From contig JAIPJR010000019.1 in assembly GCA_021734045.1 (NCBI GenBank), forward strand, positions 1 to 37,209: a DNA stretch of 37,209 nucleotides, read 5' to 3'. This stretch comes from Fidelibacterota bacterium (GTDB taxonomy: Bacteria; Fidelibacterota; UBA8477). Positions 1 through 37,209 of this stretch are shown in pieces (position 1 is the first letter of the stretch; every line of letters begins with the position of its first letter). The notes under the pieces are model-generated. The model saw only the letters and a list, made by a program, of their open reading frames with translations, was not told the origin of the DNA and did no database searches. Position numbers and translations under genes: made by a program.

Positions 1-2
1 TT

Positions 3-2933
3 GGTCAGGCGCCGGAATTTTATTTCCATGTGTATAACCTGCTGGGGGATCCCGGATTGAGAATTTGGACAGACACACCGCAGGAAATTCTGGTCTCCCA
101 TCCCGACAGTGTGCAATTCGGCGATCGCTCCGTTACGGTGCAGGTTAGGGGGACGAATGGCGAGCCAATTCAGGGTGCTTTCGTCTATCTGAAAAGCGCC
201 ATGAATGCGCTGGGGTACGAGACCGATGAGCAGGGACGGGTCAGTTTGCCGGTTGTTGTGGATGGGAGTGATATTAGCCTCACCGTAACGGGGCGAAATT
301 TACGACCCTGGCTGGCCACCATTCCGGTGAGTGCCACGCCCCATGACCTGTCGTTGATTGATATTGACTGGCAGGGCGCTGTGCCTTTGACGGGTGGAGA
401 CGAAGGGTATTTGACCCTGGTTCTGGAGGGAGGCACAGAGCGTGTGATGGATGTGGAATTGAGTCTGGAGTGTAACAGCCCGTGGGTTACCGTACTTCAG
501 GCGCAGGATTTGATTCCCATGGTTACTGCCGGTGCGATTCTTTCCCATGATTCCCAATTAGCCATCCGTATCGAAGCGGGCGTTCCCGACTCGACGCTGG
601 CCTTTTTGCGCATTGGTATTAACACCGGTACTGAAAACCGTGTGGAGCAATTTCCCCTGTTACTGCAGAATACTCGCCTGACTTTTCCATCTGTGGAAAT
701 GATCCAGGGAAATCCGGCACCGGGTGATTCGGTGCAGGTTCGTTTGACACTGATGAACGGTGGTTCGCTGGCGGCGGAGCCGGGAACGGGCATGTTGGCA
801 TTTTCACCGGGTGTGTCCAGCTCGGTGAGCGCGATAAGCTGGCCGTCTCTGGAGCCGGGGGAAGTGTTGCAGATCCCGGAGCCCGTTACACTCCACTTTG
901 ATGCGTCGCTCTTTCCCGGGGAAAGCATCACCGCCATGCTCATCGCGGGCATGGATACGCTGCAGCAGACATTTTTTCTCTCACCTCCGGGCCCTTACGA
1001 TCCTTCTGTACCGGACGCCTATGGGTATCGCGTATTTGACGACATGGACCTGGCTTATTCCAAAGCACCAGACTATGCGTGGTATGAAATTGATCGGCTC
1101 AATACCGGTCCCGGACAGCCATTACCCATTTATGACCCGGAAGACGAAAGAGATGCTGCTGTCGTAGTGGACCTGCCATTTCCGGTAAAATATTATGGCC
1201 GTACCTATCATGAGGTGACGATATGTAGTAACGGCTGGCTGGCGATGGGGCGCAGCGGGGAAGTGAATTTTAGAAACCGCACGATTCCCTCTCCCATGGG
1301 GCCGGCAGCCATGCTCGCGCCTTTTTGGGACGATTTATACACGAATCCGGGACGGGTGAGTCATTACGCCATGCCAGATGGTTCCTCCTACATCGTGGAG
1401 TGGAAAAATATGGCCAATGCTTACACTGGTCAGCTGGAGAGTTTTCAGGTGGTCATTCTTAATGACACCATCGCAACACCCACCGGTGATAATGAGATTT
1501 TATTTCTGTATCAGGAATTCAACAATGTGGATGGCTATGAAAATTATGCCACGGTGGGTATTGAGTCTCCGGATTATGCCACAGGCCAACAGGTGACTTA
1601 CGCGAACCGGTACGATTCATCCCTGCTGCCCCTGGGAGCTGAACGCGCCCTGTTATTCACAACTGCTCGCGGGGAGCGTTTGCCGGCGGCGGCGATTATG
1701 GTGGATCAGACGGCGTTGCATTTCACCGTAAACCCCTGGGATTGGGCAGCCGACTCCATTGCCATTACCAATGTTGGTGAATCGCCATTGCTCTATACCA
1801 TCACACCGGTGGCAGAGACGGCAGGTGACATGACGCGCGAAGGGAGCCCATCGATTGCTAATCCCCGGGTTAACACTACGCCTGAGAAAACCAAAGGAGC
1901 AGAGGAGCCGCTGGTATCGCGGAGTGTGCGGGATTCGGTGGATGCGTTTGGTTACCAATGGCGCGATCAACATGATCCCAGCACGCCACCCTTCGCCTGG
2001 GTGAATGTTGAGCAGCCGGGCAATTTAATCACCAATCCCACCGACCCGGACGACGCGGTGTGGGGACCCCTGCCGGTGGGCTTTGACTTTCCATTCTACG
2101 GAGAAAGCTTTGACGAGATTTGGATTTGCAGCAATGGCCTGGTCTCTTTCAGTCATTTTGAGGGACCTCAATTCTACAACTGGCCGCTACCCAGTGTGAA
2201 TGCGCCGGCGAATCTGATTGCCGCGTGGTGGGATGATTTGAATGGTGGTACGACTGCTTCCGGCAGTCTGTTTGTTCGCTCCAATTCGGTGGATTCGTGC
2301 GTGATTACCTACCGGGATTTTCCGCGCTGGGGTACATCCTCTACCTACACATTTCAGGTGATTTTGGAGATTGACGGAACCATCACCATCCAGTATGGTG
2401 ATATGGAGGGGCCACGAACATCAGCTACCATTGGTATCCAAAATGGCACGGCGGATATGGGATTGACGGCTTTGTACAATAACTACAACACCATTGAAGC
2501 CGGTTCTGTCATCCAGTTCCTCCGTCCAAATAGTTGGTTTAACACCAGTGATTGGCGTGGAACAATAGGGGCTGGTGAAACCGGATATTTTTCCGTGCAA
2601 ATCATTGCGCGGGGGCTCGAACCGGGTAGTTATAGCATGCCATTGCTGTTACAAAGTAATGCCGGGAATGAGTCTGAGATTCCTATCGCCGTACAGGTGG
2701 ATGTTGAATTGGGCACTCCGCCGCCAGGCGATGTGAATCTGGATTACCGCGTGGATTTGTTGGATTTCAACCTGATGTTGGCGCTGATTACTCAGCAGAC
2801 AGAGCCGACGCCGACGCAACTTTCAGCCGGTGATCTTTACCCGGATGGTCGGCTTGATGTGTTGGATTTGGTTCGCCTGCTGGAGCAGATATTAAACCAG
2901 CCGGCAGCGCTGATTGAACCGGGTCTGCCATAA
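3..2933 (+). CDS. C25-like secreted protein with C-terminal dockerin (5' partial)
   Basis: The reading frame is open to the left edge (GQAPEFYFHVYNLLGDP...), so the listed GTG at 30 is internal and the catalytic part lies outside the window. 'YNLLGDPGLRIW' matches the end of the C25 (gingipain-type) peptidase domain; the same phrase (YNILGDPSLPIW) occurs in the C25 protein at 8627. After it come Ig-like beta domains, then two copies of a shared beta module (about nt 1014-1680 and 1941-2530) with 'CSNGW/L' and 'FWDDL/WWDDL'. The C-terminus has two dockerin-type calcium-binding repeats (GDVNLDYRVDLLD and GDLYPDGRLDVLD). Unlike the three downstream secreted proteins it has no PNPFN sorting domain, so export or anchoring may differ. 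Probably extracellular or cell-surface. Peptidase activity cannot be judged from this part. Confidence 0.8.
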   Translation, partial: GQAPEFYFHVYNLLGDPGLRIWTDTPQEILVSHPDSVQFGDRSVTVQVRGTNGEPIQGAFVYLKSAMNALGYETDEQGRVSLPVVVDGSDISLTVTGRNLRPWLATIPVSATPHDLSLIDIDWQGAVPLTGGDEGYLTLVLEGGTERVMDVELSLECNSPWVTVLQAQDLIPMVTAGAILSHDSQLAIRIEAGVPDSTLAFLRIGINTGTENRVEQFPLLLQNTRLTFPSVEMIQGNPAPGDSVQVRLTLMNGGSLAAEPGTGMLAFSPGVSSSVSAISWPSLEPGEVLQIPEPVTLHFDASLFPGESITAMLIAGMDTLQQTFFLSPPGPYDPSVPDAYGYRVFDDMDLAYSKAPDYAWYEIDRLNTGPGQPLPIYDPEDERDAAVVVDLPFPVKYYGRTYHEVTICSNGWLAMGRSGEVNFRNRTIPSPMGPAAMLAPFWDDLYTNPGRVSHYAMPDGSSYIVEWKNMANAYTGQLESFQVVILNDTIATPTGDNEILFLYQEFNNVDGYENYATVGIESPDYATGQQVTYANRYDSSLLPLGAERALLFTTARGERLPAAAIMVDQTALHFTVNPWDWAADSIAITNVGESPLLYTITPVAETAGDMTREGSPSIANPRVNTTPEKTKGAEEPLVSRSVRDSVDAFGYQWRDQHDPSTPPFAWVNVEQPGNLITNPTDPDDAVWGPLPVGFDFPFYGESFDEIWICSNGLVSFSHFEGPQFYNWPLPSVNAPANLIAAWWDDLNGGTTASGSLFVRSNSVDSCVITYRDFPRWGTSSTYTFQVILEIDGTITIQYGDMEGPRTSATIGIQNGTADMGLTALYNNYNTIEAGSVIQFLRPNSWFNTSDWRGTIGAGETGYFSVQIIARGLEPGSYSMPLLLQSNAGNESEIPIAVQVDVELGTPPPGDVNLDYRVDLLDFNLMLALITQQTEPTPTQLSAGDLYPDGRLDVLDLVRLLEQILNQPAALIEPGLP

Positions 2934-2956
2934 ATTATTCCGCTGTTTTGAAATTC

Positions 2957-2980
2957 AATCTTTATCAAATTTTAAATTGT
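2957..2980 (+). promoter_or_regulatory. Shared AT-rich upstream element, copy 1
   Basis: AATCTTT-N6-TTTTAAATTGT lies in the 155-nt gap before the repeat protein at 3089. The same two blocks with the same 6-nt spacing recur at 6183-6206 before the M14 peptidase. It could be a promoter or a regulator site; no transcription data exist here. Confidence 0.35.
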
Positions 2981-3088
2981 TTCCTGCCACTATCAGCGGG
3001 TTATGTTCCCGCCTGAATGAAAAAGTGAATCCGGAGACACACCGCCACATGCGGGACTGTATCAGGGAAAAAAGGAACACGAAAGAGA

Positions 3089-6000
3089 ATGGGGCTGAAA
3101 ATGTATAAGCTGGTCATGGGACTATTGATATCACTCACATTAAGGGCTGCGGATGAAACATTTTTATGGCCGGATAATGGCGTTCCGGTACGCCAGGGCG
3201 TTCATATTGAATGGCAGCGTACGGGTGATGCCAATGCAGATGGAACCATGATTTTTGCCTGGTCCGATACCCGTACCGGCGACCGGGATGTATATGCCCA
3301 GAAGGTTGATACGGATGGAAATACCCTGTGGGGAGACACGGGCGTGCGACTCTCCAATGCCATGGGGCGGCAGGAAGACCCGGTGCTGGTTTCCGATGGA
3401 AATGGCGGTGCTTTTGTGTCCTGGATCGACTACCGGGATGACGAGGGTGGTGATGTGTATGTGCAGCATGTGACAGCGTCAGGTGAAATTTCCTGGGACG
3501 CCGCCGGTGTGCCCGTTGCGGTGAACGATGGTTCCCAGCAGCTGGTGAATATGGCCCGGGGTGCTGATGGCTATGCGTATGTGATTTGGTATGATACCTT
3601 TTTATCCCAGGAGACCGATATCTTCGGGACCGTGTTGAATCTGGACGGACCACTGGTGGACACGGCAGTGAACGGCTTTCCTGTGGTGACCGCTTCCGGC
3701 AGCCAGTCCAGCAATAGTATCGAAACCAGTGGTAGTGAAGCAGTTATTGTCTGGATGGACAGTCGTGAACCAGACAATTCTAATATTTATGCCCAGCGTG
3801 TGGATACCACCTTTACCCGCCTGTGGGGGGATAATGGCAAGTTGGTGTGTGGAAATGCCGGACCGGAAGACAAGCCCAAGGTTGTTCCTGCCGACGGTAA
3901 CCGGGTTGCAGTCGCCTGGAAGGACAGCCGGGTGAATCAGCAGGGTGACATTTATGCCCAGTTATTGGATGAGAATGGTGATGCGGTCTGGACGACAGAT
4001 GGCATTCCGGTGACATCCCATACCGCGAAACAGGAAAATGTGCGCCTGAAAACGGATGGCACGGCCAATATTTACATCATCTGGGAAGATTTCCGCAATC
4101 AATCTGAGTATTCGGATGTTTACATCCAGAGTCTTGATTTTAATGGTACAATTCGCTGGGAGGCAAATGGATTGCCTGTTTCGATCGCTGCTTTTAAGCA
4201 GGTCCAACCACGGCTCACTGGCGATGACACCGATGGTGTCTTTGTTGTCTGGCAGGATGAGCGCGATGGCGGTTGGCCAAAATCAGACATATATATCCAA
4301 CATGTAGCCAGCGACGGCAGTATGGTTTTTGATGAGAATGGCATGGCCGTTACATCCGGATTGACTTACCAGATTTCACCGTTGGTACGCTCCGACGGGA
4401 ACGACGGTGCTTTTGTAGTCTGGGGAGGTCAGGAAACCGGGAGTATCGGTATAAATGGCCAGCACATCAGCACCTCTGGAACGGTTGAGTGGGACCCCAC
4501 CGGTGTGGAATTTTACTACGGCATTGACGGTGATGCGACCCGCTCGAAGGTTTTACCATGGGGAGAAGATGAATTTCTCGTCATGTGGGAAGATCACCGC
4601 AAGGGGAGTCAGGGCTCCACTGCCATGGCTCAGGTGATGGATAATACCGCTGCAATTACCTACGCGCTGAATGGAAAACCCCTAAGCCAGAATGCCCAAC
4701 AGGATATTCCCAGTCTGGTTTCCGATGGGAATGGTGGTGGTTACCTGGGTTTCCTTTCCAATGAACAGGGGATTTTGAATCTCTATGCCCAGCATCTGGA
4801 CCCAACCCTGACGCCCACCTGGGGAGACAATGGTGTGCGCGTGTACGACCAAAACTATTTTGATCAGGATGCACCCCTGTTGGTAAAGGGCGAAGACGGT
4901 TTTTTGTATTATATCTGGTCGGAGGTACGCAATTTTTTCGATAACGATGTTTTTGTTCAGAAATTCGATCCCTATGGCAATCCCCAGTGGGCAGATGGAG
5001 GCGTGAGTATCGCACCGGATGAGCCGGGTGATGATTATGCCAAAGCTGCGTTGGCTATGGCGGATTCGGGAATTGTGATTGTCTGGCAGACAACCCCTAC
5101 GTTCGACAATCTTGACCTGTATGTGTCTAAAATGACTGCTGATGGGACCGTGGCGTGGCGTCAGACTCTGGCGGATGCCCAACGGAATCAGGAAAATCCT
5201 CGGGCGGTGTACGACGCCGCGCTGGATCGCTTTTATGTTGCCTGGGAAGATCCTCGCGGCACTGACACGGATATTTACATGAAATACGGTGATTCAGACG
5301 GTAATCTGTCCCAAGATATCATCATTACGGATGCCGTGAACGACCAGGTGGGCATCAGTCTGAGTATTGCCGATGATGGATCTGGGGCGGTGTGGGCTGC
5401 CTGGCAGGATTACCGGGATGGCGTCCAGTACGACATTTGGGTGCGGAATATGACTACTGCAGCACCAGCAGAGCAGATTACGGACCTGCCATCGGACCAG
5501 ATTGCCCCGGCCATTCGTGTTGTCACTGCTGATCGCTATTTGCTGGCCTGGGAGGATTTCCGGAACGATATCACCTCCGACCTCTATTTTTTCGATAATA
5601 TGGGTGCTGCGGTGTACTCGGCTGCCAATGGCGCCCTGCTTTGCAATGCTATTAGTAAGCAGACTGCAGTGAAAATTGTGCCCTACGCGGATAGCACACC
5701 CGACACAATGAAATATGTGCTGGTTTGGGAAGACAAGCGGGCTTCGGGAAAAACGGAGCTCTTCAATATCTACGCCCAGACCTACTCCAATGACTTTACT
5801 GCGCTGGAGGATGAACCTGCCCAGCCCCTCACATTTTCACTGGGTGCCGCCTATCCCAACCCCTTCAATGGTGCCGTGACGGTACCGTTTTCCCAGCCGG
5901 TCACTGGCCAGGTGCAGGTGACGGTATTTGATTTGCTGGGCCGGAACGTCTATTCCCGGATACACACTTTGCAAAACCAGTCCTCCCTGCTATGGGCGGG

Positions 6001-6100
6001 CATGGATAACCAGGGACGTTCACTCCAAAGCGGGATTTACTTCCTGAATGTATGGGTTTCCGGTCAGTCCTTCACCCAAAAAGTGACCTACTTGAAGTAG
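3089..6100 (+). CDS. Secreted ~55-aa WxDxR repeat protein with T9SS sorting domain
   Basis: No named family is recognised for the body. A signal peptide (MYKLVMGLLISLTLRA) is followed by about sixteen repeats centred on W-[EQSKM]-D-x-R ... [DN]-[IV]-[YF]-x-Q, e.g. 'AWSDTRTGDRDVYAQ', 'VWQDERDGGWPKSDIYIQ', 'AWEDFRNDITSDLYF'. The motif recurs every 50-59 residues from about residue 55 to 878. Regular four-strand-sized repeats suggest beta-propeller blades (inference). The last ~85 residues form a type IX sorting domain: AYPNPFN, a central VFDLLGR strand, GIYFLNV and a terminal KVTYLK. Likely exported across the outer membrane and held at the surface or released. The start may be ATG 3089 or 3101 (MYKLV); neither has a decisive ribosome site. 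A terminator-like hairpin follows the stop, so it is probably a single-gene unit. Confidence 0.8.
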   Translation: MGLKMYKLVMGLLISLTLRAADETFLWPDNGVPVRQGVHIEWQRTGDANADGTMIFAWSDTRTGDRDVYAQKVDTDGNTLWGDTGVRLSNAMGRQEDPVLVSDGNGGAFVSWIDYRDDEGGDVYVQHVTASGEISWDAAGVPVAVNDGSQQLVNMARGADGYAYVIWYDTFLSQETDIFGTVLNLDGPLVDTAVNGFPVVTASGSQSSNSIETSGSEAVIVWMDSREPDNSNIYAQRVDTTFTRLWGDNGKLVCGNAGPEDKPKVVPADGNRVAVAWKDSRVNQQGDIYAQLLDENGDAVWTTDGIPVTSHTAKQENVRLKTDGTANIYIIWEDFRNQSEYSDVYIQSLDFNGTIRWEANGLPVSIAAFKQVQPRLTGDDTDGVFVVWQDERDGGWPKSDIYIQHVASDGSMVFDENGMAVTSGLTYQISPLVRSDGNDGAFVVWGGQETGSIGINGQHISTSGTVEWDPTGVEFYYGIDGDATRSKVLPWGEDEFLVMWEDHRKGSQGSTAMAQVMDNTAAITYALNGKPLSQNAQQDIPSLVSDGNGGGYLGFLSNEQGILNLYAQHLDPTLTPTWGDNGVRVYDQNYFDQDAPLLVKGEDGFLYYIWSEVRNFFDNDVFVQKFDPYGNPQWADGGVSIAPDEPGDDYAKAALAMADSGIVIVWQTTPTFDNLDLYVSKMTADGTVAWRQTLADAQRNQENPRAVYDAALDRFYVAWEDPRGTDTDIYMKYGDSDGNLSQDIIITDAVNDQVGISLSIADDGSGAVWAAWQDYRDGVQYDIWVRNMTTAAPAEQITDLPSDQIAPAIRVVTADRYLLAWEDFRNDITSDLYFFDNMGAAVYSAANGALLCNAISKQTAVKIVPYADSTPDTMKYVLVWEDKRASGKTELFNIYAQTYSNDFTALEDEPAQPLTFSLGAAYPNPFNGAVTVPFSQPVTGQVQVTVFDLLGRNVYSRIHTLQNQSSLLWAGMDNQGRSLQSGIYFLNVWVSGQSFTQKVTYLK

Positions 6101-6126
6101 GTATTTACACCTGCATTTAATTATTG

Positions 6127-6155
6127 AAAAGGGCGGCTGGGAGGTCGCCCTTTTT
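6127..6155 (+). terminator. Rho-independent terminator after the repeat protein
   Basis: AAAAGGGCG and CGCCCTTTTT form an inverted repeat around a ~10-nt loop, ending in five T residues, 27 nt after the stop codon of the upstream gene. Confidence 0.75.
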
Positions 6156-6182
6156 ACCTGCCGGATACATCGCTCCGTTATG

Positions 6183-6206
6183 AATCTTTTTACATTTTTA
6201 AATTGT
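6183..6206 (+). promoter_or_regulatory. Shared AT-rich upstream element, copy 2
   Basis: AATCTTT-N6-TTTTAAATTGT sits just after the terminator at 6127-6155 and 35 nt before the preferred start of the M14 peptidase. Blocks and spacing match copy 1 at 2957-2980. Its position between a terminator and a gene start fits a promoter. Confidence 0.4.
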
Positions 6207-6241
6207 GCTTCCCTGGGGGGGGTAAGTTATGTTCTCCGGCA

Positions 6242-8620
6242 ATGCAAACGCCACTCTCCATGACGACAAGGACCTTATTCGTGCGGAACATTTTCCTCCC
6301 TCTATTGCTACTGCTTTTCGTGGTGCTAAAACCGGCTACCGGACAGGCTTTAGACCCCCGTTATCATACCTATGAAGAAGTCAACGCTTACCTGGATTCG
6401 CTGAGTCAGATTCCCCTGCTTCAGAATATATTGACCGTGGAGGAAATCGGACGATCCAGTAACGAAAATTTCCCCATTATGGTGGCTAAATTGTCTGACA
6501 ATCCCACCGTGGATGAGGATGAGCCGGCGGTACTTTTTCTGGGGCAATGTCACGCCGAGGAAATTCTGGGGCTGGAAATCACAATTGGGCTGATTGATAC
6601 ACTGGTGAACGGGTTCCAGCGGCACAATTCACACATCATGGCCATTTTGCAGAACATGGAAATCTGGATTGTGCCCACCTACAACCCGGAAGGGTTACGG
6701 GTCGTGCATGGATTTGAGGAGAATGGTGAATGGGTACAGGATGTAACCTACCGGAAAAACCGGACGGACAACAATAATAACGGAATTTTTGACTATGAAC
6801 CCGGTATCGGGTACGATTTTGACGGTGTGGATCCAAACCGGAATTATAGCTTCAACTGGATACATGGCGATGCACTGGGGGTGGGGGACTACGATTATTT
6901 CCGTGGACCGGCGCCATTTTCGGAAGCGGAAACGCGGTCAGTGCGTGATCTGGCATTAAGCCAGTATTTTTCCTTCTCCGTCGCCTATCATTCTGCCCGC
7001 AGCGGCATTCCTGAAATCATCTATTATCCCTGGGAATGGTACGAAACCAAATATCCGCCGGGGTATGCACTGATTGACGGTATTGCACAGGAATTGGGCA
7101 GCCGGATCGTAAATGAAGCGGGTGATGGTCACTATGCGGTGACGCCGGGGAAAACCCTGCGGGGGAATGCCCATGACTGGTTTTACACACAGACCGGCAG
7201 CATCTCGTTTCTCATCGAAGTCGGAACCAATAATTTGCAACCCAGTCGCCCCCTGATTGATGATACGATTCAGCGTAATCTGGTGGGCTGTTTTTACCTG
7301 ATTGATCGCGCGCTGGGATATCCACCGGAGAGCAAATCCCAGATGCGGGGGATTGTGCGAAATGTCCAAACCAGTGAGCCATTAGCCGGTGCAACCGTAG
7401 AAATGTGGCGACTGAATGTTTCCCAGGAATATGAGCCCATGGAGGGTTCCATGTTCGCAGCAAGGAAGACCGATTCGTACGGACGCTACCGACGTGTTTT
7501 GCAGCAGGGGACCTATAAAGTCGCCGTATCCATGCCCGGCTTCATACCGGATACGGTCGCAGGGATCAGTACGAGTAATAATTACTCCACGGATAGGGAT
7601 TTTCTGCTCACGCCTTACCCGGTGCGTACATTGAATCTGTCACTCAGCTCCAGCGACGGCGGGAATGATGTCTATGCTGTCATCCTTTGCGATGCAGAGG
7701 GACGGGATACATTGGAATTCGGAGCCGGTAACCATGTGCTCACCAGGCAGACGGATAAAACCTCAGTAACCGTCTCTGCGGTGGGGAAATTTCCCCAGAC
7801 ACACCGGGTGAATTTGTCTGCGGAGGAGACTGACCTGGCTGTTGTACTCCACCCTTCAGTGGAATTATACACAGAAGATTATACTGATTTGTCTGACTGG
7901 TGGGGGAATGGCAGCTGGAGCAATTCAGCAGGTGTGTTGAAATCCCAGTCCGGATTATTTTACGACGATAACGCCACTTTTTTGCTGCGCAGTCAGGCGT
8001 TTTCTATTGGTGGGATGGAACAAATCGGCCTTCGTCTGAACCATCAATACGAAGTGGAATGGGATTTGGACACGCTGGGGTTGCGTTTGGAGACGGCGGA
8101 GGGAACGCTGATTGAAAAATCGTGGACCCATCAATATTGGGCTGCTGTAACGGAGACATTTTGGACCAGCATTGAAACGGACGCTGATTCAGCCTGGGTG
8201 GAACTGCGGGTTCGCACTGATAGTACAGTGTACTTCCGCGGCTGGGAAATCGATGAGATACTGGTATTCGGTACTGATTCAGTATTTACTGGTTTGGATA
8301 ACCGTGATTTTACCACCCGGGAGGATGCTTTTTCTGCATCCGCCAAAATCCTCTCGATTGACCCGAATCCAATGAACCAGCGGACGGCGGTGCGCTACGA
8401 ACTACCCCGGCCGGCGAATGTCTCCATCCGGGTGTTCAATATTCTCGGACAGGAAGTTTTCCAGACCCAGATCGCTGCCGGCGCCGGTGTGAATTCATGG
8501 TATTGGAACGGACGTAACCGATTTGGTGAGTCTTTGTCGGCGGGTATTTACCTGGTGCATTTTCAGGCACAGAATTGGCACTTGACGCAGAAATTACTCA
8601 AACTTACAACCCAGGGATAA
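6242..8620 (+). CDS. M14 zinc carboxypeptidase with T9SS sorting domain
   Basis: Secreted metallocarboxypeptidase that would trim C-terminal residues from peptides outside the cell. A signal peptide (FLPLLLLLFVVLKPATGQA) precedes the catalytic domain. M14 residues are intact, numbered from ATG 6242: zinc ligands H104 and E107 in 'CHAEE', substrate residues N199/R200 in 'DPNRNY', third zinc ligand H250 in 'AYHSA', and catalytic E326 in 'FLIEVG'. A carboxypeptidase regulatory-like domain (MRGIVRNVQTSEPLAGATV) follows, then a beta-sandwich region, then a type IX sorting domain (DPNPMNQ ... VFNILGQ ... GIYLVHF ... KLLKL). The ORF track starts at TTG 6203, but those 13 residues look non-coding; ATG 6242 (or 6260) gives a normal signal peptide. 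The C25-like gene begins 6 nt after the stop, so the two are probably co-transcribed. Confidence 0.9.
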   Translation: MQTPLSMTTRTLFVRNIFLPLLLLLFVVLKPATGQALDPRYHTYEEVNAYLDSLSQIPLLQNILTVEEIGRSSNENFPIMVAKLSDNPTVDEDEPAVLFLGQCHAEEILGLEITIGLIDTLVNGFQRHNSHIMAILQNMEIWIVPTYNPEGLRVVHGFEENGEWVQDVTYRKNRTDNNNNGIFDYEPGIGYDFDGVDPNRNYSFNWIHGDALGVGDYDYFRGPAPFSEAETRSVRDLALSQYFSFSVAYHSARSGIPEIIYYPWEWYETKYPPGYALIDGIAQELGSRIVNEAGDGHYAVTPGKTLRGNAHDWFYTQTGSISFLIEVGTNNLQPSRPLIDDTIQRNLVGCFYLIDRALGYPPESKSQMRGIVRNVQTSEPLAGATVEMWRLNVSQEYEPMEGSMFAARKTDSYGRYRRVLQQGTYKVAVSMPGFIPDTVAGISTSNNYSTDRDFLLTPYPVRTLNLSLSSSDGGNDVYAVILCDAEGRDTLEFGAGNHVLTRQTDKTSVTVSAVGKFPQTHRVNLSAEETDLAVVLHPSVELYTEDYTDLSDWWGNGSWSNSAGVLKSQSGLFYDDNATFLLRSQAFSIGGMEQIGLRLNHQYEVEWDLDTLGLRLETAEGTLIEKSWTHQYWAAVTETFWTSIETDADSAWVELRVRTDSTVYFRGWEIDEILVFGTDSVFTGLDNRDFTTREDAFSASAKILSIDPNPMNQRTAVRYELPRPANVSIRVFNILGQEVFQTQIAAGAGVNSWYWNGRNRFGESLSAGIYLVHFQAQNWHLTQKLLKLTTQG

Positions 8621-8626
8621 GCATAG

Positions 8627-11600
8627 ATGTTTAAGCGAACTACGAAACGCGTATTACTTTTTACCCTATTCACAACCTTCGCCTGGACGGGTCAGGGACA
8701 CGGACCCCTGGCGCTTAAATCGGTCATTGAGGCGGTTCCCGAAGCCGCCCAATCCTATAGTCAATGGCAGACCTTTCAACGTGGTGATTATCTGATCATC
8801 GGTCAGGATGACGTGATAAATTCGCCGTACATCCCATTTTTTAAGCGTTTCAAAGAAGGTCAGGGATTTCGCGTATCCGTAGCCGGATTGAGTGAAACGG
8901 GCGCCACAGCTACAGAAATCAAGGCATACATTCAAAACTTCTACCAGACCCATAATCTTGAGTATGTCCTGCTCATCGGGGATGTGACCGGCTGGGCGGC
9001 TTTGCCGTCATTCACCATCGGTTCGGAAAATGATGTCACCGATCTGCCCTATGTTCTGCTGGAAGGCGATGACTACCTCCCGGAGGCGATCGTGGGACGC
9101 TGGCCTATCGATACCCAGACTGAATTGGGTGTGATTGTGAACAAGACCATGAATTACAGTCAGACGCCTTACGCTGGTTCCGACTGGCTGGACCGGGCGC
9201 TGGTGGTGGCGGGAAATTATGCCGATACGGGGGTTATTCTCACACCGGTCTGGACCTCCAGCTGGCTGGCGCGTGAGCTGGGAAATTTTGGCTACACCTC
9301 CGTGGACACCGTCTATTATCCACCCACCACGACACCGGAACAGATTCGCAATATTATGAATTCCGGTGTGGGCATCGTGAATTATCGCGGATGGGGAGAC
9401 GCCCACGGGTGGCATTTTCCCCAATTCCATGTCTCTGATTTTGACGCGGTTCAGGGGAGTCTGAACAATGGTTTCAGGCTGCCGGTCGTATTCAGTTTTG
9501 TCTGTGGAACGGGAAAATTCGATTCACCAATTGATCCTGCTTTTGGTGAGGCACTCCTTTCCCGCGGGACGGTAAGCACACCATCCGGCGCGGTGGCTGT
9601 GGTAGCGCCATCGGATCTCCATACCCGCACCAAATACAATAATGCGCTGAACAGTATCATGTGGGATGCTTTGCTGGAAGGCCGCGTGCATGAGTTAGGG
9701 CCGGCTTTGACAGCGGCAAAATTTGGATTTTTAAACGAATTCGCTGATCAGACCGGTCCCGGTGAGATGGGTGAGTTCTACTTCCACACTTATAACATTC
9801 TGGGCGATCCCAGTCTGCCCATCTGGCTGCTAACGCCCGAGGCAATTGACGTGACTGTGGAGGATTTTGGCGCGATTTCCGAAGATGATGCGGTCATGGT
9901 ATTGGATTTACCTGCAATCCCAGACGGAGTCTTCGCACTTAAACGAGGTGACACACTCATTGGATCGGGTCGCTGGGAGAATGGCCAAGTTCGTGTTTAT
10001 GCCTATGATGGGGCGGCTTTTGGAACAGAGGCGCTGACGCTCACATTAAATGCTCCCCAAAGATTACCGGTGACGCTGGATATAACTCCTGCAGCGGGCA
10101 CAGGAATCGGGATGGCGGGTTATGATGACCTGGTCTATCCGGGAGTGGCTACCCTGACGCCCGTTTTTTCCAATACCACTGGCAGCAGTGTGGATGCCCA
10201 GGTGACTTTCAGCAGTCTGGAGAGTGAATATAGTCAGGCCTTTTCCGTAACTATTCCCGCTGGCGGAAACGCTGCCGCCACGCCAGTCTTGGCACCGGTG
10301 ATTCATATCGGTGACCGTGAGGTAGTCCTCCATGCCACGATCAATGGCGACGCGTGTAAAATCGCTGTTCCGGTAATGCCGGTAACCGCCAGTATGGACC
10401 TTGACTTCGCGGCCGGTCATCAACCAAACCCAGGTGAAACATTTGCGTGGGGACTGGTAGCACAATTTCAAAACCTGCCGCTTTCGGGAGATTTAACGGC
10501 AGCGGTTTCCTCCACAGTGGAATACCTCACCATCACCCAAAACACCAGCCCGGCTACCATTCAGGATGGCGTCGTAACGATTTCGCCCAATGCCTTTGAG
10601 GCGACCCTGACCGATGTGGCCAGCGGGAGTAAATTTCCGCTCCATGTGGCTTTGCAGATGGATGGAGAACCCACGCCATTTTTTCAGCAAACCATTTTGG
10701 TCCCGGTGGGTGGACTCACCGCTGCTGAACCCACCCCGCCCGACGAATTTGGATACTGGGCTTATGATGATACGGATTTGGCCTATGAGGAAGCCCCGGT
10801 TTACAACTGGACAGAGCTGAGCACCCATGCCGGTGCTGCCTATTACCCGCTGGAGGATGACGACCACACCCGGGTTGAGCTGCCTTTCACATTTACTTAC
10901 TACGGGAATGTTTATAATGGACTGACCATCTCCTCCAATGGTTGGGCGTCATTCGAAGCGGAAAGTATTGATTTTTTCCGGAACTGGAGTATTCCGTTTC
11001 CACTGGGACCAGGCGCCATGGTGTCGCCCTTCTGGGATGACCTGGATTATGTGGACGGGAGCGGTGATTTGATCGATATCTATACACTGCACGATGAAGC
11101 GACGGGAAAATTCATTGTGGAGTGGCATGAAGTCCGCAATGGGTTTGGTGACCATAGTTTCAAGGAAACTTTTCAGCTCATTCTTTATGATCCTGCTACT
11201 CAGGTTGCTGCGGACGGTAACGGGGTGATTGAGTTTCAGTACGATGAAGTGAATGATGTGGACCAATCCAACAATTATTCCACCGTGGGCATCGAATCAC
11301 CGGATCAGAATGACGGGATTCAGTATGTTTATAACCGGATTTACGCGCCGGGTGCTGCTGAATTAGCCGCCGGTCGGGTGATCCGGTTCACCACCAATGC
11401 TCCCGCCAATTATTACAGCGACCTGGCAGATGAGAGGGGACAAACCCCGGAAACATTTTTAGTGGGGAATGCCTATCCCAATCCATTCAACCCGAGTACC
11501 CGTATTCCCGTCGCCCTGGCCGGCGCAGGTGACTTGCAGGTGACGCTCTACAACCTTCTGGGACAGGTGGTCCGTACCTTTTCACGCCATTACCCTGCAG

Positions 11601-11713
11601 CGGGTGAATATTCGGTAAAAATTGATGGTGAATTGCTACCCTCCGGTGTCTATTTGGTTGCACTGCGGGTAGGTGAACACCAGCGGATTCAGAAAATTAC
11701 ATTTTTAAAATAA
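8627..11713 (+). CDS. C25 (gingipain-like) family protein, T9SS sorted
   Basis: Signal peptide (MFKRTTKRVLLFTLFTTFAWTG), then a C25 caspase-fold domain with little room for a propeptide: 'YLIIGQDD', 'YVLLIGDV', the catalytic-region strands and 'YNILGDPSLPIW'. The nucleophile Cys is present (C293 in 'FVCGTGKF'). The usual GHG histidine position reads Trp (W256 in 'NYRGWG'), with H260 and H263 nearby, so activity is uncertain. After Ig-like domains comes the shared 'SSNGW ... FWDDL' module (nt ~10742-11405) and a type IX sorting domain (AYPNPFNPSTR ... LYNLLGQVV ... GVYLVAL ... KITFLK). The gene lies 6 nt behind the M14 peptidase gene, implying joint expression. It may be an active protease using another histidine, or a non-catalytic surface protein. 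Confidence 0.85.
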   Translation: MFKRTTKRVLLFTLFTTFAWTGQGHGPLALKSVIEAVPEAAQSYSQWQTFQRGDYLIIGQDDVINSPYIPFFKRFKEGQGFRVSVAGLSETGATATEIKAYIQNFYQTHNLEYVLLIGDVTGWAALPSFTIGSENDVTDLPYVLLEGDDYLPEAIVGRWPIDTQTELGVIVNKTMNYSQTPYAGSDWLDRALVVAGNYADTGVILTPVWTSSWLARELGNFGYTSVDTVYYPPTTTPEQIRNIMNSGVGIVNYRGWGDAHGWHFPQFHVSDFDAVQGSLNNGFRLPVVFSFVCGTGKFDSPIDPAFGEALLSRGTVSTPSGAVAVVAPSDLHTRTKYNNALNSIMWDALLEGRVHELGPALTAAKFGFLNEFADQTGPGEMGEFYFHTYNILGDPSLPIWLLTPEAIDVTVEDFGAISEDDAVMVLDLPAIPDGVFALKRGDTLIGSGRWENGQVRVYAYDGAAFGTEALTLTLNAPQRLPVTLDITPAAGTGIGMAGYDDLVYPGVATLTPVFSNTTGSSVDAQVTFSSLESEYSQAFSVTIPAGGNAAATPVLAPVIHIGDREVVLHATINGDACKIAVPVMPVTASMDLDFAAGHQPNPGETFAWGLVAQFQNLPLSGDLTAAVSSTVEYLTITQNTSPATIQDGVVTISPNAFEATLTDVASGSKFPLHVALQMDGEPTPFFQQTILVPVGGLTAAEPTPPDEFGYWAYDDTDLAYEEAPVYNWTELSTHAGAAYYPLEDDDHTRVELPFTFTYYGNVYNGLTISSNGWASFEAESIDFFRNWSIPFPLGPGAMVSPFWDDLDYVDGSGDLIDIYTLHDEATGKFIVEWHEVRNGFGDHSFKETFQLILYDPATQVAADGNGVIEFQYDEVNDVDQSNNYSTVGIESPDQNDGIQYVYNRIYAPGAAELAAGRVIRFTTNAPANYYSDLADERGQTPETFLVGNAYPNPFNPSTRIPVALAGAGDLQVTLYNLLGQVVRTFSRHYPAAGEYSVKIDGELLPSGVYLVALRVGEHQRIQKITFLK

Positions 11714-11883
11714 CAGCCCGCAAATGACCGTAAAAAATGGGTTAATTGAGAATGAATCGCCAATAGTTGGTAATGGAAAGTAAAGCGGATAACCATTTTT
11801 GGCATAATGGGAAAGCAAGTTTTAATCTCATTCCGTAAACGTCAATTTCCCGTATTATGATAAAAATGTTAAATTCAATCAAT

Positions 11884-11911
11884 TTGTAGGGTTAGGGGCC
11901 GTTCCTATATT
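11884..11911 (+). promoter_or_regulatory. Candidate promoter for the 1391-aa C25-like gene
   Basis: TTGTAG and TATATT are separated by 16 nt in the 234-nt gap, with TATATT ending 36 nt before the ATG at 11948. The gap also carries the 10-mer AAATTCAATC at 11871-11880, which recurs at 2951-2960. Sequence match alone is weak evidence. Confidence 0.25.
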
Positions 11912-11947
11912 TTTGCCCGAACAACCAATGGAAACACAGAGGAGCCT

Positions 11948-14900
11948 ATGCAAGTCACATCTGTCCGGCTGAGTCGTTTGACTGGGATCTCAATATTCAT
12001 AAGTACATTACTTTTTGCCAATCAGGCAGCCCCTATTCAACCCTTACAGATTGAACAATTCGATGCGGATAAATCGGTCTTGCATTATCAGATGTCGGAT
12101 TTTTCGCTGGGAGAAATTTCGCTGGCCAGTGGAACATATGACCGGATTTTATCACCGATGCAGTCCACTTTGCGTGAGCCCGGCGCACCGGAAATTCCCA
12201 CTGCCGTTACATTCCTGGCCGTGCCACGGGACGGGGCAACGACGGTTTCGGTGGAAATCCTTAACAGCCAGATCGTTGAAGATGTGAATTTGCTGCCCAC
12301 CCAGGCGGAACAGTTAGAAACCGAAAAATTCGGAACCAGTTTTTTGAAAAATGACGCCATTTACACCCAGAACGGCTGGTATCCCCAGTCGGAAGCGGTA
12401 CTCCATGAACGGGTAGTAATGCGGGATATGGTTATGGCGCCACTGGAAGTGCGCCCTTTTCAGTATAATCCGGTGACCAAACAGCTCCGGGTTATCACCG
12501 AACTGCAGGTTACAGTGAACCATGAACAAAGACTCACGGCGCCGGATCGTCCCATTTCACCTCTGTTTGCGCCATTTTACGAAGCTGTCATCGCCAATTA
12601 TCCCCAGGTTGCGGTGGAGGAAATGCAACGCCCCACCTACCTGTTTATCGCGCCCAATAACTTCGCCGTCACCGGTATTTTAGCGCCTCTCATGGCTTGG
12701 AAACACGAGAAGGGCTTTAATGTCCATCTGGCCACCACCAGCGAAACCGGTACCACCACCAGCAGCATTAAAAACTATATCCAGAATGCCTATGATAACT
12801 GGTCAGATCGTCCCGACCTGATTTGTCTGGTCGGCGATGCCGGCGGCAGCTTCAATATCCCCACGTTTAATGAAAACTGGTCATTTTATCATGGTGAAGG
12901 CGACCATCCTTACGTCGAACTGGAGGGCGTTGACTATATAGCCGATGCTTTCATCGGCAGGTTGACTTTTGCCACAACCACGCAGTTACTGACCATTGTA
13001 AACAAGATTCTGGCTTATGAAAAAACGCCCTATATGGACAACACGGACTGGTTCACCCATGCGGTTTTGGTTGGTGATCCCGCCTCCTCTGGCCAGTCAA
13101 CCATCACAACAAGTCGCTACATCAATGAAGTGACGGAAAATTTTGGTTTCGACAACACATTGATTTTTTCCGGTTCCTTCACCTCACAGATGGCCACCGG
13201 GTTAAACCAGGGTGCCTCCTATTTTAATTACCGTGGCTGGCTGGGAATGAGCGGCTGGTCCAACACGAATACAGCAGCTCTTTCCAATGGCTTCATGATG
13301 CCTTTCGTCTCGATTTTAACCTGCGGAACTGGTAGCTTTGCCAGCGGTGAAGCGCGTTCTGAAGCTTTTTTGACAGTAGGTTCACCCTCCATCCCGAAAG
13401 GCGGAATCGCAGCAGTGGGAACGGCCACCAGCGGAACACACACGCTTTACAATAACTGTGTCTCCGGTGGGATTTACCACGGCATTTTCAATGAACACCT
13501 GTATTACGCCGGTGGCGCTTTGGCCCGCGGCTGGTTCAACCTGAACCTGAGCTATCCTAATGATAACGGGAATTATGTAGAAATTTTCACCCACTGGAAC
13601 AGCCTGATGGGCGATCCGGGTGTGGAGCTGTGGACCGGTGTCCCGCAGACGATTACCGTTACGGTGCCCGATACCATCCCCGCATCTGCTGATTACCTCA
13701 CCGTTAATGTGACCGGGGGAATGGGATTCCCCATCGAAAACGCCTGGGTAACGGCTCTGCAAGGATCCGATGTGGTCTTTGAGTCAGGTTATACTGATGG
13801 CTCGGGTGTTTGTGTATTACCACTGGATGGACTTCAGGCTGGCACACTTCGACTTACAGTCACGCGGCATAATGCCATTCCGGTCCAGAACGACCTGGTG
13901 GTTGCGAACCTGGCGCGCGAGATGGCCGTGAATGATTTTTCAATTGATGACGCCACCGGTAATAATGACGGACAGGTCAACCCTGGCGAATCCATTGATG
14001 CTACGGTTAACCTGAAGAATTTAGGCACGCTGTCTGTTGATGATTTGACCGGAATTATTCGCATCAACGATGGCGGTATTAACCTCAATGATACGCTGGC
14101 GCTTGGAAGTATCGCCGCCGGCGATAGTGTGGATATTACCGGTATCACGCTGGATGTTCCGCTGGATTATCCCGGCAATGGCCTGATTGATATGTGGATT
14201 ACCCTTACTGCGGACACACTGGTCTGGCAAGACCATGTGATTCTGGAGGTTTTTGCTCCCAAACTGGTGGTGCATTCACTGGCAGAGCAGGGTCAACCCA
14301 ATCCCTCCTTTGATCCGGGCGAAGCAACGACATTGGTCATATCCGGAACCAATATGGGACGATCCGGCACCAGTAATCTCACCGGAATCCTGATTAGCCT
14401 TACGGACGAAATTACCGTGGAAGATTCGGTAGCGCCATTTACTGATGGATTACCGGATGAGTCCATCTCGAACAATGGCACGCCATTTACCATCAATCTC
14501 AGTACTCAGATGACTGTCGGTATGCAGGCACCATTGGAGCTCCAGATCACCGATGATTCCGGGTTTGAGCAGACAATCAGTATTCTATTACCGATTGGTA
14601 CGCCCACGATTGGCGATCCACTGGGACCAGATGGGGGCGGGTATTTTTGTTATGACGATGAAGATTTGGCCTATGCACTGGCCCCCACCTATTCCTGGAG
14701 CTCTATTTCTCCGACCAATCTGGGATCTGGAACGCTGGTCCCGTTGAATGACCATGGGGAAAATCAGGACGATATCGCCACGATTAGTCTGCCCTTTTCA
14801 TTTGGATTTTATGGACAGAATTATTCCCAGGTTTCAATCTCGTCCAATGGTTACGTGGCGCTGGGAGTCAGTGAACAAGGGACATTTCGGAACTGGCGAA

Positions 14901-16123
14901 TTCCCGGTGCACTGGGGCCAAATCCCATGATTGCCGGATTCTGGGATGATTTGATGCTGGGGACTGGCAGTGGTGTGTATACCTACTTCGATGTGGTGGA
15001 ACACAAATTCATCATCGAATACAACCGCATGGTGAACCGGTATGACAATTCTTCGCGTGAAACCTTTCAAATCGTGCTCTACGATCCCCAGTACTACGGC
15101 AGCAGCGATGGAAATGGCGATATCCTGATTCTTTATAATGAAGTTCACAACGTCGATTCGGGAACAGGATCCTCATCCTCACATGGCAATTATGCCACGG
15201 TGGGAATTAAAAATCAAACCGGTACGGTTGGGTTGGAGTACACGTATGACAACGATTATCCGGTGGCTGCCAAACCGCTGGAGAGCCAGATGGCACTCTT
15301 TTTCACAACGCGTACGGATGATATCCTGCCTTGTCCGGGTTGGGGCAAAGGCGATGTGAATCACGACGGTTGGCGCAACGTGCAGGATTTGGTGGCTACG
15401 GTGAATGTCATTTTCGGCACCAATCCGGGCGAATGCGGGATGTGGGCTGCTGATATGAATTCAGATTCACTGGTGAATGTCTCAGATGTGGTCCTGCAGG
15501 TAAATTCCATCCTGGGCGCTACACAATTAGCGAAGTCTGTACCGATTGAATCGGCGGTTTTTCAAAAGGGAAACGGTCAGGTTTTACTGAAAAACGCAGG
15601 TGGTGTAGCCGGATTCCAACTGGATTTGGTTACCGAAACGAAACCGGAACTCATGAACCACCCGGGACTGCATCTGCGCCTGGGTGAGACGCCAGTGGGA
15701 TACCGGATAGTGGGGTACTGGACTGAAACACCGGCCGCTGAGTACATCATTGCACTCACGTCTGACAACGAGGTTGCCATGGACGCGGCGTTAGTTTCCG
15801 ATGCAACCGGTAAGAGTTTCGCTGCCAAAACTGCACTGCTGCCGGAATCCTTTGAAATTGTCAAGGTCTTCCCAAATCCATTTAACCCGTCGGTTCAAAT
15901 GGAATATTTTTTGCCCGAACAATCGCTGGTAACGGTCACGATTTACAATCAACTGGGGCAGCGCGTAGCGACGCTATTGAGTCAGGAACAATCAGCTGGT
16001 CAATACTCCATCCGGTGGCGGGGCACGGATGATCTGGGACGCATGGTAAGTTCCGGTGTCTATCTGGCTCAGGTGCGGGTCGCGGATCAGGTTCGGGTTG
16101 TAAAACTCACATTAATGCGTTAG
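11948..16123 (+). CDS. C25 family protein with propeptide, dockerin and T9SS sorting domain
   Basis: The ATG is preceded by a good ribosome site (AGAGGAG). Order: signal peptide (to ~residue 25), gingipain-type propeptide (~30-200, 'TFLAVPRDGATTVSVEIL'), C25 domain (~220-560, 'YLFIAPNNF' to 'NSLMGDPGVELW'), Ig-like domains, the shared beta module (nt ~14630-15330), two dockerin repeats (GDVNHDGWRNVQDLV and ADMNSDSLVNVSDVV), a short cohesin-like beta region, and a type IX sorting domain (VFPNPFNPSVQ ... IYNQLGQRV ... GVYLAQV ... KLTLMR). The catalytic Cys is kept (C459 in 'LTCGTGSF') but the GHG histidine position is Trp (W431 in 'NYRGWLGMSGW'), with no His in the surrounding loop. Canonical C25 catalysis is therefore doubtful. 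The response regulator gene follows about 30 nt later without an evident terminator. Confidence 0.85.
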   Translation: MQVTSVRLSRLTGISIFISTLLFANQAAPIQPLQIEQFDADKSVLHYQMSDFSLGEISLASGTYDRILSPMQSTLREPGAPEIPTAVTFLAVPRDGATTVSVEILNSQIVEDVNLLPTQAEQLETEKFGTSFLKNDAIYTQNGWYPQSEAVLHERVVMRDMVMAPLEVRPFQYNPVTKQLRVITELQVTVNHEQRLTAPDRPISPLFAPFYEAVIANYPQVAVEEMQRPTYLFIAPNNFAVTGILAPLMAWKHEKGFNVHLATTSETGTTTSSIKNYIQNAYDNWSDRPDLICLVGDAGGSFNIPTFNENWSFYHGEGDHPYVELEGVDYIADAFIGRLTFATTTQLLTIVNKILAYEKTPYMDNTDWFTHAVLVGDPASSGQSTITTSRYINEVTENFGFDNTLIFSGSFTSQMATGLNQGASYFNYRGWLGMSGWSNTNTAALSNGFMMPFVSILTCGTGSFASGEARSEAFLTVGSPSIPKGGIAAVGTATSGTHTLYNNCVSGGIYHGIFNEHLYYAGGALARGWFNLNLSYPNDNGNYVEIFTHWNSLMGDPGVELWTGVPQTITVTVPDTIPASADYLTVNVTGGMGFPIENAWVTALQGSDVVFESGYTDGSGVCVLPLDGLQAGTLRLTVTRHNAIPVQNDLVVANLAREMAVNDFSIDDATGNNDGQVNPGESIDATVNLKNLGTLSVDDLTGIIRINDGGINLNDTLALGSIAAGDSVDITGITLDVPLDYPGNGLIDMWITLTADTLVWQDHVILEVFAPKLVVHSLAEQGQPNPSFDPGEATTLVISGTNMGRSGTSNLTGILISLTDEITVEDSVAPFTDGLPDESISNNGTPFTINLSTQMTVGMQAPLELQITDDSGFEQTISILLPIGTPTIGDPLGPDGGGYFCYDDEDLAYALAPTYSWSSISPTNLGSGTLVPLNDHGENQDDIATISLPFSFGFYGQNYSQVSISSNGYVALGVSEQGTFRNWRIPGALGPNPMIAGFWDDLMLGTGSGVYTYFDVVEHKFIIEYNRMVNRYDNSSRETFQIVLYDPQYYGSSDGNGDILILYNEVHNVDSGTGSSSSHGNYATVGIKNQTGTVGLEYTYDNDYPVAAKPLESQMALFFTTRTDDILPCPGWGKGDVNHDGWRNVQDLVATVNVIFGTNPGECGMWAADMNSDSLVNVSDVVLQVNSILGATQLAKSVPIESAVFQKGNGQVLLKNAGGVAGFQLDLVTETKPELMNHPGLHLRLGETPVGYRIVGYWTETPAAEYIIALTSDNEVAMDAALVSDATGKSFAAKTALLPESFEIVKVFPNPFNPSVQMEYFLPEQSLVTVTIYNQLGQRVATLLSQEQSAGQYSIRWRGTDDLGRMVSSGVYLAQVRVADQVRVVKLTLMR

Positions 16124-16154
16124 CGAGGAATTTTCACCCGGGGGAGTGATGAAC

Positions 16155-16823
16155 ATGAATAAGTCTGTACTATTGATCGAAGATGATCCGGAGATTATTG
16201 AGGTTCTCCAGGAAAACCTGAAATTTGAAGGTTTTGAAACGGCCGTCGCCAAAGACGGGAATTCAGGTCTGGAGAAAGCCCGCCGCAATGATTACGGATT
16301 GATTTTGCTGGATTGGACACTGCCAGAATTGTCCGGAATTGATCTGCTGAAAAAATTGCGTGAAGATAAAGTGGTTACCCCGGTCATAATGCTTACCGCT
16401 CGTCATTCGGAGCTGGATAAGGTTCAAGGGCTGGAGTATGGTTGTGATGATTATATTACCAAACCATTTGGTATGCGTGAATTGATTGCCCGGATGAATG
16501 CGGTTTTGCGCCGATATGCCAGTCGTTCCGAAGACGAGCGTACTGAAATTCCACAAATTGTACGGGGCGAGATGGTCATTGATCTGGAGAAACACAAGGT
16601 TTTCATGGGTGAGCGTGAAGTTCAGCTCACTGCCACCGAGTTCGATCTCTTGGCTCTTCTGGCCCGTCAACCAGGGCGCGTTTACAGTCGCAAAAAACTT
16701 TTGGATTTGGTCTGGGACTATTCTTACGAAGGGTACGAAAACACGGTCAACACGCATGTGAACCGGTTGCGTGCAAAAATCGAAGTTGATCCCAATAAGC
16801 CCAAGTATGTTCTTACCGTTTGA
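16155..16823 (+). CDS. OmpR-family response regulator, ended early by in-frame TGA
   Basis: Receiver domain with acidic pocket E9/D10/D11, phospho-acceptor D53 in 'LLDWTLP', 'MLTAR' and the K of 'YITKPFG'; then a PhoB/OmpR winged-helix domain ('LTATEFDLLALLARQPGRV', 'VNTHVNRLRAKIE'). ATG 16155 is preferred because GGGGGAG lies 8 nt upstream; 16149 and GTG 16146 are possible. The frame reads 'YVLTV' then TGA, then continues 'GVGYKFTEELVD' to TAG at 16860. Family members normally read TV-R/W-GVGYKF, so the stop replaces one residue of the conserved final beta-hairpin; CGA to TGA is a single change. Paired with the kinase 16 nt beyond the TAG. It may be a recent nonsense mutation, a sequencing error, or a shortened but working protein. 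Confidence 0.85.
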   Translation: MNKSVLLIEDDPEIIEVLQENLKFEGFETAVAKDGNSGLEKARRNDYGLILLDWTLPELSGIDLLKKLREDKVVTPVIMLTARHSELDKVQGLEYGCDDYITKPFGMRELIARMNAVLRRYASRSEDERTEIPQIVRGEMVIDLEKHKVFMGEREVQLTATEFDLLALLARQPGRVYSRKKLLDLVWDYSYEGYENTVNTHVNRLRAKIEVDPNKPKYVLTV

Positions 16824-16877
16824 GGGGTAGGCTATAAATTTACCGAGGAATTGGTAGATTAGGTCCACAGCAGTACT

Positions 16878-18359
16878 TTGAATAATGTTTCGTCGCATGT
16901 GTCTTTTTTCCGGACGCTGACATTCAAACTGTCAGCGGTTCTGGTGATATTCTTCTCTATCAACGGGATTGCTTTGGTGTTGTGGGATCAGCGTGACCTG
17001 TTAAGGGATATCAAGCTGGATACACAGATTGCTTTCGCGGATGAGGGCATAACACTGGCAAATGAATTAACACCGTTAATTCAAGACCCTGAGGCCACAC
17101 AATCATTCCTGGATTCTGTGGCTTATTATTATCAGGGCATGGAGTTATTCATTCTTGATGTCTCTGGCAATGTATTACACCATGCCAGCGATATCCCCTC
17201 ACAGGTTAAGCGACCGCAAATCGATATGGAGCCGATCCTCCATTTTATCCGGGGCAGCGAAATGGATTATCCCATTGATGTGGAAATCCCCACCAGCGAT
17301 GATCTGGAATTCGTATTCTCCGCAGCAGAGATCCCTGAAGCAACCGAACCCCGGTACGCCATGATCACCTTCCTGGGAGGCGGAGACGACCCGGTACTCT
17401 CATTCTGGGATAAATACGGTGCGCTGTTAATTCGAACTATTCTGTTTTCACTGGCGATTGCGGCGATAACCGGTGCCATCATTTGGGCTGGTTTCACACG
17501 CCGTGTGAACCGTGCAGCCAGTAAGGTCCGACGATTCAAAACGGGTAATAACCATGTTAAGATTGACGATGATTCCCGGGACGAACTGGGGGCTGTGGCT
17601 GCCGCGTTTAATGACATGGTGGACCGGGTAGATCGAATGTTGAAAGAATTGGAATTGAAGGAAAGGAGTCGCAGCGAGCTGGTGGCGACGGTTTCACATG
17701 AGCTTCAGACTCCCCTCACCGTCATCCAGGGCAATATCGAAACCATGCTGCTCCACCAGCAGGAAATCGATGGCCCCACCATGGACCATAAATTGCGCAC
17801 CATTCACGACCAGATTAATCACCTGAGCAATCTCATCGGGGACTTGTTCACCATCTCTATTCTTGATACCGGTCAGATGCACATCAAGCCGGAACCCTTT
17901 CTGCTATCTGAGCTTACCGAGGATACACTGGCGGAATTTGATCATGTTATTACCGACAAGAAACTCACCATTAAACGCAATTTCTTACGCCCACCTGAGC
18001 CTGTGCTTGCCGATCCAATTCGGATTCGACAAGTCCTACGGAATCTCCTGAGTAATGCCATTAAATTCACACCGCCGGAAGGGACCATCACCCTGTCCAC
18101 GCAAAGGTCAGGTGATAATTTGGATTTTACCATTTCGGATACGGGCAGCGGTATTCCACAGGATGAACTTAAGCATATTTTCGATAGTTTTTACCGCTCC
18201 CGTGACACCCACAAGCAAAAGGTGAAAGGAACTGGTCTGGGGTTGACCATTTGTCAGAAAATCCTGGGTTTACACCAGTCCATCCTTACGGTGGATAGTA
18301 AAACGGGGGAAGGTGCGACATTCTCCTTCAAGCTCCCGTTTTTTGCCGGTCCGGAATAA
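16878..18359 (+). CDS. Membrane sensor histidine kinase (HAMP-HisKA-HATPase)
   Basis: Inner-membrane kinase that would phosphorylate the response regulator just upstream. One TM segment near the N-terminus (LSAVLVIFFSINGIALVLW), a ~140-residue periplasmic sensor region, a second TM (about 178-200), a HAMP linker ('RRVNRAASKVRRF'), HisKA with H274 in 'VSHELQTPLTV', and an ATPase domain with N box ('LRNLLSNAIKF'), G1 ('DTGSGIP'), F ('FDSFYRS') and G2 ('GTGLGLTI'). All catalytic boxes are intact. The start is uncertain: TTG 16878 or GTG 16899, neither with a clear ribosome site; the only ATG nearby is out of frame. The ligand is not recognisable. Confidence 0.9.
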   Translation: MNNVSSHVSFFRTLTFKLSAVLVIFFSINGIALVLWDQRDLLRDIKLDTQIAFADEGITLANELTPLIQDPEATQSFLDSVAYYYQGMELFILDVSGNVLHHASDIPSQVKRPQIDMEPILHFIRGSEMDYPIDVEIPTSDDLEFVFSAAEIPEATEPRYAMITFLGGGDDPVLSFWDKYGALLIRTILFSLAIAAITGAIIWAGFTRRVNRAASKVRRFKTGNNHVKIDDDSRDELGAVAAAFNDMVDRVDRMLKELELKERSRSELVATVSHELQTPLTVIQGNIETMLLHQQEIDGPTMDHKLRTIHDQINHLSNLIGDLFTISILDTGQMHIKPEPFLLSELTEDTLAEFDHVITDKKLTIKRNFLRPPEPVLADPIRIRQVLRNLLSNAIKFTPPEGTITLSTQRSGDNLDFTISDTGSGIPQDELKHIFDSFYRSRDTHKQKVKGTGLGLTICQKILGLHQSILTVDSKTGEGATFSFKLPFFAGPE

Positions 18360-18369
18360 TTCTCGCACC

Positions 18370-18684
18370 ATGCAGTTAGCCGGTTTCCATGAAGCCATTT
18401 CAGCCAACGATTTGGTCCTGGCCTATTGTTCCACACCCACCTGCAATGTGTGCCAGGTTCTGAAACCACAGGTGCAGGAGATGACTGCAAATTTGGAGGA
18501 GTGGGAATTTGTGTATATCAACACCGTGGAGAGCCCGGGAATCGCCGGTCAGTACTTGGTTTTTACGGTTCCCACACTGTTATTATTTGTTCAGGGGCGT
18601 GAAGTTAAACGGTTCAGCCGTCATTTTGGTTTGGCAGATTTACAGGTGATACTCCAACGCTACCTTGATTTAATCCGTTCCTGA
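18370..18684 (+). CDS. Small thioredoxin-like protein
   Basis: A 104-aa protein of thioredoxin size and layout: beta strand 'DLVLAYCSTP', a CxxC redox pair in 'TCNVC', a second strand 'WEFVYINT', cis-Pro segment 'TVPTLLLF' and terminal helix. Likely a cytoplasmic disulfide reductase or thiol carrier, as there is no signal peptide. CNVC differs from the classical CGPC, so redox potential and partners may differ. ATG 18370 begins 10 nt after the kinase stop, so it is probably the last gene of the two-component operon; the longer ORF from 18313 only overlaps the kinase. Its 3' end overlaps the convergent Cys-cluster gene by 15 nt. Confidence 0.8.
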   Translation: MQLAGFHEAISANDLVLAYCSTPTCNVCQVLKPQVQEMTANLEEWEFVYINTVESPGIAGQYLVFTVPTLLLFVQGREVKRFSRHFGLADLQVILQRYLDLIRS

Positions 18685-19158
18685 ATCACTCTGCTCATTC
18701 GACCCAGAGCTCTCCTGAGATTTCCGCTCCACAAGTGACGGCCCGGCATCGGTGGCGCTCTGCATTTTCACGATATTTTCAATTTCAGTTTTAGTGTACA
18801 ATCGACCTTGTCCAATTCCCTCACATTCAAACTGCGTTATTCTCCAGCGATACTTTGACTTCAGATTGGTTGACCAAAAAGGAAAGGTTTGGCACTGAAC
18901 CGGTCTGACCGGGTAGACCGTACAGGCGTCATTTTCCAACAGTATGCAGGCGTCACCATTACTTTTCAGTACATAGCGGGATTTATGAATGTCCAAATAT
19001 TTATCCGTGAAAGCTGTAAGCGAAAGTTTCAAATACCTGGCCATGGCTTTGATTTCATCATCTGTCACATAAACAAATCCACCCGCCAACTTACAGCAGT
19101 TCCCACAACCGGTGCATTCAAAATGCAGCCCGTCAGCATAAAAGCGCTCTTTTGGCAT
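18670..19158 (-). CDS. YkgJ-like cysteine-cluster protein
   Basis: 162-aa protein of the YkgJ/CxxCxxCC family (PF03692 type), whose members bind zinc or an Fe-S cluster. The N-terminal cluster is 'ECTGCGNCCKL'; further conserved positions are 'CILLENDACTVYPVRPVQC' and 'FPFW'. The specific biochemical role of this family is not established. The tail after ~130 is polar and low-complexity (SQESSGSNEQSDSGTD). It lies 20 nt downstream of the SDR gene on the same strand, so the two are probably one transcript. Confidence 0.8.
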   Translation of the reverse strand: MPKERFYADGLHFECTGCGNCCKLAGGFVYVTDDEIKAMARYLKLSLTAFTDKYLDIHKSRYVLKSNGDACILLENDACTVYPVRPVQCQTFPFWSTNLKSKYRWRITQFECEGIGQGRLYTKTEIENIVKMQSATDAGPSLVERKSQESSGSNEQSDSGTD

Positions 19159-19178
19159 GCGTTATTGAAAACCCCGGA

Positions 19179-19943
19179 TTAAAACAAGCTTTTCACAAAT
19201 CCGCCATCCACTACCAGCGACTGACCTGTGATGTAACCGGCCCGGGTCGAAGCCAGAAAGGCGACTGCTGCCGCCAATTCCTCCGGTTGCCCTAATCGCT
19301 TCATGGAAATGTCTTTGGCAATGAATTCCGGAGTGAAATCGTCTCCGTGTATCTCCCGCAACCTTTCGGTGTCATGAATGCCAGGCAGGACACAATTTAC
19401 CGTAATTCCTTCAACAGCGGTCTGGCCGGCAAGTGTCTTGGCAAATCCGGTGAGTCCGGCCCGGGCGGTATTGGACAAGATTAGATTTCCCAGCGGTTGC
19501 TTCACGGAAACGGATGTGATAAAAATGATGCGTCCCCAGCGCTTTTTCAACATGCCATCAACCACCTCCTGGGCACTCTCCAGCATGGCGAACAGGTTAT
19601 TGTCTATGGCTGAATGCCAGTCTTCCCGGGTGAGTTCATCATATTTACCCGAAACCGGCCCACCGGAATTAGCCACCAGAATATCCACTGTACCCCATTG
19701 TGCTAAAATCGTTTCCCGGGTCTCATCCCTGGCGGACGGGTCTGTCACATCACAAACGAGTGGCAACACCCGGCCGTCGGTAGCCACTCGAATACGATCA
19801 GCCGCCGCCGAAATATTTTCCTCTGAACGCGAGGAAATGGCTACTGCAACACCTTCCCGCGCCAACTCCAACGCACACGCAAATCCTAAACCTTTACTGG
19901 CGCCCTGAACCCAAGCAATTTTATTCTCAAGTCCAAAATCCAT
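19179..19943 (-). CDS. Atypical short-chain dehydrogenase (SDR), FabG-like
   Basis: Rossmann-fold protein of classical SDR length (254 aa) with cofactor motif 'GASKGLG', 'CDVTD', 'ANSGG' where NNAG is usual, and the C-terminal 'GQSLVVDGG'. The active-site serine region is present ('FITSVSV'), but the YxxxK pair reads S-x-x-x-R in 'LSNTARAG'. This matches the known 3-oxoacyl-ACP-reductase-like SDR subgroup that lacks a perfect catalytic tetrad. The substrate is unknown and oxidoreductase activity should not be assumed. The start has a strong ribosome site (AAGGAG, then GTGATATC, then ATG). First gene of a two-gene minus-strand unit. Confidence 0.85.
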   Translation of the reverse strand: MDFGLENKIAWVQGASKGLGFACALELAREGVAVAISSRSEENISAAADRIRVATDGRVLPLVCDVTDPSARDETRETILAQWGTVDILVANSGGPVSGKYDELTREDWHSAIDNNLFAMLESAQEVVDGMLKKRWGRIIFITSVSVKQPLGNLILSNTARAGLTGFAKTLAGQTAVEGITVNCVLPGIHDTERLREIHGDDFTPEFIAKDISMKRLGQPEELAAAVAFLASTRAGYITGQSLVVDGGFVKSLF

Positions 19944-20152
19944 GATATCACTCCTTGAGATTTATCGGATGTAATCTTAGGGTAGTCCCGCCAATTCAGC
20001 AAATGTTAATCCCCGGCAGCATTCATTTCATTCTCCCTGCTGTCCTGTTTGGCAACCGGTGTACCAATCTGGTGTCAATAATATGCCCCACTCGGAAGAA
20101 ATTCACACGGGGAGCAGTTCCAGGCAAGTTCGCAATAAAATGGAGGTGATTT

Positions 20153-20920
20153 ATGCAACGAAAATCAATCGGCTTGGCCATCGGGCTGACCCTTCTGGGA
20201 ACGGCTTTTCTTGCTTGCGCCCAGTCCGCCAAAACAGAAACCGACAACCCGCACAAGATTGAGAAAAAAGTCAGTGTTGAGGTGGTCGCCGACAGCTCGG
20301 AAATCGTGAAAATCATCATTAACGATAATGGTGAGGAGAAGATGATTCGTCTGGACAAGGGTGCGATTAGGGATCTGGCAGATCTGAAAGATATCCTGGT
20401 GGAGCTTCCCGGTTGGGACAGCACACGACAGTTCAGGTTTGAGTTTCCCGAGTTTACATTCAATCGTACATACCTGGGGGTATCAGTCCAAAGGTTGTCG
20501 GCCCAACTCCGTGAGTACTTCAAAACCGGTGATGATGTGGGTGTTCTGGTTGTGGAGGTGGTGCCAGACAGCCCCGCTGAGAAGGCCGGTATCCGGGCGG
20601 GCGATGTAATTACCGCGGTGGATGACGCAGAAATCGAGGATCCGAGTGATTTAACGACCGCTATCGGGAATTTTGAACCTGAGGATGAGGTGACCATTCA
20701 TCTGATTCGCGATAAAAAGTCGAAAAAAGTGAATGCTGTGATTGCTGCACGGTCTAAACCTGACCGGCAAACCTGGTATGAATTTAAGGGCCAGAAAATG
20801 CCTCGGGCGCCCCATGTATTCCCTAATCCTCACCAGAATGCGCTGCAGGAAGAATTGGATGAGTTGCGAAAGGAACTGGATGAACTCCGTAATGAACTGG
20901 AAAAACTTCGCGAGCGTTAA
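20153..20920 (+). CDS. Exported PDZ-domain protein with C-terminal coiled coil
   Basis: 255 aa with a very strong ribosome site (GGAGGTGA) before the ATG. The signal peptide ends around 'LLGTAFLACAQS'; the Cys could make it a lipoprotein, though the lipobox is imperfect and signal peptidase I after ACA is equally possible. Residues ~40-100 form an acidic region without a recognised fold. A PDZ domain spans ~104-200 ('YLGVSV', 'VVPDSPAEKAGIRAGDVITAVDD'). The end is a heptad coiled coil (LQEELDELRKELDELRNELE). No protease domain is present, so it is more likely a peptide-binding adaptor or scaffold in the periplasm than a DegP-type protease. Confidence 0.8.
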   Translation: MQRKSIGLAIGLTLLGTAFLACAQSAKTETDNPHKIEKKVSVEVVADSSEIVKIIINDNGEEKMIRLDKGAIRDLADLKDILVELPGWDSTRQFRFEFPEFTFNRTYLGVSVQRLSAQLREYFKTGDDVGVLVVEVVPDSPAEKAGIRAGDVITAVDDAEIEDPSDLTTAIGNFEPEDEVTIHLIRDKKSKKVNAVIAARSKPDRQTWYEFKGQKMPRAPHVFPNPHQNALQEELDELRKELDELRNELEKLRER

Positions 20921-20933
20921 TATCGCAGCTCGC
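20910..20933 (+). terminator. Possible terminator at the end of the PDZ gene
   Basis: GCGAGC and GCTCGC pair across the stop codon, followed by the T-rich stretch ATCGTTCTGTTTGTTTTC. The stem is only 6 bp and the T run is interrupted. Confidence 0.3.
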
Positions 20934-21041
20934 ATCGTTCTGTTTGTTTTCTGACACCTTCCCTCCGGCCCGTCATTCATGTAGCTGAACCAGGAAGATT
21001 CTTGCTTGGTTTCAGGTGCCAAAGGTATAATTTGCGCATCC

Positions 21042-21500
21042 ATGGCCGCACCGCACACCACGCAGGACGTTTCCATTACCATCGTTCAAAATCAGCGCGA
21101 ACTTGATGCCGCCTTCGAAATTAGGCGCCGCGTGTTTGTTCTGGAGCAGGGCTTCGCGCTTGCGGATGAGTATGATGAAGATGACGCCCGGGCGATTCAC
21201 CTGCTGGTGTACCTGACGGATAAACCTATTGCAACGGCTCGCTTTGTTCCCGAGGGTGAAATTGCCCGCGTCGGGCGCGTAGCGGTTTTGCCGGAATTTC
21301 GGGATGCCGGTTATGGCCTGGCGCTCATGAAGGCTTGTGAGAACACAGCAAGGGAACGCGGATTGAAAATGGTCGAACTCCATTCACAGATTCAGGTCCA
21401 GTCTTTCTACGAGCGCGCCGGGTACGTGACCCGTGGAAATATTTTTGATGAATGTGGTTGGCCACACATTACCATGGAGAAAGCCCTAATCACCCAGTGA
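21042..21500 (+). CDS. GNAT family N-acetyltransferase (YjcF/ElaA-like)
   Basis: Acetyl-CoA-dependent acyltransferase of GNAT size (152 aa). The N-terminal 'IRRRVFVLEQGF' and 'DEDDARAIHLL' are typical of the YjcF/ElaA branch; motif A is 'RVGRVAVLPEFRDAGYGLALM', and 'QSFYERAGY' is the C-terminal motif B region. Substrate unknown. ATG 21042 fits the family start; TTG 21006 has an AGGAAG sequence 8 nt upstream and cannot be ruled out. The dGTPase gene follows 53 nt later. Confidence 0.85.
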   Translation: MAAPHTTQDVSITIVQNQRELDAAFEIRRRVFVLEQGFALADEYDEDDARAIHLLVYLTDKPIATARFVPEGEIARVGRVAVLPEFRDAGYGLALMKACENTARERGLKMVELHSQIQVQSFYERAGYVTRGNIFDECGWPHITMEKALITQ

Positions 21501-21553
21501 CCAGTTAAAATGTGTGTGAACAATAGACCTTTGTATCAATACATTTAATCCTG

Positions 21554-22810
21554 ATGACGATTCGATTTCCGTTAAACCATTTTTACACCGCCTGGGACAT
21601 GGAAACTCTGGGCGAGCGCACCATTTCTGAAGGCGAATATCGAAATGCCTTTGAAATTGACCGGGATCGGGTGATTCATTCTACCGCTTTCCGGCGGCTG
21701 CAAGGTAAGACACAGGTCTATGTAACGGGCCAAAATGATCAGTACCGAACGCGACTAACCCACTCCATTGAAGTCGCCCAAATTGGTCGCTCCATTGTGA
21801 ACTTCCTTAATCGCTCCAATGAGCAGATGAATGAGCGCTTTTTTATTGATCCGGCATTGGTTGAGGCTATTTGCCTCTCCCATGACCTGGGTAACCCGCC
21901 CATCGGTCATCAGGGGGAATCGCGGTTGAACGAATTGATGGATCCGTGGGGCGGTTTTGAGGGAAATGCCCAGTCATTACGCATTCTCACCAACATCATC
22001 CGTGGTGAATCCGTGGGCATGCGCAGGGGTGGGCTGACACCGACCCGCGCTCTGGTGGACGGTATTCTTAAATACAAAGTGGTGGGCAAAGAAAATACCC
22101 CTCGGCGGGCAAAATTTCTCTATTCTGACCAGGCCGGTGTTGTGAAATGGGTTCACCCGGATCCGGAAATTATGACCCGGTGTCAATCGGGGGACAGGGT
22201 GCGTTCGGTAGAATGTGATATCATGGATTTGGCGGATGATATCGCCTACACCACCTCCGACTTATTCGATGGCTATAAGCAGCGGGTTTTGCACCTGGCG
22301 GATGTGGAGGCGTTTATTGCTGAGCATGGCGCTGGTATTGATGAAAAACTGAGCCGCAAGCTGATCGCCGTGTTAAATAACGACTATTCCATGGAACGAC
22401 TCGTCGCCACACTCATCGGACGCTGGATTCATGGTATGCGGCTGTCGTATGAGGACGCAGCGACCATTGACTCAAATCGGTACAAGTTCCGGTTGGTATT
22501 TGAAAAGGCACTCCGGGATGAATTGCTGTTTTTCAAAGCATTGAATTTTCGTCTGATTTATCAATCCACGTATGTGAAGGAACCGGAGGCGAAGGGTGTG
22601 AAAATTCTTGAAGCGCTGTTCTGCTATTTTCGTGATGTGGTATTGGGTGAACAGACCCCTGTGGATGCCGTGCGTCTTTCGCCCGGGCGTCAGCAGGCTA
22701 TTGATCAGGCACCCAATGAAGCCGCCCGCATGCGTCTGGTCTGTGACCACGTCTCTGGAATGACCGATTCCTACGCAATCGGTCTCTGGAAAAAATTAAC
22801 CAACCTGTAA
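21554..22810 (+). CDS. dgt: Deoxyguanosinetriphosphate triphosphohydrolase-like HD protein
   Basis: Cytoplasmic HD-domain phosphohydrolase that removes triphosphate from dGTP or other dNTPs. The family signature is clear: 'DRDRVIHSTAFRRLQGKTQV', metal ligand His in 'RTRLTHS', the HD pair in 'CLSHDLGNPPIGHQGE', and the later Asp in 'DLADDIAYTTSD'. Length (418 aa) is normal for short bacterial Dgt-like enzymes. It could affect dNTP balance alongside the nucleoside-salvage genes in this window, though these are 9 kb away on the other strand. Substrate specificity within the family cannot be read from sequence. Confidence 0.9.
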   Translation: MTIRFPLNHFYTAWDMETLGERTISEGEYRNAFEIDRDRVIHSTAFRRLQGKTQVYVTGQNDQYRTRLTHSIEVAQIGRSIVNFLNRSNEQMNERFFIDPALVEAICLSHDLGNPPIGHQGESRLNELMDPWGGFEGNAQSLRILTNIIRGESVGMRRGGLTPTRALVDGILKYKVVGKENTPRRAKFLYSDQAGVVKWVHPDPEIMTRCQSGDRVRSVECDIMDLADDIAYTTSDLFDGYKQRVLHLADVEAFIAEHGAGIDEKLSRKLIAVLNNDYSMERLVATLIGRWIHGMRLSYEDAATIDSNRYKFRLVFEKALRDELLFFKALNFRLIYQSTYVKEPEAKGVKILEALFCYFRDVVLGEQTPVDAVRLSPGRQQAIDQAPNEAARMRLVCDHVSGMTDSYAIGLWKKLTNL

Positions 22811-22841
22811 GTCTCTTTAAAAACAACTCGCTTTATTTGGT

Positions 22842-24206
22842 ATGAATTCACTCAAAAAACCCCTGACCGCTGTACTTATCGGTGCTGGTCATCGTGGTCA
22901 TAAACCCTTTGGTGAGTATGCACTACATCATCCGGACGAATTACAATTCGTGGCTGTTGTCGAACCCGATGATCATCGGCGGGAACGGTTTGCCCGGCTA
23001 CATGGCATCTCCGAAACGGCGCAATTCATAGCAGCAGACCAGCTTTATCAACAGCCGCGCCTGGCGGATATAATTGTGAATGCCGGTTCAGACCGGGCGC
23101 ATGTGGCAACCACGCTTCCGGCATTTGAATTGGGATACCATGTGTTAATGGAAAAGCCCATAGCCGCCAGTTCCGTCCAGGTGCTACGCTTTTTCGAAGC
23201 AGCAGTTTGTAGCAGATCTCAAGTGTGGGTTATGCACGAATTGCGTTGGTCGCCATTTTTTCAGCATGTAAAAACCCTGCTGGAGATGAATACAATTGGA
23301 AATCCTGTCACCTGGCAGCACACGGAATCACCGGCTTACTGGCACATGGCTCACTCCTACGTGCGGGGAAATTGGCGTCGTCAGTCGGAGAGCACACCTA
23401 TCCTGCTGGCGAAAGCATGTCATGACCTGGATTTGCTGGTTTGGCTGTTGGCGCGACCGGTAAAACAGGTCCATTCGTTCGGCTCACTGAACGAATTTCG
23501 TCCGGAGAATGCGCCGGAAAATGCGCCCTTGCGGTGTACCGATGGCTGTCCTGTGGCGCAGTATTGTCCCTACGATGCGCAACGCATCTATCTGGGTGAA
23601 AATACCGGCTGGCCGGCATCGGTGATTAGCGAGGATTCCAGTTTGGCAGCCCGACGAGCTGCGTTGGAGGCTGGTCCCTACGGCCGCTGCGTCTATTATT
23701 GTGATAATGATGTGGTGGACCATCAGGTGGTGAATTTGGAATTTTCCAATGGGGTGACCGTGGCGTTCACTTTAACCGGACATGGGCCTGAGAATACACG
23801 TGAATTCACATACGATGGTACTCAGGGACGACTTACGGGCAATTTTGAACGGAATGTTATCACAACCTGGCATTATCCTGATTCAACGCCGCAAGACTTT
23901 AAAATTGACGCGGATGAAACGGGCCACGGCGGTGGTGATCCGGCCATGATCCGGGCATTTTTGCACGCGATTCGTACCAACCGCTTACCTGATTATCAAG
24001 CCCTGGCGCAGGGGGTTTATGCCCATGTGGTGGGTTTTGCCGCTGAGGATAGTCGTGAAAATCAGACTGTCATTGACCTGGATGTGTTTGGAAAAAATGT
24101 GGATGCACGTATTTGGCAGCGGGTTCTGGATACGGCATTCCCTGTTCAATCAAACCCTGAGGAAATTCGTAACGAACCGGTCGTTTCCCGAGGTATCCGG
24201 GACTAA
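22842..24206 (+). CDS. Gfo/Idh/MocA family oxidoreductase
   Basis: NAD(P)-dependent sugar- or polyol-type dehydrogenase, 454 aa. N-terminal Rossmann motif 'VLIGAGHRGH', then 'VVEPDDHRRERFA', the conserved 'MEKPIAAS' and the catalytic-helix 'KACHDLDLLVWL'. A Cys-rich insertion ('CTDGCPVAQYCPYDAQRIYL' and 'GRCVYYCDND') is known in a branch of this family and may bind metal or be structural. Specific substrate unknown. The gene starts 31 nt after dgt and ends 12 nt before the beta-helix protein, so the run dgt to beta-helix protein may be one transcript. Confidence 0.88.
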   Translation: MNSLKKPLTAVLIGAGHRGHKPFGEYALHHPDELQFVAVVEPDDHRRERFARLHGISETAQFIAADQLYQQPRLADIIVNAGSDRAHVATTLPAFELGYHVLMEKPIAASSVQVLRFFEAAVCSRSQVWVMHELRWSPFFQHVKTLLEMNTIGNPVTWQHTESPAYWHMAHSYVRGNWRRQSESTPILLAKACHDLDLLVWLLARPVKQVHSFGSLNEFRPENAPENAPLRCTDGCPVAQYCPYDAQRIYLGENTGWPASVISEDSSLAARRAALEAGPYGRCVYYCDNDVVDHQVVNLEFSNGVTVAFTLTGHGPENTREFTYDGTQGRLTGNFERNVITTWHYPDSTPQDFKIDADETGHGGGDPAMIRAFLHAIRTNRLPDYQALAQGVYAHVVGFAAEDSRENQTVIDLDVFGKNVDARIWQRVLDTAFPVQSNPEEIRNEPVVSRGIRD

Positions 24207-24218
24207 TTTATCCATCCC

Positions 24219-26219
24219 ATGAAACTGAAGTGTTATCTCAACCTGTTGCCACGGCTCCTGCTGAGCGGCATCCTCATGGTCGCCGCGCTCTCAGCAGAAA
24301 TTCTGGAGGTGGGACCTCGCTTTGCTTCCATTCAGAGTGCCATTGATAGCGCCGGGGATGGCGACGTGATTTTGATTTATCCCGGTTATTATTATGAAAA
24401 TTTGAACCCTCAGGGGAAGGCGCTTTGGCTCCGGAGCAAAGCGGGCGTGGAACAGACTTTTATTCGTCCCGGAGATCCGGATCAACCCACACTGGTAATT
24501 CAACATGGCGAGGGACCGGCGCTCATTTTGGATGGCCTCACGTTTGAGAAAGCACGCCAGAATGCCGTCCAGATCAGTGGTGCATCAGGGACATTTATCA
24601 ATTGTGATTTCAGGGAGAATGAGGGTGAGTACGGCGGCGCACTTGCTTCATTCGGCGGGACCCCAATCCTGATTGGCTGCCAGTTTTATGACAATATCGC
24701 CCGTGGGAAATATCCCACCGGAGGTGCCCTACACCTGCGGGGTGGCCGTGTGATTTTGGAGGATTCTGACTTTCGTCGTAATGAGGCCGGATTACAGGGC
24801 GGTGCAATCCATGGCGATGGTGCGACGCTGGTGGCGGAGAACTGTACTTTTTACAATAATCATGTGATTTTGGATGCGCGGGAAAAAGCGGTAGGCGGGG
24901 GTGCGGTTTACTGGCAGAATGGTGATTTCACCAGCCGACGCAGTTATTGGCTGAAAAACCAGACTTCCGAGCGGGGTGGAGCCTGGTATATCATCAACAG
25001 CTCGGCTGATATTCGGAATTCTGTATTTGCCCGAAATGTGAGTGTGAAACAGAACGGCGGTGCTGTTTATCTCGCCGCATCCCAACTGCGGTGTTTTAAT
25101 AGTGTTTTCGCGGAAAATGAGACACCCACAGCATCCGGAGGAGGCATTTATACCAATCGCACCACCGGAAACATTTTGAATACCATCTTTTGGGCGAACC
25201 GGGCTCAATCCGGGTTTCATCTTTTTGCCAACGGGGACGCTGTAACCATGGATTATTCCTGCGGAGATGGGTTGCTGGACGGTTTCCTGGCGCACCCGAA
25301 AGAGGCTTTGGATTTGGGTGGTAACATGATTTTTGAAGAGTGGGCGTTCACCCGGGATACGCTGGGGCTGTACCAGCTGACGCCTGATTCGAAAATCCGC
25401 CAGCGTGGTTACCCTGGAACCGGTTGGGAAAATCCCGACCAGACCCGCAATAATCCTGGCGCATACGGCGGACCATTTAGAGGAAAAATGGGCGTGCGAC
25501 CCGTAATCTGGGATGAAGCCGCGTTAAATGACTTTCGTCAGCGGTATGCTCAGGAACTCACGGTCTGGGGACAGACCATGATTTTGCACTATATTCAGTC
25601 TGTTTTTGGGACCAGCACCACCAGTCAGATCAGTGAATTGGGAGAGACTACTGCAGCCCTGGGCAATGTGGAACTGGCGATCCGTCAGTTTCAAGGGGCT
25701 TTGAAATTAGATCCGGGGAATGTGGAAGCCTTGTTGGGATTGGCGCGAATTTATAAAGAAGCCGGTTATATGGAGCTGGTGGAAGATGCTTATCGTCAGG
25801 CTGCCCAATCGAATCCCCGGCATCCTGGTGTTGCGTTTCATTATGGTCAGAAGGCGTATGAAAACGGAGATTGGCAGAGCGCGGTTGAACACCTGAGCGT
25901 TGCCATAGAGACCGACAGTGCGAATACTTTTGCCTGGCAGATGTTGGGTCATGCAGCTTTGGAGAGGGGTGAATTTAAGACTGCTCAATGGGCATTGGAG
26001 GAAGCTATAATGAACGATTCCACCAATGTGATGGCATACCTGTGGTTAGCGGAGCGCGGAGATTGGTTGGATAAACCGGCGGTTGCCCTGTACTGGCTCA
26101 CTGGTGCTAAACGGCATTTAACACCGGAAGCGCAAAAATGGTTGGCGGATGAGCGGTATCTGGAGATGACACGCAAGCAGGGCGCATTTAAAAAGCTCTT
26201 CGCGGATATTTTGCCCTGA
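24219..26219 (+). CDS. Secreted parallel beta-helix protein fused to TPR repeats
   Basis: Signal peptide (LLPRLLLSGILMVAALSA), then a right-handed beta-helix of pectate-lyase/NosD type over ~25-400: 'FASIQSAIDSAGDGDVILIYPGYYYENL' start, followed by repeated 'N..F..N....GGAL/GGAI/GGAW/GGAVY' rungs. The C-terminal ~220 residues contain about four TPR units (e.g. 'GNVELAIRQFQGALKLDPGN', 'GDWQSAVEHLSVAIETDSAN'). No T9SS sorting domain. Likely periplasmic or outer-membrane associated; the beta-helix may bind or cleave polysaccharide, but no catalytic residues are recognised. Starts 12 nt after the oxidoreductase stop. Confidence 0.82.
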   Translation: MKLKCYLNLLPRLLLSGILMVAALSAEILEVGPRFASIQSAIDSAGDGDVILIYPGYYYENLNPQGKALWLRSKAGVEQTFIRPGDPDQPTLVIQHGEGPALILDGLTFEKARQNAVQISGASGTFINCDFRENEGEYGGALASFGGTPILIGCQFYDNIARGKYPTGGALHLRGGRVILEDSDFRRNEAGLQGGAIHGDGATLVAENCTFYNNHVILDAREKAVGGGAVYWQNGDFTSRRSYWLKNQTSERGGAWYIINSSADIRNSVFARNVSVKQNGGAVYLAASQLRCFNSVFAENETPTASGGGIYTNRTTGNILNTIFWANRAQSGFHLFANGDAVTMDYSCGDGLLDGFLAHPKEALDLGGNMIFEEWAFTRDTLGLYQLTPDSKIRQRGYPGTGWENPDQTRNNPGAYGGPFRGKMGVRPVIWDEAALNDFRQRYAQELTVWGQTMILHYIQSVFGTSTTSQISELGETTAALGNVELAIRQFQGALKLDPGNVEALLGLARIYKEAGYMELVEDAYRQAAQSNPRHPGVAFHYGQKAYENGDWQSAVEHLSVAIETDSANTFAWQMLGHAALERGEFKTAQWALEEAIMNDSTNVMAYLWLAERGDWLDKPAVALYWLTGAKRHLTPEAQKWLADERYLEMTRKQGAFKKLFADILP

Positions 26220-26243
26220 TTCAGTAGCCTTTTTTTCTTTCAA

Positions 26244-26263
26244 TTATGAACATATGTTCATAA
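26244..26263. promoter_or_regulatory. Perfect 20-bp palindrome, likely operator of the metal cassette
   Basis: TTATGAACATATGTTCATAA is self-complementary over all 20 bases and ends 9 nt before the DUF134 start codon. The core TGAA-N6-TTCA resembles operators of ArsR/SmtB metal sensors. No ArsR gene is in the window, so the binding protein is either encoded elsewhere or is the DUF134 protein itself (inference). Confidence 0.65.
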
Positions 26264-26272
26264 AATTGGGCC

Positions 26273-26698
26273 ATGGCAAGACCACGCAAAATCCGTCAGG
26301 TTCAATTCCCACCACGGTACAACAGCTTCAAACCATGCGGTGTACCCAGTCAGGGTTTATCCAAAATCGAATTAACACTGGATGAGTATGAGGCGCTGCG
26401 CCTTGTGGATGAACAGCAGCTGGATCACGAAACCGCTGCAGCCATCATGGAGGTGTCGCGCCCTACTGTAACCCGATTGGTGGAAAGCGCCCACAACAAG
26501 GTGGCTCGCCTGCTTGTACGGGGTGGTATGTTGGTCATCCAGGGCGGTGATTATCAATTGAATGGCCACCTCTACCATTGCCCCAAATGCCGTAATTTTC
26601 AGGAACGGTTACAAAAAATACGCACGGCGAATCAGCCATGTCCACAGTGTAAAGAGAGTCATTTGGTGGAAATTTCCCTACCAGGGGCACGCCAATGA
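26273..26698 (+). CDS. DUF134 / UPF0251 family DNA-binding protein
   Basis: 141 aa starting 'MARPRKIRQV', the standard UPF0251 opening. A sigma-70 region 4-like helix-turn-helix follows ('LTLDEYEALRLVDEQQLDHETAAAIMEVSRPTVTRLVESA'). Two CxxC pairs in 'CPKCRNF ... QPCPQCKES' form an appended zinc ribbon or metal sensor site. Members of this family are often found near NifX/NifB-like dinitrogenase-cofactor-family proteins, as here. Likely the regulator of the cassette. Its stop overlaps the exporter start as ATGA, so the two are translationally coupled. Confidence 0.85.
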   Translation: MARPRKIRQVQFPPRYNSFKPCGVPSQGLSKIELTLDEYEALRLVDEQQLDHETAAAIMEVSRPTVTRLVESAHNKVARLLVRGGMLVIQGGDYQLNGHLYHCPKCRNFQERLQKIRTANQPCPQCKESHLVEISLPGARQ

Positions 26699-27744
26699 AT
26701 CTACAGGAAAACCTGAAATTCGTGGGTGGCATATTCGAGCACAGCATCGCCATTACCTTCTTCGTGTTTGTCATGATGGTAATTGTGGAGGCGGTCCATG
26801 TGCTTTCCCGGGGGCGCTGGGAGGCCTATTTTTGCGCCCGGGGTGGTATCCATCAATACATCTGGGCAATTCTCCTGGGTGCGCTTCCCGGTTGTCTGGG
26901 GGGATTTGCAGCTGTCACCCTATTTCAGCACAGGCTCTTCTCTCTGGGGGCTTTGGTAGCCACCATGATTGCCACCAGTGGTGATGAGACCTTCGTCATG
27001 CTCGCGTTATTCCCCAAAATGACCCTTTTTCTGACCGGTGTGCTCATGGTCGTGGCATTTGTGGCCGGTTACCTGACCGATCGTGTCTTTCATACCGCGC
27101 CCGCTGTTACCGACGCGTCGGGATGCGATAAACTGGAAATCCATCCCAAGGCCGAGATTCCACCGTTTCGTCCATGGGCGCTTATCCGGGCGGAGTGGAG
27201 GCAACCGGACTGGCTTCGCTTGCTCACCATTCTGACCCTGTTCATCTTGTTGGTGCTGTTTGCCTTTGGTATTCTGGGGCCGGCTGTCTGGAACTGGAAG
27301 CGCATCACTTTCCTTGGTTTGGGTGGCTTCACACTTTTGGTTCTGATTTTTTTCCCGGGGCACTTTGTTCAAACCCATATTGTTCAGCACATCGTCCGGG
27401 AGCATGTCCTGCGGATTTTTCTCTGGACATTTGGCGCGTTATTGCTGGTACAGGTTAGCCTGAAATACCTGGATCTGGACAGCCTGCTGAATGCAAATCC
27501 AACCCTATTAATTCTGAGTGCCGGGTTGATTGGCATCATTCCGGAATCGGGACCGCATCTGGTATTTGTGACCCTCTTCAGTAAGAATGTCATTGGGTTC
27601 GTGCCACTGTTGGTAAGCTCTATCGTCCAGGATGGGCATGCCATGTTGCCGCTATTGGCCTTTTCCCGTAAACGGTTTTTGCAAATTAAAGGTATCAATC
27701 TGCTGGTGGGACTCATCATCGGTGGTTTGTGGTTGGTATTTTAA
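26695..27744 (+). CDS. Putative multi-TM heavy-metal exporter (ArsP_2 / DUF2899 type)
   Basis: Integral membrane protein of 349 aa with about nine to ten hydrophobic segments and a hydrophilic loop in the middle (~145-180). Features of the putative 10-TM metal exporter family include 'VEAVHVLSRGRW', 'LGALPGCLGGF', 'ATSGDETFVMLA' and the repeated-half counterpart 'GIIPESGPHLVFV'. These conserved charged and polar residues inside membrane segments fit a cation path. Transported ion unknown; arsenic and manganese have both been proposed for relatives. Coupled to DUF134 by a 4-nt overlap and followed 39 nt later by the His-rich NifX-like gene. Confidence 0.8.
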   Translation: MNLQENLKFVGGIFEHSIAITFFVFVMMVIVEAVHVLSRGRWEAYFCARGGIHQYIWAILLGALPGCLGGFAAVTLFQHRLFSLGALVATMIATSGDETFVMLALFPKMTLFLTGVLMVVAFVAGYLTDRVFHTAPAVTDASGCDKLEIHPKAEIPPFRPWALIRAEWRQPDWLRLLTILTLFILLVLFAFGILGPAVWNWKRITFLGLGGFTLLVLIFFPGHFVQTHIVQHIVREHVLRIFLWTFGALLLVQVSLKYLDLDSLLNANPTLLILSAGLIGIIPESGPHLVFVTLFSKNVIGFVPLLVSSIVQDGHAMLPLLAFSRKRFLQIKGINLLVGLIIGGLWLVF

Positions 27745-27783
27745 AATAAATCGTCCCTACAGGGGACATTTCAGGAGGCGGAG

Positions 27784-28224
27784 ATGACTAAAAAACTGGC
27801 GTTCGCAACAAACGATGGCGAAACGATTCATGCCCATTTTGGGCAGGCGCAATATTATGAGATTGTTGAACTTGACGACTCGGGCATCACATCAAGGGAA
27901 CGTGTTCCCAAATTCGGTCTCCATGGCAGTGATGATTCTGCATCCCATGGGCATGGTCAGGGTCAGGGTCACGCGGAGCGACATGGCGGTGGTGGTATGG
28001 GACACGGAATGGGCCGAGGAGAACGACACCGGGCAATGTTTGAGCGAATTGCCGGTTGTGATTATCTGGTAGCCAGGGGCATGGGTGAATCGGCTGTGAT
28101 GAATGCCGCGGGAACCGGATTGCAGGTTATTCTGTGCGATGAAAAGACCATTGACGCAGCAGTTGAAAAGTTTCTACGGGGCGAGTTGATGCATAATAGC
28201 GGACGGGTTCATAAGCACCATTAA
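27784..28224 (+). CDS. His-rich NifX/NifB-type dinitrogenase-cofactor family protein
   Basis: 146 aa with a strong ribosome site (AGGAGG). The fold motifs of the Nitro_FeMo-Co family are clear: 'KLAFATNDGETIHAHFGQAQYYEIVELDD' and the second half 'GCDYLVARGMGESAVMNAAGTGLQVILCDE'. Between them is an insertion rich in His and Gly ('HGHGQGQGHAERHGGGG'), and the protein ends 'HKHH'. No nitrogenase genes are present, so a role in metal binding, buffering or sensing for the adjacent exporter is more likely than FeMo-cofactor synthesis (inference). Confidence 0.85.
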   Translation: MTKKLAFATNDGETIHAHFGQAQYYEIVELDDSGITSRERVPKFGLHGSDDSASHGHGQGQGHAERHGGGGMGHGMGRGERHRAMFERIAGCDYLVARGMGESAVMNAAGTGLQVILCDEKTIDAAVEKFLRGELMHNSGRVHKHH

Positions 28225-28260
28225 TCGTTACCATTTCCGTACATAAACCGAGGAAGAAAA

Positions 28261-28386
28261 ATGAAACGCTCTGGTGTGGGTTCCCTTTTTACCTGGTTCT
28301 GCTTCCTGCTGACGCTTTCAGAGTCGTCAGTCTTCACGGCCATAACGAGGGACCGCTTCCGGTTCCCAATCTTGAATCAGCCGTAA
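28261..28386 (+). CDS. Short ORF with signal-peptide-like start, possibly frameshifted
   Basis: A 41-codon ORF with a good ribosome site (GAGGAAGAAAA before ATG) and a hydrophobic N-terminus (KRSGVGSLFTWFCFLLTLSE). After that the frame looks unlike a protein. The +2 frame across the same DNA continues to a stop at 28437-28439 with a more natural composition ('HGHNEGPLPVPNLESAVRIG'). A real exported small protein broken by a frameshift or large internal deletion is possible, as is chance. It would be the fourth gene of the metal cassette. Confidence 0.3.
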   Translation: MKRSGVGSLFTWFCFLLTLSESSVFTAITRDRFRFPILNQP

Positions 28387-28427
28387 GAATCGGTGCGCGA
28401 GGTAACAAAACCGGCTCCGAAGTCATC

Positions 28428-29021
28428 CTAAATCGGTAACTGTCTGAACACAGCATCTACCTGCTGAATGAGGGCTTCTTCGGTGGATGCGTTTTTTACC
28501 ACATAGTCGGCCCGGGCTTCCTTATGAGCCTGAGGCCACTGGAGGGCGTTGCGCGCCATAAAGTCAGCGGATGAAATGCCGCTGCGGTGCCGCACCCGGA
28601 TCTTTCGCAACTCGCGCGGTGCCGTGACCACCAATACGGCGTCCAATTCACGATCCAGACCGGTCTCGAAAATCAGCGGTGCATCCACCACAAACAATTT
28701 TACGCCGGCTTTTTCGGCATTCATCATCAAATCCCGGGTCGCTTGGCGTACCCGTGGATGCAACAATTCATTGAGGAAATCCTGCCCCGTCTTATCCTGA
28801 AACGCTGCCGCGGCCAGATTTTCGCGACTTAAATTTCCGTTCTCGTCCAAAATCTTCGTGCCAAACCGGCGTAGTAGTTGGCGTTGAATTTCCGCATCCT
28901 CAAACAAAATTGATTTGGCCAGCTCATCGGAATTACTCACCTCCGCACCCAACACAGCCAGACGCCGGGCAGCCGCGCTTTTCCCGGCACCGATACTGCC
29001 GGTAACGCCCAATTTAAACAT
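28428..29021 (-). CDS. coaE: Dephospho-CoA kinase
   Basis: Last step of coenzyme A synthesis: phosphorylates the 3'-hydroxyl of dephospho-CoA with ATP. P-loop 'GSIGAGKS' at the N-terminus, 'NSDELAK' where the family has D-x-D/A, the CoA-binding 'LLHPRVRQ' and the lid region 'RKIRVRHRSGIS'. Length 197 aa is normal. Lies 14 nt behind adk on the same strand; likely co-transcribed housekeeping genes. Confidence 0.95.
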   Translation of the reverse strand: MFKLGVTGSIGAGKSAAARRLAVLGAEVSNSDELAKSILFEDAEIQRQLLRRFGTKILDENGNLSRENLAAAAFQDKTGQDFLNELLHPRVRQATRDLMMNAEKAGVKLFVVDAPLIFETGLDRELDAVLVVTAPRELRKIRVRHRSGISSADFMARNALQWPQAHKEARADYVVKNASTEEALIQQVDAVFRQLPI

Positions 29022-29035
29022 GATTGGAGATAAAT

Positions 29036-29695
29036 TTAATCGGCATGTTGGTGCGATTCCAGAACCTGCCGGATTCGACTGAAAACCTCGTCCACGCTCC
29101 CCACCCCGTCAATGTGCTGGACAAGTCCCTGCTTGGTATAGTGTTCTATCAAGGGTTGGGTCTGTCGTTTGTAAACCGCCAAGCGGTTCCGGACAGTTGC
29201 CTCTTTGTCATCTTCGCGTTGATACAATTCCCCACCATCCACGTCGCAGACACCTGGTGTTTTAGGAGGATTAAAGGTCAAGTGATAGCTGCGACCGCAG
29301 GTACGGCAGGTCCGCCGGGCGGTAAGACGAGCGACCAGTTCTTCGTCCGGAACATCCATAACCAGAACAATATCCAGCGTTTTCTCCATCCGCTCCAAAA
29401 CATCATCCAGTGCGTTTGCCTGAGCGACGGTACGGGGAAATCCATCCAGGATGAACCCATTTTCAATTTCCGGTCGTTCAAATTCAGCCGCCACCATTTT
29501 CAGAATCAACTCATCGGGAACCAGTTCTCCGGCCGCCATGAAAGACTGGGCTTGCCGGCCCAATTCGGTCCCTTTTTTTCTATGCGTTCTGAGAATGTCC
29601 CCGGTGGAGAGGTGCAGGAAGTGGTATTCAGCGGTAATTCGCCCGGCTTGCGTCCCTTTTCCGGCGCCGGGAGGTCCCATAAATATTAACCGCAT
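29036..29695 (-). CDS. adk: Adenylate kinase
   Basis: Interconverts AMP + ATP and 2 ADP in the cytoplasm. P-loop 'GPPGAGKGTQ', AMP-binding 'LSTGDILR' and 'GFILDGFPRT', and a long LID with a zinc site: 'CRTCGRSYH' and 'CDVDG' give Cys3/Asp-type ligands. 219 aa is the usual long form. An AAGGA ribosome site precedes the ATG. It lies 111 nt beyond the nucleoside-transporter gene; that gap shows no clear terminator. Confidence 0.96.
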   Translation of the reverse strand: MRLIFMGPPGAGKGTQAGRITAEYHFLHLSTGDILRTHRKKGTELGRQAQSFMAAGELVPDELILKMVAAEFERPEIENGFILDGFPRTVAQANALDDVLERMEKTLDIVLVMDVPDEELVARLTARRTCRTCGRSYHLTFNPPKTPGVCDVDGGELYQREDDKEATVRNRLAVYKRQTQPLIEHYTKQGLVQHIDGVGSVDEVFSRIRQVLESHQHAD

Positions 29696-29806
29696 CGCTA
29701 TAAATCCTTCTGATTGTTTTTGCCGTCATTCATCTGGTTGTTAAGAATCATAAAATAACTGCAATGTTCTGTTATCAAATCGGCTTTCACATCTCTACCG
29801 GAATGT

Positions 29807-31030
29807 TTAGAGCATTAATCCGGCTAAACTGGCCGTGAGCCAGGATGCGAGCGCCCCGCCAAACATAGCCCGGAAGGCCAGAGCCGCCAAATCGCCCCGC
29901 CGGGATGGTGCGATCCCGCCGATTCCACCAATCTGAATGCCCACTGAAGCAAAATTGGCGAATCCACACAGCGCATAAGAGGCTATTATTTCAGATTTTA
30001 AGGAGAGGGGATTGGCCGCCGAGGTCAATAATTCAGACAGATTGGAGTAGGCGATTAATTCTGTAAGAACGAGTTTTTGTCCCATCAATGAGCCTACGAT
30101 GCCGGCCTCCTGCCAAGGTACGCCCATGGTCCATGCCAGGGGCCTAAAGACCCATCCCAAGATCTGCTCCAGGCTCAGACCCATCAGCCCCAGTAAAACA
30201 TTCACTCCGGCAATCAGCGCAACGAATGCCACCAGCATGGCGGCCACATTCAGCGCCAGTGTCATGCCATCGGTAGCACCGCGCCCCACCGCTTCCACCA
30301 GATTGGTGTCCATGCGCTTCACTTCCATTTTCAGGTCGCCGGCGGTAAGCGAATCCTGCGTCTCTGGGTAAATAATTTTAGCGATAACCAGTGCCGCCGG
30401 CGCGCTCATGATAGAGGCTGCCATCAGGTGTCCGGCAATGCCGGGAATGTCCGACAACATTTTCACATATAAAGCCATCACACCCCCGGCTACAGTGGCA
30501 AATCCGGCCGTCATAATTGCCATCAGTTCTGATTTTGTAGCACCTTCAATGAAGGGGCGGATAAGGAGCGGGGATTCGGTCTGACCAACAAAAATATTAG
30601 CGGAAGCACTCAGGGTTTCCGAACCGGACGTCCCCAGTGTTTTTTGCATTCCACGGGCGATCCATTTGACAATCCATTGCATGATCCCCAGGTGGTAAGC
30701 CCCGGCCATTAATGCTGAGAAAAAAATGATGGTGGGCAGAACACGAAACGCAAAATTCATCAGTGGCGCCTCAACCTGACCCGTTACATAAGAGGAAAAT
30801 AAAAAATCACTGCCTTTGTCTGACAAGCTCAGCAACCCACGAATGATGGTGTCCACCCAACTAAAAAATGGTCGGCCGATGGGCGTCATGAGAATGAATG
30901 CGGCGAACGCGACTTGCAGAACGATTCCCCAGATCACCAGCTTCCAGTCAATCTGCCTGCGATTATTTGAAATGGCGTAAGCCAGTCCCAATATTGCTAT
31001 CATGCCCAGAATACCCATAAAACGGTGCAT
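29807..31030 (-). CDS. nupC: Concentrative nucleoside transporter (NupC/CNT family)
   Basis: Ion-coupled inner-membrane nucleoside importer, about 407 aa with ten or so TM segments. CNT signatures are present: 'SASANIFVGQTESPLLIRP', 'VAGGVMALYV', 'AATDGM'-like 'GRGATDGMTLALNV', 'LTELIAYSNL' and 'SYALCGFANFASVGIQIGG'. The start is set at ATG 31030 because GGAGGAGG lies just upstream, 2 nt after the thymidine kinase stop; the ORF track start at 31063 would overlap that gene. As last gene of the salvage operon it supplies substrates for the kinases and deaminase encoded just before it. Confidence 0.93.
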   Translation of the reverse strand: MHRFMGILGMIAILGLAYAISNNRRQIDWKLVIWGIVLQVAFAAFILMTPIGRPFFSWVDTIIRGLLSLSDKGSDFLFSSYVTGQVEAPLMNFAFRVLPTIIFFSALMAGAYHLGIMQWIVKWIARGMQKTLGTSGSETLSASANIFVGQTESPLLIRPFIEGATKSELMAIMTAGFATVAGGVMALYVKMLSDIPGIAGHLMAASIMSAPAALVIAKIIYPETQDSLTAGDLKMEVKRMDTNLVEAVGRGATDGMTLALNVAAMLVAFVALIAGVNVLLGLMGLSLEQILGWVFRPLAWTMGVPWQEAGIVGSLMGQKLVLTELIAYSNLSELLTSAANPLSLKSEIIASYALCGFANFASVGIQIGGIGGIAPSRRGDLAALAFRAMFGGALASWLTASLAGLML

Positions 31031-31032
31031 GC

Positions 31033-31602
31033 TTACTCCTCCTCCGGTGGCGCTTCGAAACAATTTCGGCAGCGCGCTTCATAGCTGTCGGTTTCCCCGA
31101 TCAAAACCTGCTCTTTGGATGCCACCAGCCGCTGGGTGAATCCGGCTGGATTTCCACAAATCACGCAGATTGCAACTGTTTTGGTGACAAATTCCGCCTC
31201 TGCCATGAGGTGGGGCATATGTCCAAATGGCTGTCCACGAAAATCCTTATCCAAACCTGCAACAATCACCCGTTTTCGTTGTCGCGCCAGGGTTCGGCAC
31301 ACCTCCACGATACCGGCATCAAAAAACTGGACTTCATCAATGCCCACCACCTGGGCGTGCTTCGCTAATTTCAGGATTTCACCAGTGGTTTTAACGGTTT
31401 GGGATTCCACGCGCAGTTGGCTGTGAGAGACGATGTGATTCTCACTGTAGCGCGTATCTATCTTTGGTTTAACAATGACCAGATTCTGCCGGGCAATCTG
31501 AACCCGCCGCATGCGACGAATGAGTTCCTCGGTCTTACCGCTGAACATGGGTCCTGCGATAACTTCTATCCAGCCGGTATGTGTGTGGGGAATCAGAATA
31601 AT
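31033..31602 (-). CDS. tdk: Thymidine kinase
   Basis: Phosphorylates thymidine (and deoxyuridine) to dTMP. P-loop '[11 protein letters not shown]', Walker-B-like 'GIDEVQFFD', lasso region '[10 protein letters not shown]', and the zinc site 'CVICG ... CRNCF' of the type II TK family. Homologues begin a few residues before 'GWIEVI', but the only standard start codon is TTG 31644, which overlaps the udk 3' end by 26 nt and lacks a ribosome site. A clear AAGGAG sits right after the udk stop, and the codons 5 and 8 nt beyond it in frame are ATT (31602 and 31599). A rare ATT start is therefore proposed; coordinates use the first ATT. Confidence 0.92.
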
Positions 31603-31607
31603 TTCCG

Positions 31608-31613
31608 CTCCTT
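31608..31613 (-). promoter_or_regulatory. Ribosome binding site deciding the tdk start
   Basis: AAGGAG on the minus strand, beginning 5 nt after the udk TAA. No ATG, GTG or TTG lies in frame at a usable distance downstream; the in-frame codons are ATT, ATT, CTG, ATT. Confidence 0.55.
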
Positions 31614-31618
31614 GTGAT

Positions 31619-32260
31619 TTATTCAGGTACTGTAGCCTGACCAAAGAAGGCGGTCAGGTGATCCCTCAATTCCTCGATTATTGGTGCAAAAGATTGACTG
31701 CCTGTTACTCGAATATCGGCAAATTGATTTGCCGGGAGCACCCAGGCTTCCTCAGCGGGAATGACACTTTCCACCAACCGCCGCTTGATCTGGTCCAGGA
31801 AAAGTTCACGTTCATTAACATCGGTTTGAACACGCCGGATCATGCGGATACGAGCGTCGGTTTCCACCGCTATTTTCAGGTGGTACAAATCGCGAAGCGC
31901 TGAATCAACCAGCGCCATAATTCCTTCAACGATTAGCACTTTCGGTGCATTCACACCTTCAGACATGGGACTGCGCTGGTGTGTGTGATGGTCATAAATG
32001 GGCAGATAGGTGACCTCACCCCGTTGGAGTTGCCGAATATGTCCAGCCAGTTCATTTAGATGGAATGATTCAGGTTGATCCATTTCCGGGAGACCTGTGG
32101 TGGTTTTCGGGAGGTTGGTGAAATCACGAAGATACCGGTCGGTGCAGAGGTGGTAGATGGGGAGATCAAGTTGTTTCATCAATTGGGTGGCCAGGGATGA
32201 TTTCCCGGCCCCGGTGGCTCCGCCAATCCCAATCGTGAATGTCTGATCACCAGGTTTCAT
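31619..32260 (-). CDS. udk: Uridine kinase
   Basis: Converts uridine and cytidine to UMP/CMP with a nucleoside triphosphate. P-loop '[14 protein letters not shown]', 'YDHHTHQRS' (uridine-binding YDxP-like segment), '[10 protein letters not shown]' and '[17 protein letters not shown]' match the family. ATG 32260 is used because it overlaps the cdd stop as ATGA; the ORF track start at 32374 would run through cdd. 213 aa is the normal length. The product of Cdd (uridine) is its substrate, which fits the gene order. Confidence 0.93.
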
Positions 32261-32649
32261 TTGCGCAGCATGCTTTCGTTGAATGCACCAGGCAGTAAAT
32301 CCCGTGAGGTAGTGCGAGTCGTATTTCCGTTTTCGTCTACCAGAATCACCGGCACGTCCCCACAGAGTTCCCAAATCACCTGCCTACAAGCGCCGCAGGG
32401 CGGAACGCCATCTTCTGATGCTACCACCAGGCTGTTGAATTTTTTCTCGCCGGCGGCGATAGCCGCGCTTAATGCATTTCGCTCAGCGCAAACAGTAAGT
32501 CCGTAGCTGGCATTCTCCACATTACAGCCAGTGAAGAAATTACCATTATCTGTCATAACAGCCGCGCCCACTTTGAACCGGGAGTAAGGCGCATAGGCAT
32601 TTTCCTGGACCTTCTGTGCCGCTTGAATCAGTTCGGTATTATTTTTCAT
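32257..32649 (-). CDS. cdd: Cytidine deaminase
   Basis: Zinc hydrolase that deaminates cytidine/deoxycytidine to uridine/deoxyuridine. The zinc/catalytic motifs are 'TVCAERNA' (Cys plus catalytic Glu) and 'PPCGACRQVIWE', with substrate motif 'NVENASYG'. About 130 aa, the size of the homotetrameric type. ATG 32649 (MKNNTEL) avoids overlap with the rhomboid gene and starts 4 nt after its stop; 32667 is an alternative. Overlaps udk by 4 nt. Confidence 0.95.
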   Translation of the reverse strand: MKNNTELIQAAQKVQENAYAPYSRFKVGAAVMTDNGNFFTGCNVENASYGLTVCAERNALSAAIAAGEKKFNSLVVASEDGVPPCGACRQVIWELCGDVPVILVDENGNTTRTTSRDLLPGAFNESMLRK

Positions 32650-32653
32650 TTCT

Positions 32654-33295
32654 CTATATCCATTCATGAATTTTTAATTGCCGGTAAAGCAAGTATAGCA
32701 CCATTCCGGTAATAAATCCGCCGATATGTGCCATGTAGGCTACGCTCTCACCGGCGCCAGCCCGGGCCTGGGAGAGAAATTGGAGTGCAATCCAGATGCC
32801 GATGTAATAGACGGCGCTGATTTCTTTGAAAATTACAAAGAATAACCAGGTGAGAATCTGCGCGCGCGGGAACCGGATGATATACGCACCCATAATGCCG
32901 CTAATGCTGCCGGATGCACCCACCAGTACACCAGGATTATTCGCACCAAAACCAGGATCAAGGTGCACCTCCATCAGCGCCGCACCAATCCCACAGAGCA
33001 GGTAAAAAACCACAAATCCGCCGTGTCCCATAGCGCCTTCGATATTGTCACCGAAGATATAGAGGAAAAACATATTAAATACCAGATGAGCCAGGCCACC
33101 ATGGACAAACTGATAGGTAAAAAGCTCGATAAAACCCAAATGACTGCCGGTTAGTAATCGGTCTTCCCACAATCCCAGGTTATCCAGCGGGACAATTAGT
33201 CCAAGCAGATAAAGGATGATATTGACAGCAATCAGGGTGTAAACAACTGTGGGCTGCAGAAGGCGTGGGTTATTATCACGGAGGGGGATAAACAT
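32654..33295 (-). CDS. Rhomboid family intramembrane serine protease
   Basis: Six or so TM segments in 213 aa. The catalytic Ser is in 'GASGSISGIMGAY' and the His in 'AHIGGFITGM'; the oxyanion-type region is 'HGGLAHLVFNMFFLYIFGD' (HxxxN pattern). All residues of the Ser-His dyad are intact. Cleaves TM segments of membrane proteins; target unknown. Its ATG shares one base with the M23 gene stop (TAATG), so translation is coupled, and it opens onto the nucleoside-salvage genes. Confidence 0.93.
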   Translation of the reverse strand: MFIPLRDNNPRLLQPTVVYTLIAVNIILYLLGLIVPLDNLGLWEDRLLTGSHLGFIELFTYQFVHGGLAHLVFNMFFLYIFGDNIEGAMGHGGFVVFYLLCGIGAALMEVHLDPGFGANNPGVLVGASGSISGIMGAYIIRFPRAQILTWLFFVIFKEISAVYYIGIWIALQFLSQARAGAGESVAYMAHIGGFITGMVLYLLYRQLKIHEWI

Positions 33296-35469
33296 TACTG
33301 CACACTGAACGAATAGCGGTTCACAGATCGGTTGCCGGCCTGATCTGAAAGTGTGATCTCTAACCGGTAACTGCCCGCTTGCGTTTCGGGCAGCAGCCAG
33401 TATGAAATTTCCTGGCGCAAGGGGTTGTAGTCCGGGAAAATTTTTTCATTGTTCAATGTGGCTTCGTCAATTCGCACCGTAGCAGTTCGTTCCGGTAAAT
33501 TATCAGTTATCTTGAAGAGAAGTTTATCACCGGGTCGGTATTTGGTCCCGGAGGAAATAGCTGTAAGCTCAGGTGATGTCGTATCGACCAGCAGGAGATA
33601 TTCACCGGCACCGGGCAGCTCACCTTCGAGCCACGGTCCGTTCGTGTCCGTGCGAATTTTAATCAGCCGGTGACCCTTTCGCTTGTACAGATGCCAGACA
33701 TCAACTTTGCCTGCTCCCACATAAAAGCGGGTATCCGCATACACTGAATCATCCCCGTTGGGCAATGTAATCCGAAAACCCGGCCAGACAGCGCCGTCAA
33801 TTTCCATGGCCAGGGTATCAACCTCAAAAAAAATCCTGGATATTATATTGGAACGCGCGGCTTGTAATCGCACGACCAGCGCCCCCTCCATTAATTCTAC
33901 ATCCAATGAATCACCAGACAGGAGTGCTTGCCATTTCTGCAGGTCATACACGCGTGTTTTGTCCGGGGTAACACGCAGGGAGAACTGGTGATACTTCAAC
34001 GCATCCTCGGCCGAAATCGCGTGACTTTCAGCATGGGTGTCTGAGACGGTATTTAAGGGTATCCGGAGCGTATCCGTATATCCCACAAGATCTATGTAGG
34101 GGGGGAAATACCAGGGTGTGGTGGTTACAAGTTTGAGTAATTTACCATATGGCGTTGCCGCCCAATTGTACTGAAGCGCTGGTGGCAGTTGATTTTTCGG
34201 CTGGAGCAACTGGACCCGTTCAGTTGGGACCCCTTCGCCACGACTGATTGCCTGAATTCCCGAATCTATCCCCTCTGGTAATTCAAATTCCCAGGTGGTG
34301 CGCTTGGTGTTGTAGTAGATTGTTTTCGGCAGCAGAGGCTCTCCCGGATTATTTTGAAAGTCAATCTGGACCGGTCTCGCCATTTTACCGTTGCGGGTGA
34401 AGCGATAAAGCGTCTCATTAACCTTTTCGGCGGACCAGATTGCAGGAATCGCCTCTTGGTTATTTGTGGTTCCCTGCACGGTCGTCTGATTGCCGTTATA
34501 GTCTTCCAGAACCAGTTTCCACCTGTAATCACCGGGTGGCGTCCGCAGATAACCATTCTCCCCAGGCAGAAAAAAATCCAGTCCGGGTTCGATACCATTT
34601 TGATAAAGTCGCGTGAAACGCCAATTGGTCAAATCGGCATAGAGCGGGCGATGAGATGACACCAAGTCGGCCGTCTCGAAGGGAAGTTGATCGTAGGTCA
34701 TTTCAATCACCAGTGAATCGTCCAGAAAGAAGCGCGCTTTATAAATGGCATACTTATTCAGTGTCCCATTTGACACATCAAAGCTATTGAATTCAATACC
34801 ATAGGGATCGGCAGTATGAATAGATTCTTGCACCACATAATTTCTTTTCTTACCCGGTTCTGGAATGTTGATGAAATAGGGGAGCTTGCTACCATTAATC
34901 CTGCTGTGTTCACCCAGGGGAACAAATGCCAGAAAATTAATGAACGGAGCTTGTGTATCTCGGATCTGACTATAGAACTGCATGGGATTGATGGGAATAT
35001 TGGCTGAATCCCGCACTTCAAAATGGAGGTGAGGAAATCGGGTTCCGGAAACTCCAGACCAGGCGAGAATCTCACCTTGATTCACCCGCAGGTGATTTTC
35101 AGGAAATTTAATGTCGGTTGCATACCGTTGTGATTTTTTCTGTTCAGCGCGCAGCTGTTTTTCAAGCACAGGCGTGAAATGCTCCAGGTGCGCGTACACC
35201 GCACGCCTGCCGTCATCCAGTTTTAAGAATAAAACTTTGCCATAGCCCCAATAACCAGCACTGATTCGTTCGATGTATCCGTCTGTGATTGCCTGACAGG
35301 GGACGCCCATTTCACCCCAGGTCTTGACGTCAATACCGGCGTGAAAATGTCCATCACGGTACTCGCAGAATGTGGCTGAAAGATAGGGCTTGGCTTTTAA
35401 TGGCCACACATAGTCAGAAGCGGTTAGCGTGAGGGTGCCCAGCAGTAGAATAGAGAATAGGCGTAACAT
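33295..35469 (-). CDS. M23 family metallopeptidase with C-terminal beta domains
   Basis: Exported LytM-type peptidase of about 724 aa. The signal peptide is MLRLFSILLLGTLTLTA. The M23 domain is at ~20-170 with zinc ligands in 'HFHAGIDVKTW' (HxxxD) and 'FPHLHFEV' (HxH), plus 'VYAHLEHF'. It probably cuts peptidoglycan cross-links or other peptides in the periplasm. The remaining ~550 residues are predicted beta-rich with Ig-like pieces ('TTPELTAISSGTKYRPGDKLLFKITDN'-like region) and no T9SS domain. ATG 35469 is chosen since it begins the signal peptide; the 60 residues upstream in the ORF track overlap the divergent gene. First gene of the minus-strand operon. Confidence 0.88.
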   Translation of the reverse strand: MLRLFSILLLGTLTLTASDYVWPLKAKPYLSATFCEYRDGHFHAGIDVKTWGEMGVPCQAITDGYIERISAGYWGYGKVLFLKLDDGRRAVYAHLEHFTPVLEKQLRAEQKKSQRYATDIKFPENHLRVNQGEILAWSGVSGTRFPHLHFEVRDSANIPINPMQFYSQIRDTQAPFINFLAFVPLGEHSRINGSKLPYFINIPEPGKKRNYVVQESIHTADPYGIEFNSFDVSNGTLNKYAIYKARFFLDDSLVIEMTYDQLPFETADLVSSHRPLYADLTNWRFTRLYQNGIEPGLDFFLPGENGYLRTPPGDYRWKLVLEDYNGNQTTVQGTTNNQEAIPAIWSAEKVNETLYRFTRNGKMARPVQIDFQNNPGEPLLPKTIYYNTKRTTWEFELPEGIDSGIQAISRGEGVPTERVQLLQPKNQLPPALQYNWAATPYGKLLKLVTTTPWYFPPYIDLVGYTDTLRIPLNTVSDTHAESHAISAEDALKYHQFSLRVTPDKTRVYDLQKWQALLSGDSLDVELMEGALVVRLQAARSNIISRIFFEVDTLAMEIDGAVWPGFRITLPNGDDSVYADTRFYVGAGKVDVWHLYKRKGHRLIKIRTDTNGPWLEGELPGAGEYLLLVDTTSPELTAISSGTKYRPGDKLLFKITDNLPERTATVRIDEATLNNEKIFPDYNPLRQEISYWLLPETQAGSYRLEITLSDQAGNRSVNRYSFSVQ

Positions 35470-35563
35470 GGGCGGAAAATTACATGAACAGCCAGGAAAA
35501 ACCACCTGAAAGAAGCCGTATCCTCTATTGGTAAGGCTGTCTTCCGCGCGTATTTTTCCGGCG

Positions 35564-36076
35564 ATGCTGAGTCTGTTTACCACAAGAAATCCCAAAATAC
35601 GACCGGAGCCGGTAAGCATCAAGAAACGCCTGGCTGAAGTCCATCGCATCCTGCTTGTCTATCCCTTACATATCCCACATGCCCGTGTGGCACGCTACAC
35701 GCTGGCCCGGCTCACGGTGATGCCTAATCCATTTGAAATTTTTGTGGCAGCTACGGAGCGGGTTATCAAGCATGTTCACCTGGAGTCCGGTAATATTCTC
35801 CCCATCCGGGTTTCATCCCGCAGCGGTGATGTTGTTGCTGACAGCGTTTCCAGCTGGTCTGTGCAGTCTTTTGACGCGACAGTGTGCCTTGCCCCAGAGC
35901 CGGGCGATGATTTAATGGCATTGGTACGACGCATCAAATCTCCGATGACCATTGGGTTTTCAGATGGCGGAGGCGATCATCGTTTTACCGTAGAAATGGT
36001 GAAACGTGAGACCGAGTTTTTGGAAAACTCTTATGGGAGTGTATTGGGGTTGTTTGGGTTAAAATCAGTTAGGTAG
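35564..36076 (+). CDS. Hypothetical protein, weakly GT9-like
   Basis: 170 aa, no confident family. The layout is an N-terminal basic stretch (SIKKRLAEVHRILLVYP), a strand-helix core, then 'SFDATVCLAPEPGDDLMALVRRIKSPMTIGFSDGGGD', which recalls the middle of glycosyltransferase family 9 (heptosyltransferase-like) proteins but without the nucleotide-sugar C-terminal half. It could be a truncated or degenerate GT9-type protein or a separate small family. No signal peptide. Divergent from the M23 gene with a ~95-nt gap. Start at ATG 35564; TTG 35528 would extend it. Confidence 0.6.
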   Translation: MLSLFTTRNPKIRPEPVSIKKRLAEVHRILLVYPLHIPHARVARYTLARLTVMPNPFEIFVAATERVIKHVHLESGNILPIRVSSRSGDVVADSVSSWSVQSFDATVCLAPEPGDDLMALVRRIKSPMTIGFSDGGGDHRFTVEMVKRETEFLENSYGSVLGLFGLKSVR

Positions 36077-36096
36077 AATAATCAACTAAGTGTATC

Positions 36097-36117
36097 AGAA
36101 AAACCGGCTTACTGGTT
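36097..36117 (-). terminator. Terminator at the 3' end of the DksA/TraR-like gene
   Basis: On the minus strand AACCAG-taag-CCGGTT (one G-T pair) is followed by TTTCTGAT, giving a short hairpin and T tract that overlaps the stop codon. Confidence 0.4.
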
Positions 36118-36504
36118 GTTATTATTGCGCTGATTAGCAAGCTCTTTACAATGGACATGATACTTGGCAATGGGGACTGCCATGAGGCGTTGTTCCTCAA
36201 TGAGTTCACCGCAAATTCCACAGATACCATAGGTTTTATCAGCGACGCGCTCCAGCGCTGCTTCAATCTCTTTCAGATATTTTGCCTGTCGGTGGGCAAA
36301 CATGCTGGTTTTTTCACGCTCCTGCATATCCGTTCCCACATCTGCCATGTGGTAAGTCATGGAAGAAAGTTCGCCTGAGCCATCCGTAATGGTCTGGTGA
36401 AGCTCGGCTTTTTGATAATCAAAATCTTCCAGAATCTTGTTCCGCTCGTCCACCAGGAGGTCGTTAAATTTTTTCAGTGTTTTATCATCAAATTGTTTTG
36501 CCAT
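36109..36504 (-). CDS. DksA/TraR-type zinc-finger protein
   Basis: 131 aa with an N-terminal coiled-coil region ('LKKFNDLLVDERNKILEDFDYQKAEL') and a C-terminal zinc finger ('GICGICGELIEEQRL' and 'YHVHCKE'). The order fits the TraR/DksA family that binds the RNA polymerase secondary channel. The second half of the finger has His-x-x-Cys-like residues (HVHC) where CxxC is usual. ATG 36504 (MAKQF) has GAGGAA at a good distance; ATG 36510 is too close to it. A poly-Asn tail (RNNNNQ) ends the protein. Confidence 0.87.
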   Translation of the reverse strand: MAKQFDDKTLKKFNDLLVDERNKILEDFDYQKAELHQTITDGSGELSSMTYHMADVGTDMQEREKTSMFAHRQAKYLKEIEAALERVADKTYGICGICGELIEEQRLMAVPIAKYHVHCKELANQRNNNNQ

Positions 36505-36697
36505 GGTCATTTCCTCACCGTTAAAGCTTGGTGAATATAGAATACGAGACACTTAAGACAAGGAATTTCGGCAGGTCCCGAAGGCATTGAAATTGTGCAG
36601 TTTCGATGCTGGATAAAATGTTTGGTGAGCGGTACTGTCCCACATATATTTGCGCCGCTTTGATAACGCTAATAAAACATATCATGGGATAGTTTTT

Positions 36698-37024
36698 ATG
36701 GAAAGTATTATCTGTCCGGAATGTGGTGAACCGTTGACTGAAGAGGGACTGGCGAAGTCGCTCATCTGTCCCCATTGTGGCACGAATTTAAAAGATAAAA
36801 AGTACATGGATTTTTTGGAGTTTTTGATGGTCTCCGAGATCGTTGAGGACATCGATTTTTTTGACGAGAGTGTTTACGGGGAAGAATACATCAAATACGA
36901 AGCCACTGAATTTGATGACATGGAAGAGTCAGCCCATCAGCCTAACCCACCTGAGTGGGATAATGAAACAGAAGAACAGGAAGAAGAATGGGGGGAAGAC
37001 AGCGGCAACAAGTGGGAGGACTGA
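36698..37024 (+). CDS. Zinc-ribbon protein with acidic C-terminus
   Basis: 108 aa, unnamed. Two CxxC pairs ('ICPECGE' and 'LICPHCGT') form a zinc ribbon in the first 30 residues. A short helix ('YMDFLEFLMVSEIVEDIDFF') follows, then a strongly acidic tail rich in Asp/Glu and Trp ('EEQEEEWGED'). Cytoplasmic. It may bind nucleic-acid proteins or RNA polymerase, but this is a guess. ATG 36698 is preferred to 36650, which adds an unlikely leader. The DUF3467 gene begins 27 nt later and may share its transcript. Confidence 0.7.
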   Translation: MESIICPECGEPLTEEGLAKSLICPHCGTNLKDKKYMDFLEFLMVSEIVEDIDFFDESVYGEEYIKYEATEFDDMEESAHQPNPPEWDNETEEQEEEWGEDSGNKWED

Positions 37025-37051
37025 TCCCGCGGTCAGGTCGTCTGGATTAAT

Positions 37052-37209
37052 ATGGAAAATAAAAAGCAAAAACCGCAGCAATTACAGATTCACGTCGGCG
37101 AGAAGGTCGCCGATGGTGAATACGCCAATCTGGCGGTAATCACCCACTCAAACGCTGAGTTTATCTTGGATTTTATACGGGTAATGCCGGGCTCACCCAA
37201 AGCAAATGT
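37052..37209 (+). CDS. DUF3467 family protein (3' partial)
   Basis: The first 52 codons are seen; the gene runs off the window. 'LQIHVGEKVADGEYANLAVITHSNAEFILDFIRVMPGSPKA' matches the DUF3467 family, small conserved bacterial proteins of unknown function. Not in the ORF track because it is cut by the edge. Confidence 0.8.
   Translation, partial: MENKKQKPQQLQIHVGEKVADGEYANLAVITHSNAEFILDFIRVMPGSPKAN

Follow-up and report, generated by a model that had tools for sequence, protein, structure and literature searches.

Introduction

Classical metalloregulated efflux operons, such as those of the czc, ars and znt types, pair a regulator with an exporter. The locus analyzed here resembles them in that a regulator gene comes first, a probable operator lies over the promoter and the putative exporter gene is translationally coupled, but it differs in that its regulator, its exporter and its third protein all belong to families without a known function and in that the presumed sensor is a separate protein with a NifX-type domain. 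Two described systems share this domain (IPR003731). IssA, an iron-sulfur (thioferrate) storage protein, is a small soluble IPR003731 protein that binds iron and sulfur (PMC5524996); it shares with the protein of our locus the small soluble format and an unusual appended segment, yet this segment is a cationic, aromatic and Gly-rich tail in IssA and a His/Gly-rich loop here, and no regulator or exporter is described alongside IssA in the passages considered. The ORP complex and MrpORP of Desulfovibrio also contain a NifX-type domain, which MrpORP joins to an ATPase, and MrpORP carries Fe-S (PMC6345978). Mrp ATPases are likewise common near relatives of our operon; the operon itself, however, lacks an ATPase gene, and ORP operons are, by their description, under the control of sigma-54.

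We analyzed a stretch of 37,209 nucleotides, referred to as the window (contig JAIPJR010000019.1), from the genome G000 of a Candidatus Neomarinimicrobiota member (2.54 Mb in 119 contigs, 92% complete). An initial reading of the DNA letters, here called the sequence-only reading, had described the function of a three-gene combination within it as experimentally unsettled, and in agreement with this, we found no paper in the open-access literature that assigns a function to DUF134, UPF0251 or PF11449. Our preferred explanation, to which we give a probability of about 0.55, is a locally autoregulated efflux operon with a single operator, in which the NifX-like protein would be the metal-sensing partner of DUF134 and the ArsP_2 protein would be the exporter.

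Results

The operon consists, in this order, of a 20-bp palindrome and three co-directional genes encoding a DUF134 protein, an ArsP_2 (PF11449) membrane protein and a His-rich Nitro_FeMo-Co protein, referred to here as NifX-like (Table 1). The first two genes overlap by 4 bp, and the third follows after a gap of 39 bp and is preceded by a GGAGG motif. In the sister genome G020 (L032, CG1_02_48_14), where DUF134 is divided between two contigs, the genes occur in identical order and are followed by CoaE and Adk as in the window, and in the sister genome G057 (apparently the L035 contig), DUF134 and ArsP_2 are kept as far as the contig end. The exact order of the trio was found only within this genus; the sister family has ArsP_2 as a solitary gene. 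Comparison of the window with G057 yielded a dN of 0.08 and a dS of 1.15 for DUF134, and although the synonymous sites of ArsP_2 and the NifX-like gene are saturated relative to the sisters, 15 consecutive bases of the operator are identical in all three genomes. Judged by these comparisons, the trio is genuine and subject to selection. The sequence-only reading had proposed a coupled three-gene cassette with a palindrome, and the perfect palindrome, the shared direction, the overlap and the retention of the trio in a sister genome bear this out. Its remark that nitrogenase genes are missing from the surroundings holds for the whole of the 92% complete genome, which contains no PF00148 match; the only PF02579 protein encoded in G000 is the product of the third gene.

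Table 1. Positions of the features in the window
Feature	Position	Strand	Basis or remark
Probable operator, perfect 20-bp palindrome TTATGAACATATGTTCATAA	26244..26263		Ends 9 bp ahead of the DUF134 start codon; unique in the genome; motif recurs upstream of DUF134 in other phyla
Possible promoter: TTTCAA (26238-26243), 17-bp spacer with operator, TAAAAT (26261-26266)	26238..26266	+	From loci with TTGCAT-operator-TATATT
141-aa DNA-binding protein of the DUF134 (UPF0251) family; putative autoregulator	26273..26698	+	PF02001, E 6.6e-25
DUF134 helix-turn-helix, residues 36-83, recognition helix SRPTVTRLVESAHN	26378..26521	+	AF2 model; resembles sigma-70 region 4 and the DNA-binding domain of B. 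subtilis DeoR
CxxC...CxxC zinc-ribbon-like segment, C-terminal (C103, C106, C123, C126)	26579..26650	+	Alignment
ArsP_2 (PF11449) membrane protein, 349 aa, internal repeat; putative transition-metal exporter	26695..27744	+	PF11449, E 3e-27; AF2; alignment
Ribosome-binding site GGAGG of the NifX-like gene	27774..27778	+	Sequence
146-aa His-rich protein of the Nitro_FeMo-Co family (IPR003731/PF02579), which may partner DUF134 as metal sensor and/or buffer metal	27784..28224	+	PF02579, 5e-13
His/Gly-rich insertion in the NifX-like fold, residues 47-82	27922..28029	+	Alignment; comparable loop insert in L138 and L043

The interval from the NifX-like gene to coaE contains an open reading frame of 41 aa (28261-28386, plus strand), whose start resembles a signal peptide (MKRSGVGSLFTWFCFLL...) and which has a purine-rich leader; it is perhaps a remnant.

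All three proteins scored above the gathering thresholds of their Pfam families, with 88 versus 27 bits for PF02001 (profile positions 5-96 of 98), 96.2 versus 32.5 bits for PF11449, where the model is that of a helical, multi-helix membrane protein, and 49.6 versus 26.3 bits for PF02579. The protein labels of the sequence-only reading were thus largely upheld, including that of a CxxC zinc ribbon in DUF134: its cysteines are conserved in all aligned members that reach the region, although the match to Zn_ribbon_8 (3e-5) is weak and lies under its cut-off. The label NifX-like holds for the domain family only, as the model of NifX proper (TIGR02663) gave 23.7 bits versus an NCBIfam cut-off of 112, and the MrpORP model (NF041136) gave 28 versus 450 bits, with the NifX part alone matching. 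The helix-turn-helix of the DUF134 model superposes on B. subtilis DeoR and sigma-70 region 4 (7bhy, 8r7y, 5uxx) with 0.6-1.2 Å over about 40-47 residues; unlike DeoR, DUF134 proteins lack a sugar-binding domain and have a C-terminal zinc-ribbon-like or fused NifX domain. The DUF134 gene is also preceded by a CATATG-centered palindrome, a family feature that we propose in this analysis.

The inner 16-mer of this palindrome occurs once in the 2.54-Mb G000 genome when up to 2 mismatches are allowed. It precedes DUF134 in both sisters, exactly in G020, where it is also the sole occurrence at up to 2 mismatches, and with 1 mismatch in G057, which contains an additional one-mismatch match within a coding region. 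The upstream region could be read for 37 DUF134 genes, which represent the Neomarinimicrobiota and six or so further phyla (about seven in total), and 28 of these regions matched at least 12 of the 16 positions; since the operator windows were picked by best match, shuffled sequences served as the control, in which 0.67 such matches were obtained on average and 4 at most. The operator-bearing upstream regions include those of Campylobacterota, Cloacimonadota, Deltaproteobacteria, Bacteroidota/Chlorobiota and Calditrichota, and many DUF134 genes are preceded by two tandem copies. At several loci (L118-L123, L127 and L128), TTGCAT and TATATT are 17 bp apart, and the operator takes up this spacer. 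The corresponding promoter candidate in the window is weak by consensus and was not reported by a promoter scan; from it, transcription could begin at the DUF134 ATG or close to it, which would give a leaderless transcript.

Most DUF134 genes on plasmids of Bacillota, Spirochaetota and Gammaproteobacteria have related sites in which the CATATG core, or one near to it, is combined with differing arms, as in ATTGACATATGTCAAT and TATGGCATATGCCAAT. A G directly precedes the core on its 5′ side for 9 of 9 proteins with an SRQT recognition helix versus 3 of 29 others (Fisher p of 1.3e-6, from a hand tally and a test that ignores phylogeny); in this Q-type form, GGCATATGCC, the Gln at the recognition-helix position accompanies the G. 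The operator half-site thus appears to change with the recognition helix of DUF134. Because the palindrome is unique in the genome, because a match is carried by 28 of the 37 upstream regions and because the half-site tracks the recognition helix, it is very probably the operator of DUF134, which is predicted to bind DNA ahead of its own gene. The operator appears new within the open-access literature.

The 12-mer GAACATATGTTC within the palindrome is identical to the Gram-positive SOS consensus, a 12-mer found in SOS and phage papers, and could be read as a LexA box. However, the upstream regions of G000's own lexA and recA genes contain no such box, for which reason we ruled this reading out, and the motif follows DUF134 across phyla while keeping its CATATG core and not the GAAC arms; the chance that the palindrome is an SOS box is negligible. 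We also rejected the presence of the operator ahead of ArsP_2 as a general rule. In Sulfurimonas (L040), the operator precedes DUF134 and recurs directly before ArsP_2, but only 2 of 110 ArsP_2 upstream regions exceeded the threshold, of which L040 alone is convincing, the match in L010 lying within a coding region.

In 149 genomes of the phylum, a PF02579 match was found within 5 kb of 28 of 48 DUF134 genes, versus 0.45 expected for uniform placement on a 2.5-Mb genome, and PF02579 was present in 41 of the 42 DUF134-bearing genomes, the phylum sets being draft genomes. On plasmids of Proteus, Citrobacter, Salinivibrio and Peptoclostridium, the two genes are adjacent or overlap. Furthermore, Treponema, Selenomonas, Pusillibacter and Roseburia (Bacillota and Spirochaetota) encode single proteins in which DUF134 is followed by PF02579 and then by a His/Cys-rich tail. 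By these sequence criteria, the partnership of DUF134 and the NifX domain is strongly indicated, and because the two are both fused and paired, they probably share a function, most simply as a sensor and its DNA-binding part.

Small Gly-rich proteins with two CxxC motifs were observed near or behind DUF134 (L063:5770-5979, L084:3473-3685, L098:4927-5238, L101:2038-2256, L104:5122-5364, L122:1995-2219 and L136:2262-2486), and the three that were scanned (L063, L098 and L101) had no Pfam match. In L063, L084, L098 and L104, the order is DUF134, the small CxxC protein (His-rich in L098) and ArsP_2. DUF5320-like Gly-rich proteins also recur in DUF134/NifX neighborhoods (L101:4802-5122, L119, L122, L125, L128, L136 and L145; L101 alone was scanned).

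For ArsP_2 in the phylum genomes, PF02579 was present at a distance of up to 5 kb in 13 of 34 cases (0.27 expected under the same uniform placement, so that the excess over chance is about 50-fold) and DUF134 in 3 of 34 (0.10 expected). Across many phyla, the fetched flanks of 41 of 80 ArsP_2 loci contained genes for NifX-domain proteins, Mrp-type ATPases or DUF134. ArsP_2 therefore seems to belong, more loosely, with the DUF134/NifX circle. The sequence-only reading would have been undermined had no conserved neighborhood existed elsewhere; the neighborhood search showed that the DUF134/NifX/ArsP_2 neighborhood is conserved elsewhere.

These neighborhoods bear on the role of the NifX-like protein, which contains 13 His residues in its 146 aa, few Cys residues and, besides the inserted loop, a His-rich C terminus (VHKHH). 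The sequence-only reading took the trio for a regulator, a pump and a soluble metal carrier; DUF134 would then sense metal by its own zinc ribbon, and the His-rich protein would only be a cytosolic carrier or buffer feeding the ArsP_2 pump. Such a carrier could explain why 11 of the 80 loci scanned have a NifX-domain gene directly adjoining ArsP_2 in the same orientation, mostly without an adjacent DUF134, and why CDF cation exporters with a C-terminal Nitro_FeMo-Co domain, predicted on the cytosolic side, adjoin or lie near ArsP_2 (L073:4110-5333, L077:2139-3335, L086:7006-8211 and L042:2228-3640); by sequence, these fusions would add an exporter-linked, metal-binding role for the domain. The His-rich segment is moreover kept in kind and not in place, as a loop insert in the window and a C-terminal tail in the sister locus L032, as expected for a simple chelating appendage. 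Conversely, the DUF134-NifX fusions carry their His/Cys tail without an attached transporter, and the short DUF134 proteins of L159 and L161 lack the zinc ribbon and are still paired with NifX. Regulator and pump therefore stand, with the operator tracking DUF134 across phyla, whereas the carrier, albeit possible, is less likely and gives way as the best reading to a sensor or co-regulator, to which the fusions and the constant pairing point.

Mrp/NUBPL-type ATPases were found near 27 of the 80 ArsP_2 loci, and L053 combines DUF134, NifX, two ATPases, a second NifX and ArsP_2, in this order, in one operon, L101 being similar. Together with the union of both domains in the Fe-S-carrying MrpORP (PMC6345978), this would fit a reduced ORP/Mrp-type system for an iron-sulfur or mixed-metal cofactor, in which the cargo of ArsP_2 is a component that cluster assembly requires or of which it is a leftover. 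Yet the missing ATPase gene in the window operon sets it apart, and the His-rich insert and low Cys content point more to a divalent metal than to a bound cluster, which makes such a system quite improbable for this locus.

The preferred reading requires ArsP_2 to export a metal. Its AF2 model is confident (pLDDT of 89.5), its two halves are homologous (hhalign probability of 94%, E value of 1.5e-7), and the invariant residues in an alignment of 78 homologues include C67, D97, E98, H228, H232, H237, H288 and H315, which would suit a transition-metal dication. A sequence search for relatives of solved structure returned none, and Foldseek gave a weak likeness to elevator carriers of the DASS/IT superfamily (NaS1, NaDC1 and INDY; best E value of 0.098, TM of 0.44-0.51, NaS1 TM of 0.48). 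This likeness and the NCBIfam name of the family, arsenic efflux protein (NF037962, 124.4 versus a cut-off of 100), would accord with transport of an oxyanion or organic arsenical, or with a sodium-coupled ion transporter. The invariant acidic and His residues and the CDF-NifX neighbors instead favor a cation, as does the RefSeq name of one plasmid member, putative manganese transporter, so that a substrate other than a metal cation is doubtful at best. We found no experiment behind either name. Among plasmid ArsP_2 copies, a search for context gave one weak archaeal match with uninformative neighbors. The A-site HDHD of the neighboring CDF proteins suggests a Zn type for these exporters, without carrying over to the ArsP_2 substrate. 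An Rfam scan of the window and 74 of the 80 ArsP_2 loci revealed no metal riboswitch, and neither a riboswitch nor a known metalloregulator site pinpoints the metal there. Collectively, ArsP_2 is a putative heavy-metal exporter, with the direction of transport predicted as well.

Discussion

In the preferred reading, DUF134 would bind the CATATG-centered palindrome overlying the promoter of its own gene and would repress the operon; we infer repression rather than activation because the operator sits between the −35 and −10 elements. The indications for the operator and for autoregulation are strong as far as sequence goes. The His-rich NifX-like protein would bind a transition-metal species and alter the activity of DUF134, thereby relieving repression, and would perhaps also act as a buffer, and ArsP_2 would then export the metal across the membrane. 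As the effector, an iron or iron-sulfur species is slightly favored because characterized members of the domain family bind iron (PMC5524996, PMC6345978); the His-rich segments would also fit Zn, Ni or Co, and Mn is possible too. Against this reading, most ArsP_2 loci have neither a DUF134 gene nor the operator, and the zinc ribbon of DUF134 could itself be the sensor.

More tentatively, and with chances that we place a little short of even, DUF134 may constitute a widespread, undescribed family of metalloregulators with one operator code, in which the recognition helix sets the half-site, a NifX-type sensor acts in trans or is fused and ArsP_2 is one effector exporter; a nitrogenase-cofactor domain would thus have been recruited as a transcriptional metal sensor. 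Three families that are common in anaerobes and have no assigned function become testable together. Should the NifX-like domain prove to be the sensing part, gene regulation would be added to the roles of a domain associated chiefly with nitrogenase and Fe-S biogenesis. PF11449, whose present names point to arsenic or manganese, could be assigned via the inducer of the regulator. The predicted operator offers a concrete DNA target for the family across bacteria and archaea, including the DUF134-NifX pairs on enterobacterial conjugative plasmids.

DUF134-NifX pairs also occur with SLAC1- or YeiH-type transporters or with none, which leaves room for an effector other than a metal cation. On plasmids, such pairs were observed with transporters of the SLAC1 family (L159:3855-4835) and the YeiH family (L158:1780-2775), which suggests that the regulator pair is not tied to a single type of exporter. 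DUF134-like genes, as in L159 and L161, matched 189 plasmid records (69 of Klebsiella, 57 of Citrobacter and 17 of Escherichia), 114 of them typed as conjugative, and in both enterobacterial plasmid records that were opened, DUF134 was paired with a NifX-family gene.
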